This document shows, piece by piece, positions 1 to 64,000 of a DNA stretch of 64,000 nt. The first letter of the stretch is position 1, and the number at the start of each line of letters is the position of its first letter. The position numbers and the translations under genes are program-made. Below the pieces are notes generated by a model, which searched no databases, was not told the origin of the DNA, and worked only from the letters and a program-made list of their open reading frames with translations. Location of the stretch: assembly GCF_007752345.1 (NCBI RefSeq), contig NZ_CP036299.1, positions 1,627,001 through 1,691,000 of the forward strand. Reading direction: 5' to 3'. The stretch is from Planctopirus ephydatiae. Lineage in GTDB: Bacteria > Planctomycetota > Planctomycetia > Planctomycetales > Planctomycetaceae.

Positions 1-267
1 CCCCATCACACGATCGCCCACTTTCCAACGTGTGACTCCTGCGCCCACTTCTGCCACAACACCCGCGCCATCCGAACAGGGAATGCGGCCACCCACCTGC
101 CGGCGAGCCAGATTGTGCAAAGCAATATGATCCCGATAGTTCAAAGAGACCGCTTTGACAGCCACTCGCACCTGATGTGAACCCAGTTGTTTCACGGGTC
201 GATGCTTACGCTCCAGGCGGTATTTGTCTGCCGTCGGTGCATATTCAAAAACATCGATGTCATGCAT
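1..267 (-). CDS. Zinc-type alcohol dehydrogenase / quinone oxidoreductase (MDR), N-terminal part only
   Basis: The reverse strand reads through from an ATG at 265-267 to the left edge of the window, giving 89 residues with no stop. The translation has the GroES-like N-terminus of medium-chain dehydrogenases. It includes the segments SLNYRDH and GAGVVAEVGAGVTRWKVGDRV, the usual strand that shapes the catalytic fold before the nucleotide-binding domain. The segment RRQVGGRIPCSDGAG matches the NADPH-dependent quinone-reductase-like branch, which usually lacks catalytic zinc. The rest lies outside the window, so substrate and cofactor cannot be judged. It is the gene downstream of the Old Yellow Enzyme on the same strand, so the two may be co-transcribed. 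I am confident of the family and not of the function. Confidence 0.8.
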   Translation of the reverse strand, partial: MHDIDVFEYAPTADKYRLERKHRPVKQLGSHQVRVAVKAVSLNYRDHIALHNLARRQVGGRIPCSDGAGVVAEVGAGVTRWKVGDRVMG

Positions 268-330
268 AAGAGGTTGCTCGATTGATCAAATTGAACTGCA
301 AAACTTGCTAACAGACATACCCGTCAAAGC

Positions 331-1413
331 TTATCTTCTCAATGCGCTGGAGTACTGGATGGGCAACACATTCATGGGGCGCTCGACATCCAGTTCCCGG
401 GCAGCCACATAAGGCCAGTGAGGGTTTGCCAATGAAGCTCTTGCCAGCATGATAAAATCAGCCTGGCCCTTGGCGATGATCGCTTCCGCCTGCTGCGCTT
501 CGGTAATCATCCAGCCCACAGCCACAGGAATCTCGGCAGCTCGCCGAATCTTTTCGGCAATCGGCACCATAAAGCCTGGCCCCCACGGAACATGTGAGAT
601 ATCTGGTGTCACAAACCCATGGCTGACATCAAGCAGGTCGAGTCCTCGCTTTTTCAATACAGCAGCCAGTTCAATCGATTCATCCACCGTCACACCACCA
701 TCCAGCCAGTCGGTGACAGAAAGTCTCGCAATCAAAGGGAGATGCTCGGGCCATACGGCGCGAACGGCATCAAAAGTTTCAATTAAAAAGCGGGCTCGAT
801 TTTCCCATGAGCCGCCGTATTGATCCGTCCGATGATTCGCGAGTGGTGACCAGAATTCATGAGCCAGGTAACCATGGGCAAAATGAAGTTCGAGAAGTTG
901 ATAACCGGCCTCGATCGCTCGTTTGGCAGCGGCCACAAAGTGTCCCTGCACCTGATGGATTTCCTCGAGCGATAGCGCCTGGGGAACTTTTGTCAGATTG
1001 TCTCCGAAGGCTTCTGCAGATGGAGCGATCACATCCCAGCCACCATGATCATTCACAAGATGCCCACCACCCTGCCAGGGAAGATCAGCGCTGGCTTTTC
1101 GCCCTGCATGGGCAATCTGTATCCCGGCAACAGCACCATGCGCTTTAATGAATCGATTGATACGAGCCAGCGGTTCAATTTGCGAATCTGTCCATAAGCC
1201 CGCATCACCCGGAGAAATTCGACCCTCGGGTGAAACCGCCGTCGCCTCAGCCACAATCAGACCGGCACCACCCACCGCCCGCGCACCAAGATGCACCAGA
1301 TGCCAGTCATCCGCATGTCCATCATGAGATGAGTACTGACACATCGGGGAGACCGCAATGCGATTTCGGAAACTGACATCCTTCAGTTGATAAGGGCTGA
1401 ATAACTGACTCAT
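331..1413 (-). CDS. NADH:flavin oxidoreductase, Old Yellow Enzyme family (YqjM-like)
   Basis: This 360-residue protein is a full-length FMN-dependent ene-reductase of the Old Yellow Enzyme family. Such enzymes reduce activated C=C bonds of enones and similar electrophiles with NAD(P)H in the cytoplasm. The N-terminus SPMCQYSS carries the Cys25/Tyr27 pair that marks the YqjM ('thermophilic-like') class, where the Cys tunes the flavin potential. The substrate-anchoring His pair is His177/His180 in LHFAHGYLAHEF. The C-terminus QYSSALRR resembles the tail that reaches into the neighbouring subunit in this class. The MDR oxidoreductase follows 63 bases downstream on the same strand, suggesting a small redox or detoxification unit. 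The physiological substrate is unknown. Confidence 0.93.
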   Translation of the reverse strand: MSQLFSPYQLKDVSFRNRIAVSPMCQYSSHDGHADDWHLVHLGARAVGGAGLIVAEATAVSPEGRISPGDAGLWTDSQIEPLARINRFIKAHGAVAGIQIAHAGRKASADLPWQGGGHLVNDHGGWDVIAPSAEAFGDNLTKVPQALSLEEIHQVQGHFVAAAKRAIEAGYQLLELHFAHGYLAHEFWSPLANHRTDQYGGSWENRARFLIETFDAVRAVWPEHLPLIARLSVTDWLDGGVTVDESIELAAVLKKRGLDLLDVSHGFVTPDISHVPWGPGFMVPIAEKIRRAAEIPVAVGWMITEAQQAEAIIAKGQADFIMLARASLANPHWPYVAARELDVERPMNVLPIQYSSALRR

Positions 1414-1812
1414 GAGAAAAGAACCTCTCCTGCTGGGACGCCGTAATTTCTCTGATGATCATGTGAAATCATGCTGAGAAACCATAGTCAAAACGGATTG
1501 ATCATTGGGTTTCTGATTTCGAGCTTGCTGGAAGTACCCTGGCGGGAAGCGAGTCTTACAAGCCGTACAGCCAGGCTGAACTCAGCTTGTTGTTCGATTG
1601 TCTGGCGATGCTGCCCGCCCATTGGGTGTTCTTCAATTTGCCATGAGAAAGTACCGGCAAAACATCACAAGGGATTGGACTTTCCGGAAGCCGCGTTGAT
1701 GTAGGTGTTTCTCCCCGTGGCACCAACTCTTTTAGGGGTTATGGACGGAAATTTAGTGTTGAAGTGGCAGGATCTGTCTCGCATCCATAAATGATCTCCG
1801 ATACGCTGAAGT
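1414..1812. other. Intergenic region between divergent genes
   Basis: About 400 bases separate the minus-strand ene-reductase from the plus-strand DUF1592-type gene, so promoters for both should lie here. A 77-codon reading frame at 1471-1704 has no recognisable domain and no clear ribosome site. I take it as non-coding. No strong hairpin or repeat was seen. Confidence 0.5.
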
Positions 1813-4311
1813 GTGATCGCCATCGAAAACGACAAAGCCAAGTCGAGACAGCTCATGAAGTCGGTAGTCACTTTTAACTCAGTTCTCCTTTCAGCCGTGA
1901 TGACGGTTGTCTTGAGTTTCGAAACTCAGGGATCGATTCAAGCGGCAGATGCCATCGAAAGTTTTATTGCCCAGCACTGCATTCGATGTCATGGCCCACA
2001 GAAGGAAGAGGGAGATATCCGGATCGATCAGCTCTCTCGGGATTTCAAAGCAGGGCTGGATTCGCACCACTGGGCGGAGGCTCTGGATAAGGTGAATACC
2101 GGTGAAATGCCGCCCAAAGAAGAGCCTCAACCGACTCAGGCCGAGATTGCAGCCTTTATCACCGCTCTTGATGGACGACTGAAAGAAGGTCGAGCGTCGC
2201 GCATGGCTGCCCGGGCAGCTGTCACGCATTATCGATTAAGTCGCAAAGAGTACCAGAACACGGTCTACGATCTTTTGGGCGTGCGCTACGATCCAGCGAA
2301 GCCGCAAGAACTCAACGAAGATACGTTATGGCACGGTTTCGAGAGGATTGGATCAGAACTGACTCTTTCACCTTCGCACATCGACCGCTACTACAAGGCG
2401 GCAGGTACTGTTCTTGATCGTGCGTTTCCTGCGACCACAGTCGAAGCACGAAAAGTTCGCAAAACGGCCGTTGATCTTCGATATCGCGGCGGGAAAGAGC
2501 AGCAGGCGGCGATGGATCGACTGGGCATCCAAAGGCCGCTGCGATATCTGCTTTTCCCGGGACGTGTTGAAAATGCACTCTCTCCCAACTGGTTTGGAAA
2601 AACAGGCCCAGAGCACAGTGGTTTATATCGCTTGCGTCTACAGGCCAGTGGCATCAGGCCGCCTGGTGGTCAACCCGCCCATTTGAGTATCGGCAAAGCC
2701 ACTGGAGAAGAAACGGTTGATGGCCTGATTGAATTCGACCTGACAGCTCCCGAAGACAGCCCGCAGGTGTTTGAATTCGAAGTCTTTCTGGAAATGCCAA
2801 TCAGTTTGGACTTTTGCGTGGTGGCGACTGATGTTGTGGATCGTCGAGGCGGTGCTGCGTTCCGCAATGCACTGGCAAGTCCCTCCTATATGTTTACTCA
2901 CAGTAGTGAAACCAGACTGCTAAATCCAAACGCTCCCCAGATGTTCGATGGTCAAGGTAATGGCCTGTTTTCTACCGTAATACTCGACTGGATTGAGTGG
3001 GAAGGACCGCTGGTTACAGAAACAGAAAAATCGCGTCGTGACAATCTCATACCACCCGAGGGTGCCTCTCCCCAGGTTGTAGCCGAATTTCTTCAGCGCT
3101 TTGCCGAAAGAGCCTGGCGGCGACCAGTCAAACCGGAAGAACTCGAACAATATCTCCAATCGTATTTAGAAGAACTGGCTGCCGGAGAAAAGACGTTTGA
3201 AGCCTATCGCGTCGCTCTGCAAGGAATATTGACATCACGGCATTTTATTTACCTCGTCGAGGGATCGCCCACGCCTAGAGAACAGCTCACTCATGCCGAA
3301 CTCGCTTCGCGACTCTCCTATTTTCTCTGGAGCTCAATGCCCGATGAAGAGTTATTGACAGCCGCTCGAAATGATCAGCTTCAGGGAGAAGTCTTAAGCA
3401 GGGAAGTTGATCGACTTCTGGCAGATAGTAGAGCCAACCGCTTTGTAGATGACTTCACTCGCCAATGGCTGCAATTACATAAGTTAGGAATGTTTCCACC
3501 CGATAAAAAGCTCTATAAGAATTATGACGACTGGCTGGAAGAAAGTATGCGAGCCGAGCCAGTGGAATACTTCCGTGAGATGTTCTCCAAAAATCTCCCG
3601 ATTGACGAGTTAATTCAATCAGACTGGACCATGGCGAATGCCCGACTTTGTGACTTTTATGGATTGCCAGAGCCCAGAGAGGGAGGCTTTCAACGTGTCA
3701 CTCTCCAACCGGAAGATCATCGCGGCGGCCTGCTGACGATGGGGGCAGTTCTTAGTTTGACATCCGATGGAACCCGCCATCGTCCCGTGCATCGAGGCGT
3801 GTGGTTAAGTGAAGCGATCTTTGCCAGAACTCCCCCTCCACCACCTGCCAATGTGAGTGCAATTGAGCCGAGTCCTCCAGAGAGTCCCAAAGCGACATTG
3901 CGTCAGAAGATCGAAGCGCATCGCAACCATGCCAGTTGTGCAGCTTGTCACGCCAAGATCGATCCACTGGGTCTGGCCTGGGATAATTACGACGCAATTG
4001 GACAGTGGCGCACTCGCGAAAGAGTTGAAAAGGGGGTCGGCGAAGATCCGCAGATTGATCCCTCTGGTGTTCTCCCTGATGGTCGATCCTTTGCGGATGC
4101 TGTCGAGTTCCGCCAACTGCTGCTGGAAGATCGAGATAAAGTGGCCAAAGCCTTTATTGAGCATCTTTGTACATATGCCCTTCGCCGGGTGTTGACCGTT
4201 GATGATCAGGACGATTTGAAGGCGATTGAACTCGAAGCGAAGAAAAGTGATTACCGCGTGAAAGACATGATTCGAGCCGTCGCACTTTCTGGAATGATGA
4301 GAAAGCGATAA
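1813..4311 (+). CDS. Secreted planctomycete cytochrome-like protein, DUF1587/1595/1592/1588/1585
   Basis: This 832-residue exported protein has the multi-domain architecture found almost only in planctomycetes and relatives. A c-type heme motif CIRCH lies at about residues 56-60 (planctomycete cytochrome C domain). DUF1587 follows around residues 135-200 ([17 protein letters not shown]), then DUF1595, DUF1592, DUF1588 and DUF1585. A second CxxCH motif (CAACH, residues 709-713) sits in the DUF1588 region. The frame opens with GTG at 1813, but the ATG at 1855 gives a cleaner signal peptide ([21 protein letters not shown]) and may be the true start. The gene pairs with the DUF1552 gene 83 bases downstream, a very common neighbourhood. 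The family is thought to act in the periplasm, perhaps in electron transfer linked to polymer breakdown, but the function is not established. Confidence 0.92.
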
Positions 4312-4336
4312 ATCATCTTTGCGATGATTTTTATTC
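4310..4336 (+). terminator. Hairpin between the DUF1592-type and DUF1552 genes
   Basis: The arms AAATCATC (4310-4317) and GATGATTT (4323-4330) form a perfect 8-bp stem with a 5-base loop, followed by TTATTC. It overlaps the stop codon of the upstream gene. The stem is AT-rich, so it may be a weak terminator or an mRNA processing or stability element rather than a full stop. Confidence 0.45.
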
Positions 4337-4394
4337 GTAGGTAAGTATTACATCTATTAAAGCTGAACCAACAACTGCTAAAGGCGATCTCTCG

Positions 4395-5753
4395 ATGAGC
4401 AACTTTCTTTCGCAATCCTGGTTGATCGACCGCCGGCATGCGCTTCGTGCGCTCGGGACCTGCATCTCGCTGCCGTTTTTGGAATGTATGGTGCCACTGA
4501 AGGCAGCCGAAGGAACGACAGCCACACCCAAACGCAGTGCATTTATTTATCTTGCCAATGGGGTGCATTCACTGAACTATCAGATCACGACGCCGGGGAA
4601 GGACTATCAGTTCTCGCGTTCACTGAAACCTCTGGAAAAACATCGAGAGGTGATCACCCCGATCAGTGGTCTGCATCATCCGGGGGCTCTGAGTCATCAT
4701 CACAATTGTATTTCCGTCTGGTTGACGGGGGGTAAGCTGGGGCCTTCGGATCGCAATACAATTTCGATTGATCAGAAGATCGCTGAGATCACCGCACCAC
4801 ATACGCGTTATCCATCCATGGAGGTGGCTTTAACAGGTGAGTCCCTCGGGTGGACGGCTGACGGGGTCCGCTTACCCTCCATGCGGCGCTGCAGTGAAAT
4901 CTTTGCTTCGCTATTTGCCGAACCGAAGGGTGGAACAGCCACTCAGCGGAGAGCTTTACGACGCAAAGCGAGCGTCCTCGATGCCAACCTGATGGAGGTG
5001 CGACAGCTGGAACAGGCGATGGGAACTGCCGATAAAGGTCGTCTCGACCAATATCTGACCTCTGTACGCGAAGCCGAGATCCGCACGAAAAGGGCAGATG
5101 CCTGGCTGGATACACCTTTACCAGCACTTTCCGAGGAAGATCGTAAACGCACCAATCGCGATGTAGCGGCCACAATGGCCGGTGATTACTTCCGCACTGT
5201 CTACGATCTGATGGTGCTGGCATTCCAGACGGATGTCACCCGCGTGGCAACATTCAGCCTGGGAGGTGAAGGGGATGCCTTTTCGATTCCTGAAATTGGT
5301 ATTACCGAATCGCGGCATCAACTCAGTCATCACGGAGGTGATGCGGGGTATATGGAAAAGCTGACCAAGTACGATACCTTTGCGATTGAACAATTCAGCT
5401 ACTTTCTGACAAGGTTGGCAGAAACGAAAGATCTCAATGGTAAGCCACTCCTGGGGACGACAATGGCGCTCTTTGGCAGTGGAATGTCCTATGGACATAG
5501 CCATGGCAATGCCAATTTGCCGCTGGTGCTGGCTGGTGGTTCGGATCTGGGGCTTAAGCATGGCAGCCACCTCGATTTTAATCAGGGGCACTTCAGTGGG
5601 TATCGACTCGATAAACCTGGAGAGCATTATTCGCTCTGTAGCCGTCCCGCCAATCCCAATGCTCACATGAGCAATCTGTTGCTGTTGATGGCTCAGCGCA
5701 TGGGTGTGGAAGCAGATAAGTTTGGTGACAGCAATCAAATGATCGATCTGTAA
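4395..5753 (+). CDS. DUF1552 family secreted protein
   Basis: This 452-residue protein matches the DUF1552 family that accompanies DUF1592-type cytochrome-like proteins in planctomycetes. The N-terminus has a twin-arginine-like export signal ([11 protein letters not shown], residues 11-21) before a short hydrophobic stretch, so it may be exported folded. Family-typical segments include [10 protein letters not shown] near residue 50, [14 protein letters not shown] near residue 100 and [21 protein letters not shown] in the last third. The second half is His/Asp-rich and resembles the alkaline-phosphatase/sulfatase-like fold sometimes proposed for these proteins. It lies 83 bases behind the cytochrome-like gene and is followed within 30 bases by the next gene, so a shared transcript is likely. 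The biochemical role is not known. Confidence 0.9.
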
Positions 5754-5783
5754 TTCGCATATCTTCGAGTCGAGATTTGGACC

Positions 5784-7157
5784 ATGAACCCCAATCGCAT
5801 ACGACAACCTGCCAATAAAGATATCTCGATGATGAATGCCAAACCCGACCTGTTGAACCCAGGATTGCGAACTCGATGTCTCATATTCGGGTCGGTCGCT
5901 TTATGCCTCTGTTTCGCTGGATTTTATTCTGAGCCAGTCCGTGGAGAGGAGCCATTTCGACCGGAGGTCGGCAAGTTCCCTCCGTTGGAAAAAGCCTACA
6001 AATACCGGGGCGAACTGGTGTTTGTTGATCATCCTAACCGCCGGGGAAGTATTCGAGTGCAGGCGTCGGGCATGTTCTTTCGAAATGATCCTCACCCGGT
6101 GGCCATGCTGCCTTACGCAGAAATTCGCTATCACAATGCCCCTGCGGACCTGAGAGATATACCGCTGGGAACAGTCCTGCACGTTTATGCGTTTTTGCCA
6201 CCCGACCCGAAAACGTCGGCTGTCCCTGTATTGCCCGTAAATAATAAAGCGATCGACGGGAATCATAACCGTGGAGCGGGAATTGCACCGGCTGAGAATC
6301 ACGTGCTGCTGCTCGAAGATGAAGTGAGTCATTGTCTGCGTGAAGGCAAAATCTGGAAGCTCAAAGAAATTGAGATGCAGAAGAGCGAAGGGATGGTCGT
6401 TGCGACTTGCGAATCAAAAGCTGGCGAAGACCCTGCACAAAACTCCGAAACTCAGGCTCAAGAAGAGAAACTGACGTTCGACGGGGCGACTCGTATCTGG
6501 CGTGGTAAAGAGCGTCTGGAAGTGGCCGATCTGGTTGCCGAAGGCGTATGGCCTGCGAGTGGGAAGAAATCTCTGGAAGGCTTGGCTGTCCAGTTAGGCA
6601 TCACCTGGAAGCCCACGCCCGATGGGATATTCACGAGATTCCACGTCTCAGATATCTGGCTCGACGAAGCTTCGATTCAACATGCGGCCCGTCATCAGGC
6701 CGAGGTTCATAAAGCGTTCATTCGCACACGCTGGATGCCAGCGTTTGTGGATGCCGTGGAGTATGGAAAATTCGGCCGGGCGACAGTGACTGCCACACTC
6801 TTCGGTGGAATGGACCCCGCGCTGTATGCCGATTTTCAGAATGGGGCCAGCGCTATGATGAATGCGGCAGAGAATACACTCAAGCATGCGGGTGGTTCTT
6901 ATGGCCCGGCTCATATGGCCTCGCGTGGAACCATTCTGGAGGTAAACTCATCGCCCCAGCCGCCAGTCGGCAGCAGTGGCATTCAGATTCGTTTTGAAAC
7001 GGATCTGATTATTGAAGGCATCCGGCCCGGGCGAGTCGTGCGCGTTCGGCCCGGCAACTGGACACTGGTCGATATTCCGCGGGAAGAATATCTGGGAGAT
7101 GGTTCGCTGAACCACGAAGACCGCTTCCCGACACCAGCGATCTTTCCGAAGTATTAG
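5784..7157 (+). CDS. Secreted protein of unknown function
   Basis: This 457-residue protein is not one I recognise. The frame opens at ATG 5784, but two adjacent ATGs at 5829 and 5832 are alternative starts. In either case the hydrophobic segment LIFGSVALCLCFAGFY (about residues 33-48) forms a signal peptide, so the protein is exported. The mature part is mixed alpha/beta. GELVFVDHPNRRGSIRVQ and GTVLHVYAFLPPD look like small beta-barrel strands of OB-like type, and RPGRVVRVRPGNWTLVDIP near the end repeats that character. It starts 30 bases after the DUF1552 gene and precedes a sulfatase, so it is probably part of the same secreted-protein cluster. No catalytic motif was found. Confidence 0.75.
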   Translation: MNPNRIRQPANKDISMMNAKPDLLNPGLRTRCLIFGSVALCLCFAGFYSEPVRGEEPFRPEVGKFPPLEKAYKYRGELVFVDHPNRRGSIRVQASGMFFRNDPHPVAMLPYAEIRYHNAPADLRDIPLGTVLHVYAFLPPDPKTSAVPVLPVNNKAIDGNHNRGAGIAPAENHVLLLEDEVSHCLREGKIWKLKEIEMQKSEGMVVATCESKAGEDPAQNSETQAQEEKLTFDGATRIWRGKERLEVADLVAEGVWPASGKKSLEGLAVQLGITWKPTPDGIFTRFHVSDIWLDEASIQHAARHQAEVHKAFIRTRWMPAFVDAVEYGKFGRATVTATLFGGMDPALYADFQNGASAMMNAAENTLKHAGGSYGPAHMASRGTILEVNSSPQPPVGSSGIQIRFETDLIIEGIRPGRVVRVRPGNWTLVDIPREEYLGDGSLNHEDRFPTPAIFPKY

Positions 7158-7227
7158 TCGATCAAAGAAAGAAAAGTTGCTGCAAGTTTTGTTCGCGCTT
7201 TGGATCTCTGTGTGATACGCTCTCCAA

Positions 7228-8781
7228 GTGTTTATTCTGGCAAAAGAATCATTCGAGTCAGTGGAAAATGTCGTGTCGCAAGAGAACTGTTTATGGTGTT
7301 GGATCCAGTTCCTGTGTTTAGGCTTGATCGCTGTTAACACGCAGGCCGTTCGAGCGAATGATGGGAAAAATCCCTCTCGTCCGAATGTGATTTTCATCAT
7401 GGCGGATGATCTGGGGTATACTGATCTGGGTTGCTTTGGCAGCCGATATTATGAAACGCCCCACATCGATCAACTGGCGAGGCAAGGCGTCCGCTTTTTG
7501 AATCACCACCACTGTCAGAATTGTGCACCGACTCGGGCCGCGATTATGACCGGGCAGTATGGACCGAGGACGGGTGTTTACACCGTGGGAAGTATTGACC
7601 GGTTCGACTGGCAAAGCCGACCTCTGCGGCCTGTCGAGAATGTGGAGAAGTTGCCTCTCGACCGGGCGACAATTGCAGAGCAGGTGCAGCGCAGCGGCTA
7701 TCAGACCGGAATGTTCGGGAAGTGGCACCTGGGGCTGAATGGCGCTTACCATCCTTCGCAACGCGGCTTTCAAGAAGCGGTCGAATCTTCTGGCCAGCAT
7801 TTCGATTTCAAAACCACTCCAGCGCAGAAAGATACCGAAGGAAAGTATCTGGCCGACTACCTGACAGATCGCGCTGTGGACTTTATCGAGCGGCATCAAT
7901 CAGCACCATTTTTCCTGTATGTGCCCCATTTTGGTGTGCATTCGCCATTTCAGGCGAAGAAAGCATGGATCGAGAAGTTTGAGAACAAGCCAGGCGTGGG
8001 TGGCCATAAGAACCCGGTGTATGCAGCGATGATCGCCAGCGTGGATGAAAGTGTCGGGCGAATCCTCGATAAGTTGGACGAACTCAAACTCGCCGACAAG
8101 ACCGTGGTGATCTTTGCCAGTGATAATGGAGGGGTGGGAGGCTACGAACGGGAAGGTTTGCACAAAGCCAATGATGTGACCGATAACGCACCACTGCGAA
8201 GTGGTAAAGGTAGCCTGTATGAAGGTGGAACCCGTGTTCCTTTGATTGTGCGCTGGCCTGGCGTAGCACCCGCTGGGGCTGAATGCCGCATGCCGACAAT
8301 TCATGTCGATTTGTATCCGACATTCCTGGAGATCACTTCTGCTGAAAGGCCCGAGCATCCACTCGATGGTGAGAGTCTGTTGAAGTTGATCAAAGACCCC
8401 TCGGCAAAGCTCCATCGAGAGGCCATTTTCCAGCACTTTCCCGGTTATCTGGGTTCCGGTCAGAACCAGTGGCGAACCACACCTGTGAGTCTGATTCAAA
8501 GTGGTGACTGGAAGCTGATGGAGTTCCTGGAAGATGGGAAACTGGAACTTTACAACCTGGCCAGCGATGTGGGGGAACAGAAGAATCTGGCAGCCACACA
8601 TCCTGACAAGGTGAACGAATTGCAGTCCCGGCTCAAAGCGTGGCGTGAGGAGATTAAAGCCCCTATGCCTGCGAAAAACGCGTCACCTTCCGAGAGCAAC
8701 AATGGTGTGAGAAAGGGAAGAGCCAGTCAGAAAAAATCACAGAAGGGAAAAGCCAAAGCAGCTGCTTCCTCCGAAGATTGA
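7228..8781 (+). CDS. Secreted sulfatase (type I, formylglycine-dependent)
   Basis: This 517-residue enzyme belongs to the type I sulfatase family, which hydrolyses sulfate esters. These families are greatly expanded in planctomycetes for degrading sulfated polysaccharides. The signature CAPTRAAIMTGQYGPRTG starts at Cys99, the residue expected to be converted to formylglycine. Metal-binding Asp60/Asp61 lie in IFIMADDLGYTDLG, and a second metal site is likely in VIFASDNGG in the central part. GKWHLG, typical of the active site, follows the signature. The N-terminus contains a hydrophobic stretch around residues 22-40, consistent with export. The frame begins at GTG 7228; no ATG in frame gives a better signal, so the exact start is uncertain. 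The last 40 residues are Lys/Ser/Ala-rich and probably disordered. Confidence 0.93.
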   Translation: MFILAKESFESVENVVSQENCLWCWIQFLCLGLIAVNTQAVRANDGKNPSRPNVIFIMADDLGYTDLGCFGSRYYETPHIDQLARQGVRFLNHHHCQNCAPTRAAIMTGQYGPRTGVYTVGSIDRFDWQSRPLRPVENVEKLPLDRATIAEQVQRSGYQTGMFGKWHLGLNGAYHPSQRGFQEAVESSGQHFDFKTTPAQKDTEGKYLADYLTDRAVDFIERHQSAPFFLYVPHFGVHSPFQAKKAWIEKFENKPGVGGHKNPVYAAMIASVDESVGRILDKLDELKLADKTVVIFASDNGGVGGYEREGLHKANDVTDNAPLRSGKGSLYEGGTRVPLIVRWPGVAPAGAECRMPTIHVDLYPTFLEITSAERPEHPLDGESLLKLIKDPSAKLHREAIFQHFPGYLGSGQNQWRTTPVSLIQSGDWKLMEFLEDGKLELYNLASDVGEQKNLAATHPDKVNELQSRLKAWREEIKAPMPAKNASPSESNNGVRKGRASQKKSQKGKAKAAASSED

Positions 8782-8857
8782 TTCCACTGGAATGAATCCT
8801 ATCGACTGAGAATCTTTTGTGATTTGTAAGCTCAAACTGACTCGACTTATAGCCCAT

Positions 8858-9325
8858 TTATTGAGGCTTGGCGGCGTCGAGTAGATCGTTCTCCTGCTGG
8901 GCCGTTCTGCGTGTCGGTGGAACAAAGAGTGGAGCATCACCATCGGAATTGGAGTCGTAGTTATGTGGGGCTGACCATTGGTCGTTTCCATTCCGAAAAC
9001 CATCCCGCACTGTCGAGCCCGGTTTCGCTGAAGCACGAGGAAATTCCACCTCACTCTGATCTTCAGGCCTATCGCGGGAGAGCTGATCATCCTGTGGTTG
9101 CTGATTGGCAGAATTGCGGCGGATGGTGCGATCGGCTGCACTTTGCAATGCCGTCCGAGCTTGCCTGGCGTCTTCCTGGATTTTCTGCTTGTTGACTTCG
9201 AGGTGCAGATCGACCTTCCCTTCCTCGGGTCGATTGGTCGTGACAACTGCGAACCATTGCCTCGAAAAGCCCACGATGGCGAGTAGCACCACACCGATAA
9301 GAATGAATTGCACAAAGCTTTTCAT
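8858..9325 (-). CDS. Small membrane-anchored protein of unknown function
   Basis: I start this gene at the ATG at 9323-9325, giving 155 residues. A longer reading back to 9472 adds 49 residues without homology-like character. The N-terminus MKSFVQFILIGVVLLAIVGFSRQW is a signal anchor or single transmembrane helix. It is followed by a conserved-looking EVNKQKIQEDARQARTAL segment likely to be helical. The last 90 residues are Gln/Asp/Arg-rich and probably disordered. It is oriented with the secreted protein at 9533-10549 and lies downstream of it. No enzymatic motif was seen. Confidence 0.65.
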   Translation of the reverse strand: MKSFVQFILIGVVLLAIVGFSRQWFAVVTTNRPEEGKVDLHLEVNKQKIQEDARQARTALQSAADRTIRRNSANQQPQDDQLSRDRPEDQSEVEFPRASAKPGSTVRDGFRNGNDQWSAPHNYDSNSDGDAPLFVPPTRRTAQQENDLLDAAKPQ

Positions 9326-9532
9326 TGCCGGGTTCCCTGGGCAAGAATACAGAAAGACAGAATACCGCTGGTGGAGGTTATCGGCGAAAAACGTCTGTCG
9401 AATCGACTCACTCATGGAAAGTCGCAGAGACTGCTGAGCAATTGATTGTTGATCACTCAATACCTGGCTCAACGTCTGACGACCACGAGCGTGATGTCTT
9501 CCCGATCCAGTCGAAATGGCCGGTTCGTTCGA

Positions 9533-10549
9533 TCAAGGAACGATGAAGACTGCACCGGTTGTCGCACCTGCCTGGAAGAGTGCGCCACGCAGACTCCAGG
9601 GAATCAACCGCTTCTCGTAAGGAGCTGGCGAGCCTGGAAGTGGTTCACCCAGAGTGTAAATCGGTTCCCAGGGGAGATCGACGCCCATTTGATAGGGGAG
9701 AATGGGAACTCGACCGAAGAAAGCTGCCGCAGAGACAAACGGCTGGAAGGCTTCCGCCTTCATCCGATCACAATCGGTGGCACAGTAGTCACAAGTTTCG
9801 CGACCCCAACCATGAGTGTAGCCCAGTCGTTCGAGCATGGGTTCTTCAAAATAGAGCGGCAAGTGCCTTGTGGCCGCCGCTTCCCATTCCACTTCCTGCC
9901 ACAACCACGGGCGGCTGATCCCGGTAACCATGACTTGTGTGGGGAGTGTGGACGCCATTTCACGAGCCCGATTGCGGGGGATCTCTCCTGCGGGAAGCGC
10001 TATGGATGCCTTGAGAGAAACAACAGGTCGGTCATTGCCTGCCCAAGGGACGGGAGAGTTCGGATCTTCAGCAGCTGTTGTTCCCGTCGTTTTTCCGGCC
10101 TCTGGAGCTGAAGGCAATGGTGGCTGGATTTGTTGGGCAACAGGCGTATTGACCTGAGTTGATGGAGGAAGCGGAAGAGGCGACTGGGTGGCCGATTGAT
10201 TGCTGACAGGCAGCACTTCGCTGGCCCAATCTTCGAAAGCATCGTCACTGTCGAATGCCGGCGGGAGTTCTCCGGGAATTGAACCCACCGTTTGGGGAGG
10301 AACCAGGAACGACTCTTCGACTGGATCGAAGGGCGGCACTGGCTTGGCATCAGCCTCAGCACCCGAAACAGCATCCCCGGAAATCGCGGCTATCTGTTGG
10401 GCGAAAAGAGGGGCCGAAGTGACCAGTGTGCCGCAGCAAATCAAAGTGAACACCCAGCCCAGGCCCACGGGACGACAAGACAGCGACACGCAGCGAGCAT
10501 GTCGGTCATCCGGTGACGATGGTGAATCTGGAAGATCAATTCGACGCAT
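9533..10549 (-). CDS. Secreted planctomycete protein with LYFEEPMLERLGY motif
   Basis: This 338-residue protein has an N-terminal basic region and the hydrophobic segment LGWVFTLICCGTLVTSAPLFA (about residues 30-50), with a likely cleavage after AQQ. Residues 55-190 are a Pro/Ser/Ala-rich, low-complexity linker. The folded C-terminal third contains LPLYFEEPMLERLGY, a motif I recognise from uncharacterised secreted planctomycete proteins, followed by a Cys cluster (CDYCATDC) that may form disulfides or bind a metal. The C-terminus then runs through Gly/Pro-rich hydrophobic segments (PILPYQMGVDLPW, LPGSPAPYEKR). It may be an envelope structural protein, but the function is unknown. Confidence 0.75.
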   Translation of the reverse strand: MRRIDLPDSPSSPDDRHARCVSLSCRPVGLGWVFTLICCGTLVTSAPLFAQQIAAISGDAVSGAEADAKPVPPFDPVEESFLVPPQTVGSIPGELPPAFDSDDAFEDWASEVLPVSNQSATQSPLPLPPSTQVNTPVAQQIQPPLPSAPEAGKTTGTTAAEDPNSPVPWAGNDRPVVSLKASIALPAGEIPRNRAREMASTLPTQVMVTGISRPWLWQEVEWEAAATRHLPLYFEEPMLERLGYTHGWGRETCDYCATDCDRMKAEAFQPFVSAAAFFGRVPILPYQMGVDLPWEPIYTLGEPLPGSPAPYEKRLIPWSLRGALFQAGATTGAVFIVP

Positions 10550-10827
10550 TGACCAGGGCTCCCTCCGAGCGTCGTCCTCTCGATTTTGCCAGCAGAAAAA
10601 ATGTCAGTGGAAAATCTGTGAGCACATACAGGCGTCTCTCGTCTCTTCGTCGTAAGGTGAGACGGCTCTCAAGGCCAAAATGATCTCTCCATTGAGCTGT
10701 CTCAAAGAAAGTCCACTGTCGGCACCTGTCTTTCCTAAATTACCCAGGTTTTGGCCTTGGTGGTTCTACGCAGGAATATTCTGGCAATCGACAAGTCGTA
10801 AGGTTGGGAGTGGCCAACTCGTCAGTT

Positions 10828-10920
10828 TTACGAGAAGACGGCACAATCCGTGCATTTGAAGGATTTTTTCTCGTACATGCCTACCCATGAGTGCAAAATG
10901 AAACAATTACGAGAAGTCGG
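10828..10920 (+). repeat. Pair of 14-bp direct repeats upstream of the giant gene
   Basis: TTACGAGAAGACGG at 10828-10841 and TTACGAGAAGTCGG at 10907-10920 differ at one base and are 79 bases apart. They lie in the intergenic space of a very large gene and may be operator sites for a regulator. That role is an inference from position and near identity only. Confidence 0.4.
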
Positions 10921-10992
10921 GCGGAATTCTGCCTCAGACTCGTGCATTGTGCGCAAGTGATCGCTTCTGCATATCCAAAACAATTCCTACGA

Positions 10993-11061
10993 CCGGCAAT
11001 GTCGAGTTACCGGCCAACCCCTTCGGGTTTTTCCCTCATGTGGAGTTCGTGCCTCTGAGGG
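10993..11061 (+). promoter_or_regulatory. Hairpin-rich segment of the 5' leader
   Basis: Two consecutive hairpins can form. AACCC (11016-11020) pairs with GGGTT (11025-11029) over a CTTC loop, followed by TTT. CCCTCA (11033-11038) pairs with TGAGGG (11056-11061). The first resembles a weak intrinsic terminator, so attenuation is conceivable. No known riboswitch class was recognised. Confidence 0.3.
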
Positions 11062-11152
11062 AGGGCCGCAATGTGGTTCGATGACCTAGTTTGTATGTGA
11101 TGGGGCCATGACTGAGGACAGGATACGGATTTCCTGCCGTCGCTTGAGGCCC

Positions 11153-11157
11153 GGAGG
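11153..11157 (+). promoter_or_regulatory. Shine-Dalgarno site of the giant gene
   Basis: GGAGG lies 6 bases before the ATG at 11164 and fixes the start of the 7836-residue reading frame. It is one of the clearest ribosome sites in the window. Confidence 0.7.
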
Positions 11158-11163
11158 TTTTTC

Positions 11164-14100
11164 ATGTCAGTGACCCAATGGCTGCAGAATCTTGTGGCCT
11201 CCAAACAACGCAATGTGGCGACCTGTCTGAAGCCAGGCAGTCTGCGCTCGACCCTCCTGCAGGTCGAGCCGCTGGAGGAACGTCGCGTCTTCAGTGTGAC
11301 CCCCGTGCTGAATGGAAGCGTACTGGAGATCACTCTTAATGCCGATGGAGATACCGCCTATCTGCGAACTGACGATCTGAATAACGAGCTAGAGGTATAC
11401 GATCAAACCAACACACTGATTGATTCATTCGATTACAGCACGTTTCATTCGATCAGTTTGATTGGTGATGGGGCGAATAGTGGGGTACAGACAGTTGTCT
11501 TCGACAATTCAACCTCATTGAATCTGGCAGGTGACATCACAACTTTAAGTGATGATATTGAGAACATCAGTATCAATGGTGATATGGATCTGTCAGGGGA
11601 ATTGTCGCTGACTGTCAGCGAGTCAATTTTCGTTGGCGCGAACCGCATCGTATCCGCAGATGACGGGATTTCGCTCCTCGCATTGAGCGGATCGAACACA
11701 ACAGATGTTGATTTGGCTGCCAGTTCGTCACTAACGACACTTGGGAAGATCGAGCTTCAGTCGAATGCCGGTGAGATCCATGCTGGATTTTTGACTGCGG
11801 GCGACCAGATTGAAGTGGTGGCGCAGGATCAGATCACGTTCGCCAGTGACATCGCCTTTACGACGAGCGGAATCGTCAATCTGGCTGTTACATCCACTTT
11901 GGGCGATATTGAACTCAACGGTTCGATTGATGCAGACTCTTCGACGGGTGGGGCTTATCTGTTTAACCTCGGGCCTTCGGGAACGCTGTTCCTGAATGGC
12001 GATATTCACGCGCCGGCTTCTGCGGGACAGATCGCAGTCGATGGGAATCTGACATTCGGAAATGGTTTCGATTTTGACCAGTTCTTTCTCACGGGGAGCG
12101 CGGCGAATGGACCTTATGACACCACGGGAAGTGGTTTTCTCGTTACAGGTGCCAACCGCGTGGTCGATCTGGGGAATGCAGACTTTACGTTTACCCGAGA
12201 GTCAGGCTATCTGGCGGTCGTAGGTGATGAATTTCAGGTAATCACTCTGGCCGACTCCAGCAGCAGTATCACTGGGAATTTCTCCGGCCTTGCCGATGGT
12301 GCAGTGCTGGTCAGCGAAGGGATTCGTTATCAGTACAGTAAGGCTGGTGGCGATGGCAACGATGTCGCACTGACGATCCTCTCACCCACCACTGTCTGGG
12401 TCGATGACGATTTTGCCGCACTCGCCAATGGTGATGATCCTGCTGGCGACGGTGTCATGTTTGGTTACGACAGCTTTGCTGTGGTTCAGCAAGGTGTCAA
12501 TCAGGTGGCCGATACGGGTCTGGTGAACGTTGCCGCCCATGCCACCAGCTATAACGAAGAGGTCGTCGTTACTGGAAAATCTCTTACGCTCCGCGGAGAA
12601 GGTGCCAGCACCACCACCATTTTCGCTTCCACGGGAACAGCCTTCTCAGCCAGCAACGCCGCTGCCATCACTCTCGAAGAGCTGACGCTCTCGGGTGTTG
12701 ACTCACTCGATTTGAGTGCCATTGATGCAACCACACTTCAGAACATCACCACCACTGGCCCGGCAACCATCACAGGCACACAACTGACATTGATCAGCGA
12801 TGGAGTGTCGAATGACGTGTTCAACATTGGTGACGGCGGGATCACGTCGACTGGTTTATTGGCAATCAATCAGCTGAATGCCACTGTCGATACATTGGAA
12901 GTCTTTGCCGGGGATGGCAACGACCAGATCTTTGTGCGGCCCCAATCCGCGACTAGTATTTCCATTGATGGTGGTACTGGAAACGACAAACTGATCGCCG
13001 ATTCGGATCAACTCACCAATTTCGCCAACACGCCGGACGGAATGGTCGCGGGAACGGGTGTGTTAAGTGCAAATTCTCGCATGAATGTGAGCTACGCCAG
13101 TATTGAATCGGTCGTCATTACCGATGTCGAACTGGTGGCTCCGAATCCCGATGACTTGACCGCCGACGAATGGACTGTCAAGCGAAGTGCCGACGGCACT
13201 ATGCTCGAAGTTTGGGTCAATGGCAACCTTGCGTTTGAACAGGAATACGATGGCACAAACAGCCTCACCATCAACGGCTCTGGCGACAACGACACATTGG
13301 TGATTGATCTCTCCAATGGCGACATCGATCTCGCGGGCGGCCTGCATTTCAATGGCGGAAACGGGGACGACGCGATTGAACTCGATGGCAGCCAGACTTT
13401 CACGAAAGTGACCCATACTTTCGTCAGTGAGAGTGACGGTTCGATTGAGGTCATCGGTACGGGAACCACCAGCATCCTTTACACCGGGCTGGAACCAATT
13501 GTCGATAACCTCTCGGCGACCACACGCGAGTTCATCTTCACAGGCAGTGATGAACAGATCACGCTGAGTGACGATCCAGTGGCTGGCTACAACTTCATCG
13601 ATTCCAACCTCGGAGAATCGGTGCAGTTCCTGAATCCGACCGACACGCTGATCATCACCGTGCAGAACGGTACGGACACGTTTACTGCCAGTTCACTGGA
13701 TGCTCTCTTTGAAGCGAATATTTTTGTCACAATGGAGGATGGGGACAGTGCAGGTGGCGATTCACTCTTCTGGGACGCCCACACCACCATTGGCTCAGGT
13801 ACAGTGGCGGGGACGTTTGAGCTGATTGTTGATAGCGGCACAATCGCTGTGAACGCCGGCGTCGACAATACGGCCGGTGGTGGCAGCATTCGGCTCGAAG
13901 CCAGCGACGGCATTACTCAACAGGGAAGTTTAACCACAGCCAGCAATATCACCATTGCCAGCACTGGCGGAACAGTGACGACGGAACTGCTGGAGGCCAA
14001 TGATGCCATCAGCGAGATCACGATCACGGGAACCTCAATCACAATCGAAAGCGATGTGACGTCGGGAAATCTGGTTGATATTACGGCCACAACGGGATCC

Positions 14101-17100
14101 ATCGAACAGACAGGTGGCCTTGTCACGTCGCCAACTTTGGTTCTCGATGCCCAGACAGGAATCTTCGGCACGACGGCGATGGTGGCCCGAGCGATGGAAA
14201 TCACGGCCAGCACAATCACCGCCACGACCAACACCGGCGGCATGCAAGTGGAAAACGCCGCGACGACAGCGACGACTGCGACTCTCACTGCGACAACAGG
14301 CAATATCCTTTTCAACCAGACGGGAGGACAGTCGCTGACGCTGACCAACGTCGCCACCAGCGGCAACGCGAACCTCACGAACGACGCCGCATTGACGTTG
14401 AACTCGGCCCTCATCAGCGGCTCGGGAGAACTCACCCTCGATGGCACCCAAGTCATTTTGGGCGGCAATATCACCGCCTCTGGCCAGGCGATGATCACTG
14501 CTACAGATACGATCACCCAAACCGCCGGGATCGTCACCTCGCCGATCCTTATACTCGACGCCCAGAACGGCATTGGTCTTTCCGCAGACGCAATCGAAAT
14601 CAGTACCAGCGACATCAGCGCTACCACGGCAACGGTAGGCGTCTTTCTGTCCAACGCCTCCAACGCCACGACTGGAGCTGTGACAGCGAGCAATCTGGAG
14701 GCAACGACGAGCGGCAACATCTCGTTCGTGCAGACAGGTGGTCAGAGCCTGACTGTGACGAATGTTTCGACAACCAGCGGCGATGCGACGATTTCGAATG
14801 CGGGAGATCTTTCAGTTGCTGCGGCTTCGATTCTGGGAACGAATGGCCATCTGTCGTTGACGACGACGGCCGGTGGCAATCTCTCGCTGGGAACGGCCAC
14901 GACGGACGGGAATCTGCTGGTGACGAGTGCGGGCTCCTTCACGCAGACTGGAAATACGACGGTCGGCGGCCTGCTCGATGTGGAAGCTGCCGGTGCGATC
15001 GATATTCAGGGAACGCAGGGCGTGACGGGAACCACGTCGATCGTCTCGACGGGCTCGACCCTCCTGCTGGAGGAGACGCTCACCTCTGGGGGAGCCGTCA
15101 CACTCTCCGCGACGGGCGGGGTCACACTCCACGACACGGGAGATGTCACCTCCACCACCGGTGGCATCACGGTGATCGGCAATCTGACCACAGCGGGAAA
15201 TCTCGTCACTGACGACCAGCCGATCGAGGTGCAGGGGAATGTGCTGCTGACGGGCAGTGTGCTGTTCGACAGCGACAGCACGAACACCGGCACCGGGGCC
15301 GATGTGACGGTCACCGGCGATATCGACCTGGCGACGTTCACCCTGACGATCGATGCGGGGCCGGACGGCGATTTCTCGGTGGGGGATGTGACGGGGACGA
15401 CGGGCGATCTGGTGATTGAAGAGGCTCACAGCCTGTCGTTTGGTTCGCTGACGGCCGACACGATCAACATCGGGCCGATCACGGGCAACATCACGATCGG
15501 TCTGGGAGGCCTGACGGCGAACAGTGCCAGCTTCGAGCTGGATGGCGACTTCACCAACGACGGTGCGACGAATGTCACCAATCACCTGCTGGTGCAGGCG
15601 GGTGGCTCGATCGAGTTCGTGGGTGATGTGGACGCCGGTTCTTTGGACTTGGATGCGGGAACGACGATCGACCTGGGGAACGTGACCGTCGATACCACGA
15701 CGGTTCTCAAGAGTGTGGGGACGCTCACTGTCGGCGGTACGCTCAATACGGGCGATACGCTGACTGTGGAATCAACGGCGGGTGATGTCCGGTTCGTGCA
15801 GACCGTGACGGCCGGGGGCGAAGTGCAACTCACCGCCGATCAGGAATTGCGGCTCGACAACCTGTTGACGGTCACCACGGGGGGAGCGTCGCTCACGGGT
15901 ACAACGGTTGTGTTGGACAACGCCACTATCGTGCAACTCAATGGTGCCGGCGACGACCTGTCCATCACCGGGACGCTAACGACAGGTGCGAATCTCTTCA
16001 CGACAAGCGGCGATATCACAGTCACAGGGAACACGACACTCACCGAGGGAATCAATGTCGGCTCGACAGGAGGGAATATCCTCTTCAGCGGCCTCGTCGC
16101 GGGTGCCGGTTTCGACTTGAGCATTGACTCAGCGGCAGGTTCGTTGGAACTGGCCGGTGCGGTGAGCGCGGTGGACGATCTGGTCCTCAAGGGAGCTTCC
16201 GTTACCACGTTGTCGCTGTCAGCGGCGACTTTGGATGGGACGACGACAGCAGGTAACTGGGAGACCACGGGAGACATCACCGTTACAGGGGTCATGGAAC
16301 TGGATGTCACTGGCGGTCTGTCGATCACAGGCAATATCAATGCGGGTAGCCTGCTGGCCGTCGCAACGGGAACATCGCTTTTCACCGGGACCATCGCGAC
16401 CACAACCGGCAATGTCATTGTCGGCAATACCACGAGCGGGGCGATTGACTTCCAGGACGACGTGACGAGTGCCGGCAATGTGACAGTCACTTCTCTGGGG
16501 GCTGTTGACTTCGGAGGCCATCTCTTTGCGAATGGTGTCACAGGTACCATCGAGGTTATCGGAGCGTCGGTCGATTTCGCGGACGATGTGGAAGCCGCGA
16601 CCAGCATTGAGATCACGGCCAACACAGGAGCAATCAACCAGACTGGCGGGACATTCACCACGCTGACGCTGATCTTGGATGCGGGAGCAGGCATCGGCAC
16701 GACCGGCGTGGTCAACACCAGTGCCCGGACAATCACCGCCACAACAAATACCGGCGGCATCAACCTCGCCAACCTCTCCACGGTCACCAATGGAGCCGTG
16801 ACTGCCACCCTCACGGCCACTACCAGCGGCAATATCCAGTTGGTGCAGACGGGTGGCCAAGGCCTCACGATTACGAGCGCTGAAACCAACAACGGCGATA
16901 TCGTGATCTCGAACACGGGGGCGAACCTTACGGTCACCACGGCCGAGGCTTTGGGTGTGGATGGTGACATCACCCTTAGCACCATTACCTCGGGCAACCT
17001 GGAACTGGGGACTGCCGATGCGACGGGCGATTTGAACGTCACCAGCGCGGGCACACTTAATGTCACCGGTAACATTGGTGCGACCAACAGCCCGACTTCG

Positions 17101-20100
17101 ATCACGTTGACGGCAGATGGATTGATTGATGCTGTTGGAACGGTGGAAACTGGTGGCCAACTCCAGGGAACTTCGACTGCGGGCGGCATCACGTTCCAGA
17201 ATCAGATCACCGCGAACAGTCTGAATCTGGATGCCGCCACAAGTATGACTCTTGATGATGTGCTGGTGACGACAAGCAGCTTGCTGAGGGCAGATAGCAA
17301 CATCGAGGTGAACGGCACCTTCGATACGGGATCGCTGGATGCTGTCGCGGGGGGAACGACGACGTTCCAACAGGCAGTCACAGTGACGACCGGGAACGCC
17401 GTCATCGGTGATACAAATAGCGGGACTGTGCAGGCATTGGCCTTGCTCGATGTCAACGGCGATCTGACGATCCTCAGTGCCGATGGAGTGATGCTGGATG
17501 ATGTCGATGTGGGCGGGGTCTTAATCCTCACGGCGGGACTGGATGCGACGGATCACATTATGCTGGGTGGCGACGTGGGTGCGTCGCGAACACCAACGTC
17601 GATCACGCTGACGTCGGGTGGGTTGATCGACTCCACCGGTTCGATGACGACGAGTGGTCTATTGGAGGCAAAGGCAGAGAAGTCGATCGAGATTGATGGC
17701 ACGATCACGGCCGATGCTCTCGATCTCGAAGCGGGCACCACCGGCCTCGACAACATCACACTGGGTGTGGTCGATGTGAATACCACGACCAGTCTCACGA
17801 GTGGTGGCACACTCCAAGTTTTGGGGAATTTCGACACGGGCGATACATCGACGATCACCACGGGAAGTGCGACGTTCTCGGGGACATATCGCTCGGGGAA
17901 TCGTACGGAAGTCACATCGACCGGCGATGTCCTCTTCGACCAGACACTCGATGTCGATGCGGATAGCTTGAAGATCATCGCCGCCGGTACGACCACGTTC
18001 ACTCAGGCCGTCACGGTTGTTGGCAACACGGTCATCGGCGACGCAACGAGCGGGACGGTACAGGCATTGGCCGCGCTGGATGTGAGCGGTGATCTGACGA
18101 TTACAACGGTGGGTGATATCGATCTGGATGGCACGGTGGATGTCGGTGGCAACCTGCTGTTCGACGCGGGGCAGAATGTCAATGTGGCGGGGGCCACGGA
18201 TGTGGTCGGCAATGCGACGGTGACGGTAGATGATGACATCGATTTTGGCAGCACGCTGGATGTGGGCGGGGTCTTAATCCTCACGGCGGGACTGGATGCG
18301 ACGGATCACATTATGCTGGGTGGCGACGTGGGTGCGTCGCGAACACCAACGTCGATCACGCTGACGTCGGGTGGGTTGATCGACTCCACCGGTTCGATGA
18401 CGACGAGTGGTCTATTGGAGGCAAAGGCAGAGAAGTCGATCGAGATTGATGGCACGATCACGGCCGATGCTCTCGATCTCGAAGCGGGCACCACCGGCCT
18501 CGACAACATCACACTGGGTGTGGTCGATGTGAATACCACGACCAGTCTCACGAGTGGTGGCACACTCCAAGTTTTGGGGAATTTCGACACGGGCGATACA
18601 TCGACGATCACCACGGGAAGTGCGACGTTCTCGGGGACATATCGCTCGGGGAATCGTACGGAAGTCACATCGACCGGCGATGTCCTCTTCGACCAGACAC
18701 TCGATGTCGATGCGGATAGCTTGAAGATCATCGCCGCCGGTACGACCACGTTCACTCAGGCCGTCACGGTTGTTGGCAACACGGTCATCGGCGACGCAAC
18801 GAGCGGGACGGTACAGGCATTGGCCGCGCTGGATGTGAGCGGTGATCTGACGATTACAACGGTGGGTGATATCGATCTGGATGGCACGGTGGATGTCGGT
18901 GGCAACCTGCTGTTCGACGCGGGGCAGAATGTCAATGTGGCGGGGGCCACGGATGTGGTCGGCAATGCGACGGTGACGGTAGATGATGACATCGATTTTG
19001 GCAGCACGCTGGATGTGGGCGGGGTCTTAATCCTCACGGCGGGACTGGATGCGACGGATCACATTATGCTGGGTGGCGACGTGGGTGCGTCGCGAACACC
19101 AACGTCGATCACGCTGACGTCGGGTGGGTTGATCGACTCCACCGGTTCGATGACGACGAGTGGTCTATTGGAGGCAAAGGCAGAGAAGTCGATCGAGATT
19201 GATGGCACGATCACGGCCGATGCTCTCGATCTCGAAGCGGGCACCACCGGCCTCGACAACATCACACTGGGTGTGGTCGATGTGAATACCACGACCAGTC
19301 TCACGAGTGGTGGCACACTCCAAGTTTTGGGGAATTTCGACACGGGCGATACATCGACGATCACCACGGGAAGTGCGACGTTCTCGGGGACATATCGCTC
19401 GGGAAATCGTACGGAAGTCACATCGACCGGTGATGTCCTCTTCGAGCAGACGCTCAATGTCGATGGCGGGGGGATGGAACTCTTCGCCAGCGGGACGACA
19501 ACTTTCGATGCCGCAGTGACCATTGTGGGAGACGCTATAATTGGCGATTCCCTCGCCAGCGGCACAGTCCATGCCCAGGGGCCGGTCGATGTGACGGGTT
19601 GGCTCACGATCAACAGCCAGGACAACGTGCTGTTGGATCAAGAAGTCGATGTGGGTGGCGATCTGATTGTCCATGCCGGCACTGATGGGACGGGTGATCT
19701 GCTGATTGGTGGGGATATCGGCGTTACTCGCACACCCACCGGCATCACGCTGACAGCGGGTGACCTGATCGATGTTGCTGGCTCGATCACCACGACGGGG
19801 CTGAGTGGCAACCTGTTCGTGACCAGTGGCACGACCATGACTTTGAGCGGGCCGGTCAATGCTTCGGCGGAAGTACGGCTGGAGAATGGCGGCCTCTTGT
19901 CGATTACCGATCCCGCGGGCATCACGGCGGTTGGCAGGATCATGCAGGCGGGGGCGGGAGATGTCAGCCTGCATGGGAACATCACTTCGACCAGCGGTGA
20001 GGTGAATTTCGCTGAAGATGTCGTCCTGACGAGCGATGTGGTTGTTACTTCTGGTAGCAGCATCACCTTCCAGAAGACAATCAACGGCACAACAGCTGGG

Positions 20101-23100
20101 GCAGAAGATCTGACGCTCGATGCGGCTACGACCGTGACGTTGGGCGGCCTGGTTGGTGGCCTGCCGAGCGGCACGACCCGCCTAGGTGTGTTGACGATTG
20201 ATGGAACGACGGTGACGACCGCAGGCATCACGGCGGCGGCTTTGGATGGTGAGACGACGAGCAACGGCAACTGGGAGACCACGGGGGATGTGGACATCAC
20301 CGGTCTGGCGAAGGTCATGGCAGCGGGCAGCTTCACACTGACAGGGAACCTCACCGCCGCTGAAGTCGAAGCCACTGCGAATGGCGACCTCACGATCACC
20401 GGAACGACCAGCACCTCGGCAGGTGGAGACGTCACGCTCACCACTCTCACCACAGGTAATGTCGAAGTTGGAGCCATCGATGCCGACGGCGATGTGCGAG
20501 TCACGAGTGTGGGGAGCTATACCCAGAACGGGAATGTCGAAGCGGGCGGACTGATTGATATCGAGTCGGATGGTCTTCTGCTCACGGTGGGGACACTGAC
20601 GGCTGGCACCACGCTCGACCTGGAATCAACGAGTGATGCCATTGAGATTCAGCAGGCTGTTTCGGCTGGTGGCAATATCGCACTGATCGGCAACACCGGT
20701 GTGACTCTTGGCGCCGACGGCGATGTGACCGCGACGAATGCGGGGAGCACGATTACTGTCACGGGCGACCTGACCACGGCTGGCGATCTGGTCACCAATA
20801 ATGGGGCCATCCTGATCAACGACGATGTGACGCTGACGGGGAACGCCAAGTTCGACAGCAACTCATCGGACGGCGTGGGTGGCGGGGCAGATATCACCGT
20901 GAGTGGCGCCGGGGGCATTGACCTGGACGCGTTCACGCTCACCATCGACGCCGGGTTTGTGGGCGACTTCTCGACGGATCTCGTCACCGGGACGGCCTTG
21001 AGCGCTTTCGTGATCACGAATGCCCAGGATGCGTCGATCGGCACGGGGAACTTGACGGCGGGGACGGTGACCATTGATCTGGTGGGCGACTTCACCAACA
21101 GCGGCACCGCGACAGTGGATGGCCTCATCGATGTGGATGCTGGTGGGAACATTCTGTTCCAGCAGGCGATCGATGCCGGGAGTGTCGATCTTTCGGCAAA
21201 CGAAGATGTCACGCTGAATGGCGATGTGATCGCCGTCACGAGTGTGAAGATGGTTGCGAATGCGGATGGGACGTTGCCCGGTGGCAATGTGACGACGCAG
21301 GGCATCACCACTTCGGGACTCACTTCGACCATTGAACTGCGGGGCGATGCGGTCGATCTGGGTGGCGACATCGAAGCGGGTGCGTCCGTGCTAGTGGTCG
21401 CTACGAGCGGTGCGATCACGCAACTGTCAGGCACCACAATCACCACGGACGATCTGGGCCTCTTCGCGGCGGGTGCTATTGGCACAGGAGTGCAATTCTT
21501 CCAGACGGATGTGAATCGGTTGGCCGTCCGTTCGACGAGCGGCGATGTGTTCCTGGAGAACGCGGGCGATCTGGAAATCGGCGGAGTGACGTTCGAGAGC
21601 TTCACGGGAGCGTCGGCAGTCAATCTGACCGTCAACGTTGTCGCTGGTGCGCTTAATGTGAGCGGCAACGTCAACACGACCGACGACATCACGTTGGACG
21701 CCACGAGCGGCATCACGATCTCGGGGGATGTCCTTTCCACCAGTGGCACGATCCTTCTCGACGCTGACAGCGATGCCAATGCGAACGGTGTCTTCAACGT
21801 GACAGCCACTGGATCGGTGGCAGCGACAGCCGAAGCGATCCGTATCACGGCGAGCAATGTCACGCTGGACGGTTCGCTCACGGCCAATGGTGCGGGAACC
21901 ACCGGCCCGAACAACGCACCTGTTGGTTTTGTCGAGATCCGCCAATCGACAGCTGCAGCGACGATTGGTCTGGGATCGGCCGCTGGAAACCTTTCGTTGA
22001 CCGCAGCCGAACTGGCCAACATCACCACCAATCAACTGGTTGTCGGGCGGACTGATGGTGGGAGTATCTCGGCCACCGCCGCCGGCGATTTGACGGGCAA
22101 GGTCGGGACGCTGGTGCTGCTGACGAACGGAGATGTGGCGGGGACGGTCGATGGCTCACCTGATGTGGCAGTGGGTCAATTGGCCATTGTCGCCGGTGGG
22201 CAGGTGACGCTCGACTTTGATGTCACCACCTTGGCATTGAGTGCCGGGAACGCGACGACGGGACATGTGCTGCGGGATACGGCGGGGGGCCTGACGATTG
22301 GTTCCATCGCCGAGGCTTTGGGCGGGACGCTGGTCGCTGGTGTGCAGACGGGGACGGGACAAACGACCATCGAGGCGCTGGGCGGGGACACGGTCGACCT
22401 GGTGGTCAACTCGCCGATCATCGCGGGCGGGAGCAGCCTGACGCTGGTGGCCGATGATGATGTGACCGTGAATGCCGATGTGACGCTGGCGACCGGTACG
22501 CTCGTCATCGAAGCAGATGCCGACGGCAATGGCGACGGTGAGATCACGATTGCCAGCGGTGCGGATGTGGCCGTCACTTCGGGACTGGCAACTGACAGCA
22601 TCACACTTTGCGCTGCCGACCTGGATTTGGCGGGGACGGTCGATGCCGGTCTGGGGACGGTCGAGCTGCTCACCAGTACCGCAGCAGGGACATTCGGGCT
22701 GGGTTCGGGAAGTGGTAGCTACGAAGTGACGCAGGCGGAACTGGATCAGATCTCGGCTAACCGGCTGCTGGTCGGCTCGGCCACCAAGACCAACGCGGGG
22801 ATCGAACTGGGGGATGTGAGCTGGAGCGGCGCGGGGAAGGAAGCCCGCCTCACAACGGATGGCGCGATCACACAGGATGCGGGTTCGACGCTTGCCATCA
22901 CCACGCCGACCCTCGTGCTCGATGCGGCGACGGGGATCAATCTGCAGGTGAATGCCGACAGTCTTTCTGCTCGCAATCGCACCAGTGGCGATATTGTGCT
23001 TGTCGATACAGCGGGAGGACTCACTATCGCTGATGACGCGATCGTCGGAGGGCTGGTCAATCAGGTGGCGGGCGGTGCGATCGATCTGCGGGTGGCGGCC

Positions 23101-26100
23101 AACACGCTCACGACTTTGGCCGGGGCACAGATCGAAACGAATGACGGTCACATCCGGCTGCGGGCCGACGAATATGTGCTGGGTGCGGGAGTCAACGCGG
23201 GGACGGAGACGGTTCTGCTGCAGAATGACACTGCGGGCCGGACAATCAGCCTGAACGGGGCGGCGGCGGGGATCAACCTGTCGCAGGCGGAGCTGCAGGG
23301 GATTGTGGCCGGTTCGCTGGAAGTGGGCGGGGCCGATGCAGGAGATGTGAGCGTTGGCGACATCGATGGGCTGAATGTCACCACGCTGGCGATCATCACC
23401 AACGGCTCAATTGAGCAGAACCTGACGAGTGTGATTACGGTGGCCAACCTGGCGCTGGTCGCGCAGACAGGCATCAACCTCACCACGCGGGTCGATACGC
23501 TGGCCCTGCGGAACGGGACTGCGGGTGGTGGATCGACGGGCAGCGTGACCATCAATCAGGAGAACCGGGCTCTCACGCTGGGTGAGGTGAACCTCAAGGC
23601 CTCGACGGTCACGGGAACCACCCAGAACGGCAGCGGCGACCTGGAGATCACTGCCGCCAATAGTGTGACCATCACCGAAGAGATCACCAGCAGTGGCAAC
23701 GTGCTGCTCGATGCGGTGGGTGCGATCAGCCAGCAGGCCGATATCGACGCCGCCGGTGAGGCAGTGACGCTGGAGAGCGACGCGACGATCGGCATGGCCA
23801 GCGGCACCAGCATTACGGCGACCAGTGCGACACTCACGGCAGTGGGGGATATCACGCTGGCGGAGATTGTCGCGGGGACGATCGAGGTCACTTCGACGGG
23901 TGGTTCGATCCAGGATGTGGATGTCTCTGACAGTACGGTCAATTTGAACGCAGGGGCGGGATCGATCACCTTGATCGCTGCCACGGGAATCGGCACCACG
24001 GGCGGAGCGGCGGGAACGCTCGAACTCAGCGGCAAGACAATCAGCGCTACCAGCACCACTGGCGGCATGAATCTGGCGAACGTCTCGAACGCCACGACCG
24101 GAGCGGTGACAGCGAGCAACCTGCAGGCAACCACCAGCGGCAATATCTCGTTCATGCAGACAGGTGGTCAGAGCCTGAGTGTGACGAACGTGTCGACAAC
24201 CAGCGGCGATGCGACGATTTCGAATGCGGGAGATCTTTCAGTTGCAGCGGCTTCGATTCTGGGAACGAATGGCCATCTGTCGTTGACGACGACTGCCGGT
24301 GGCAATCTCTCGCTGGGAACGGCCACGACGGACGGGAATCTGCTGGTGACGAGTGCGGGCACCTTCACGCAGACGGGGAACACGACGGTCGGTGGCCTGC
24401 TCGATGTGGATGCTGTGAATGCGATCGATATTCAGGGAACGCAGGGGATTACGGGCACGACCTCGATCACATCGTCAGGTTCCACAGTTCGTCTGCGTCA
24501 GGCGTTGACATCGGGTGGGGCGGTGACGCTGGCGGGAACTGGCGGGGTCACACTGGATGCGACGGGGGATGTGACATCGACGGCTGGCGGTATCACGATC
24601 ATTGGAGATCTGACCACAGCGGGAAATCTCGTCACTGACGACCAGCCGATCGAGGTGCAGGGGAATGTGCTTCTGACGGGCAGTGTGCTGTTCGACAGCG
24701 ACAGTACTAATGCAGGGACCGGGGCCGATGTGACGGTCACCGGCGATATCGACCTGGCGACGTTCACCCTGACGATTGATGCGGGGCCTGCCGGTGATTT
24801 CTCGGTGGGGAATGTGACGGGGACGACGGGCGATCTGGTGATTGAAGAGGCACACAGCCTGTCGTTTGGTTCGCTGACAGCCGACACGATCAATATTGGG
24901 CCGATTACGGGTGATGTCACGATTGGTGCGGGGGGACTGACGGCGAACAGTGCCAGCTTCGATCTGGATGGCAACTTCACGAACAACGGTGCCACGAATG
25001 TGACCAATCACCTGTTCGTGCAGGCGGGTGGCTCGATCGAGTTCGTGGGTGATGTGGAAGCGGGTTCGTTGGAACTGGATGCGGGAACGACGATCGACTT
25101 GGGGAATGTGGTTGTCGATACCACGACGGTTCTCACGAGTGGGGGGACATTGACCGTCGGCGGCGACTTCGGCACAGGGACGACCTCAAATATCTCCAGC
25201 GGCGATGCGACGTTTGTTGGCACCTATCGTTCGGGTGGGCGGACCGAGATCGCTTCGACGGGGAATGTCCTGTTCCAGTCGACGCTGGATGTCGACGCGG
25301 ATGGTCTGGAGATCATCGCCGCCGGGACGACCACGTTTAATCAGGCCGTCACAGTCGTTGGCAACGCCGTGATCGGGGATACCAACAGCGGTACGGTCAA
25401 GGCCTTGGCAGCGCTGGATGTCGGCGGCGATCTGACGATCACGACGGCGGGTGACATCGATCTGGATAGCACAGTCGATGTGGGTGGGAACCTGCTGTTC
25501 GATGCAGGGCTGAATGTCAATGTGGCCGGTGCCACGGATGTGGTGGGTAATGCGACGGTGACGGCGGATGACGACATCGACTTCGGCAGCACACTGGATG
25601 TGGGCGGGGCACTGAGTCTGACGGCGGGAACGGCCAATACGGATGACATCCGGTTGGCAGGAAACGTGGGGGCCACACGGACACCGACATCGATCACGCT
25701 GGATGCGGGTGGTTTGATCCAGGCGTTGGGGACGGTGACCACGAGTGGGTTGCTGGAAGCGGACGCGGGGACGTCGATCGACGTGCAGGGGCTACTCGCT
25801 GCCAATGCGCTCGATCTGGATGCCGTAACGGATATCACGCTGGATGATGTGAGCGTGACGACATCGAGTCTGCTGCGGGCGGGTGATGCGATTCTGGTGA
25901 ATGGGACCTTCGAAACCGGTTCCTTGGATGCGATCGCGGGGGGGACAACGACGTTCAATGACGCTGTCACGGTGACGACGGGGAACGCGGTGATCGGCAA
26001 CGCGACGAGCGGGACGGTCAAGGCACTGGCAGCGCTGGATGTGGCAGGCGATCTGACGATCACGACGGCGGCTGATATTGATCTGGACGGCACAGTCGAT

Positions 26101-29100
26101 GTGGGTGGAAACCTGCTGTTCGATGCAGGGCAGAATGTCAATGTGGCGGGTGCCACGGATGTGGTGGGTGATGCGACGGTGACGGCGGATGACGACATCG
26201 ACTTCGGCAGCACACTGGATGTGGGCGGGGCACTGAGTCTGACGGCGGGAACGGCCAACACGGATGACATCCGGTTGGCGGGGAATGTGGGTGCCACAAG
26301 GACACCGACATCGATCACGCTGGATGCAGGTGGTTTGATCGAGGCGTTGGGGACGGTGACCACGAGTGGGTTGCTGGAAGCTGATGCTGGGACTTCGATT
26401 CAAGTGCAGGGGCTACTCGCTGCCAATGCGCTCGATCTGGATGCCGTAACGGATATCACGCTGGATGATGTGAGCGTGACGACATCGAGTCTGCTGCGGG
26501 CGGGTGATGCGATTCTGGTGAATGGGACCTTCGAAACCGGTTCCTTGGATGCGATCGCGGGGGGGACAACGACGTTCAATGAAGCCGTCACGGTGACGAC
26601 GGGGAACGCTGTGATCGGCAACGCGACGAGTGGGACGGTGCAGGCCTTGGCAGCGCTGGATGTGGCAGGCGATCTGACGATCACGACGGCGGATGACATT
26701 GATCTGGATGGCACTGTCGATGTCGGTGGGAATCTGCTGTTTGATGCGGGGCAGAATGTCAATGTGGCGGGTGCCACGGATGTGGTGGGTAATGCGACGG
26801 TGACGGCGGCTGACGACATCGACTTCGGCAGCGCGCTCGATGTGGACGGGGTGTTGAGCCTGACCGCTGGAACAGCCACGACGGATGACATCCGGCTGGC
26901 AGGGAATGTGGGTGCCACAAGGACACCGACTTCGATCACGCTGGATGCAGGTGGGCTAATCGACGCCTCGGGGACGGTGGCGGCGGGGGGAATTCTGACG
27001 GCCGACGCTGGGACTTCGCTGAACTTCGACCAGACGGTCACCACCACCGGTGTGGGGAGTGATATTCTCCTGACCAGCGGGACGACCATGCGGCTGGCGG
27101 GAGCGGTGAATAGCAGTGGCGAAGTCGAACTGGATAACGGCGGGCTGCTTTCGATCCTCGATCCCGCGGGGATTTCTGCAGCGGGCCGAGTGGTGCAGAT
27201 CGGGACGGGGGATGTGAGCCTGCACGGAGACATCACCTCGACCAGCGGCGAAGTCGACTTCGCCGAGGATGTGGTTCTCACCAGCGATGTGGTCGTTATC
27301 TCGGGGAGTACAATCACCTTCCAGAAGACGATCAACGGCACAACATCCGGCGCGGAAGACCTGACACTCGATGCGGTGGGTGATGTGACGCTGGGCGGGG
27401 CTGTCGGCATCACGACCCGGCTGGGTGCGCTCGTCAGCGAAGGGGCGGAAGTCTCCACTCAGGCACTGACGATCGCCTCACTCGACGGCACTTCCCTGAC
27501 CGGGAACTGGATCACGACGGGGAACATCGACGCCACGGGGGCAGTGCTGCTGGAGGTGGCGGGGAACCTTGAAGTCAATGGCAACCTGGAGGCGGACAGC
27601 CTCAATGCTGTGGCTGACGGGACTTCGCTGTTCGCGGGGACGGTGGATGTCACGAACAACGCGGTGATCGGGGCGGCGACTTCCGGGGCGGTGACGATTA
27701 ACGACCAGGTGACGGTTGGGGGTGATTTCACAGTCAATTCAGCTGATAATATCACGATCGGCGATGGGCTGCTGACCGATGGTGTGGATGTCACAGGGGC
27801 CGCTCTGATCGACAGTGTCAAGGGCGATGTCACGGTGCGTGGCACAACCGAAGCGGGTTCGCTGAATACGAACGCGGGGAATGACATCCTCTTCGACGGG
27901 TCGGTCACGACAGTCGGCGGGATGGTGCTCACCGCCGGTCAGGATATCGATGTGACGGGGGCTGTGGATACCGGGACGACCTTCAGTGCGACGGCAACTG
28001 CCGGCGCGATCTCGCTGGATAGCACATTGACGACGGGTGGTGCTGCCGATTTAACGAGCGGGACGACAACCACCGTCCTGGATGCGGCATCGATCGATGG
28101 ACTTCTGGAGGTGCTGGCGGGGGACACGATCCGTTTTGCCCAGACTCTGGATGCTACGGGTGCGGTGACGCTTGAAACGGGCGCCGATACCACCGATGAG
28201 ATCCTGCTCGAGGGTGCAGTCGGTGGAGTGTCCAGTCCGACTTCGATCACACTGACATCCGGCGGCAAAGTACTCGCTTCGAGCAGCGTCACCACGAGTG
28301 GGCTGCTGGAAGCTGATGCTGGGACTTCGATTCAAGTGCAGGGGCCGCTCACTGCCAACTCGCTCGATCTGGATGCCGTAACGGATATCACGCTGGATGA
28401 TGTGAGTGTGACGACATCGAGTCTGCTGCGGGCGGGCGATGCGATTCTGGTGAATGGCACTTTCGGCACCGGTTCCTTGGATGCGATCGCGGGGGGGACG
28501 ACGACGTTTAATCAGGCCGTCACGGTGACGACCGGGAATGCAGTCATTGGGGATACCAACAGCGGGACGGTGCAGGCCTTGGCAGCGCTGGATGTGGCAG
28601 GCGATCTGACGATCACGACGGCAGCTGACATTGATCTGGATGGCACTGTCGATGTGGGTGGAAACCTGCTGTTCGATGCAGGGCAGAATGTCAATGTGGC
28701 GGGTGCCACGGATGTGGTGGGTGATGCGACGGTGACGGCGGATGACGACATCGACTTCGGCAGCACACTGGATGTGGGCGGGGCACTGAGTCTGACTGCG
28801 GGAACGGCCAACACGGATGACATCCGGTTGGCGGGGAATGTGGGTGCCACAAGGACACCGACATCGATCACGCTGGATGCAGGTGGTTTGATCGAGGCGT
28901 TGGGAACGGTGACCACGAGTGGGTTGTTGGAAGCGGACGCGGGGACTTCGATCGAGTTCGTGGGTGATGTGGAAGCGGGTTCGTTGGAACTGGATGCGGG
29001 AACGACGATCGACTTGGGGAATGTGGTTGTCGATACCACGACGGTTCTCACGAGTGGGGGGACATTGACCGTCGGCGGCGACTTCGGCACAGGGACGACC

Positions 29101-32100
29101 TCAAATATCTCCAGCGGCGATGCGACGTTTGTTGGCACCTATCGTTCGGGTGGGCGGACCGAGATCGCTTCGACGGGGAATGTCCTGTTCCAGTCGACGC
29201 TGGATGTCGACGCGGATGGTCTGGAGATCATCGCCGCCGGGACGACCACGTTTAATCAGGCCGTCACAGTCGTTGGCAACGCCGTGATCGGGGATACCAA
29301 CAGCGGTACGGTCAAGGCCTTGGCAGCGCTGGATGTCGGCGGCGATCTGACGATCACGACGGCGGGTGACATCGATCTGGATAGCACAGTCGATGTGGGT
29401 GGGAACCTGCTGTTCGATGCAGGGCTGAATGTCAATGTGGCCGGTGCCACGGATGTGGTGGGTAATGCGACGGTGACGGCGGATGACGACATCGACTTCG
29501 GCAGCACACTGGATGTGGGCGGGGCACTGAGTCTGACGGCGGGAACGGCCAATACGGATGACATCCGGTTGGCAGGAAACGTGGGGGCCACACGGACACC
29601 GACATCGATCACGCTGGATGCGGGTGGTTTGATCCAGGCGTTGGGGACGGTGACCACGAGTGGGTTGCTGGAAGCGGACGCGGGGACGTCGATCGACGTG
29701 CAGGGGCTACTCGCTGCCAATGCGCTCGATCTGGATGCCGTAACGGATATCACGCTGGATGATGTGGATGTCACCAATGCGAGCGTGATCGCGGCGGTGG
29801 GCGATCTGCTGGTGAATGGAACTTACGATGTCGGGACGACCAGCACGATCACGGCCAACGATGCGACGTTCGTCGGTGCCTACGAAACGGGGGGTCGGTC
29901 GGAATTGGATCTGACGGGCGACTTCGAGGCCCAGTCGACGTTCACAGTGGTCAGCGGCGGGTTGGAACTGCTGGCCAACGGAACGACGACATTCGTGGGT
30001 GTGGTGGAGATCACGGGTGCAGCGGTCATCGGTGAATTGACCAGTGGCACCATCAACTCGCAAGAGGCATTCACGGTCACCGGCGGCGACCTCACGCTCC
30101 AAAGTGCCGACGACATTGACTTCGACCGTGCGCTCGATGTTTCGGGAGCAATTGTCGCCACGGCGGGGAACGATTTCCTGGTCCAGCAGACAATTGACGC
30201 TGGTTCGCTAACGATCGATGCCACGCGGGATGTGCTCATTGACGGGGCGGTGGTGACCAGCGGATTGGTGGATGTCACCGCCGGTCGCGACGCGGTCTTC
30301 GGCGATACGCTCGATGCAGGAACAACACTCACAGTGAAGGCAACGACGGGGGATGTTCAGTTCGTGGGGGCTGTCACCGCTGGTGGGGAAACTCAACTCA
30401 CCGCCGGTCAGGAATTGCGGATCGACGACCTGCTGACGGTCGCCGATGGCGATGTGACGCTCCAGGGTGCGACGGTGCTGCTGGATACGGATACGGTCGT
30501 GCGATTGGATGGCGCGGGGCGCGATCTGGCCATCACGGGGACGGTGACCACAGGGGCTGATCTGGTCACCAATGGCGGCGACATCACCGTCACGGGGGAC
30601 TCGACATTCACCGATTCGATCGACATCCAGACGGCGGGTGGGAACCTCACATTCACGGGAACAATCGACGGACAAGTTGCTAACACGTTCGATCTGACAA
30701 TCGACACAGATGCGGGCTTCGTTGATCTCCTGGGAGCGGTCGGAGGAGCCAACACGCTGCAGGATGTGCTGGTCACACAGGCGGGGGATGTTTCGCTGGT
30801 GGATCTGGCGGCCCGGTCGTTCATCGTAAGCGATAGTTCGGCAACCGTGACCTTCGGCGGCGATGTGGTCACCACAGCCGCTGACGGTCTGGATGTGACG
30901 GCTGAGGCGATCGTCATGCTGGCGGGGAGTTCACTGAACTCGACCGGGCAGGATGTCGTGCTGACGGCCAACGACATCGACCTGAACGGTGACGGCATCA
31001 CGGCCACCGGTGCGACGGTCTTCCTCCAGACCCGTGACGACGCGACAGCCATCGGGCTGGAGAACTCGACAACGGCGATGAACTTCACCGATGCCCAGCT
31101 AGACGAGATTATTGCAAACAGACTTGTCATCGGGACGGCGACGAACACCGGTGGGATCACTATCGGCACCGATGCTCCGTTGACGATGAACCAACCCGAG
31201 GTGCAGTTGCTGACGGCTGGTGATGTGACGGTGAACGGCTCGCTGACGGTGTTGGGAACAGGAACGCTCGAAGTCGATGCGGGCGACGATGTGGCGGTCC
31301 TCGGGACGCTGGCCACGACGAACGGCGCGCTCGTTGTGAACGCGGACGACAACATCACGATGGGGGCTGCGGGACGTGTGACGAGTACGGGTGGAACGAT
31401 CACTCTCGCCGCCGATGCTGATCTGAATGGAGCCGGCTCGTTCACCATGACGAACGGCGCCATCATTGAATCGCAAACGCAGTTGGTGACAATCACGGCG
31501 GCGGGCGATGTGACCATCGGTCAGGTGATCTCCGGGCGAACGGGTGGGCTGGCGATCGATATCGTGTCGCGAAACGGCGCGATCATCGATGGTGGCGACA
31601 CGGGGGGCTCGGATCTGATCGCCAACGGTGCGGGGGCGATCACAAGGCTCGATGCGGCCACGGGCATCGGCAGTGCCGCGGGTCTGGCGAGCGATGTGGC
31701 CCTGGAGACCACGGTTTTCGAGCTTCAGGCGACCAACCGCACGAGCGGCGACATCCGCATCGACGAGACCGACGAGTTGCGGCTGCAGGACATCGACAAC
31801 CAGGGGCCGGGAGCCATAGCCGCTCAATCGGTCGGGACCATGACACTGCTGACGGGCTTTGATGTGACCGCCGCCAGCGGGCTCGTTTCGCTGTTGGCGA
31901 CAGGTGCGGCAGCCGATCTGCTGCTCAACGGCTCGGTCACGACCACTTCGAGTTCGATCACGTTGGGAGCAGGTCGGAATGTGCAGTTCAGTGGTGTGAC
32001 GACCATCCAGACCAACGGGAACATCGGAGTTACGGCGACGAATGGCACGGCGCGGATGCTCAATGGCTCGGTGGTGAACGCGGGAGCCGGGACAATCGCG

Positions 32101-34674
32101 GTGACGGCGAATGGAGATGTCAGTATTTCGCGACTGGTGACAACAAACGCGACGACGAGTGCCGTACAGGTCACTTCGCAAACAGGTGGCATTCGTGATA
32201 GCGGCGAAAGTGGAGGGGCTGACATTCAGGCCGACAGTGCAGGGGCACTGGTCACCTTAAGGGCCGCGACAGGGATCGGCAGCATTTCCGATGGTGGTGC
32301 AGATGCACCACTGGAACTGCAAGTTGCACGCTTGGATGCGATCAACACGACCAGCGGCGATATTCGCTTCACCGAAGCGACGGGGCTGAACATTGAACGC
32401 CTGACCCAGCAGGGAGCGGGTCAGATCGCGGGTGTGGTGAACGGGGCCACGATCATCACCGCGGCGGGCCAGGGGATCAGCAGCCAGACGGGGGACATCT
32501 CGCTCACAGTGAATGGTGCCGACGCGGATCTGACGGTCCTGAACAACGTCTCCACGACCGGCGGCGACATCACCTTCAACGTGCGGGGGGATGTGACCAC
32601 TGCGGCGAACGTGATAATCGCCTCGCAGGGTGGGAACATTGCGATTGCGGCGGACAGCGATCTCAACAACGTGGGTGGAATTGCCTTGGCGGATGGCTCG
32701 CTGATCGATGCCGGTGCGGGGACGATCGTGCTCTCCGCGGCCGAGAATATTGCGGTGAGCCGGCTTGTTTCGACCAATGCCGGGGGTGCGGCGGTGTCGC
32801 TCACTTCTCGGTTGGGGGCGATCACCGATGCAGGGGACGCGGGTGGAGTGGATATCGACGCACCGACACTGGTGCTGCGGGCCGCGACAGGGATTGGTTC
32901 TGGCAACGCCTTGGAGACGAACATCGCCACGCTCGCTGCACGGAACACGACGAGCGGCGGCATCCAGATCGACAACACCGCCGGGGCCGGGCTGAATGTC
33001 GGGACGGTGGACGGTCTGACGGGAATCACTAACGGCGGGGCCAACGGGCTGGTGTCGATGGTGTCGTCCGGGGATGTGTTCATCAACGGAGCGGTGCTTA
33101 ATACGGCGGGGGGGACGATCCAGATCACCTCGCTGACCGGGGATATTACCCTCAACCAGCGGTTGGCGGCCACGGGGGGGAATGGTTCGATCTCTCTGGA
33201 TGCAGATGAGGATATCAATCTCAACGACACGGGCTCGCAGCCGGATGTGGAAGTGCAGGGAACGGGGAGCGTGGTGGGTGTCGCCGGTGGTCTGGTGAAT
33301 TTCGCACCGAATGTGCAGGTGGCCAGCCAGACGGGGGCGGTGACCGATGTGCCGCCGCTCTTGATCAACGTGCAGACACCGCAGGTGCAGGCGGATGGTT
33401 CGGCTGAGGTCTCGGGGACGTTCGGTCGTCCTGGCGAGAGCAACTTCATCATCACGGTCGACTGGGGCGACGGGACGGTCGAGACGTTCTTCTTCGACCA
33501 GCCGGGGAACTTTGTGTTTACCCACCAATATTCCGGCAACCCGGATCCGGACAATCCTGCGGCACCGATTCCGATCACGGTGACAATCGAGCAGGATCCA
33601 CAGATCCGTTTCTTCGAGGCCCGCGTCGACGAGCAGAACACGACGACGGTCACGAGCTTCGCCAGCGTGCCGGGCGAAGGATTGGCGGGAAGCATTCCGT
33701 TCGATCTGACGCCACCGGTGCGGCCCGTACCGGAACCAGCGCAAACAAGGCTTGATGAAGCGCTCTTATCGCAGAGTGTCGGATTGAGTCTGAGTGATGT
33801 CCTGCAGGATGAAAGTACTGCTGGCGAAGCTGTTGGTGACGATGAGATCCAGGTTGTGATCCAGGTGCTTGGTGCCGATGGAGAGGTTCTCCAGAGCGTG
33901 GCTTTGAACGAGAGTGTGCTTGACGATCTCCCGAGAATCTTCAAGAAATTGCCCGATGGACAATACAAGGTGGTGGTTCGAGAGCCGGGTGAACCTGTTG
34001 AGAGAACAGTACTTGAAGTCGAATTGCGTCAGGGAAGGATCGTCAACGAGCAGGAACAGGATCTTGACCGACCCCCGCGGGAAACAGGGAACCCGTCAGG
34101 TGTGAATCCGGAAGCGAATATGCCGGGGGCTGGTAACCATGGTGCTCCTAGCGAGAGTGAACGGATGGCCCAGTTCTTGAAAGAGGGCCAGGAGAACCAG
34201 CAGACCACAAGGGATCTTGGATATCGATCGTGGCGAATTCAATCCCGGCTGGATGAAGCACTGGGAGCGAGATCGGTTGAGCAAGAGACTGGTCGAGGGC
34301 CGGATGTCCTGTTCGAAGTCAAAAACAGTGAGTCGAGCCGTGATGCTTCACTGATGAGGGTTCTATCGCTTGTAACGGATGTATCAGATCCTCTGATAAG
34401 GGAGGTGAATGAGGCAGAAATTCCTCTGAACCAGGATTTTGACTTGATGGAACCAAGGGAATCGCTGGAGATCGATACCGAGATTGCCTGTATGGAAGAA
34501 AATTCGGGAGGATCCTGGATCACTCAGGTCGCCATAGCCGGTACGATCATGTTGGGCGGAGTGGCTGTCACAAATTCTCTGACTGATAAGGTTTCGCCGC
34601 TGGCGAGAGGTCGTCGGCTCATGCGAAGATTATCGGAAAGATGGCTGAGTTCCAGTCGTGAAGAAGCTGAGTAG
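11164..34674 (+). CDS. Giant repetitive surface protein (7836 aa), beta-solenoid adhesin-like
   Basis: This single 23.5-kb frame encodes a very large, Thr/Gly/Asp/Val-rich, Cys-poor protein. Residues 35-45 (VEPLEERRVFS) match the short motif found near the N-terminus of large extracellular planctomycete proteins. Residues 400-530 (beginning TTVWVDDDFAAL) look like a pectate-lyase-type right-handed helix. RTX-like Gly/Asp repeats (GDGNDQIFV, GGTGNDKLIAD) lie near residues 583-740. From about 850 to 7380 come hundreds of short beta-strand units such as GDLTITTAGDIDLDG, as in filamentous-haemagglutinin-like solenoids. A PKD-like VDWGDGT segment sits near 7425. A hydrophobic helix at about 7783-7801, followed by a basic tail, suggests a membrane anchor. 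No catalytic site was seen. Adhesion or a cell-surface structural role is an inference. Long exact DNA repeats inside the gene show recent expansion. Confidence 0.9.
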   Translation: MSVTQWLQNLVASKQRNVATCLKPGSLRSTLLQVEPLEERRVFSVTPVLNGSVLEITLNADGDTAYLRTDDLNNELEVYDQTNTLIDSFDYSTFHSISLIGDGANSGVQTVVFDNSTSLNLAGDITTLSDDIENISINGDMDLSGELSLTVSESIFVGANRIVSADDGISLLALSGSNTTDVDLAASSSLTTLGKIELQSNAGEIHAGFLTAGDQIEVVAQDQITFASDIAFTTSGIVNLAVTSTLGDIELNGSIDADSSTGGAYLFNLGPSGTLFLNGDIHAPASAGQIAVDGNLTFGNGFDFDQFFLTGSAANGPYDTTGSGFLVTGANRVVDLGNADFTFTRESGYLAVVGDEFQVITLADSSSSITGNFSGLADGAVLVSEGIRYQYSKAGGDGNDVALTILSPTTVWVDDDFAALANGDDPAGDGVMFGYDSFAVVQQGVNQVADTGLVNVAAHATSYNEEVVVTGKSLTLRGEGASTTTIFASTGTAFSASNAAAITLEELTLSGVDSLDLSAIDATTLQNITTTGPATITGTQLTLISDGVSNDVFNIGDGGITSTGLLAINQLNATVDTLEVFAGDGNDQIFVRPQSATSISIDGGTGNDKLIADSDQLTNFANTPDGMVAGTGVLSANSRMNVSYASIESVVITDVELVAPNPDDLTADEWTVKRSADGTMLEVWVNGNLAFEQEYDGTNSLTINGSGDNDTLVIDLSNGDIDLAGGLHFNGGNGDDAIELDGSQTFTKVTHTFVSESDGSIEVIGTGTTSILYTGLEPIVDNLSATTREFIFTGSDEQITLSDDPVAGYNFIDSNLGESVQFLNPTDTLIITVQNGTDTFTASSLDALFEANIFVTMEDGDSAGGDSLFWDAHTTIGSGTVAGTFELIVDSGTIAVNAGVDNTAGGGSIRLEASDGITQQGSLTTASNITIASTGGTVTTELLEANDAISEITITGTSITIESDVTSGNLVDITATTGSIEQTGGLVTSPTLVLDAQTGIFGTTAMVARAMEITASTITATTNTGGMQVENAATTATTATLTATTGNILFNQTGGQSLTLTNVATSGNANLTNDAALTLNSALISGSGELTLDGTQVILGGNITASGQAMITATDTITQTAGIVTSPILILDAQNGIGLSADAIEISTSDISATTATVGVFLSNASNATTGAVTASNLEATTSGNISFVQTGGQSLTVTNVSTTSGDATISNAGDLSVAAASILGTNGHLSLTTTAGGNLSLGTATTDGNLLVTSAGSFTQTGNTTVGGLLDVEAAGAIDIQGTQGVTGTTSIVSTGSTLLLEETLTSGGAVTLSATGGVTLHDTGDVTSTTGGITVIGNLTTAGNLVTDDQPIEVQGNVLLTGSVLFDSDSTNTGTGADVTVTGDIDLATFTLTIDAGPDGDFSVGDVTGTTGDLVIEEAHSLSFGSLTADTINIGPITGNITIGLGGLTANSASFELDGDFTNDGATNVTNHLLVQAGGSIEFVGDVDAGSLDLDAGTTIDLGNVTVDTTTVLKSVGTLTVGGTLNTGDTLTVESTAGDVRFVQTVTAGGEVQLTADQELRLDNLLTVTTGGASLTGTTVVLDNATIVQLNGAGDDLSITGTLTTGANLFTTSGDITVTGNTTLTEGINVGSTGGNILFSGLVAGAGFDLSIDSAAGSLELAGAVSAVDDLVLKGASVTTLSLSAATLDGTTTAGNWETTGDITVTGVMELDVTGGLSITGNINAGSLLAVATGTSLFTGTIATTTGNVIVGNTTSGAIDFQDDVTSAGNVTVTSLGAVDFGGHLFANGVTGTIEVIGASVDFADDVEAATSIEITANTGAINQTGGTFTTLTLILDAGAGIGTTGVVNTSARTITATTNTGGINLANLSTVTNGAVTATLTATTSGNIQLVQTGGQGLTITSAETNNGDIVISNTGANLTVTTAEALGVDGDITLSTITSGNLELGTADATGDLNVTSAGTLNVTGNIGATNSPTSITLTADGLIDAVGTVETGGQLQGTSTAGGITFQNQITANSLNLDAATSMTLDDVLVTTSSLLRADSNIEVNGTFDTGSLDAVAGGTTTFQQAVTVTTGNAVIGDTNSGTVQALALLDVNGDLTILSADGVMLDDVDVGGVLILTAGLDATDHIMLGGDVGASRTPTSITLTSGGLIDSTGSMTTSGLLEAKAEKSIEIDGTITADALDLEAGTTGLDNITLGVVDVNTTTSLTSGGTLQVLGNFDTGDTSTITTGSATFSGTYRSGNRTEVTSTGDVLFDQTLDVDADSLKIIAAGTTTFTQAVTVVGNTVIGDATSGTVQALAALDVSGDLTITTVGDIDLDGTVDVGGNLLFDAGQNVNVAGATDVVGNATVTVDDDIDFGSTLDVGGVLILTAGLDATDHIMLGGDVGASRTPTSITLTSGGLIDSTGSMTTSGLLEAKAEKSIEIDGTITADALDLEAGTTGLDNITLGVVDVNTTTSLTSGGTLQVLGNFDTGDTSTITTGSATFSGTYRSGNRTEVTSTGDVLFDQTLDVDADSLKIIAAGTTTFTQAVTVVGNTVIGDATSGTVQALAALDVSGDLTITTVGDIDLDGTVDVGGNLLFDAGQNVNVAGATDVVGNATVTVDDDIDFGSTLDVGGVLILTAGLDATDHIMLGGDVGASRTPTSITLTSGGLIDSTGSMTTSGLLEAKAEKSIEIDGTITADALDLEAGTTGLDNITLGVVDVNTTTSLTSGGTLQVLGNFDTGDTSTITTGSATFSGTYRSGNRTEVTSTGDVLFEQTLNVDGGGMELFASGTTTFDAAVTIVGDAIIGDSLASGTVHAQGPVDVTGWLTINSQDNVLLDQEVDVGGDLIVHAGTDGTGDLLIGGDIGVTRTPTGITLTAGDLIDVAGSITTTGLSGNLFVTSGTTMTLSGPVNASAEVRLENGGLLSITDPAGITAVGRIMQAGAGDVSLHGNITSTSGEVNFAEDVVLTSDVVVTSGSSITFQKTINGTTAGAEDLTLDAATTVTLGGLVGGLPSGTTRLGVLTIDGTTVTTAGITAAALDGETTSNGNWETTGDVDITGLAKVMAAGSFTLTGNLTAAEVEATANGDLTITGTTSTSAGGDVTLTTLTTGNVEVGAIDADGDVRVTSVGSYTQNGNVEAGGLIDIESDGLLLTVGTLTAGTTLDLESTSDAIEIQQAVSAGGNIALIGNTGVTLGADGDVTATNAGSTITVTGDLTTAGDLVTNNGAILINDDVTLTGNAKFDSNSSDGVGGGADITVSGAGGIDLDAFTLTIDAGFVGDFSTDLVTGTALSAFVITNAQDASIGTGNLTAGTVTIDLVGDFTNSGTATVDGLIDVDAGGNILFQQAIDAGSVDLSANEDVTLNGDVIAVTSVKMVANADGTLPGGNVTTQGITTSGLTSTIELRGDAVDLGGDIEAGASVLVVATSGAITQLSGTTITTDDLGLFAAGAIGTGVQFFQTDVNRLAVRSTSGDVFLENAGDLEIGGVTFESFTGASAVNLTVNVVAGALNVSGNVNTTDDITLDATSGITISGDVLSTSGTILLDADSDANANGVFNVTATGSVAATAEAIRITASNVTLDGSLTANGAGTTGPNNAPVGFVEIRQSTAAATIGLGSAAGNLSLTAAELANITTNQLVVGRTDGGSISATAAGDLTGKVGTLVLLTNGDVAGTVDGSPDVAVGQLAIVAGGQVTLDFDVTTLALSAGNATTGHVLRDTAGGLTIGSIAEALGGTLVAGVQTGTGQTTIEALGGDTVDLVVNSPIIAGGSSLTLVADDDVTVNADVTLATGTLVIEADADGNGDGEITIASGADVAVTSGLATDSITLCAADLDLAGTVDAGLGTVELLTSTAAGTFGLGSGSGSYEVTQAELDQISANRLLVGSATKTNAGIELGDVSWSGAGKEARLTTDGAITQDAGSTLAITTPTLVLDAATGINLQVNADSLSARNRTSGDIVLVDTAGGLTIADDAIVGGLVNQVAGGAIDLRVAANTLTTLAGAQIETNDGHIRLRADEYVLGAGVNAGTETVLLQNDTAGRTISLNGAAAGINLSQAELQGIVAGSLEVGGADAGDVSVGDIDGLNVTTLAIITNGSIEQNLTSVITVANLALVAQTGINLTTRVDTLALRNGTAGGGSTGSVTINQENRALTLGEVNLKASTVTGTTQNGSGDLEITAANSVTITEEITSSGNVLLDAVGAISQQADIDAAGEAVTLESDATIGMASGTSITATSATLTAVGDITLAEIVAGTIEVTSTGGSIQDVDVSDSTVNLNAGAGSITLIAATGIGTTGGAAGTLELSGKTISATSTTGGMNLANVSNATTGAVTASNLQATTSGNISFMQTGGQSLSVTNVSTTSGDATISNAGDLSVAAASILGTNGHLSLTTTAGGNLSLGTATTDGNLLVTSAGTFTQTGNTTVGGLLDVDAVNAIDIQGTQGITGTTSITSSGSTVRLRQALTSGGAVTLAGTGGVTLDATGDVTSTAGGITIIGDLTTAGNLVTDDQPIEVQGNVLLTGSVLFDSDSTNAGTGADVTVTGDIDLATFTLTIDAGPAGDFSVGNVTGTTGDLVIEEAHSLSFGSLTADTINIGPITGDVTIGAGGLTANSASFDLDGNFTNNGATNVTNHLFVQAGGSIEFVGDVEAGSLELDAGTTIDLGNVVVDTTTVLTSGGTLTVGGDFGTGTTSNISSGDATFVGTYRSGGRTEIASTGNVLFQSTLDVDADGLEIIAAGTTTFNQAVTVVGNAVIGDTNSGTVKALAALDVGGDLTITTAGDIDLDSTVDVGGNLLFDAGLNVNVAGATDVVGNATVTADDDIDFGSTLDVGGALSLTAGTANTDDIRLAGNVGATRTPTSITLDAGGLIQALGTVTTSGLLEADAGTSIDVQGLLAANALDLDAVTDITLDDVSVTTSSLLRAGDAILVNGTFETGSLDAIAGGTTTFNDAVTVTTGNAVIGNATSGTVKALAALDVAGDLTITTAADIDLDGTVDVGGNLLFDAGQNVNVAGATDVVGDATVTADDDIDFGSTLDVGGALSLTAGTANTDDIRLAGNVGATRTPTSITLDAGGLIEALGTVTTSGLLEADAGTSIQVQGLLAANALDLDAVTDITLDDVSVTTSSLLRAGDAILVNGTFETGSLDAIAGGTTTFNEAVTVTTGNAVIGNATSGTVQALAALDVAGDLTITTADDIDLDGTVDVGGNLLFDAGQNVNVAGATDVVGNATVTAADDIDFGSALDVDGVLSLTAGTATTDDIRLAGNVGATRTPTSITLDAGGLIDASGTVAAGGILTADAGTSLNFDQTVTTTGVGSDILLTSGTTMRLAGAVNSSGEVELDNGGLLSILDPAGISAAGRVVQIGTGDVSLHGDITSTSGEVDFAEDVVLTSDVVVISGSTITFQKTINGTTSGAEDLTLDAVGDVTLGGAVGITTRLGALVSEGAEVSTQALTIASLDGTSLTGNWITTGNIDATGAVLLEVAGNLEVNGNLEADSLNAVADGTSLFAGTVDVTNNAVIGAATSGAVTINDQVTVGGDFTVNSADNITIGDGLLTDGVDVTGAALIDSVKGDVTVRGTTEAGSLNTNAGNDILFDGSVTTVGGMVLTAGQDIDVTGAVDTGTTFSATATAGAISLDSTLTTGGAADLTSGTTTTVLDAASIDGLLEVLAGDTIRFAQTLDATGAVTLETGADTTDEILLEGAVGGVSSPTSITLTSGGKVLASSSVTTSGLLEADAGTSIQVQGPLTANSLDLDAVTDITLDDVSVTTSSLLRAGDAILVNGTFGTGSLDAIAGGTTTFNQAVTVTTGNAVIGDTNSGTVQALAALDVAGDLTITTAADIDLDGTVDVGGNLLFDAGQNVNVAGATDVVGDATVTADDDIDFGSTLDVGGALSLTAGTANTDDIRLAGNVGATRTPTSITLDAGGLIEALGTVTTSGLLEADAGTSIEFVGDVEAGSLELDAGTTIDLGNVVVDTTTVLTSGGTLTVGGDFGTGTTSNISSGDATFVGTYRSGGRTEIASTGNVLFQSTLDVDADGLEIIAAGTTTFNQAVTVVGNAVIGDTNSGTVKALAALDVGGDLTITTAGDIDLDSTVDVGGNLLFDAGLNVNVAGATDVVGNATVTADDDIDFGSTLDVGGALSLTAGTANTDDIRLAGNVGATRTPTSITLDAGGLIQALGTVTTSGLLEADAGTSIDVQGLLAANALDLDAVTDITLDDVDVTNASVIAAVGDLLVNGTYDVGTTSTITANDATFVGAYETGGRSELDLTGDFEAQSTFTVVSGGLELLANGTTTFVGVVEITGAAVIGELTSGTINSQEAFTVTGGDLTLQSADDIDFDRALDVSGAIVATAGNDFLVQQTIDAGSLTIDATRDVLIDGAVVTSGLVDVTAGRDAVFGDTLDAGTTLTVKATTGDVQFVGAVTAGGETQLTAGQELRIDDLLTVADGDVTLQGATVLLDTDTVVRLDGAGRDLAITGTVTTGADLVTNGGDITVTGDSTFTDSIDIQTAGGNLTFTGTIDGQVANTFDLTIDTDAGFVDLLGAVGGANTLQDVLVTQAGDVSLVDLAARSFIVSDSSATVTFGGDVVTTAADGLDVTAEAIVMLAGSSLNSTGQDVVLTANDIDLNGDGITATGATVFLQTRDDATAIGLENSTTAMNFTDAQLDEIIANRLVIGTATNTGGITIGTDAPLTMNQPEVQLLTAGDVTVNGSLTVLGTGTLEVDAGDDVAVLGTLATTNGALVVNADDNITMGAAGRVTSTGGTITLAADADLNGAGSFTMTNGAIIESQTQLVTITAAGDVTIGQVISGRTGGLAIDIVSRNGAIIDGGDTGGSDLIANGAGAITRLDAATGIGSAAGLASDVALETTVFELQATNRTSGDIRIDETDELRLQDIDNQGPGAIAAQSVGTMTLLTGFDVTAASGLVSLLATGAAADLLLNGSVTTTSSSITLGAGRNVQFSGVTTIQTNGNIGVTATNGTARMLNGSVVNAGAGTIAVTANGDVSISRLVTTNATTSAVQVTSQTGGIRDSGESGGADIQADSAGALVTLRAATGIGSISDGGADAPLELQVARLDAINTTSGDIRFTEATGLNIERLTQQGAGQIAGVVNGATIITAAGQGISSQTGDISLTVNGADADLTVLNNVSTTGGDITFNVRGDVTTAANVIIASQGGNIAIAADSDLNNVGGIALADGSLIDAGAGTIVLSAAENIAVSRLVSTNAGGAAVSLTSRLGAITDAGDAGGVDIDAPTLVLRAATGIGSGNALETNIATLAARNTTSGGIQIDNTAGAGLNVGTVDGLTGITNGGANGLVSMVSSGDVFINGAVLNTAGGTIQITSLTGDITLNQRLAATGGNGSISLDADEDINLNDTGSQPDVEVQGTGSVVGVAGGLVNFAPNVQVASQTGAVTDVPPLLINVQTPQVQADGSAEVSGTFGRPGESNFIITVDWGDGTVETFFFDQPGNFVFTHQYSGNPDPDNPAAPIPITVTIEQDPQIRFFEARVDEQNTTTVTSFASVPGEGLAGSIPFDLTPPVRPVPEPAQTRLDEALLSQSVGLSLSDVLQDESTAGEAVGDDEIQVVIQVLGADGEVLQSVALNESVLDDLPRIFKKLPDGQYKVVVREPGEPVERTVLEVELRQGRIVNEQEQDLDRPPRETGNPSGVNPEANMPGAGNHGAPSESERMAQFLKEGQENQQTTRDLGYRSWRIQSRLDEALGARSVEQETGRGPDVLFEVKNSESSRDASLMRVLSLVTDVSDPLIREVNEAEIPLNQDFDLMEPRESLEIDTEIACMEENSGGSWITQVAIAGTIMLGGVAVTNSLTDKVSPLARGRRLMRRLSERWLSSSREEAE
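14653..15738 (+). repeat. Long diverged module, copy 1 of 2 (partner 24079-25164)
   Basis: This 1086-bp (362-codon) stretch of the giant gene is collinear with 24079-25164 at a constant offset of 9426 bp, from AACGCCTCCAACGCC to the TCGGCGG segment. Long runs are identical and differences are scattered, so it is an older duplication than the exact ones elsewhere in the gene. Confidence 0.8.
17506..19446 (+). repeat. Near-perfect 753-bp tandem repeat, about 2.6 copies
   Basis: The block beginning GATGTGGGCGGGGTC starts at 17506, 18259 and 19012, a spacing of exactly 753 bp (251 codons). Copies 1 and 2 appear identical wherever compared, including synonymous positions. Copy 3 stays near-identical to about 19446 and then diverges. 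The period keeps the reading frame, so each unit adds 251 residues to the protein. Confidence 0.92.
24079..25164 (+). repeat. Long diverged module, copy 2 of 2 (partner 14653-15738)
   Basis: This is collinear with 14653-15738 with no net insertion or deletion. Its last 130 bp overlap the start of the exact 819-bp duplication (25033-25851), so that later event copied part of this older module. Confidence 0.8.
25033..25851 (+). repeat. Exact 819-bp duplication, copy 1 of 2 (partner 28948-29766)
   Basis: The segment from TCGATCGAGTTCGTGGG to CTGGATGATGTG recurs at 28948-29766 at a constant offset of 3915 bp. Every stretch I compared is identical, including third codon positions. The length (273 codons) and offset are multiples of three. 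Confidence 0.9.
25593..27000 (+). repeat. 621-bp tandem units within the giant gene
   Basis: The landmark ACTGGATGTGGGCGG and its variants recur at 25593, 26214 and 26835, a period of exactly 621 bp (207 codons). The flanking sequence is highly similar. A further related unit carries the landmark at 28767. The right end near 27000 is approximate, because the third unit changes sequence after the ATCACGCTGGATGCAGGTGG segment. Confidence 0.8.
28948..29766 (+). repeat. Exact 819-bp duplication, copy 2 of 2 (partner 25033-25851)
   Basis: This is the second copy at offset 3915 bp. On its left it is joined to a unit of the 621-bp family (ACTTCGATCGAG junction). On its right it leads into unrelated sequence (GATGTCACCAATGCG), so both breakpoints are visible. 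Confidence 0.9.
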
Positions 34675-34857
34675 AGAAGCAATTCACGTGACGGAAACTC
34701 CATGAGAGTCGCTGAATAGTCTGAAGTGTAAATTCAGATGGTGGTTAGAAGTCGTGAGGGCCTGCTTGCCAGGAACTGGAAGCAGGGCACATTACGCAAG
34801 TGGTGATCCACTCAATGAATCATACTGGTCGAGATCGTCAGCCGGGGTTAGCGGGCC

Positions 34858-37800
34858 ATGTTGAGATGTCCGAGCTGTGGAACGAGAGTTACGGGAGCAG
34901 ATCTCGTCAGCGGGATCTGTTCGCGCTGCCATAGCCGCTTGAGTGATGAAAACGACCATTCTGAGCTTGAGAGTGATACTCTCGACACAATGCTTTCCGA
35001 TCCGGGAATTGTTGAGCCTGCGGCTGAGTCGGATGATTCGCTCGATCTTTCTGGAGGCGGTAACCCATCGTCAGCATCGCTTGCACAGCCTGAAAAACCT
35101 CTGCCGGAAAAACCATCCGACTCGGCCATGGCGACCCCCGTTTTGCCCGGGGAATCGATTTCGCCACCATTAAGGACGCTGGATGCCAGTGCTGTGGAAT
35201 CGGCCCCGATTGAATCTTTGAAGAAAGATGCGGGAGCCCAAGCTTCACCGGTGGCTGGACGTGAGACGCCCGACGAGTTCGACAATGGTGGTCGAACGAT
35301 GGTGATTGCCGACAGTTCGGTCTTTTTTGCCGACTCGGCGGATATTGTTGTCTTGCCCGAGGGTTCGGGGTCACTGGGCGATTCTGCAGATGACAGTTCC
35401 TCAATCGGCCAGACGCGAGCATCTGACGATGAAGATGTTCGCATGGTGACGGAAGAGAGTATCGATCTTTCTGGCTCCGTTGATCTTTCGGGGCCCGGTG
35501 ATCAGACGATGATCTCAGATGAGTTTCCAGACCCGGCTGGCGGCCCGGCTCATGGTGAAACTTCAGACGATTTTCTTCCTGCAAAACCGGCAGCTCAGAC
35601 GCTCGCGATTGGTACTCCTGAAGGTGAAGCCGACGACAGCTACATGGCCACGTATGTGGCTGATGATGAAGCAGAACGAGTTCAGCAGGAAAGAGCCGAA
35701 GCAGGCGCGACGTATGTGGGCCCGGAGTTCGCCGATCTGGAATCAGGAGATACCGCCGCGACGTTTGTCTCGGATGATGTGCCTGAGGCCATTATTAAAA
35801 CGATCGCCTCAGTCTGGGGAGATGAACCTTCCGGGAATGATGTTAAGCCTGTGACGAGCCTGAAAGGTCGGGAAGTTAAGAGAATTCCTGGTCCTCGTCA
35901 GACGCTGGTGATCAAACATCGCTCGTTGACGCATGGGCCGGGGCCCAAAGTTGGATCCGATCAGGCCGAATACGAGGTTATTCGTATTCTTGGCGAAGGT
36001 GGTATGGGGGTGGTCTACGAGGCAAGACAGACCTCGGTGGATCGCGAAGTGGCCGTCAAGATGCTGAAATCAGCGTCGGCCAAGAATGAGCGTCAGCGGC
36101 AGAAGTTTCTGGCTGAGGCGGTTGTTACGGGTGATCTCGAGCATCCGAACATTGTTCCGATTTACGATGTCGGATCGGCCAAAGATGGCTCGCTCTTCTA
36201 CTCGATGAAAAAAGTTCAGGGGACACCCTGGCTGAAAGTCATTTCGAAGAAGTCGCTCATCGAGAATCTGGAGATTCTGCTGAAAGTGGCCGATGCTGTG
36301 GCATTTGCCCACGCCCGGGGAGTGATTCACCGCGACCTGAAACCCGAAAACGTGATGCTGGGTGAGTTCGGTGAAGTGCTGGTCATGGACTGGGGGCTGG
36401 CACAGCCTTCGGCTGCCTTCCGGCGGAAAGACAGTATTGTCGAGAACACCACCATGGGCGGGACTCCCGCTTACATGGCACCGGAAATGGCCACAGGGCC
36501 GATCACCAAAGTCACTCCGCAAAGCGATGTGTATCTGCTGGGCGCCATCCTGTTTGAGATCTTGACTGACATGCCGCCGCATGCAGGCAAGACGGCCATG
36601 AAATGCCTGATGGCTGCAGCGCGAAATGAGATTGTTGAGACTGATCAGGAAGGGGAATTGATTGCCGTTGCGATGAAGGCGATGGCGACAGATCCCAACG
36701 ACCGATATCAGTCGGTGATGGATTTTCAGGCGAGTATTCGCGAGTACCTGTCACACTCGGAAAGTGTGCAGATGACTGTGCGGGCCGAAGATGATCTCAG
36801 TGAAGCGGGTCGTCTGGGGGGATATGAAGGGTTTGCCAAAGCCCTCTTTGGATTTGAAGAAGCTGTCGAGCTTTGGGATGGAAACCTGCGGGCCAAACAG
36901 GGTGAGCGGAAGGCCCGTCTGGCTTATGCCAATTTTGCCATCGAGAAGGGTGATTTCGATCTCGCGAAGTCACTGCTGCATCCTTCCGATGCAGAACATC
37001 AACCGCTGATCAAGCTGATCGACGAGGCGGTGGCTGAGCGGGAAGGTCGGCAGCAGCGCATTCGCTTATTAAGGCGTACTGCCAGTGTGCTCGTGGGTGC
37101 TGTGGTCGTGGTGGTGACCATTGCGTTCTTCTGGATTCGATCCGAAGCCAATCGAGCCATGCTTGCCGAAAAAGAGGCGACTGAACAGCGGGATGTGGCC
37201 GTCAAGAATGAAGAGGCGGCGAAGCTGGCGCGTGACGACGCCGAAGCTCGTCGCAAAGAAGCGGAACTGGCCAAAGAACAGGCAATCATCGCCAGAACTG
37301 CGGCTCAAACGGCAGAAATGCAGGCCCGTGAGGCTCAGTCTGTATCGGAAAGGGAACGGGCGAAAGCTGAGTTAGCTCGCATCGCCGCCGAAAAAGCCAA
37401 GGCCAGTGAAGAGTACGAAGCCTATATTGCCAGAATTGGTCTGGCCTCGGCAAAGATCAACGAGAATGCTTTTGCAACTGCCAAAGAATTATTACTGGAT
37501 TGCCCGACTTACCTGAGGAATTGGGAGTGGGGGCGGTTGATGCATTTGTGCAGCCAGCAATCGAAGCAGATTCAAGCCGGTTCGCCACTGGATGCACTGG
37601 ATATTCAGCACGAAAAGGGCTTGTTTGCCACAGGTGGCTGGGATGGAACAGCACGGATCTTTCAGTTGAAAGACGGGGCTCCGAAGAATGTTCTCAAAAC
37701 TCAGGGGCAGTATGTGCATGCCGTCGCCTTCCAGCCCCAGGGAGATCTGATTGCCTTAGGTGGCAGCGAAGCGGGAGCGTATCTGCAACTTTGGAGTGTT

Positions 37801-40428
37801 GAATCCGGGGAGCGGGTTCGCATTTTGAAAGGGCATGCTGATGGAGTGCTCTCTGTTGAATTCAGCCGAGATGGCCAGCAGCTCTTAAGTACATCGTACG
37901 ATAAGTCGATCCGGCTGTGGGATGTGGCAACTGGCGAGATCATCAAGACGTTTGAAGGGCACAACTGGTGGGTGTGGTCCGCACGATTTTCGCCGGATGG
38001 GAAGCGGATCGTCTCAGCGGGACAGGACGGGATTGTGCTGGTGTGGGATGTGGAGAGTGGTCGGCATTTGCCACCATTTACCGGTCATGAGGGCCCAGTC
38101 TTTACGGCGACATTTGATCCTTCGGGTAAGTATGTGGCCAGTGGTGGTTACGACCGCACAATCCAACTCTGGAGCCCGGCAAATATTCAGCCATTTGATT
38201 TTCGACGAGTGGCCGAAGAGGTCGAGGAGTCTTCCGAGAAAGCTGTGCTCGAAATCAGTGCCGAGCAACGCTCTGAAGCGAAAATTCTCAAAGGCCATGA
38301 AGGGGCCGTGCGTGCACTTCATTTTTCCAGAGATGGGGGTTTGCTGCTCAGTGGTGCTCAGGACAATACAGCCAGGTTATGGGAGTTGCCGCAAGGGCGA
38401 GCCACTCTCGTGCTGCGAGGCCATGATGGCTGGGTACGGGCCTGCGACTTCAGCCTGGGTGACCGGCAGATTCTGACCGCCAGCTACGATTCGACTGTTT
38501 GCGAATGGAGTACCGATCGTTACGAAGAGTTTCGCGTGCTGAACGGTCGAGTCTTCGAAGGGCATGAAGATGCCGTACTTTCGGCCGCCTGGGCACCCAA
38601 TCAGCAATCGATTGTTACGGCTGGTCGCGATCGAACAGCCCGTACCTGGAATGTCGAAACGGGCGATAAACAGTTGCAATTCAAAGAAGGTCATGAATTC
38701 CTGGCTTCGAAGGCCATCTTCTTTGGTGGTGGTAAACGACTGGCAACGGCGGGAGTCGATAACACACTGCGATTGTGGGAAGTCGAAACCGGTTCTCAGA
38801 CAAAGCTCCTCGAACACACCGGAAGAAGCGCCGCCTTTGACATCTCAACCGATGGAAAGTGGCTGGTGACGGGAAGTGATCGCAAAGTGGTCGTACTGCG
38901 TGATCTTTCAACGTTGGAAACGATCTTTGAACTGACCGGTCATCAGCATGAGCCAACAGCAGTGGCGATCTCACCCGATGGTAAAACGATTCTTTCGGGA
39001 GATCTGCGTGGCCGAATTCTGTTGTGGTCTCGCGAGACGGGCGGCCTTCTGGGGAAGCTGGATGGTCATTCCCGTCGTGTGCAGAAAATTATCTATGCGA
39101 CGGATGGGCGTAAGGCTTACAGCGCCAGTGCGGATAACTCGGTCGCGGTCTGGGATCTGGGATCGATGGCCGAGATTCGTCCGGCTGTGATGAAACATCC
39201 TGAATCAGTGCTGACGATGGCACTTTCGCCGGATGGCAAGCAGCTCGTCACCAGTGCTGCAGATAATACTTTAAGGCTATGGTCGACGGCCGATTCCAAG
39301 CTGGTAAGTGAATATCGCCTGCCGGAAGGGATGGTCAATTCGATGGAGATTTCTCGCGATGGGCGTCTTCTGGCCATTGCGAATTCAGAAACACGGCAGG
39401 CCGAGATCCTGGTACTGCCTGGGTTCAAGCGAATTCCCATGGAGATGGGAGGGTCCGTCGTTGATCTGAAAAAGCGGGGAGCTTTGTTGTGGGCCGTCGC
39501 CTTTGGGCCGGAAGCTGAGACATTGATGACGATTGGTGGCACCGATGCCCGCTTATGGAATCTGCGTGATGGGCGGGAGATGATGTCATTCAGCCCGAAT
39601 GGGGTGGTGGCATCGGCGAGGTACTCGCCTGATAATCAGTGGATTGTCACATCGAGCTGGGATAACTCGGTGAAGGTGTGGAAGGCTGCAACTGGCGAAT
39701 CGATGGTCAGGCTGGAAGGTGGACATACCTCTGCCGTCAATATGGCCAGTTTCTCACCGGATGGTGAACTGATTTTGACAGCCAGTGACGATGGAACTGC
39801 CAAGCTCTGGAACTGGAAAGACGTACCGCCGAAGGTCGTCAAAGTGCTGGGGCTCCATACAGGGCGGGTTCGCTCGGCCATTTTCAATCACGATGGCTCG
39901 CGCATTGTGACGACATCATCCGATAAGACCGCCCGCTTGTGGGATACGACGACGGGTGAATGTCTGCAGATCTTCCAGGGGCACGAGTGGCCCGTCCTTT
40001 CTGCCGCTTTGAGTGAAGATGGAAAGTTGCTGCTGACGGGCAGTGAAGACAAGACTGCCCGCTTGTGGAATGTGGCCACCGGGAAAGAACTGTTTGTTCT
40101 GGCCGGGCATACCGCTCCCGTGACAAGCGTCGATATTTCGCCAGATGCCACTCGGCTGGTGACAGGGAGTCAGGACGAGACTGTCAAACTCTGGGATACT
40201 CGCACCTCGAACGAGATTCTGACGCTTTCACGTCATACCCAGGACGTGACGAGCGTCACCTTCTCGCCCGATGGACGGCAGATTTTGACTGGCAGTCGGG
40301 ATGGTACCGCAATTATCTGGCTGGCTCGCGAATGGAAAGACGAAGCCGAAAGTGAAGTCGAGAAAACTGCTCAATTCAATGAAGCTGAAGAAGCTCAGAG
40401 ACTTCTCAAGACGGTTGCCACAGAGTGA
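34858..40428 (+). CDS. Transmembrane Ser/Thr protein kinase with WD40 beta-propeller tail
   Basis: This 1856-residue protein combines several parts. An N-terminal zinc ribbon (CPSCG at residues 4-8, CSRCH at 21-25) is followed by a long acidic, Ser-rich, probably disordered region up to about residue 365. The PknB-like kinase domain has GEGGMG at 379-384, the ATP-binding Lys401, HRDLKPEN with catalytic Asp493, and GTPAYMAPE. The metal-binding motif is DWG (Asp511) rather than DFG, a variant common in planctomycete kinases. A transmembrane helix at about 742-761 and an Ala/Glu/Lys-rich coiled coil (about 765-860) precede roughly 19-20 WD40 repeats from about residue 915 to 1830. Kinase and propellers therefore lie on opposite sides of the membrane. 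It presumably senses or scaffolds partners through the propellers. It begins 183 bases after the giant gene; a functional link is only a possibility. Confidence 0.93.
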   Translation: MLRCPSCGTRVTGADLVSGICSRCHSRLSDENDHSELESDTLDTMLSDPGIVEPAAESDDSLDLSGGGNPSSASLAQPEKPLPEKPSDSAMATPVLPGESISPPLRTLDASAVESAPIESLKKDAGAQASPVAGRETPDEFDNGGRTMVIADSSVFFADSADIVVLPEGSGSLGDSADDSSSIGQTRASDDEDVRMVTEESIDLSGSVDLSGPGDQTMISDEFPDPAGGPAHGETSDDFLPAKPAAQTLAIGTPEGEADDSYMATYVADDEAERVQQERAEAGATYVGPEFADLESGDTAATFVSDDVPEAIIKTIASVWGDEPSGNDVKPVTSLKGREVKRIPGPRQTLVIKHRSLTHGPGPKVGSDQAEYEVIRILGEGGMGVVYEARQTSVDREVAVKMLKSASAKNERQRQKFLAEAVVTGDLEHPNIVPIYDVGSAKDGSLFYSMKKVQGTPWLKVISKKSLIENLEILLKVADAVAFAHARGVIHRDLKPENVMLGEFGEVLVMDWGLAQPSAAFRRKDSIVENTTMGGTPAYMAPEMATGPITKVTPQSDVYLLGAILFEILTDMPPHAGKTAMKCLMAAARNEIVETDQEGELIAVAMKAMATDPNDRYQSVMDFQASIREYLSHSESVQMTVRAEDDLSEAGRLGGYEGFAKALFGFEEAVELWDGNLRAKQGERKARLAYANFAIEKGDFDLAKSLLHPSDAEHQPLIKLIDEAVAEREGRQQRIRLLRRTASVLVGAVVVVVTIAFFWIRSEANRAMLAEKEATEQRDVAVKNEEAAKLARDDAEARRKEAELAKEQAIIARTAAQTAEMQAREAQSVSERERAKAELARIAAEKAKASEEYEAYIARIGLASAKINENAFATAKELLLDCPTYLRNWEWGRLMHLCSQQSKQIQAGSPLDALDIQHEKGLFATGGWDGTARIFQLKDGAPKNVLKTQGQYVHAVAFQPQGDLIALGGSEAGAYLQLWSVESGERVRILKGHADGVLSVEFSRDGQQLLSTSYDKSIRLWDVATGEIIKTFEGHNWWVWSARFSPDGKRIVSAGQDGIVLVWDVESGRHLPPFTGHEGPVFTATFDPSGKYVASGGYDRTIQLWSPANIQPFDFRRVAEEVEESSEKAVLEISAEQRSEAKILKGHEGAVRALHFSRDGGLLLSGAQDNTARLWELPQGRATLVLRGHDGWVRACDFSLGDRQILTASYDSTVCEWSTDRYEEFRVLNGRVFEGHEDAVLSAAWAPNQQSIVTAGRDRTARTWNVETGDKQLQFKEGHEFLASKAIFFGGGKRLATAGVDNTLRLWEVETGSQTKLLEHTGRSAAFDISTDGKWLVTGSDRKVVVLRDLSTLETIFELTGHQHEPTAVAISPDGKTILSGDLRGRILLWSRETGGLLGKLDGHSRRVQKIIYATDGRKAYSASADNSVAVWDLGSMAEIRPAVMKHPESVLTMALSPDGKQLVTSAADNTLRLWSTADSKLVSEYRLPEGMVNSMEISRDGRLLAIANSETRQAEILVLPGFKRIPMEMGGSVVDLKKRGALLWAVAFGPEAETLMTIGGTDARLWNLRDGREMMSFSPNGVVASARYSPDNQWIVTSSWDNSVKVWKAATGESMVRLEGGHTSAVNMASFSPDGELILTASDDGTAKLWNWKDVPPKVVKVLGLHTGRVRSAIFNHDGSRIVTTSSDKTARLWDTTTGECLQIFQGHEWPVLSAALSEDGKLLLTGSEDKTARLWNVATGKELFVLAGHTAPVTSVDISPDATRLVTGSQDETVKLWDTRTSNEILTLSRHTQDVTSVTFSPDGRQILTGSRDGTAIIWLAREWKDEAESEVEKTAQFNEAEEAQRLLKTVATE

Positions 40429-40597
40429 TTTTTCACTGAAGGTCACTTCAGAGAACAGGATCTGATTGCTAACTCCAGTGTGCCGTTGCATGTCGCCATG
40501 GAGTTCATGATGCCCCTCGTGATGGTGTCTGGGCTTTCGTGCAGACAGACACCCATACGCAGGAGAGACATCTCATGCTTTTCAGGTTGCACAGTTC

Positions 40598-40882
40598 TCA
40601 GAGCAGCATGACGAGTCCATCGACCGTTTGAATTTTCCGGTAAATGGCCAGGACATGGTAAGAACTTTGCACCATGGGCTCGACAGTCAGCGAGACATGT
40701 CGGCCCTGTTTGGTTTCCCGGATGGAATGTTTGGGAACTTCGGGATGATCCAGCTCGGACTGAATAGCAGTCAGAATGCGGCTGGGAAAATCATTATCGG
40801 CTTTGCCAATCACCTTGAAGGTGAACACGCACGGAAAGCTGTGCATGGCCTCCAGAAGTTCTAAAGCGGGAAAAGTTTCCAT
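40598..40882 (-). CDS. DUF493 (YbeD-like) small regulatory-fold protein
   Basis: This 94-residue cytoplasmic protein fits the DUF493/YbeD family, whose members have an ACT-like alpha/beta fold and unknown, possibly regulatory, roles. The segments FPCVFTFKVIGKADNDF and the later SIRETKQGRHVSLTV, a strand-turn-strand, are the conserved parts. The length is normal for the family. The ATG at 40880-40882 is preceded by an AGGAAA ribosome site. It stands alone, convergent with the kinase gene and divergent from the dehydrogenase at 41226. Confidence 0.85.
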   Translation of the reverse strand: METFPALELLEAMHSFPCVFTFKVIGKADNDFPSRILTAIQSELDHPEVPKHSIRETKQGRHVSLTVEPMVQSSYHVLAIYRKIQTVDGLVMLL

Positions 40883-41225
40883 GGGTACAGATTTCCTTTG
40901 CTAACGAAGCGGCTTGGGCACTCACCGCTGATCCGTTCTCTGCGATTCTCGATCGGTCATGAGTTTCGGCCTGTGGTGACCTTCGTTCCATTGTCGAGGC
41001 CGAAGGGAAAAACAGAATACTGAACTTCCATGATTTCTGATTTTACAGACTCCAGTAAAAATCAAACATGGTGTAGGCTATGCGAACATGCTTCGAAGAA
41101 CGATTGCCTGAGATGGATGATCGATTGATGGCGGGATGAGGAACTGCTGCTGGCCTCGTCTCCCTTGACTGATTCACTGTGAGATGCCTCCTGCTGACTG
41201 ACACCTTGAATACGAAATGGAATGA
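40883..41225. other. Intergenic region between divergent DUF493 and dehydrogenase genes
   Basis: About 340 bases hold the upstream regions of both divergent genes. No repeat, RNA gene or convincing promoter box was recognised. Confidence 0.5.
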
Positions 41226-42257
41226 ATGATGCGCGCACTCCAGCTTGTTGAACCGAGAGCTTTTCAGTTCATTGAGATTCCAGAAGTGGCAGAGCCGGGC
41301 GCAGGGGAAGCTGTGGTCGAAGTGCATCGTGTGGGAATTTGCGGCACAGACCTGAGTGGGTATCTGGGGAAAATGCCCTTCTTTTCGTATCCGCGCATTC
41401 CGGGACATGAACTGGGTGTGCAGGTGCTGGCTGTGGGTGACGGTGTCACCATTATCAAGCCGGGGGACAAATGCTCGGTCGAGCCTTACATCAATAATCC
41501 AGAGAGTTTTGCCAGTCGCCGAGGACGGGGGAACTGCTGTGAAGAATTGAAAGTGCTGGGTGTGCATACAGATGGCGGATTGCGGCGGCGATTTATTGTC
41601 CCTGCCCGTAAGTTGCACCCTGCCCAGAAACTGTCTTGGGAACAACTCGCTCTGGTAGAGACTTTGGCGATTGGTTGCCACGCGGTTGATCGCTCGATGG
41701 CGCAGCCTCAGGAAGATGTGCTGGTGATTGGAGCCGGGCCCATTGGACTTTCGGTCATCGAGTTTGTGAAGCTGTCACAGGCTCGTGTGATTGTGATGGA
41801 CATGAATGCCCAGCGGCTGGCTTTCTGCCGGGATGTTATGGGAGTTCGTGATACGATTTTATCGACCGGGGATGGCAAAGAGCTGCAAGAACTCGAAAAA
41901 CTGACTGATGGTCATTTGGCCATGGCGGTCATCGATGCGACAGGTTCAGCCCGATCGATGTCGCAAGCCTTGCAGTATGTGGGGCATACCGGACGACTCG
42001 TTTATGTAGGCATCACAACGGATGTCCTCTCGTTTGGGCACCCTTTGATGCACCGCCGGGAAATGACGATCATGGGTTCGAGAAATGCCATGCCCCAAGA
42101 TTTTGGGCGAATTATCGATCATATTGAAGCCGGTCGGATTGATACCCGGCCCTGGATCACGCATACGATTCCGTTTGACAATGTGATTGATGAGTTTGAG
42201 CGTTTCACCAAGCCAGAAACAGGTGCAATCAAAGCGGTGATTGATCTGGATTGTTGA
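41226..42257 (+). CDS. Zinc-type sugar/polyol dehydrogenase (MDR), structural zinc site degraded
   Basis: This 343-residue protein is a medium-chain dehydrogenase of the sorbitol/galactitol/L-threonine dehydrogenase branch. The catalytic zinc ligands are present: Cys39 in GICGTDLSG, His61-Glu62 in PGHELG, and Glu145 in ETLAIG. The Rossmann motif GAGPIGL is at 169-175 and should bind NAD(P). The lobe that normally holds a structural zinc with four Cys reads NNPESFASRRGRGNCC. The first three expected Cys are Asn91, Ser94 and Ser97, and only Cys104/Cys105 remain, so the structural zinc is probably absent. LGVHTDGG downstream is typical of the branch. The substrate is likely a sugar alcohol or sugar acid, but the neighbours give no pathway clue. 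ATG at 41226 or 41229 may be used. Confidence 0.88.
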   Translation: MMRALQLVEPRAFQFIEIPEVAEPGAGEAVVEVHRVGICGTDLSGYLGKMPFFSYPRIPGHELGVQVLAVGDGVTIIKPGDKCSVEPYINNPESFASRRGRGNCCEELKVLGVHTDGGLRRRFIVPARKLHPAQKLSWEQLALVETLAIGCHAVDRSMAQPQEDVLVIGAGPIGLSVIEFVKLSQARVIVMDMNAQRLAFCRDVMGVRDTILSTGDGKELQELEKLTDGHLAMAVIDATGSARSMSQALQYVGHTGRLVYVGITTDVLSFGHPLMHRREMTIMGSRNAMPQDFGRIIDHIEAGRIDTRPWITHTIPFDNVIDEFERFTKPETGAIKAVIDLDC

Positions 42258-42382
42258 TCCCAGTGATGCTTCCACCAGCATGGTACACCGAGCGCTGTTG
42301 AATTCTGGAATCTGAATGAACGTGAGGCGTTAGAGCCAGTACTCCCAGGATCAACCTCTCATAGAAACAATCGCCCAGGCGA

Positions 42383-42952
42383 CTATCTCTGAAAGGCATT
42401 CTGGATCGACTGGAGCATGGCTCTTTCCAGAGGAGCATCCCGGCCGCGAGGAATCCAGCCGCTGGGTGAGGATTGACCGACAACTAAATCCAGATCGCGC
42501 TGCAAAGGGGTGTGATCCTGGAAAGTCGCCCCACCTGCGAAATTCGCAGCCCCTGCGACATCTTCGATCTCTTTGAAAGCTTCAACAGAAATAAAGTAAC
42601 CACCCTGAGCAGGGGTCACGCTGATGTAAGCTTTGCGGCGGATCGATTGCAGTGTGCTTTCCCAGCGGGAGTAGCCATCTGCTGAATCACGATGCCACGG
42701 CTCAAGAATCCCCGCCCCGGTTTTGAATTTGGTCTCAATCACCCCATCGATACGACTTTCCCGTTCGATTTCGAACAGGTAATCGTGTACGACATCGACG
42801 GTAGTTTCCCAGGCCTGCTCTTCATTCTGAGCACGGACGAACAGTGGATTGCCCATCGGTTGGGCGGCTGTCTGCGGACCTCCAGCACAGCCTGCAATCA
42901 GTAGCAGACCCCAAATCGCGAGGAAGTATCTGGTCGCATCCATGCTGAACAA
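42383..42952 (-). CDS. Lipoprotein of unknown function
   Basis: This 189-residue protein carries a lipoprotein signal: LLLIAGC with the lipidated residue at Cys22, preceded by an uncharged hydrophobic core. The mature domain contains ETTVDVVHDYLFEIERESR and VIETKFKTGAG, a pattern I associate with small envelope lipoproteins that have a YbjP/LppP-like alpha/beta sandwich. That comparison is weak. It also contains a Trp/Arg-rich stretch (WHRDSADGYSRWES) and a repeated beta pattern (AYISVTPAQGGYFISVEAF). It is convergent with the dehydrogenase gene. The start could be Met4 instead of Met1. The function is unknown. Confidence 0.75.
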   Translation of the reverse strand: MFSMDATRYFLAIWGLLLIAGCAGGPQTAAQPMGNPLFVRAQNEEQAWETTVDVVHDYLFEIERESRIDGVIETKFKTGAGILEPWHRDSADGYSRWESTLQSIRRKAYISVTPAQGGYFISVEAFKEIEDVAGAANFAGGATFQDHTPLQRDLDLVVGQSSPSGWIPRGRDAPLERAMLQSIQNAFQR

Positions 42953-43255
42953 TTTCCGTTTCCGCCTGGCAGATCCTTTGCGAAGCGACTGAACTGTGGG
43001 AAATCATTTCAGAATTTCGCAAAGAAGGCCAAAACCAGCAAGACGAGTTCCACCGGCAGGCATCTGCCGGAAGAATCACAGCGGAATTCGATGGATCACT
43101 TGAAAGATACGACTGCTGAATCATTTAAACAGTAAGGGCCAGCCCTGTTGGACTGGCCCTCGCTTCTTACTGCAATTGATTCAAGAACAAAGACTTAACG
43201 AAAGCTCTGAATAGAATCTTTGTAAGGTGTTTTCAATCAGGAGTTTAGTGCGATT
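42953..43255. other. Intergenic region with a hairpin
   Basis: About 300 bases lie between two minus-strand genes. They contain the terminator-like hairpin at 43135-43160 and otherwise nothing I can name. Confidence 0.5.
43135..43160 (-). terminator. Terminator-like hairpin downstream of the Cys-motif membrane protein
   Basis: AGGGCCAG (43135-43142) and CTGGCCCT (43153-43160) form a perfect 8-bp GC-rich stem with a 10-base loop. On the minus strand it follows the small membrane-protein gene by about 95 bases. The bases after it (TACTGTTTAAAT) are only mildly T-rich, so it may be a weak or processing-type terminator. Confidence 0.5.
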
Positions 43256-43654
43256 TTAGAACGTCACGGATTCAGTTGTAGCGGCATTGGCAGGAACCAG
43301 TGCCGAAACTGGCTGCTCGATCTCGACAGTTGCCACTGCGGCAGCTCGGCCCTTCATGCTGCAGCAACTCTGTTCTTCAGCCGTTCCCAACATGGCCATA
43401 GCCTCTTCAGGGTTCTGGCTCAGGTGGCAACAGCTGCCACGGCTCTTCATGGAACAAGGGGAGCTTTGATCGGGCTGGCCACTGATGGCGGCGACAATGT
43501 TAGCCTGTTCGCTCCAGGCCAATGTCCCTGCGACACCTAACCCAAGGGCAGCGAGAACCAGCAAAAAGGGCTGACTCTTCCGGGGAGCAGTGGCTGCGGG
43601 CGATTCCACGTAGCTCAGGGTGTCATCTGTGGGAAGATTCTGTTGATCTGACAT
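43256..43654 (-). CDS. Small single-pass membrane protein with paired CSMK/CC motifs
   Basis: This 132-residue protein has a disordered N-terminus, a transmembrane helix at about residues 28-48 (PFLLVLAALGLGVAG), and a soluble tail. The tail holds two similar Cys elements: CSMKSRGSCCHLS (Cys67, Cys75, Cys76) and SCCSMKGR (Cys97, Cys98). Adjacent Cys pairs near Met and His suggest binding of a soft metal such as copper, or disulfide chemistry outside the membrane. That is inference. The start is supported by GGAG seven bases before the ATG. I recognise no family. It is single-gene, with a hairpin downstream. Confidence 0.7.
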   Translation of the reverse strand: MSDQQNLPTDDTLSYVESPAATAPRKSQPFLLVLAALGLGVAGTLAWSEQANIVAAISGQPDQSSPCSMKSRGSCCHLSQNPEEAMAMLGTAEEQSCCSMKGRAAAVATVEIEQPVSALVPANAATTESVTF

Positions 43655-44013
43655 GGCTCACTCCGAAGGGAAAGGAAGGGGATCAATTCGAGAAGACGGC
43701 TTGAAATACCGCATGTTGAATTTTGTAAGTAATTGTTATAAAGAGACTTGTGTCTTTTGGTTGGAGCCTTTTCAGCTCCTTGGTTCCAGAGATCGTCACT
43801 ATGAACACTGGAGCTACTAGGGAATTGTACCAGTGAACCCGCAGAAAACCAAAAACCTTTATCTGTGAATAATCTTGCGAAGAGTCACCAGGACACCCTG
43901 AAGCAGGAACTCAGCTTTCTGCAGAGCGATCAGCCGCGTGGAAAAAAGACCTTCCGAAGATAACCGCCTGTCACACTTGGCGCTGCTCTCACTGTTGAGA
44001 TATCCTTCGCGGT
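43655..44013. other. Intergenic region upstream of the membrane protein and tRNA-Ser
   Basis: About 360 bases hold promoters for the divergent membrane-protein gene and the tRNA. On the minus strand an AT-rich stretch around 43720-43745 (containing TATAAC) could be the -10 region for the membrane-protein gene. No other gene was seen. Confidence 0.4.
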
Positions 44014-44494
<481 letters not shown>

Positions 44495-44980
44495 ATGCCT
44501 GTAGAACTTAAAAACTTGAAATGCGTTAAGCAGACGATGGACTTTCCGAATCGTCCGCTCGCGGAACTTGAACTACTCGACCATGTTCACGGCTGCATTA
44601 TCTTGCAACCTGAAGGCGGTACGCCCTTCCATAACTTCGGATATTGGGATGCAAATGACGCGTGTCTTGGGCAATGGCTGGGGGTATTCACGGAAATCCA
44701 GCGATTGATCGACAAAGGCGGTAGCTTCACCTATGAATTCCAGTATCGAGATCAAGGTGATCCAAAACTTGAATTCGTATTCTCGGATGATTCAGTCCGA
44801 ATAGTTACGACATGCTATACCGATGACAGTTGGACGGAGGTCGAAGAATCCTGGGAACAGTCAACAACACGGTTGGAATTTGCAACTCTGGTTCGTGATG
44901 CTTTATTGCTGATTGAGCGGACAATACTTGAGGCAAGCCCCGCAAACGGTGCTGCCTGGATCCAGCGCAATCGCAGCTGA
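44495..44980 (+). CDS. Small acidic cytoplasmic protein of unknown function (island cassette gene)
   Basis: I start this 161-residue protein at the ATG at 44495. A TTG at 44444 would add 17 residues that look like repeat-derived leader. It has no signal peptide or membrane segment. Aromatic and acidic residues are abundant: FHNFGYWDANDACLGQWLG, then YEFQYRDQGDPKLEFVFSDD. The C-terminal half is predicted by eye to be a beta-strand pair followed by a long helix (EFATLVRDALLLIERTILEA). Size, acidity and setting resemble the immunity-type or other small proteins seen in cassette arrays, but I recognise no family. A degenerate attC-like left arm starts right at its stop codon (AACCATGTGGTGAACGG). 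Confidence 0.7.
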   Translation: MPVELKNLKCVKQTMDFPNRPLAELELLDHVHGCIILQPEGGTPFHNFGYWDANDACLGQWLGVFTEIQRLIDKGGSFTYEFQYRDQGDPKLEFVFSDDSVRIVTTCYTDDSWTEVEESWEQSTTRLEFATLVRDALLLIERTILEASPANGAAWIQRNRS

Positions 44981-44999
44981 TAACCATGTGGTGAACGGA

Positions 45000-45315
45000 A
45001 GCCCCGGGTGGCCATGGTTGAAATTCTGATTCCTACCGGGGTGTTGAAGCAGAAAGAGGTATGATTTCCTCTCAGTGGCAATTCTGATTCAGGCTGACTT
45101 TATGCGAGGAACAGGCCGCTCTCTAAGTTTCAAATTGCGATTGTCAGGATTGCGTCATAGCATAGATATTAAGAGCGGTGGAGCAAGGGAATCCGGTCAG
45201 CGCTCCGTTGCAACTCGTATTGCAGTGTGACAAATGAATTTCGACAAATCCATACCACACCCCCCGAAGTGCGGTGAAATTCTACCGCACTTCGGCGGTC
45301 GAATACCTGTTCGGC
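45000..45315 (+). repeat. Island repeat, copy A (about 300 bp)
   Basis: This shares about three quarters of its bases (by eye) with 47338-47620, with runs such as TTGAAATTC, ACCGGGGTG, GTGAAGCAGAAAGA / GTTGAAGCAGAAAGA, GGCAATTCTGATTCAGG and AATTTCGACAAATC in the same order. It lies directly upstream of a cassette gene and is non-coding. Confidence 0.75.
45264..45295 (+). promoter_or_regulatory. Perfect 12-bp inverted repeat upstream of the island membrane protein
   Basis: CCGAAGTGCGGT (45264-45275) and ACCGCACTTCGG (45284-45295) are exact complements around an 8-base loop. The structure lies 34 bases before the ATG at 45330 and is absent from the otherwise similar repeat copy B. It could be a cis-regulatory hairpin in the mRNA or a protein-binding site. 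Confidence 0.6.
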
Positions 45316-45329
45316 AAATAGGTCTGCTC

Positions 45330-45821
45330 ATGAAGCTTATTGGCCAGTTTGCACCATCTACGCGATCGGAGGTGATGCTCGGCTGGATTGGGCTAGCTGT
45401 AGTCGGTGTTTTTTTGCTTGCATGGGTCGCAATTGCGATCGGCTGTATCATGGTTGGGATCGGTACCATCTTTCGCGGCGAACGTGCATTGATCGTGTGC
45501 TTTCCGGCGGGACTTGCTGTGGTTTTGCTACCCGCTTTGCTTTTCTACCTCGATCGCCGCTGGTATCCGCGGATTTCACAATTCGTGCTCGACGACAGCA
45601 TGCTCACCTACACTCTTGCTCGTGAATCGGTTGCGACGTCGCGAATAATCGATGACGTTCGTTGGGTCGAACACAGGATGCATCGTGGATATACTCGCGG
45701 TTACTTGGTAAAATTCAGCGACGGGAGTGGTATCTTCGTCTGTCGGTCCCTAAGCAACTCCCATGAACTCGCAATCGCACTGAGAAATGTAGTGAAACAT
45801 AGCTCGACGTCGCTCGCATGA
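45330..45821 (+). CDS. Two-TM membrane protein with PH-like tail (island cassette gene)
   Basis: The start is placed at ATG 45330 because the 32 upstream codons in frame are the island repeat and its hairpin. The 163-residue protein has two hydrophobic helices: GWIGLAVVGVFLLAWVAIAIGCIMVGIG (from about residue 18) and LIVCFPAGLAVVLLPALLFYL (about 53-73). A soluble C-terminal domain follows, with strands such as QFVLDDSMLTYTL and GYLVKFSDGSGIFVC and a final helix, a pattern typical of bacterial PH-like domains. It probably sits in the inner membrane. A well-formed attC-like site follows its stop codon by about 10 bases. The function is unknown. Confidence 0.75.
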   Translation: MKLIGQFAPSTRSEVMLGWIGLAVVGVFLLAWVAIAIGCIMVGIGTIFRGERALIVCFPAGLAVVLLPALLFYLDRRWYPRISQFVLDDSMLTYTLARESVATSRIIDDVRWVEHRMHRGYTRGYLVKFSDGSGIFVCRSLSNSHELAIALRNVVKHSSTSLA

Positions 45822-45830
45822 GTCAGATCG

Positions 45831-45922
45831 AGCCGAACCAAGGCGGTGAACCGGAGCACGCGATCCGGCGTCTTTGAAGTGAAATCCGTACTGGCGCGTG
45901 CCCGGTCACGGCGGCCGTTCGT
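45831..45922 (+). other. Integron attC-like recombination site (best example)
   Basis: The 92-base sequence folds as an imperfect hairpin. CGAAC (45834-45838) pairs with GTTCG (45917-45921). GTGA (45846-45849) pairs with TCAC, CCGG (45851-45854) pairs with CCGG (45902-45905), and GCACGCG (45856-45862) pairs with CGCGTGC (45895-45901). A50 and A55 are left unpaired on one arm, as the extrahelical bases of attC sites are. It lies between the stop of one gene and the start of the next, in the orientation expected of a gene cassette. Confidence 0.75.
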
Positions 45923-45954
45923 AAAAAGAAGACTCCGTTCAATCGAATACAAGT

Positions 45955-47112
45955 ATGACCATTAGAGCAGCATTCGTCCAAGTCTTAGTCCTTGTCGCGG
46001 TAGGCAACTTATGGGCAGATCATCCCCGCGGTGAAGGAGAGGTCTCCAGAGCAAATCAGTTCTTTGACGATGGAGCATTTCGCAAGCTACAGACAGATCA
46101 AGCGAGAGCGCTTCATGCGAACGGGAGCTTGGTTAAAGCGAGCGATCTCGCCAAGCAGCTTGAGCGGAAGACTGTCGGTCTAGACTTGCCCGAAGCGGCA
46201 ACCGCCGTCTCCCCGATGTCGCCTAGGGAACTTTACCAGAAGTGTCGCCAGAGCGTATTCAGCCTTGCCGAAGTGAGGGACTGCGAGGGGTGTGGCGAGA
46301 TCCATGTTACACCCTATGGGACAGGGTTCGCCATCACGGCTGATGGAGTGTTGCTCACCAACCATCATCTGATTAAGGCTTTGGAATCCTCATCTCGATT
46401 GGTCGCATCGACTGCGGATGGAAAGACATATCCCGTTGTTGAAGTGCTCGCCTCAAGCGAGAAGGACGATGTAGCTGCGATCCGAATTGACGGTTCAGGT
46501 TTCGAACCGCTCCAGTTGAGCGTGGATAACTTCGTCGGAACCCGGGTCTCGGTGATCAACCACCCTCGCGGGCATTTGTATTCATTGAGCGAGGGCATCG
46601 TAACTCGCCTCTTCACACAGTATTCGCAACGAACTATGCTCATTTCCGGGGAGTATGCGGTCGGTTCCAGCGGCGCTCCGGTTTTGGACTCCTCAGGAAA
46701 AGTGCTAGGAATGGTCGCTGCCACAAGCTCCCTGAACGACCAGATGATCTTGCGGGTGTGCATCCCAACTCAGTCGTTGCTTGAAATCCTCACCCAATCT
46801 GAACCTGGAGCTGCCCAGGAAATGCAGGATCCACTTGCGACAGAGCGTGCTTGCTTGAAGGCCACCTTCGCAGCGTTTCAGCAACTGCTACAGCTACATC
46901 AGCAAGGGAGGATTTCATCGGAAGAGATGGACGAAAGATTCGCTACATTGCATTCCATCATGATGCACGCGATCGAGCGGTGTCCCGACGACCCTGTCGC
47001 TAAGCAGTATTCCAAGGTCGCCGAGTTCATGAGGAAGCAGCAGAGAACCCAATCCGGCGAACAAGACGCGGCTGACCAACTGCCTGCCCGCCGTGACTCA
47101 AACCCTGAATGA
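45955..47112 (+). CDS. Secreted trypsin-like serine protease (island cassette gene)
   Basis: This 385-residue protein has a signal peptide (AAFVQVLVLVAVGNLWA, cleavage near residue 21) and a helical region rich in Lys, Ala and Asp. The serine-protease domain spans about residues 93-285. The catalytic triad is complete: His138 in LLTNHHLI, Asp172 in KDDVAAIRI and Ser239 in GSSGAPVLD. It is of the HtrA/trypsin-like S1 class but lacks a PDZ domain. The C-terminal 100 residues are helical and end in a polar tail. CEGCGE (about 110-115) before the domain could bind a metal. It starts 33 bases after an attC-like site. A secreted protease is an unusual cargo among small cassette genes. Confidence 0.9.
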   Translation: MTIRAAFVQVLVLVAVGNLWADHPRGEGEVSRANQFFDDGAFRKLQTDQARALHANGSLVKASDLAKQLERKTVGLDLPEAATAVSPMSPRELYQKCRQSVFSLAEVRDCEGCGEIHVTPYGTGFAITADGVLLTNHHLIKALESSSRLVASTADGKTYPVVEVLASSEKDDVAAIRIDGSGFEPLQLSVDNFVGTRVSVINHPRGHLYSLSEGIVTRLFTQYSQRTMLISGEYAVGSSGAPVLDSSGKVLGMVAATSSLNDQMILRVCIPTQSLLEILTQSEPGAAQEMQDPLATERACLKATFAAFQQLLQLHQQGRISSEEMDERFATLHSIMMHAIERCPDDPVAKQYSKVAEFMRKQQRTQSGEQDAADQLPARRDSNPE

Positions 47113-47210
47113 ATTCTTTAACACTAACACTGAAATCGAAGCGAGCTCTCGGCAGGCAGTGACAGCGCTTGGACGTTCGCCAAACCTCGATAGCATTAAT
47201 CGCCCTGCTT

Positions 47211-47314
47211 CTAACGCATCCTGACAGCATACTTCCATGCCATCAGCCCCACAGCGCAACTGTAATCGCATGAGCGAAGCTTGGACTGATGGACCATGTA
47301 GACTGATAGCGTTG
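47211..47314 (+). other. Candidate attC-like site (weaker)
   Basis: CTAACGCATC (47211-47220) can pair with GATAGCGTTG (47305-47314) through a one-base bulge. Inside, CATGCCATCAG (from 47237) pairs with CTGATGGACCATG (47286-47298) through a two-base bulge. The outer AAC and GTT match attC core ends. The match to the consensus is less regular than at 45831-45922. Confidence 0.45.
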
Positions 47315-47337
47315 CCCTTCGATTGCCCTTCTGTTAA

Positions 47338-47620
47338 GCCCGCAGGGTGGCCCCGGTTGAAATTCGGATTTCTACCGGGGTGGTGAAGCAGAAAGAAATC
47401 TGATTTCGTTCATTGGCAATTCTGATTCAGGCGGGTTGGCGAGGAACGGTGTGGCGCACTGAGTTTCAGATTGCGATTATTAAGTGCGCGGCATAACATA
47501 AATGCCTACACCGATGTAGCAAGTGAATTCGGTCAACGCTCCGTAGCAACATGTTTCGCAGTTTGACAACTCAATTTCGACAAATCTCCCACCTCGGCGG
47601 TAGAATACATATTCGCCTAT
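47338..47620 (+). repeat. Island repeat, copy B
   Basis: This is the counterpart of copy A, collinear from the GGGTGGCC start to the GAATACAT end but lacking the 12-bp hairpin. Within it, CCCCGGT and ACCGGGG (about 47354-47382) form a 7-bp stem that is broken in copy A. It ends immediately before the next cassette gene. Confidence 0.75.
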
Positions 47621-47629
47621 CCAAGAATC

Positions 47630-48007
47630 ATGACGAAACTCGCACAGGCACTACCAGATTTCACGGAAGAACTTTCGCAGGGTATCGCTTCACTGGGTTA
47701 CAAGAATCTCGCATCATCTGTGTATGCGATTGAAGTTGTCGAGCGATGCAAATGCGATGAACCCGGTTGTGTAACGTTTTTTTCTGTTGCTAAGCTTTCC
47801 GCTCCACGTCCGGAAACCTGCAAACGCGTTGTCGCTCCTGCCAGGGGCGTCACTTGCATACAATACTTTGGGCGACAAATCAAATGGGTTGAGGTACTCG
47901 GTCGCCCGGAGGATCGTCAGAAACTCGACAAACATGAATCACAACTGGCTGGAATCGATCCGGCGAACCAAGCGTTGAGTACGGAGCCGCGGATCGGGCG
48001 GCTTTGA
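47630..48007 (+). CDS. Small Cys-containing protein of unknown function (island cassette gene)
   Basis: This 125-residue cytoplasmic protein starts at the ATG at 47630, directly after repeat copy B. The N-terminal half is helical. The middle contains CKCDEPGCVTFFSV, a three-Cys group that may bind zinc, and GVTCIQYFGRQIKWVEVLGR, a beta hairpin. The last 14 residues, ANQALSTEPRIGRL, are encoded by the left arm of the attC-like site, so the stop codon lies inside the recombination site. That is a feature I associate with cassette genes. I recognise no family. Small size and setting suggest an immunity-type or regulatory protein, without direct evidence. Confidence 0.7.
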   Translation: MTKLAQALPDFTEELSQGIASLGYKNLASSVYAIEVVERCKCDEPGCVTFFSVAKLSAPRPETCKRVVAPARGVTCIQYFGRQIKWVEVLGRPEDRQKLDKHESQLAGIDPANQALSTEPRIGRL

Positions 48008-48055
48008 AATGGCAGCTTTATTTGCCGCAAACCGATGAAACCCTTCGTTAGGAGC
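47961..48055 (+). other. attC-like site overlapping the 3' end of the preceding gene
   Basis: AACCAAG (47966-47972) pairs with CTTCGTT (48043-48049) with one mismatch, CGG (47982-47984) pairs with CCG (48032-48034), and GCGG (47989-47992) pairs with CCGC (48025-48028). The 3' box GTTAGGA agrees with GTTRRRY at six of seven positions and contains AGGAG, which may serve as the ribosome site of the next gene 12 bases on. The left arm is recognisably the same family as that at 45831 (CGAACCAAGCG against CGAACCAAGGCG). Confidence 0.65.
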
Positions 48056-48066
48056 TTGGAACTGCC

Positions 48067-48369
48067 ATGAGCGAACTCGAAGATCAACTTCGTGAGATTT
48101 GGGAGTACATTCCTGATGAGAATGACCTCTCGTGGATTGATCGTGTGGCGAGTCAGCCGGCAGACACCGGTCCACTTGGTGACTTCGGCACAATCACTCG
48201 ACGGATGCTAGCGGCGGGTGTATCCAAACTGGATATCGCTCGTTTTGCGAAGATCAACGCATATGAAGCGGCTTTTGGAGCACTTTTCGTTGCTGGCAAT
48301 GGCCTCCACGAATTACTTCTATCGGCCGATCCAACAGGACGCGAAATGAGGCCTCCCACTGGCACGTAA
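48067..48369 (+). CDS. Small protein of unknown function (island cassette gene)
   Basis: This 100-residue protein starts 12 bases after the attC-like site, using AGGAG inside that site as its ribosome-binding sequence. It is acidic at the N-terminus (SELEDQLREIWEYIPDENDL) and helical through most of its length. GVSKLDIARFAKINAYEAAFGALF looks like a helix-turn-helix-like or simple helical hairpin segment. No signal peptide or catalytic residues were seen. Many small proteins in cassette arrays are unrecognised, and this fits that pattern. The truncated repeat copy C follows its stop codon. Confidence 0.7.
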   Translation: MSELEDQLREIWEYIPDENDLSWIDRVASQPADTGPLGDFGTITRRMLAAGVSKLDIARFAKINAYEAAFGALFVAGNGLHELLLSADPTGREMRPPTGT

Positions 48370-48370
48370 C

Positions 48371-48450
48371 CAGTTGCGGGGTGGTAAATCCACAAGAGGT
48401 ATGACTCCAAGCCTGCCGCAATTGTGGATCGAGCTGACTTCACGCGCACA
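48371..48450 (+). repeat. Island repeat, truncated copy C
   Basis: GCGGGGTGGTAAATCCACAA, then AAGAGGTATGA, GCAATTGTGGAT and GCTGACTTCACGCG, align in order with the first part of copy A (CCGGGGTGTTGAAGCAG, AAGAGGTATGA, GCAATTCTGATT, GCTGACTTTATGCG). It marks the right end of the island, next to the convergent peptidase gene. Confidence 0.6.
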
Positions 48451-48581
48451 AAGGGCAGGGCTTGCTGTTTGATCTACGAGCCTTGGCTACATCCGGCATA
48501 TAGGGCAGCCTCCGACGACCTACCTGTGCCACTCTCGCGAAATACGAGACCTGGCTCGAACGCTTTCCCAGCGAGATATCC

Positions 48582-51500
48582 TTACTTTTTGCTGGCGAGC
48601 CAGTCGTCAACGACGAGTTCCAGTTCTGCCAGTGGGATGGCTCCGTTCTTTAAAATGACATCGTGGAATTCGCGGAGGTCGAGTTTCTCCCCTAGCTGAG
48701 CCTTGGCCTTCTTGCGAAGTTCCTTGATCTTCAGTTCGCCAATCTTGTAAGCCAGAGCCTGGCCGGGCCACGAAATGTAACGATCCACCTCGTTCACAAT
48801 ATCGAGTTCTGTCTTGGCCGAGTTATCCCGGAAGAACTGGATGGCCTGTTCCCTAGTCCAGCCTTTCGAGTGAATGCCCGTATCGACCACGAGACGGATC
48901 GCACGCCACATCTCATACGTGAGTTGCCCGAATTTGGCATAAGGGTCGTCGTAGACACCTAACTCTTCGCCAAGACTTTCGCTATAGAGTGCCCAGCCTT
49001 CGACGAAAGCCGTAAATCCAGCAAAGCGGCGGAAGTTGGGGACGCCTTCGAGTTCGGTTGATAACGCAATCTGCAGGTGATGCCCAGGAACGGATTCGTG
49101 TAGCGATAGTGCAGGAATCTCGTACTTAGGTCGCATTTGGGGCTGATAGAGATTCACAAAGAACATGCCGGCACGAGAGCCATCGGCCGATGGTGGGTAG
49201 TAATAGGCAGCCGTGGTATCTGGCGCCATATTGGCGGGAATCGCCTTCACTCCATAGGGAATTCGCGGCAACGTCTTAAAGAGTTTCGTCAGTTGCGGAT
49301 CCACCCGCTTACAAAAGGCTTCGTATTCGGTGAGAAGCTCTTTTTCATTCTGGAAATAGAACTTGGGATCGGTGCGTAACGATTCGAAGAAAGCCTTCAG
49401 ATCACCCTGAAAATGAACCTGCTCGCGGATCTTTTCCATTTCGGCACGAATGCGCGCGACTTCATTCAGGCCTATCTGATGAACTTCATCAGGGGTCATT
49501 TCGAGAGTCGTAAATTCACGGACTCGAAATTTATAGATCTCGTCGCCGCCAGGAAGATTAGAGACACCAGCTCCTACATAGCAGGCCGGTAGATACTTGT
49601 TCGTAAAGAAATCGAGGAATTTCTGATAGGCAGGGACAATCTTGGTACGAATCGCTTCCTGAGCGGCCTGCTGGAGCTCTTCCCGCTGCGGAGCGAGATC
49701 TTGAGGAATGCTGGTAAAGGGCTTATAGAAGAGGCTTTGTGTCGGATCTTTGACAATTTGTCGCTCAATCTGCTTGACGACCCGTTGCATGGTGATCTTC
49801 GGTTGCAGGCGGCCTGCGCGAATCCCTTCTTCCATCAAGGCAATTGTCTGATCCATATAGACAGGAAAACTGTTGAGGCGCGCAATCCAGTTCTGATAGC
49901 TGGCAAGATCGCCAAACTGAATCGAGTCAGTGATGGAGTTTTCATCCTGGATCCCTTCCCGCTGAGTGAGAGGGACGAGGTACCATCTGGTTTTTGTTTC
50001 TTCGATGTTCATCGCGAGTTGGCGGGCATAGAGCCTGGCGTTGAACTGAGCTTTGGCCGAGAGTGGCTTGCCGCGAATCTGTTCCAGCTTTTCGGCAGAG
50101 ATCTTCATCTGCTCGTGACGCTGCTTGATGGCAGGAAGCGAGATGTCTGGCCAGAGGGCATCGTAGCGGGTATCACCCAGATAAGAGGCAAACGTGGGCG
50201 AATTCTTGAGTGTCTGTTCCCACTCCTGATCGAAGAAGGCTTCAAGCTCGGCATCGGCGACAGTTTTCGAGCAGACCGGCAATTCTTGTGACGTTGATCC
50301 ACCGGAATGTCCTGCACCTTGTGTGTATTTCAGCAGAAAGGCGAGTTCGATCGCGAGATCTTCGATGGTCTTGCTGACAGGCCGGGCACCGGTGTGTCCC
50401 AACGCATCATCGTACATCAGGAAGATCGGTCGCTTGAGCGCGGGGACGGCTTGCAGTCGCGCAACCATCTTGCGGGCATGGTTAGGATCAACTCGCGTAT
50501 CCGCATCTCCCGTAATGAACATGGCAGCCGGGTAGTTCACATTCGGGTCGATGTGGTGGTAGGGCGAATACGACTTGAGAATGGGATACATTTCGGGGTC
50601 TTCGCTGCTGCCGTACTCGGGGACCCAGAAACGAGCGACGAGGAACTGGTGATAGCGGAGCATATCGAGCAGCGGGTAGGAACAGACGACCGCTGCAAAG
50701 AGTTCGGGTCGCTGGGTCATGGCTGTGCCCACGAGGAGACCACCGTTACTGCCACCATTAATGGCTAGATGGGCGGGCGATGTGTACTTGTTGGCAATCA
50801 GGTATTCGGCAGCGGCGTAGAAATCATCGAAGACGTTCTGCTTCTTTTTGAGATAGCCGGCCGTGTGCCAGTCTTCGCCAAACTCGCCGCCACCCCTGAG
50901 ATTAGCGACGGCATAGACACCGCCCAGTTCCATCCAGAGGGCGGCTTTGGTCGAGAAGCCAGGTGTGAGATTGACGGCAAAACCTCCATAGCCATAGAGC
51001 AAAGTGGGGTTAGTCCCATTGAGTTCGAGGCCTTTGCGATGAGCAATGAACATGGGGATGCGGGTGCCGTCCTTGGAGGGGAACCACACCTGCCGGACGG
51101 TGAACTTTTCGCTATCGAAGGGGATCTCGGATTGATGCCAGACCGTTGTTTTCTGAGTGGGAATATCAAACTTAAAGATTGTCCCCGGAACAATATAGCT
51201 GCTGAAACTGTAGTAGAGTTCGGATTGATCCCACGCCCCTGAGGCGCCTGAGATCGATCCCAATGTCGGAGGATCGATAGAGAAAAGTTCTTTCCCGGCG
51301 AGGTCGTAGGCTTTGAGTTCCGAAACGACGTTTCGCAACCAGCGGATAAAGAGCTTGCCGCCAACGAGTGAGATCCCTTCGAGTGATGCTTCCGACTGAG
51401 GGACGATAACGGGGCATTGATCGAGCACAGGCTGGCGGAGATCCGCGAGAAGAAGTTGGCCGCGGGGTGCTTTCCAGGTGGTGCGGACAATGGCACGATG

Positions 51501-52433
51501 ATCAATCGCATCGACTTCAAACTCAGCCTCTAACCCGACAGCAAAGGGAAGGATCGGCTCGTTGGGCTTGGCGAGCGACTGAATGTAGACATCGTTCTGC
51601 GAAGAGGCCCCGAGATAAACATGGTATATGAGCCACAGGTTATCTTCCGAGAGGCGCACACCGAGAATCTTCTCGGGGCCGAACTTCTCGCCAAATAGAA
51701 GCGTTTCCTTTCCAGTAGCGAGGTCGCGGACGTAAGCCCGCGGGCCGATCTTCTGATCGTGACGTGATAGATACACGCGCTGGCCATCCTGCGTGAACGA
51801 CAGGCTGGAATAGCGACCTTTCGGGAACTCGGTCTTTGCAAACGATTTGGTGGTGACATAGAACAGGCGAGGGGTCACTTCGTCCTCGCCGCCTGTGCGA
51901 ACTCCACAGATAAGCAGATTACCGTCGTGAGTAACGTCCATCAGATTCACTGTCGTTTTTCCATCCGATGAGAGCTTCTGGGGGTCAATCAGAAGTTCAT
52001 CGGGAGCATTCGCTGCGGGCCGATACCAGATGCTGGGGACATCGGCAGAGGCGGTACGTTTCGAGAAGAAGGCGCGCCCTCCTCGAACAACCGGCATGCC
52101 GACACTGTCCACCTTGAGAAGCTCGGCTAACCTCGCCTTGAGTTCAGGAATCCGTGGCCAGGTACTGGCGGAACTCTTGAGGTACTGAGCCTGCTCGCTG
52201 AGCCATTCCCGAGTGGCGGGAGCTTTCTGGTCTTCGAGCCAGCGATATGGATCGACGATCGTTTCGCCATGGAAGACTTCGGGAATGTTATCCGTTTTTG
52301 CCACGGGCGGTTTCAACATGATCTCTTCAGCAGCAGCAATCGACATGAATTGCATTTCCGAAAGACAGAGAATGGCCAGAGAAAGAAATGCGAGGGTATG
52401 GCATTTTGTTTCTCGTCGAGAGGCTGTCGGCAT
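48582..52433 (-). CDS. Fusion of prolyl oligopeptidase (S9A) and DUF885 metallopeptidase-like protein
   Basis: I start this 1283-residue protein at the ATG at 52431-52433, which gives a signal peptide (CHTLAFLSLAILCLSEMQF). The frame continues upstream to 52559. The first 690 residues are a complete prolyl oligopeptidase: DPYRWLED at the N-terminus, a beta-propeller, then Ser562 in GGSNGG, Asp645 in GDADTRVD and His680 in LGHTGAR. These enzymes cleave short peptides after proline. After a Gly/Ser-rich linker (QGAGHSGGSTSQ) comes a second domain of about 550 residues matching DUF885, with the zinc-site motif HESVPGHH at 1112-1119. Two peptidases are normally separate proteins; here one exported chain carries both, probably for peptide catabolism in the periplasm. 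Confidence 0.9.
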   Translation of the reverse strand: MPTASRRETKCHTLAFLSLAILCLSEMQFMSIAAAEEIMLKPPVAKTDNIPEVFHGETIVDPYRWLEDQKAPATREWLSEQAQYLKSSASTWPRIPELKARLAELLKVDSVGMPVVRGGRAFFSKRTASADVPSIWYRPAANAPDELLIDPQKLSSDGKTTVNLMDVTHDGNLLICGVRTGGEDEVTPRLFYVTTKSFAKTEFPKGRYSSLSFTQDGQRVYLSRHDQKIGPRAYVRDLATGKETLLFGEKFGPEKILGVRLSEDNLWLIYHVYLGASSQNDVYIQSLAKPNEPILPFAVGLEAEFEVDAIDHRAIVRTTWKAPRGQLLLADLRQPVLDQCPVIVPQSEASLEGISLVGGKLFIRWLRNVVSELKAYDLAGKELFSIDPPTLGSISGASGAWDQSELYYSFSSYIVPGTIFKFDIPTQKTTVWHQSEIPFDSEKFTVRQVWFPSKDGTRIPMFIAHRKGLELNGTNPTLLYGYGGFAVNLTPGFSTKAALWMELGGVYAVANLRGGGEFGEDWHTAGYLKKKQNVFDDFYAAAEYLIANKYTSPAHLAINGGSNGGLLVGTAMTQRPELFAAVVCSYPLLDMLRYHQFLVARFWVPEYGSSEDPEMYPILKSYSPYHHIDPNVNYPAAMFITGDADTRVDPNHARKMVARLQAVPALKRPIFLMYDDALGHTGARPVSKTIEDLAIELAFLLKYTQGAGHSGGSTSQELPVCSKTVADAELEAFFDQEWEQTLKNSPTFASYLGDTRYDALWPDISLPAIKQRHEQMKISAEKLEQIRGKPLSAKAQFNARLYARQLAMNIEETKTRWYLVPLTQREGIQDENSITDSIQFGDLASYQNWIARLNSFPVYMDQTIALMEEGIRAGRLQPKITMQRVVKQIERQIVKDPTQSLFYKPFTSIPQDLAPQREELQQAAQEAIRTKIVPAYQKFLDFFTNKYLPACYVGAGVSNLPGGDEIYKFRVREFTTLEMTPDEVHQIGLNEVARIRAEMEKIREQVHFQGDLKAFFESLRTDPKFYFQNEKELLTEYEAFCKRVDPQLTKLFKTLPRIPYGVKAIPANMAPDTTAAYYYPPSADGSRAGMFFVNLYQPQMRPKYEIPALSLHESVPGHHLQIALSTELEGVPNFRRFAGFTAFVEGWALYSESLGEELGVYDDPYAKFGQLTYEMWRAIRLVVDTGIHSKGWTREQAIQFFRDNSAKTELDIVNEVDRYISWPGQALAYKIGELKIKELRKKAKAQLGEKLDLREFHDVILKNGAIPLAELELVVDDWLASKK

Positions 52434-52863
52434 AACGTGATTCCTGAGTTTGCGGGAGACCGATGCAGAGCGTCTGATGAACGCTGAACTCTCAGCATCA
52501 GGATCGTTGTGAGGAACAAAAAGAGTAACAGCTTGAGTCGAATTCTGCCTGAAAATCATCGGCTATCACAGCTTCCTCAGAAGTGATCTTCTTACGAAAG
52601 CCATTATATATGACGAGTATTTGGTACAAGGAGATGACGTTTTCCACAGTGGAAGATCATGACAGAATGGCGTTGCTCTGCAAAGTGAACCGGGCGGATG
52701 AGAGATGATTTTGCCACGGTTGATGCTGAAGAGGTCGTGATTTAGAAAGTGATGCAGAAGGGGCTCTCGCGAAGCCGCGAAGATCTCGAAGGGAATGGCA
52801 ATGTGATTGAGTGAGGCAACGAGATCCAATGAATCGATCTCAGAAAGTCAATAAACCAACTTC
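52434..52863. other. Intergenic region upstream of the peptidase fusion
   Basis: About 430 bases lie between the start of the peptidase gene and the end of the next minus-strand gene. They include a minus-strand reading frame without domain features that I reject as a gene. The promoter of the peptidase gene is expected here. Confidence 0.45.
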
Positions 52864-53349
52864 TTAAATGGGCAGAAAAATCTCCCACCAGTATCTGGTA
52901 GTACCCTGCGAAACAATTTTGCCTTGGCCAGCCTGCGCCCAGAAGGGCTGCTGATTGGCTTCTGACCAGAATTCCATCGTCTGAAGATCGATACTGGCGA
53001 TGACTTCTCCACGAGATTCAATCCAGATACGGCAATCGGGTGGATCACTTCGGCGGATTGTGGCATACCAAACATCGAGCGCGTGGTGACCATTCACGAC
53101 AAACTCTTGTCGATGACCTGCCGGCGATGTGACAAACAAGATCTCGTCAGTCTCTCGGCCAATACGACGACACTTAAGCTGTAGCTGCCAACCCTCTTGT
53201 AAGGCAGCATCTAATGGTGGGCCCCACGGGCCAGGAAGTTCTAACGCGATCACCAGAAGTGGGCGAAATACAAAGTACCAGACAAGTACCCCGATACCGA
53301 CCGAGCGGATGTAACTTCGGGTTTGAGGGGAGATGGATCGCATGATCAA
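52864..53349 (-). CDS. Small membrane-anchored protein of unknown function
   Basis: This 161-residue protein has one hydrophobic helix near the N-terminus (SVGIGVLVWYFVFRPLLVIAL, residues 16-36) followed by a soluble domain. GPWGPPLDAALQEGW follows the helix directly, and the rest contains alternating strands: WQLQLKCRRIG, EILFVTSPAG, REFVVNGHHALDVWY and REVIASIDLQ-like segments. It resembles a small beta-rich sensory or anchor domain outside the membrane. The start could equally be Met3. No family was recognised. It lies between the peptidase fusion and the DinB-like gene on the same strand. Confidence 0.7.
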   Translation of the reverse strand: MIMRSISPQTRSYIRSVGIGVLVWYFVFRPLLVIALELPGPWGPPLDAALQEGWQLQLKCRRIGRETDEILFVTSPAGHRQEFVVNGHHALDVWYATIRRSDPPDCRIWIESRGEVIASIDLQTMEFWSEANQQPFWAQAGQGKIVSQGTTRYWWEIFLPI

Positions 53350-53401
53350 TGGCCACTCTCTGGGCTCACAAATCGTCCAGTTCGAGTGGAGTTGCGATCA
53401 A

Positions 53402-53902
53402 TCAGGCATGAGCCGCTTTATAGAGATTGAGGGCGGCGTGGGCCTGGCCCTGGTGGTGGGCTTCGTGCCAGGCGAGAACCTGGAGGACTCGTTCGAGATT
53501 CCAGCCGCGGTCGCGAAGGGGTTCCGGAATCACACCGAGATCATCATCATTGAACGTCGAGAGCGCACTGAAAAGGTGCTGACGAGTTTCGCTGAGGACA
53601 TTGCGAATCAGGTCGGCTTCCGGAATCTCCTCATCCGGAGTGCTCCCTCCTTTAAAGCGTGGTACGAGATCGGCAAAGGCAGCCGGGCGGGCCATGAGAC
53701 GCTCTGTGGCGAAGAGTTCTTCCGTAATTCCCACGTGAAGGATTTGCCAGGCGAAGTGAGCACGCCCTGGGCCAGGCCGCCAGCCGAGAATTCGGCCTGT
53801 AGGATCGGTCTTGAGTAGCTCATCCAGCGTGGCAAGCGTTTTTGTGCGGGCAAAGACAAGTTGTGACTGATAAACCTGGATGGCACTGGTCGGCGTTCGC
53901 AT
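53402..53902 (-). CDS. DinB/YfiT-like putative metal-dependent enzyme
   Basis: This 166-residue protein fits the DinB superfamily, four-helix-bundle proteins that bind a divalent metal through three His. These are placed as expected: His56 in WQILHVGITEE, and His146 and His150 in LAWHEAHHQGQ. The family includes thiol transferases, such as those using bacillithiol or mycothiol, and damage-inducible proteins of unknown role. The length is normal. It is divergent from folC, with 79 bases between the two starts where both promoters must lie. The reaction cannot be predicted. Confidence 0.88.
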   Translation of the reverse strand: MRTPTSAIQVYQSQLVFARTKTLATLDELLKTDPTGRILGWRPGPGRAHFAWQILHVGITEELFATERLMARPAAFADLVPRFKGGSTPDEEIPEADLIRNVLSETRQHLFSALSTFNDDDLGVIPEPLRDRGWNLERVLQVLAWHEAHHQGQAHAALNLYKAAHA

Positions 53903-53981
53903 GGTGAGATGTCCTTTGCTGTGTTGCCCTTATCTTGTGATGATAATGGGATAAACTCAAGCCGTCCGAGGGAATGAGTCT

Positions 53982-55481
53982 TTGATCGATGTGATTGCGA
54001 CGATGGGATTCGTTGCATCGACAGGAATGATGGAAGTTTCCAGCGACAGGTTGACCGTGCACGATTACGACGCAGCGATCCGGTTTCTGCTCCATCGCGT
54101 GAATTATGAGCGGGCTCATGCCGACTCATTGCGCGGTGAAACATTGAAGCTTGGCCGGATGCAGCGACTGCTGGAAAGGATTGGTCATCCTGAGCAGAAG
54201 ATTCCCGTCGTGCATATTGCCGGCACGAAAGGAAAGGGCTCAACTTCGACGATGGTGGGCAACCTGCTCAGGGGAGCGGGACTCTCTGTGGGCCTGTTTA
54301 CATCGCCTCATATTCACCGGCTCGAAGAGCGATTTATTGTTAATGGCGAACTGCCCAGCGAAGAAGAAGTTCGACAACTGGTCGAAGATCTTGTTCCCGT
54401 GATTGAGCAGATGGATCGCGAGGGCCCCGAGTGGCATGTCACCTTCTTTGAAGCAGTGACGGCCATGGCCTGGATGCATTACATGCGTAAGCAGGTGCAG
54501 ATCGCGGTGTTGGAAGTGGGGTTGGGTGGGCGGCTCGATTCAACAAATATTTGCCAGCCACTGGTCTGCGTCATTACGAACATCAGCCGGGATCACACAC
54601 AGATTCTTGGTGCGACGACGGATCTGATTGCCAGAGAAAAAGCGGGGATCATTAAGGCAAATGTTCCTGTGGTGAGTGGTGTACTGGATGAGTTGGCCCG
54701 GCCTGTGATCGCGGCGATTGCGAAAGAACGTGATGCTCCTCTATGGCAATTGGGAGAGCAGCTTTTCTGCCGCAGCCTCGATGAAAGGTCACCAGATGAT
54801 CCTGGCAAACGACAGATCGCCGTCTCTGCGACGAATGCTCCGTGGGGCGAGGGTGAAGTCTTGTGCCGGGTTCCGCTATTGGGGAAACATCAGGAATCGA
54901 ACACGACCCTCGCCTTATTTGCCGGTCTGCTGGCCTGGGAAAGATGGCGAGGCACTCATGACGGGCGGAAATGGCTGGCTGTACGAGAGAATCGCGATGA
55001 CGGGAAACTGGATCGAATGGTGGTCGGCCTGGAAAATTCGGTCTGGCCAGGGCGGATTGAACTGATTCCCGGGAAGCCGCCCATTATTCTCGATGCAGCA
55101 CATAACTGGGCATCGATGAACGCACTTTTTAATACGCTGCAAGACGAGTTCAAAGACTGCCGACTCACGGTGATTTTTGGAACCACACGTGACAAGGATG
55201 TCTCGGGGCTGATGCGATTGGTACGGCATCACGCGGATCGACTGATCCTCACGAAATATCAGGAGAATCCGCGAGGAGTCAGCGTGCAGGAACTGTCGAT
55301 CGTTGCCCGCACGATCAGCGACCAGCCCTTTCTGACGGCTGCGACACCGATGGAAGGATTAGCGATGGCTCGAGAAGTTTGTGGCCAGTCCAGTGATGGT
55401 AAAGCCAACGACCTGATTGTGATTACTGGTTCATTTTATCTGATTGCCGAGGTTCGCGGGTCGATTCTCGCACGTGAATGA
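53982..55481 (+). CDS. folC: Folylpolyglutamate synthase / dihydrofolate synthase
   Basis: This 499-residue enzyme belongs to the Mur-ligase-like FolC family. It adds glutamate to dihydropteroate and to folates using ATP, in the cytoplasm. The P-loop GTKGKGS is at residues 81-87. The segments LFTSPHIHRLEERF, LEVGLGGRLDSTN and ITNISRDHTQILG are all FolC-type, and the C-terminal ligand-binding domain includes DAAHNWASM and VIFGTTRDKD. A TTG at 53982 is preceded by GAGGGA eight bases upstream, which supports it. ATGs at 54003 and 54027 are alternatives. The family part starts near residue 28 in either case, so the choice changes only a short N-terminal extension. It stands alone in its orientation. 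Confidence 0.93.
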   Translation: MIDVIATMGFVASTGMMEVSSDRLTVHDYDAAIRFLLHRVNYERAHADSLRGETLKLGRMQRLLERIGHPEQKIPVVHIAGTKGKGSTSTMVGNLLRGAGLSVGLFTSPHIHRLEERFIVNGELPSEEEVRQLVEDLVPVIEQMDREGPEWHVTFFEAVTAMAWMHYMRKQVQIAVLEVGLGGRLDSTNICQPLVCVITNISRDHTQILGATTDLIAREKAGIIKANVPVVSGVLDELARPVIAAIAKERDAPLWQLGEQLFCRSLDERSPDDPGKRQIAVSATNAPWGEGEVLCRVPLLGKHQESNTTLALFAGLLAWERWRGTHDGRKWLAVRENRDDGKLDRMVVGLENSVWPGRIELIPGKPPIILDAAHNWASMNALFNTLQDEFKDCRLTVIFGTTRDKDVSGLMRLVRHHADRLILTKYQENPRGVSVQELSIVARTISDQPFLTAATPMEGLAMAREVCGQSSDGKANDLIVITGSFYLIAEVRGSILARE

Positions 55482-55509
55482 TCACTCGCTGACACACAGA
55501 CCGTCAACG

Positions 55510-55546
55510 AAAAAGCGGTGCATGACCAACTTGGCCATGCACCGCT
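55510..55546 (-). terminator. Rho-independent terminator of the His-rich lipoprotein gene
   Basis: AGCGGTGCATG (55514-55524) and CATGCACCGCT (55536-55546) form a perfect 11-bp stem around an 11-base loop. On the minus strand the stem is followed at once by TTTTT (complement of the A-run at 55510-55514). It lies 55 bases downstream of the lipoprotein stop codon and between convergent genes, so it may also help end folC transcription. Confidence 0.8.
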
Positions 55547-55601
55547 GAAAGTCATGCCTGATCACTTCAACGAACAGCGAGAAGGCTTTATTGAAGCGAA
55601 G

Positions 55602-56183
55602 TTACTTCTTTTCTTCGGGAGCCTTGTCAGCAGGAGCTTTTTCCTTGCTGTCATGATCATGGTCGTGGTCGTGATCGTGATCCATGTGGACATCAAGAAA
55701 CGGGGTGTAGACCTTTTCGTCGATCGTGATCTTGGCTGTCCCGTGAATGAAGCCAGCTTCGATCAGTTCGTGAATTTTTGCTTCGTCAACGAGTTCATAG
55801 CGAGACGTTTTGCCGTCGGCTTCGCCTTCGAGTGGAGTTGCCTTGAGCACGAGCTTATCGCCCCCTTCGCCAGCCAGTTCCACTTCGGTGGCGGTCGAGG
55901 TGTAAGGAGTCTTTCCGTCGCTCCCCAGAAGGAAAATGATGAGCGCATGGCGTTTGCCATCGACCACAAGTTCACCCTGAACATCTTTGAAATCTTTGGC
56001 AAGTGAGAACAGGCTGCCACCATTCGGGCCGGCAGGCCCATGTTCGTGGCCGTGGTCGTCGTGACCTGTTTCCTGCTTTAACTGGGTTGCAGTCTTGTAA
56101 TCGCCACTGCCACCACAACCGAGAGTGAAAGTTGTCAACACGCAAAGTGCAGTCGCCAGTTTGAATCCATTGAAAGTTTGCAT
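55602..56183 (-). CDS. His-rich metal-binding lipoprotein
   Basis: This 193-residue protein has a lipoprotein signal with the lipobox ending at Cys23 (FTLGC), so it should be membrane-anchored facing the periplasm. The mature part starts with HDDHGHEHGPAG and ends with HMDHDHDHDHDHDS. These two His/Asp tracts can bind zinc, nickel or similar ions. Between them is a folded region with strands GELVVDGKRHALIIFLLG and GTAKITIDEKVYTPF. The Ala/Lys-rich tail (KAPADKAPEEKK) is disordered. Such His-rich lipoproteins may buffer metals or feed a transporter, but no transporter is adjacent, so the role is inferred from composition. Confidence 0.8.
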   Translation of the reverse strand: MQTFNGFKLATALCVLTTFTLGCGGSGDYKTATQLKQETGHDDHGHEHGPAGPNGGSLFSLAKDFKDVQGELVVDGKRHALIIFLLGSDGKTPYTSTATEVELAGEGGDKLVLKATPLEGEADGKTSRYELVDEAKIHELIEAGFIHGTAKITIDEKVYTPFLDVHMDHDHDHDHDHDSKEKAPADKAPEEKK

Positions 56184-56313
56184 CGAAGCTTCCAGTCTGC
56201 AAAAGAGAAAGAGGTGTAAGACGTGTTGTTCAAGCCTGTTGGGAACGAGTCAATCTAACTGCTGGAAACAATATTGCAATTGAATTGCGAAAATTAATCA
56301 GGATTCGAAAGTG

Positions 56314-57249
56314 TCAATCTTTTCGGGGATATCGCTCGACGTGGATCCCGTCACGACCATGCCGCTTGACATGATACATGGCTTGATCGGCCAGCGACAG
56401 GCATGTGATTGGATCCGGGACTATCTCGGAGAATAAGACCACACCCACGCTGAAAGTGGTGGCTGTTCGTGCGTTGGTAACTTGAGCCCGCAGGTTCGCC
56501 AGAAGTTTCTCGACGAGACTCAAAACCTGAATCTCATCCATATCAGCAATCAGAATTGCAAACTCATCCCCACCTAATCGGGCAGCGGCATCTTCTTGGC
56601 GAATGTTTTGGCTCAGGACTTCGCCGACGATTTTGAGGAGGGCGTCGCCCACCTGATGGCCTTGTTCGTCGTTTACTGTCTTGAATCGATCGCAGTCGAT
56701 ATAGACCACAGCAAAGGGATGTTGCTCTTTGCACGAGATCAGGATCCACTCTTGAAGGATCTCTTCAAATCCACGGGCATTCAGCAAACCTGTGACAGGA
56801 TCCCGGCGCGAGCGAACCTGTTCGGCAATGAGTTGATTGCGAAGATGTTGACCCCACACAGCGCTTAACAGGCAGACCGCCAGCAGTGAGATTGTACTAC
56901 CGGTGGAGATGCCCGGCCGCCAGATCGATTGAAACGTCATGTAGGCAGTCCCCAGGCCTGCAAACAACCATGGCCAGATGGCTGTGGCGTAATAAGCGAT
57001 GGCCGCAAATGCGACAGGAAAGATCCAGCGGAATTCACCGGGGGCAGCAAGGAGGCAACGCAAAAGTATGGCGACGACAATCACCCAGACAACCAGTTGG
57101 TGAATCCAGGGATGGCTGGTCTTCAAGCGTGAAACACTTTTTTCTCGCGACTTACCCGACCGGTTCCACCACGAGAAAGGCTCACGATGCCCAGGTTGAT
57201 CCTGAGCATCGAGAGCAAATTTCGGTTTGGTGAATGAACTGGGAAGCAT
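56314..57249 (-). CDS. Membrane-bound diguanylate cyclase (GGDEF)
   Basis: This 311-residue protein has several hydrophobic helices in residues 45-145, then a complete GGDEF domain. DPVTGLLNARGF opens the domain, DCDRFKTVND binds metal and nucleotide, and the catalytic loop is GGDEF at 226-230. An inhibitory I-site RQED starts at residue 217, five residues before GGDEF, so feedback inhibition by c-di-GMP is expected. It makes c-di-GMP from GTP and thus links some membrane-level signal to attachment or motility. The sensor part has no recognised domain. No EAL protein is nearby. Confidence 0.93.
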   Translation of the reverse strand: MLPSSFTKPKFALDAQDQPGHREPFSWWNRSGKSREKSVSRLKTSHPWIHQLVVWVIVVAILLRCLLAAPGEFRWIFPVAFAAIAYYATAIWPWLFAGLGTAYMTFQSIWRPGISTGSTISLLAVCLLSAVWGQHLRNQLIAEQVRSRRDPVTGLLNARGFEEILQEWILISCKEQHPFAVVYIDCDRFKTVNDEQGHQVGDALLKIVGEVLSQNIRQEDAAARLGGDEFAILIADMDEIQVLSLVEKLLANLRAQVTNARTATTFSVGVVLFSEIVPDPITCLSLADQAMYHVKRHGRDGIHVERYPRKD

Positions 57250-57334
57250 AAAGTCTCAAGCGGCCAAACGTGGAGTGATCCGCTTGCCCGGAAGTCGGTT
57301 CGGCAGAGCCTGACAAGCACTGGGCACGTAATGG

Positions 57335-58366
57335 CTACCTTTTGGAAGTGTTGGTTTTGGTAGTGTTTTTTCGGCTGTTCTGGTTGGTGGTTTTTGGGGA
57401 GGAGTCGGTCTTCTTATCAGCATCAGGGCTCGTGCTATCTGACCAGAGCCAGCGCATGGCGTCGGGGAAGATGACGCCGCCGTGATTGCCGTTGTGAGCA
57501 CCTTTGCCTTCGACGATTTTGTAATCGTAGCCTTTATACTTAAAAGAACTGGCCATCTGCTTATTGGCGAGATACCAGTTGCCGAACTGATTGTCGACAT
57601 CGAACTCGTTGGCTTGCAGGAAGACCTTGATGGGTTTTTTCTCGGTCTTGCGGATGAGCGTGGGGTAGACATAGCCGCCACGGATATCGGTAAAGCTTCC
57701 GACCTGTGTCATGACTTTGCGGAAACTGTCGGGGCGTTCCCACGCGACGGTGAAGGCACAAATCCCACCTGACGAAATTCCGCAGATCGCGCGTTGGTTG
57801 GAATCATCAGTAATGTTGTATTTGGCTTTGACACGCGGGAGCACGTCTTCGTGCAGGAAGCGGGCATAGGTATCACCCAATGAATCGTACTCCACACTGC
57901 GGTGATCGGTTTTCCAGGGAGTTTCAGGAAGTTTTCCCTTATTGCCCGGATTGATGAAGACGGCAATGATGGGTGGTAATTCTTTGGCATGAATCAGATT
58001 GTCGAGGACAACGGGAGCTCGAAAGTCACCTTTCTCACCCAGATAGGTATGTCCATCCTGAAAGACCATGAGGGCTGTCGGTTCGCCCTTGTATTGAGCG
58101 GGAACGTAGATCGCGCACTCGCGAAATGTGCCGGGATAGACCTTACTGTCATTCAGTTCGAACTTTTCAATCTTGCCGCGAGGCACGCCTTCTTTACGCT
58201 CGGAATCAGGGCCGTGCTCGTACTTTTGAGGCTCTTCCGCTTTCAATACCGATACGTGGCTTAACAGGAAGCACACAATGGCTCCGTATGAAAGAGTCGA
58301 GGCGATTCCCCACAGACGGGAACGGAGTAATGAATGTGGAGAAGTCGTGGTGGTTGTCGGTTTCAT
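57335..58366 (-). CDS. Secreted esterase, enterochelin-esterase/EsteraseD-like
   Basis: This 343-residue alpha/beta hydrolase is exported by an N-terminal signal (STLSYGAIVCFLLSHVSVLKA, with the basic part preceding). The nucleophile is Ser198 in ICGISSGGIC, and a likely catalytic His lies in GAHNGNHGG in the last third. DDSNQRAICGISSGG and the preceding VKAKYNI are typical of the enterochelin-esterase-like (Esterase_phd) group, which cleaves carbohydrate or siderophore esters. The start is supported by GGAGAATCC upstream. The C-terminal 45 residues are Lys/Thr/Asp-rich and disordered. The natural substrate is unknown; a plant or polysaccharide ester is likely given the organism's lifestyle. 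Confidence 0.88.
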   Translation of the reverse strand: MKPTTTTTSPHSLLRSRLWGIASTLSYGAIVCFLLSHVSVLKAEEPQKYEHGPDSERKEGVPRGKIEKFELNDSKVYPGTFRECAIYVPAQYKGEPTALMVFQDGHTYLGEKGDFRAPVVLDNLIHAKELPPIIAVFINPGNKGKLPETPWKTDHRSVEYDSLGDTYARFLHEDVLPRVKAKYNITDDSNQRAICGISSGGICAFTVAWERPDSFRKVMTQVGSFTDIRGGYVYPTLIRKTEKKPIKVFLQANEFDVDNQFGNWYLANKQMASSFKYKGYDYKIVEGKGAHNGNHGGVIFPDAMRWLWSDSTSPDADKKTDSSPKTTNQNSRKNTTKTNTSKR

Positions 58367-58683
58367 GTGGATTCTCCGCGATGGAACTCGAAGTCAGGAT
58401 GTGGCGTCGAAGGTGTCAGAAGACTGTTCGTGCTGGAAAGCTCATTTAAGAGACCGAAGATCTCATCGATGGACCTCTCCAACTGATCATTCCGTTATGG
58501 AAGCATGGAGAAGTTTTGATTGACTTTCCAGAGGGCGAACGAGGAATTTGAGTCAGAGGCAGAATTCGCTCCGGCTGTCCAGCCAAGAGAACTGAGACGG
58601 TGCGCTTGACGATCGGGCCGTGCCAACAAACGATATGGATTGATGACCGTTTTACTGAAACCGCAATTTTCCAAGGATGATTG
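58367..58683. other. Intergenic region between divergent esterase and carboxypeptidase genes
   Basis: About 317 bases hold the two promoters. Minus-strand reading frames within it are shadows without domain content. No structure was recognised. Confidence 0.5.
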
Positions 58684-60207
58684 ATGTCCAGTGCTGCTGC
58701 AGCATCTAACGGCCCGTATGAAGAACTTTGCCAGCAACTCCGCGAAGTTGCGGTACTGAGTTCATGCAATGCTGTCCTGTCGTGGGATGAACAGACCGGT
58801 ATGCCTGCCGAAGGATCTGCGTTTCGTGCCGAGCAGGTGGGGATGATTGCTGGCCTCGTCCATGAAAAAGCCACCCATCTTCGTGTGGGGGAATTGCTGC
58901 AGGAGTTGTCTCAGGCCACGACCGATGAAGACTCGGTGGTTGCCGCCAATATTCGCGAAGCTCGTCGCAATTACGAGAGATCAAAGAAACTCCCCAGGCG
59001 GCTTGTCGAAGAGTTATCCAAGACCACGAGCCTGGCTCAACAAGCCTGGATCAAGGCCCGCAAAGATCAGGATTTTCCTGCATTTCTGCCTTGGCTCGAG
59101 AAGATGGTTCTCTTGAAACGAGAAGAAGCTCAGGTTGTGGGCTATGGCAATGGGCACCCTTATGACGCCCTGCTCGATGAATACGAACCCGGGGCCACAG
59201 CTGCCTCGATTCAGGAAGTCTTTGGAGCCTTGCGACCAAGGCTTGTTGATCTGATCGGGCGTATTCAAGGGGCATCGACGAAACCCGGTAAAGAAATCGT
59301 GGAGCGGCATTTTCCCAAAGCGGCCCAAAAGGTGTTTGCCGAGGCAGCGGCTCGTTGTATTGGCTTTAGCTTTGAGCGAGGCAGGCTCGATGAATCGGCC
59401 CATCCATTCTGCTCAGGGGTGGGGCCTGGTGATGTGCGGTTGACCACAAGATATCTGGATCATCATTTCAACTCGGCATTTTTTGGTGTCCTGCACGAAG
59501 CGGGGCATGGGATTTACGAACAGGGCTTGCCTGAAGATCAGTTTGGTCTGGGATGTGGGACAGCCTGTTCGCTGGGAGTTCACGAATCTCAGTCGCGGCT
59601 TTGGGAAAACTTTGTGGGCCGAAGTATGTCCTTCTGGAATTACTTTTATCCCGGGGCAGTGCAGGCCTTTCCTAATGTACTGAAAGAAGTCAGCCAGGAC
59701 GAGTTTTATCAGGCGATTAACGTCGTGGAGCCATCGTTCATTCGAGTCGAGGCCGATGAGGCCACGTATAATCTGCACATCATGCTGAGGTTTGAAATTG
59801 AACTGAAGCTGATTTCTGGTGAGCTGAAGCCTGCCGATCTGCCATCGGCCTGGAACAGTGCTTTCCAGCGGGATTTTTCGATTGTGCCTCCTAACGATGC
59901 TGTGGGATGCATGCAGGACATTCACTGGAGTGCCGGGCTGTTTGGTTACTTTCCCACTTATGCTCTGGGCAATCTTTATGCGGGGATGCTGTTTGAAGCG
60001 GCCAGTCGAGATCTGGGCGAATTGCAGGCTCAGTTTTCCCGTGGGGAGTTTCTGCCTTTGAAGGAATGGCTCAAGGAAAAAGTTCATCAGTGGGGACGCC
60101 GATACACAGCCCCGGCTCTGATCGAAAAAGCCACTGGGCAAAAACTGACACATGAGCCGCTCTTGCGGCATCTGGAAGCGAAATACGCTGCGATTTATTC
60201 ATTGTAA
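58684..60207 (+). CDS. Carboxypeptidase Taq-type metallopeptidase (M32)
   Basis: This 507-residue protein is a complete M32 carboxypeptidase. These thermostable-type enzymes remove C-terminal residues from peptides in the cytoplasm using zinc. The zinc motif HEAGH is at 271-275, with Glu272 as the catalytic base. HESQSRLWEN (from His300) supplies the third ligand Glu301 and is diagnostic for the family. The start is the ATG at 58684. An in-frame TTG just before it is unlikely. There is no signal peptide. It is the first plus-strand gene after the esterase and is followed by the thioredoxin-like gene 94 bases on. Confidence 0.95.
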   Translation: MSSAAAASNGPYEELCQQLREVAVLSSCNAVLSWDEQTGMPAEGSAFRAEQVGMIAGLVHEKATHLRVGELLQELSQATTDEDSVVAANIREARRNYERSKKLPRRLVEELSKTTSLAQQAWIKARKDQDFPAFLPWLEKMVLLKREEAQVVGYGNGHPYDALLDEYEPGATAASIQEVFGALRPRLVDLIGRIQGASTKPGKEIVERHFPKAAQKVFAEAAARCIGFSFERGRLDESAHPFCSGVGPGDVRLTTRYLDHHFNSAFFGVLHEAGHGIYEQGLPEDQFGLGCGTACSLGVHESQSRLWENFVGRSMSFWNYFYPGAVQAFPNVLKEVSQDEFYQAINVVEPSFIRVEADEATYNLHIMLRFEIELKLISGELKPADLPSAWNSAFQRDFSIVPPNDAVGCMQDIHWSAGLFGYFPTYALGNLYAGMLFEAASRDLGELQAQFSRGEFLPLKEWLKEKVHQWGRRYTAPALIEKATGQKLTHEPLLRHLEAKYAAIYSL

Positions 60208-60301
60208 GGCTGTGTTTAAACAATCAGATCTTGGCCAGCCCTTTAAGGGGATCGCCAGGATCAACTTGGCGGTGACCAACCGCTGACTGAGGAGTTAGAT
60301 C

Positions 60302-60823
60302 ATGTCTCAGCGAGCATTTTTATATACGCTGGCCGGTGTGGTGATCGCTGTGGTGATCTTCACTCGCATTTACTTTCCCACAAAAACCGGGGGAGAGTTC
60401 CAGAGACAGGGAGCTTTGCCTGCATTTGCGGAGCAAGGTTGGATCAATGGGCCCGGCCCGACGGCCGAAGAACTGAAAGGAAAAGTTCTCGTTATTGATC
60501 TATGGGCATTCTGGTGCGGGCCCTGTAAGCGGGCTGTGCCCGAAATCATTGCGTTGCAAGAGACCTTCGAACCTAAGGGTGTGGTCTTTCTGGGAGTGAC
60601 CAATGAGGGACAAGAGCGGCTGAAAGAAAGTGAAGCGTTTGTCAAAGAGACTGCCATTCCATGGCCGAACGCTTATGGTGCCGAGGCATTTTTTGATGAA
60701 CTGTCGGTCGAAGGAATCCCGACAATTCTCGTAGTGGGACGTGATGGACAGATTGTCTGGCGCGAACATCACCCTGAGGGTATTGAGAAAGCCATTGAGA
60801 CGGCACTTGCTGAGGTGAAGTGA
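60302..60823 (+). CDS. TlpA-like membrane-anchored thioredoxin
   Basis: This 173-residue protein has an N-terminal membrane anchor (FLYTLAGVVIAVVIF, residues 6-20), so the thioredoxin domain should face the periplasm. The redox motif WCGPC spans residues 71-75 (Cys72 and Cys75), and VEGIPTILVVG supplies the cis-proline. It is of the TlpA/ResA type, which reduces disulfides in cytochrome c apoproteins or other exported proteins. GAGGAG just before the ATG is a strong ribosome site. It may serve c-type cytochromes such as the CxxCH-containing proteins at the left of the window, but this is only plausible. Confidence 0.92.
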   Translation: MSQRAFLYTLAGVVIAVVIFTRIYFPTKTGGEFQRQGALPAFAEQGWINGPGPTAEELKGKVLVIDLWAFWCGPCKRAVPEIIALQETFEPKGVVFLGVTNEGQERLKESEAFVKETAIPWPNAYGAEAFFDELSVEGIPTILVVGRDGQIVWREHHPEGIEKAIETALAEVK

Positions 60824-60825
60824 CT

Positions 60826-61899
60826 TCAGGCGCGATCCCAGGCGAAGCTCATGATATCGGCAATCGTACTCGTGCCCAGTGCCAGCATGACGAGTCGATC
60901 AAAACCTAACGAGACACCTGTGGCTGATGGGAAATTGGCAGCCATGGCCGACATGAGACGTTGTGGAGGTTTAATCGGGGGAAGCCCCGCCTTCTCGCGC
61001 AGGCGGGCGTGCGTTTGAGCGCGATGGGCCAATTCCACCGGATCAGTCAGTTCGTGATAGCCATTGCAAAGCTCAACCCCATCAATATAAAGCTCGAATC
61101 GATTGGCCACTTCCGGCCCGGCAGGATAGAGCGGCCTGGTCGTGGCCAACCCTGCCTGTGAAGCGGGATAATCCATCAAAAAAACCGGTCGCTCAAAGCC
61201 GAGGCGAGGTTCAATGGCATTCACGAGCAGATAATTCAGCCAGCCATCGCGGTCATCTTCATTGAGGCTGGGCAGATCCAGCTGCAGTTGTCGAGCTTTC
61301 GCAATCAGTTCCACCACGGGAACATCCAGAGCAGCCAGACCCAGAAATCTTTCGAACGCGGAACTATAGGTTAATCGCTCGAATGCCGTTGAGGGGAGCA
61401 ATCGGCCACTGCTGACTGGTCGTGAAAAATCATGGGTTCGGGGTGCCGTTTGTATTCTCAGTCGGGTCGCTTCGGAGAAGAAGAGGCGGATGAAGTTCTC
61501 GACAAACTGGATCTGATCAGTGAGTTCACCTTCAGGAAAGTACCACTCCAGCAGTGTGAATTCGGGATTATGCCTGGGTCCGAAATCTCCTTTGCGGAAC
61601 CCTCTGCTGAATTGAAAGATGGGGCCTGAGCCAGCGGCGAGCAATCGCTTCATGTGCGCTTCGGGAGACGTCTGCAGAAACAAATGTCGTTCCGTCACGG
61701 CGTCTGTCGTGATAAAGGGATCACTCCAACTATCGAGAACCATTTCTGATGACAGAATCGGCGTGGTCACTTCCCAGTACCCCGCCTGCAGAAAAAACTG
61801 ACGTGCTGCAGCCATTAAGCTGGAGCGTAGCTTCAGGAGACTCATCGAAGCCGAAGGGAGATAGTCATCAGCCAGCACGTCGGTTGTTCTTTCCATCAC
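60826..61899 (-). CDS. epmA: EF-P lysine ligase, EpmA (PoxA/GenX) type
   Basis: This 357-residue protein is a truncated class II lysyl-tRNA synthetase. It lacks the N-terminal anticodon-binding domain, which is the mark of EpmA. The class II motifs are present: FRKGDFGPRHNPEFTLLEWY (motif 2 region) and GVSLGFDRLVML (motif 3). ELCNGYHEL resembles the amino-acid-binding loop. EpmA attaches beta-lysine or lysine to elongation factor P, easing ribosome stalling at proline runs. The partner enzymes EpmB and EF-P are not in the window. It lies 11 bases after the PQQ-propeller gene on the same strand, so co-transcription is likely. Confidence 0.9.
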   Translation of the reverse strand: MMERTTDVLADDYLPSASMSLLKLRSSLMAAARQFFLQAGYWEVTTPILSSEMVLDSWSDPFITTDAVTERHLFLQTSPEAHMKRLLAAGSGPIFQFSRGFRKGDFGPRHNPEFTLLEWYFPEGELTDQIQFVENFIRLFFSEATRLRIQTAPRTHDFSRPVSSGRLLPSTAFERLTYSSAFERFLGLAALDVPVVELIAKARQLQLDLPSLNEDDRDGWLNYLLVNAIEPRLGFERPVFLMDYPASQAGLATTRPLYPAGPEVANRFELYIDGVELCNGYHELTDPVELAHRAQTHARLREKAGLPPIKPPQRLMSAMAANFPSATGVSLGFDRLVMLALGTSTIADIMSFAWDRA

Positions 61900-61910
61900 A
61901 AAGCGGAAGT

Positions 61911-63236
61911 TCAGTTGTTCGCCAGATTGTAGACCATCAAAACATCCTGATCACGCAGGTAGAGCTTTCCACCAACAACCACGGGATGCGACCAGCAGGG
62001 ATCGTTGGTAACTTTGGGGCGGAACGAACCTTTGAGGTTGTAGCTGTCGGGAGTGGCTGCCACGAGGGCGACTTCTCCGGATTGATAGCGGAAAAGGATA
62101 TTGCCATCCGCAGCGACAACAGCCGCTGAGCCCGAACCAGCACCTCGCTGGCGGCCACCCCAGACGATCTTGCCAGTTTTCCACTCGACACAGACCGGGA
62201 AGCCATTGTTATGGCCATGGCCCATATAGACATAATCGCCCAGCATGACCATGCCGCCGTGATGGTTCTGCAGTTCATTGGCAGGTTTGTAGTAGACTTC
62301 GTCGGCTGAGAACTTGGTTCCTTTTTTGTTGATCTTCAGTAGAGCAGTCCCCCCTTCGCTGTAACCTGAGGAGGCGAAAATGTAGTCGCCACTGGCAATA
62401 GGTGTGGGGATGTTGGCCGTCGGATTGGCGACACGGTTGTATCCCCACAGTGGCTGGCCGTTGGTGGCACGCACACCGATGACGCCGCGGCCCACGAGTT
62501 GAACATACTGCTTCACACCGCCCGCTTCGCTGACGATGATCGAAGAGTAACCTGCGCCGGAACCACCCGCTGTGCCAAAATCGGGAACTGCTGATTTCCA
62601 CATGAGTTTGCCAGTGCTTTTCTGCAGGGCGATGATCATTGCACTATTGCTGCCCGGTGTGCAGAGGACTCGCTCTTCGTCCACGAGTGGGGATTCGGAG
62701 AAGCCCCAGCTGGACATCATCTTGCCGCCGAACTCTTTGACGAAATCCTTGCGCCAGAGAGGCTTGCCATCGGCAGCATTCAGGCAGACGAGAGCCCCGC
62801 TGGAAGCGACGGCATAGACTTTGCCATCGGAGACTGCGGGAGTCGTTCGTGAGCCTTCGTACCCATGCTTGGGGACTTCATTGATAATAGGTGTAGCCCA
62901 CTTGATTTTTTTTGTGTTGAGATCGACAGCAAAGACCGACTGTGTGGAGCCTTTATTACCAGAGGTATACAGCACATCATCGACAATCGAGACACTCGCG
63001 TAGCCTGCCCCCAGACCTTCGACTTCGTAGAGCAGTTCAGGCTGCTTGGTTTCCCAGTTGGGAATGAGATCTTTATCGGTACTGATGGCATCACGATTGG
63101 GACCACGCCAACCGGGCCAGTCAGTTGTTCGTTCAGCAGCCAGAGCGAGTGGGGCAGCGATCGATAACATTGAGAAGCTCAGAGCCGATCTCCAAAGAGC
63201 TGCCCACGTGATGTTCTGCAATCGTCGTTGAATCAT
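61911..63236 (-). CDS. Secreted PQQ-like beta-propeller protein
   Basis: This 441-residue protein has an export signal (SALSFSMLSIAAPLALAAE) and then the WPGWRGP motif near residue 40, with which many planctomycete PQQ-repeat proteins begin. The rest is a beta-propeller with repeated strands such as VFAVDLNTKKIKW, LVCLNAADGKPLW and IIALQKSTGKLMW, of the PQQ/BamB-like type. It lacks the extra residues needed for an obvious PQQ-dehydrogenase active site, so it may be a scaffold or binding protein. AGAGGAAGC before the ATG at 63236 is a good ribosome site. It is probably the first gene of a two-gene unit with epmA. Confidence 0.9.
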   Translation of the reverse strand: MIQRRLQNITWAALWRSALSFSMLSIAAPLALAAERTTDWPGWRGPNRDAISTDKDLIPNWETKQPELLYEVEGLGAGYASVSIVDDVLYTSGNKGSTQSVFAVDLNTKKIKWATPIINEVPKHGYEGSRTTPAVSDGKVYAVASSGALVCLNAADGKPLWRKDFVKEFGGKMMSSWGFSESPLVDEERVLCTPGSNSAMIIALQKSTGKLMWKSAVPDFGTAGGSGAGYSSIIVSEAGGVKQYVQLVGRGVIGVRATNGQPLWGYNRVANPTANIPTPIASGDYIFASSGYSEGGTALLKINKKGTKFSADEVYYKPANELQNHHGGMVMLGDYVYMGHGHNNGFPVCVEWKTGKIVWGGRQRGAGSGSAAVVAADGNILFRYQSGEVALVAATPDSYNLKGSFRPKVTNDPCWSHPVVVGGKLYLRDQDVLMVYNLANN

Positions 63237-63401
63237 GTGCTTCCTCTTTTCGGAGTGGCTCGCGTGATTTTGAAATCAACCTGTGTTGATGTTGTCTTCT
63301 GTTCAACCGGCCAGATCAAGAGGCGGGTTGTTGGTTTTTATGTGAATCAGACAACTTGCACATATCGTTCACGATGCGAGTCATTCGCGATCAAGACAAG
63401 C

Positions 63402-64000
63402 TTACCAGATGGAACCCAGCCACTGTTCGAGTTCGGCTGGCGAGATCGGACGTGGATTGCCTTGCAGGCTGTTTCCTTGAGAGAGCTCGACAAGTTGTGG
63501 GATCATCTCCTGAGTGACACCAAGATCGCGCAATCGCTGGGGGATCTGGCACTGGTAGACCAGATGAGTGATCCGCTCAATCAACTGGGTTGCTGCCGAG
63601 AAGTTGGCCCTTGCTGAGAGACCTGCGGATCCGGCCATGATTTCAATTGCTGAATGGCTGGTCGAAAGGTTGTAAGCCAATGTATGAGGCAACATCACCG
63701 CACAGGCGAGACCATGGGGAACAGGGAGCATCGCTCCCAGGCCAGCCGCTACACCATGAGCAGCACCCAGACCGGAATTGGCCAGTGCCACACCAGATAG
63801 ATAAGCGGCCGAGAGCATTTTGCCGCGAGCATCGAGATTCTCGGGTTCGCACAGCAATTGCTCGAAAGCGGGGAGCCCCCAAGCAAATCCTTGCTGGGAA
63901 AGCATGAAAGTGTAGGGATTCGACCGACTGCTGATGGCACTTTCGAGGAGTTGAGTCAAGGCATCGAGCCCTGATGAAATGGTCACTTGCCGGGGCAGTG
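63402..64000 (-). CDS. Iron-containing alcohol dehydrogenase, C-terminal part (runs off the window)
   Basis: The minus-strand frame continues without stop to the right edge, so only the C-terminal 199 or so residues are seen. It matches group III iron-type alcohol dehydrogenases. TISSGLDALTQLLESAIS follows the nucleotide-binding domain, and metal-binding His residues lie in GAAHGVAAGLG and PVPHGLACAVMLPH. An in-frame GTG at 63986 is probably internal rather than the start. These enzymes interconvert alcohols and aldehydes with NAD(P)H. Length, cofactor choice and neighbours beyond the edge are unknown. Confidence 0.85.
   Translation of the reverse strand, partial: LPRQVTISSGLDALTQLLESAISSRSNPYTFMLSQQGFAWGLPAFEQLLCEPENLDARGKMLSAAYLSGVALANSGLGAAHGVAAGLGAMLPVPHGLACAVMLPHTLAYNLSTSHSAIEIMAGSAGLSARANFSAATQLIERITHLVYQCQIPQRLRDLGVTQEMIPQLVELSQGNSLQGNPRPISPAELEQWLGSIW

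Follow-up and report, generated by a model that had tools for sequence, protein, structure and literature searches.

The window analysed here, a 64-kb stretch corresponding to bases 1,627,001-1,691,000 of a complete, single-contig genome of 5.21 Mb, contains a locus that is almost certainly an integron-type cassette array, and we consider it likely that this array is a CALIN (an integrase-less cassette array) seeded on dispersed attI-like sites, which are here designated P. The textbook integron comprises one intI, one attI and one array. P would, on balance, represent a dispersed, multi-copy and mobile attI-like platform present across a bacterial family, moving as an ORF-less cassette, seeding many arrays and unlinked to integrase genes, none of which was found in the genus of the window. 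The locus consists of five small ORFs at 44495-48369, all on the plus strand, between tRNA-Ser and a conserved peptidase gene, which bears out the original prediction of five same-strand genes beside tRNA-Ser.

Sites of the attC type were sought using two covariance models. The own-genome model, so called because it began with a BLAST search of this genome with the hairpin at 45831, which has four similar hairpins elsewhere in the genome, was built from six sites; it is supported by its matches in other genera (genomes G006, G007 and G009), which adjoin integron-integrase genes. To avoid circularity, the other-genera model was built exclusively from sites of other genera, excluding the window and its genus, although a slight leak remains as these sites, several of which lie beside intI, were picked with the own-genome model. 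Copies of P in the window were located with a profile HMM constructed without the window copies. The features of the locus are as follows.

44014-44101, plus strand: tRNA-Ser(cga), conserved left flank; congener synteny is unbroken to 44102
44365-44472, plus strand: P0, degenerate attI-like element (P profile HMM, E 1.2e-11), just 5' of ORF1
44495-44980, plus strand: ORF1, cassette gene, 161 aa, no family match
44981-45005, plus strand: attC left-arm remnant AACCATGTGGTGAACGGAAGCCCC, identified by sequence (other-genera model, 5.8 bits), directly abutting repeat A
45007-45044, plus strand: repeat A copy 1, a genus-specific palindromic repeat
45182-45315, plus strand: P1, attI-like element (P profile HMM, E 2e-34), just 5' of ORF2
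45330-45821, plus strand: ORF2, first cassette gene after P1, 163 aa, with hydrophobic segments
45831-45926, plus strand: attC site 1 (own-genome model, 90.5 bits; other-genera model, 64.0 bits, E 3.7e-18)
45955-47112, plus strand: ORF3, trypsin-like serine protease cassette gene, 385 aa (Trypsin_2, PF13365, E 2.9e-22)
47346-47383, plus strand: repeat A copy 2
47518-47617, plus strand: P2, degenerate attI-like element (P profile HMM, E 3.1e-9), just 5' of ORF4
47630-48007, plus strand: ORF4, cassette gene, 125 aa, its 3' end extending into attC site 2
47961-48057, plus strand: attC site 2 (own-genome model, 73.6 bits; other-genera model, 45.7 bits, E 3.9e-12)
48067-48369, plus strand: ORF5, cassette gene, 100 aa, with relatives in Acidimicrobiales and, presumably, Rhodobacterales
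48377-48404, plus strand: right-hand remnant of repeat A; congener synteny restarts at 48379
48582-52559, minus strand: prolyl oligopeptidase (S9)-DUF885 fusion gene, 1325 aa, conserved right flank

Since P elements sit directly upstream of ORF1, ORF2 and ORF4, the array is read as three short modules, in the order P0-ORF1-attC remnant, A-P1-ORF2-attC-ORF3 and A-P2-ORF4-attC-ORF5.

The hairpins at 45831-45926 and 47961-48056 are attC-type sites and are the only matches of the other-genera model in the 64-kb window at E≤5. Site 1 presents the R'' box GCCGAAC, the R' box GTTCGTA with its crossover at G45917^T45918, and an extrahelical A, while site 2 carries the R' box GTTAGGA at 48047-48053 and a partly decayed right arm. 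These are the two intervals (45831-45922, with extrahelical adenines, and 47961-48055, with a GTTAGGA box) on which the original prediction proposed that an attC model search would be decisive, and the search was positive at both. Its two weaker candidates did not hold: 47211-47314 is unmatched by the other-genera model even with filters off, and the supposed half-site at 44983-45010 reaches 5.8 bits under the same settings (44977-45026) and is an attC left-arm remnant abutting repeat A, not a full attC. A further weak match with filters off, at 47055-47184 (14.6 bits), overlaps the 3' end of ORF3. Hairpin energy was rejected as evidence for attC because it does not discriminate, the shuffle z-scores being -1.6 and +0.4 for the two real attC sites and -1.1 for 47205-47325; as the folding energy is unexceptional at every site, the evidence for attC is taken from the covariance model.

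Repeat A (GGTGGCCCCGGTTGAAATTCTGATTTCTACCGGGGTGG) is present in 14-20 copies in each of four genus members and in zero copies in 26 other genomes. Copies of it lie among the attC sites of several arrays, in the same orientation, and away from the arrays copies flank single genes that sit between core genes. The possibility that it is itself an attC-like site was dismissed, as it is a genus-specific dispersed palindrome that also occurs off the arrays and receives no support from the attC models. Two A repeats and three P elements in the window had been overlooked in the earlier reading of this DNA.

The genome as a whole contains at least 22 full-length attC sites (own-genome model, E<0.01) in same-strand ORF-attC arrays. 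Besides the pair in the window, there are arrays at 2.489-2.498 Mb and at 3.477-3.487 Mb, a second pair at 2.16 Mb and one solitary site; with the same model, a congener (G001) has a similar attC count. No protein of the complete genome exceeds the curated cut-off of the integron-integrase model TIGR02249, the best scoring 80 bits against a cut-off of 265, and a hidden or decayed intI was rejected because only Xer-like proteins appear at E≤10. At E≤1e-30 the model has zero matches in the four genus members (this genome and three congeners), absence being less certain in the two congeners that are draft genomes, whereas 15 of 59 relatives carry an integron integrase over the cut-off. The original prediction had left the choice between the distal part of a chromosomal integron and an integrase-less cluster: the former is abandoned since an integrase over the cut-off is missing from the complete genome and not just from the window, and the latter is right, given the lack of a match over cut-off in the genome and of a strong match in the three congeners. 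Classification as a complete integron was likewise discarded as no intI with the IntI-specific domain is present (80 bits versus 265). The locus has the features of a CALIN: the covariance model finds two attC sites, the ORFs lie on one strand, intI is missing, and the content varies among relatives.

This variation is evident on comparison with G001, which is 90.8% identical to the window up to 44102 and 93.1% identical from 48379 on. Between these flanks, G001 matches the window only in repeats and in a 230-bp piece flanking the tRNA; its counterpart locus of approximately 6 kb carries attC sites of its own and other ORFs, one of them for a HEAT-repeat protein. The cassettes have thus been turned over between species, as flanks of 91-93% identity enclose entirely different genes. 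In a second congener (G002), contigs end inside the locus and the ORFs are again different. The expectation of the original prediction that genes would be present in some relatives and absent in others is therefore upheld, the five genes not being conserved in G001; with attC matches found and gene content differing, the result is on both counts the opposite of that (no attC matches and all five genes conserved in relatives) under which the prediction was to be given up.

Comparison of arrays revealed P as a repeat of approximately 240 bp that lies 5' of array ORFs and always on the attC strand, and whose similarity terminates at ...CGCACTTCGGCGGTCGAATACCTGTT. A search for its 26-nt core, allowing at most three mismatches, detected it in 12 of 59 genomes, representing nine genera, while the reversed pattern, used as a control, gave zero matches. 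Among 41 distinct copies, the information content is approximately 1.7-1.8 bits per base as far as GTT, weak at the next four bases (CGGC) and approximately 0.05 thereafter; the upstream part, back to -106, retains 0.6-1.2 bits per base. Because copies were collected with a pattern ending in GTT, the last 26 bases owe part of their high conservation to the way in which they were chosen, but the conservation from -106 to -27 and the sharp drop after GTT are free of this bias. A same-strand attC occurs 263-1122 nt downstream of 23 of the 28 testable copies, i.e., those with enough downstream sequence (a low-scoring match on the reverse strand, to the same palindrome, was left uncounted).

Within the window, the P1 core (45286-45311) equals the search consensus exactly, with a predicted crossover at G45309^T45310. 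P1 is the only one of the three window copies to have kept GTT, P0 ending in ACCTGAT rather than ACCTGTT, and P2 having an internal deletion and ending in CATATT. Many P copies contain a TTGACA-like box, although no clear promoter pair is present at P1, and P may carry a cassette promoter. The proposal that the P hairpin is a conserved RNA was set aside, as it has no Rfam match above the gathering threshold and no convincing covariation. A search of the open-access full-text literature turned up no account of a P-like element, although one may exist in subscription journals.

There is a good case for P being an attI-like landing site. The P family, including P1, ends in G^TT preceded by an inverted L-like box (GTCGAAT-ACCT-GTT, then bases resembling CGGC), and the same layout of L box, 4 nt and GTT is found beside intI in three relatives (GCCTAAC-CTTA-GTTCGGC, GTCTAAT-TCAA-GTTCGCC and GTCTAAT-AATA-GTTAGTC); P0 and P2 lack the GTT, and the motif was not found at seven of ten intI loci. 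No P homologue beside the intI genes examined was detected as a significant nhmmer match, P is far from intI in G007 and G046, and P is thus not adjacent to intI as an attI would be. P is related to attI in layout, since the long P element shows no homology to the intI-linked regions that were examined. Like attI, P has different first cassettes at orthologous sites: at two platforms shared by this genome and G001, the upstream sequences are alike (1272 bp at 94%, and approximately 1.1 kb at approximately 92%) with nothing in common downstream. At the first of these the P-proximal cassettes differ while the distal part is 95.6% identical. Entry of new cassettes at P would produce this order, and in Vibrio cholerae new cassettes are known to enter at attI (PMC8191803).

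The array at 2.49 Mb contains a 659-bp unit twice (602 of 659 positions identical) without a convincing ORF; each copy begins at the crossover position of an attC site, the two attC sites being otherwise different, and ends in P. Such a unit would look like a cassette ended by an attI-like site, and class 1 and 2 integrons are known to contain cassettes that end in attI (PMC12901181). This one clean duplication, together with the multi-copy distribution of P, inclines us to the view that P units are themselves mobile.

We propose that an integron integrase would insert circular cassettes with a folded attC either at the G^TT that ends P or at an attC, so that new genes would land next to P. 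The integrase would be supplied in trans, or would have been lost since, as the genome encodes none. Copies of P would themselves move, as units without an ORF whose final site is P and not attC, and this would explain approximately nine landing sites, and several arrays, in one genome. On this scheme P would be recombined by IntI, and cassette transfer may still be taking place. The window array itself may be inactive, since the right arm of attC site 2 is decayed, no attC is confirmed for ORF3 or ORF5, and that of ORF1 is reduced to a remnant.

Other explanations for these observations were weighed against this scheme. CALINs are common and are thought to be degraded integrons (PMC9024848), and the locus could accordingly be a decayed chromosomal integron in which P is merely a conserved promoter or leader before the first genes, with no role in recombination; the degeneracy of P0, P2 and attC site 2 would suit such an origin. 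We nevertheless regard this as rather unlikely, because it does not account for P conservation that stops at GTT and an R-box-like tetranucleotide, for the differing first cassettes at orthologous platforms, for the many P copies per genome, or for the duplication of a P-ended unit whose two ends coincide with crossover positions. Less likely still is an exchange of cassettes and P units through homologous recombination at repeated sequences (A, P and shared flanks). In its favour, A and P both occur as direct repeats, the genome has no integrase gene, and genes without detected attC between A repeats (e.g., between lepA and a sulfatase gene) also differ among species; but this process would require a second homology downstream, which is missing, and it conflicts with breakpoints at GTT in independent platforms and with a 659-bp unit bounded by an attC crossover between unrelated flanks.

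The arrays have been turned over even though intI was not found in four genomes, and the genome encodes five proteins with a Phage_integrase domain, not all of them XerC/D-like, so another tyrosine recombinase of the genus (for example, the 325-aa protein at G000:C1:2.773 Mb) could in principle replace IntI on attC and P. This is very improbable given that the best of them scores 80 bits with the integron-integrase model, far from the cut-off of 265, and that IntI is the only recombinase known to act on attC. Finally, the unremarkable thermodynamic z-scores of both sites might have pointed to chance hairpins between unrelated genes with no relation to integrons, a notion already refuted by the E-values of the independent covariance model (3.7e-18 and 3.9e-12) and by the attC arrays elsewhere in the genome.

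A CALIN seeded on P, the reading that we prefer, resembles CALINs as defined by IntegronFinder (PMC9024848) in its two or more attC sites, same-strand ORF-attC units and lack of intI within reach, but differs in that arrays begin at, and are interrupted by, a conserved multi-copy attI-like element, and in that the search for an integron integrase was negative in all four genus members examined here. With the attI of complete integrons, P shares conservation up to G^TT, an inverted L-like box 4 nt upstream, and adjoining first cassettes and new genes; unlike attI, P is multi-copy and is not linked to intI even in genomes with intI, and its recombination is putative. In Delta-attI-type cassettes of class 1 and 2 integrons (PMC12901181) the 3' recombination site is also derived from attI rather than attC, but these are mostly short attI fragments behind resistance genes, whereas P is a long conserved element that ends an ORF-less unit and is spread over a bacterial family. 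According to PMC12444791, which cites Loot et al. 2024 for them, attG sites are dispersed cassette entry sites and similarly lie outside the intI-linked attI, although their consensus is loose while P is a long conserved repeat. Chromosomal attC sites of planctomycetes are already known and have a taxon-specific model (PMC8352920), but P-like elements were not found in the literature searched. If P is indeed a mobile attI, a single genome could offer many landing sites to an integrase that comes from elsewhere, which would explain the continued change of integrase-less arrays; P would also provide a simple sequence handle for finding platforms of this kind and would allow a direct test of whether CALINs still work or are dead remnants.

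Concerning the cassette cargo, ORF1, ORF2 and ORF4 have zero matches in Pfam, NCBIfam, PADLOC and PHROGs, and a known defence or toxin function was rejected because a recognisable domain is present in ORF3 only, in line with the earlier statement that most of the genes are unrecognised. For ORF2 the start at ATG 45330 is preferred, as the longer ORF runs through P1. The relatives of ORF5 share 30-41% identity and belong to Acidimicrobiales and to genera that we take to be Rhodobacterales, while ORF3, in addition to its Trypsin_2 domain, has a signal-peptide-like start.

Concerning P, the conserved multi-copy element resembling attI, its copies carry an imperfect 16-bp inverted repeat (arms ACCGCCGAAGTGCGGT-8-ACCGCACTTCGGCGGT) upstream of the inferred crossover at the terminal GTT. 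An analysis of paired changes in this repeat gave no convincing covariation signal.

-52 to -13 relative to the inferred crossover (45260-45299 in copy P1 of the window): inverted repeat of P

Among the cassette cargo, the trypsin-like protein encoded by 45955-47112 (+) resembles PADLOC RT-Protease_XI in its protease portion (E 8e-14), the reverse transcriptase part of that system being absent from it, and was further matched by phrog_11383 (E 2e-14). A cassette protein of congener G001 (L049 12067-12633) produced a sub-threshold match to the immunity protein family Imm42 (E 0.0037).

The genus-specific palindromic repeat A was also observed among core genes, which are separated at the following sites by small genes with direct-orientation copies of the repeat on both sides; no attC was detected at these sites.

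L150 2547-3299: small gene(s) bracketed by repeat A
L142 2197-3607: the same arrangement
L166: the same arrangement
L167: the same arrangement

Their settings include the interval between lepA and a sulfatase gene, where the bracketed gene is not the same in congeners and one copy of repeat A is kept, and a position adjoining lpxB. The source genome carries three genes for Y1 (REP-type) transposases, enzymes that could in principle be the movers of repeat A.

C1:4338491: Y1 (REP-type) transposase gene
C1:192546: Y1 (REP-type) transposase gene
C1:1371746: Y1 (REP-type) transposase gene

At the left of the array, the 3' end of tRNA-Ser is in G001 the exact insertion point of a 1.1-kb segment (L049 6612-7712) encoding a 203-aa ORF, at whose far side approximately 10 bp of the tRNA end recur; in its insertion at a tRNA 3' end and its short end repeat, the segment resembles a tiny tRNA-targeting element. 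In the conserved right flank, the 1325-aa protein encoded by 48582-52559 (-) combines prolyl oligopeptidase (S9) and DUF885 in one chain, a fusion found in all four congeners, while in other genera each half matches a separate protein.
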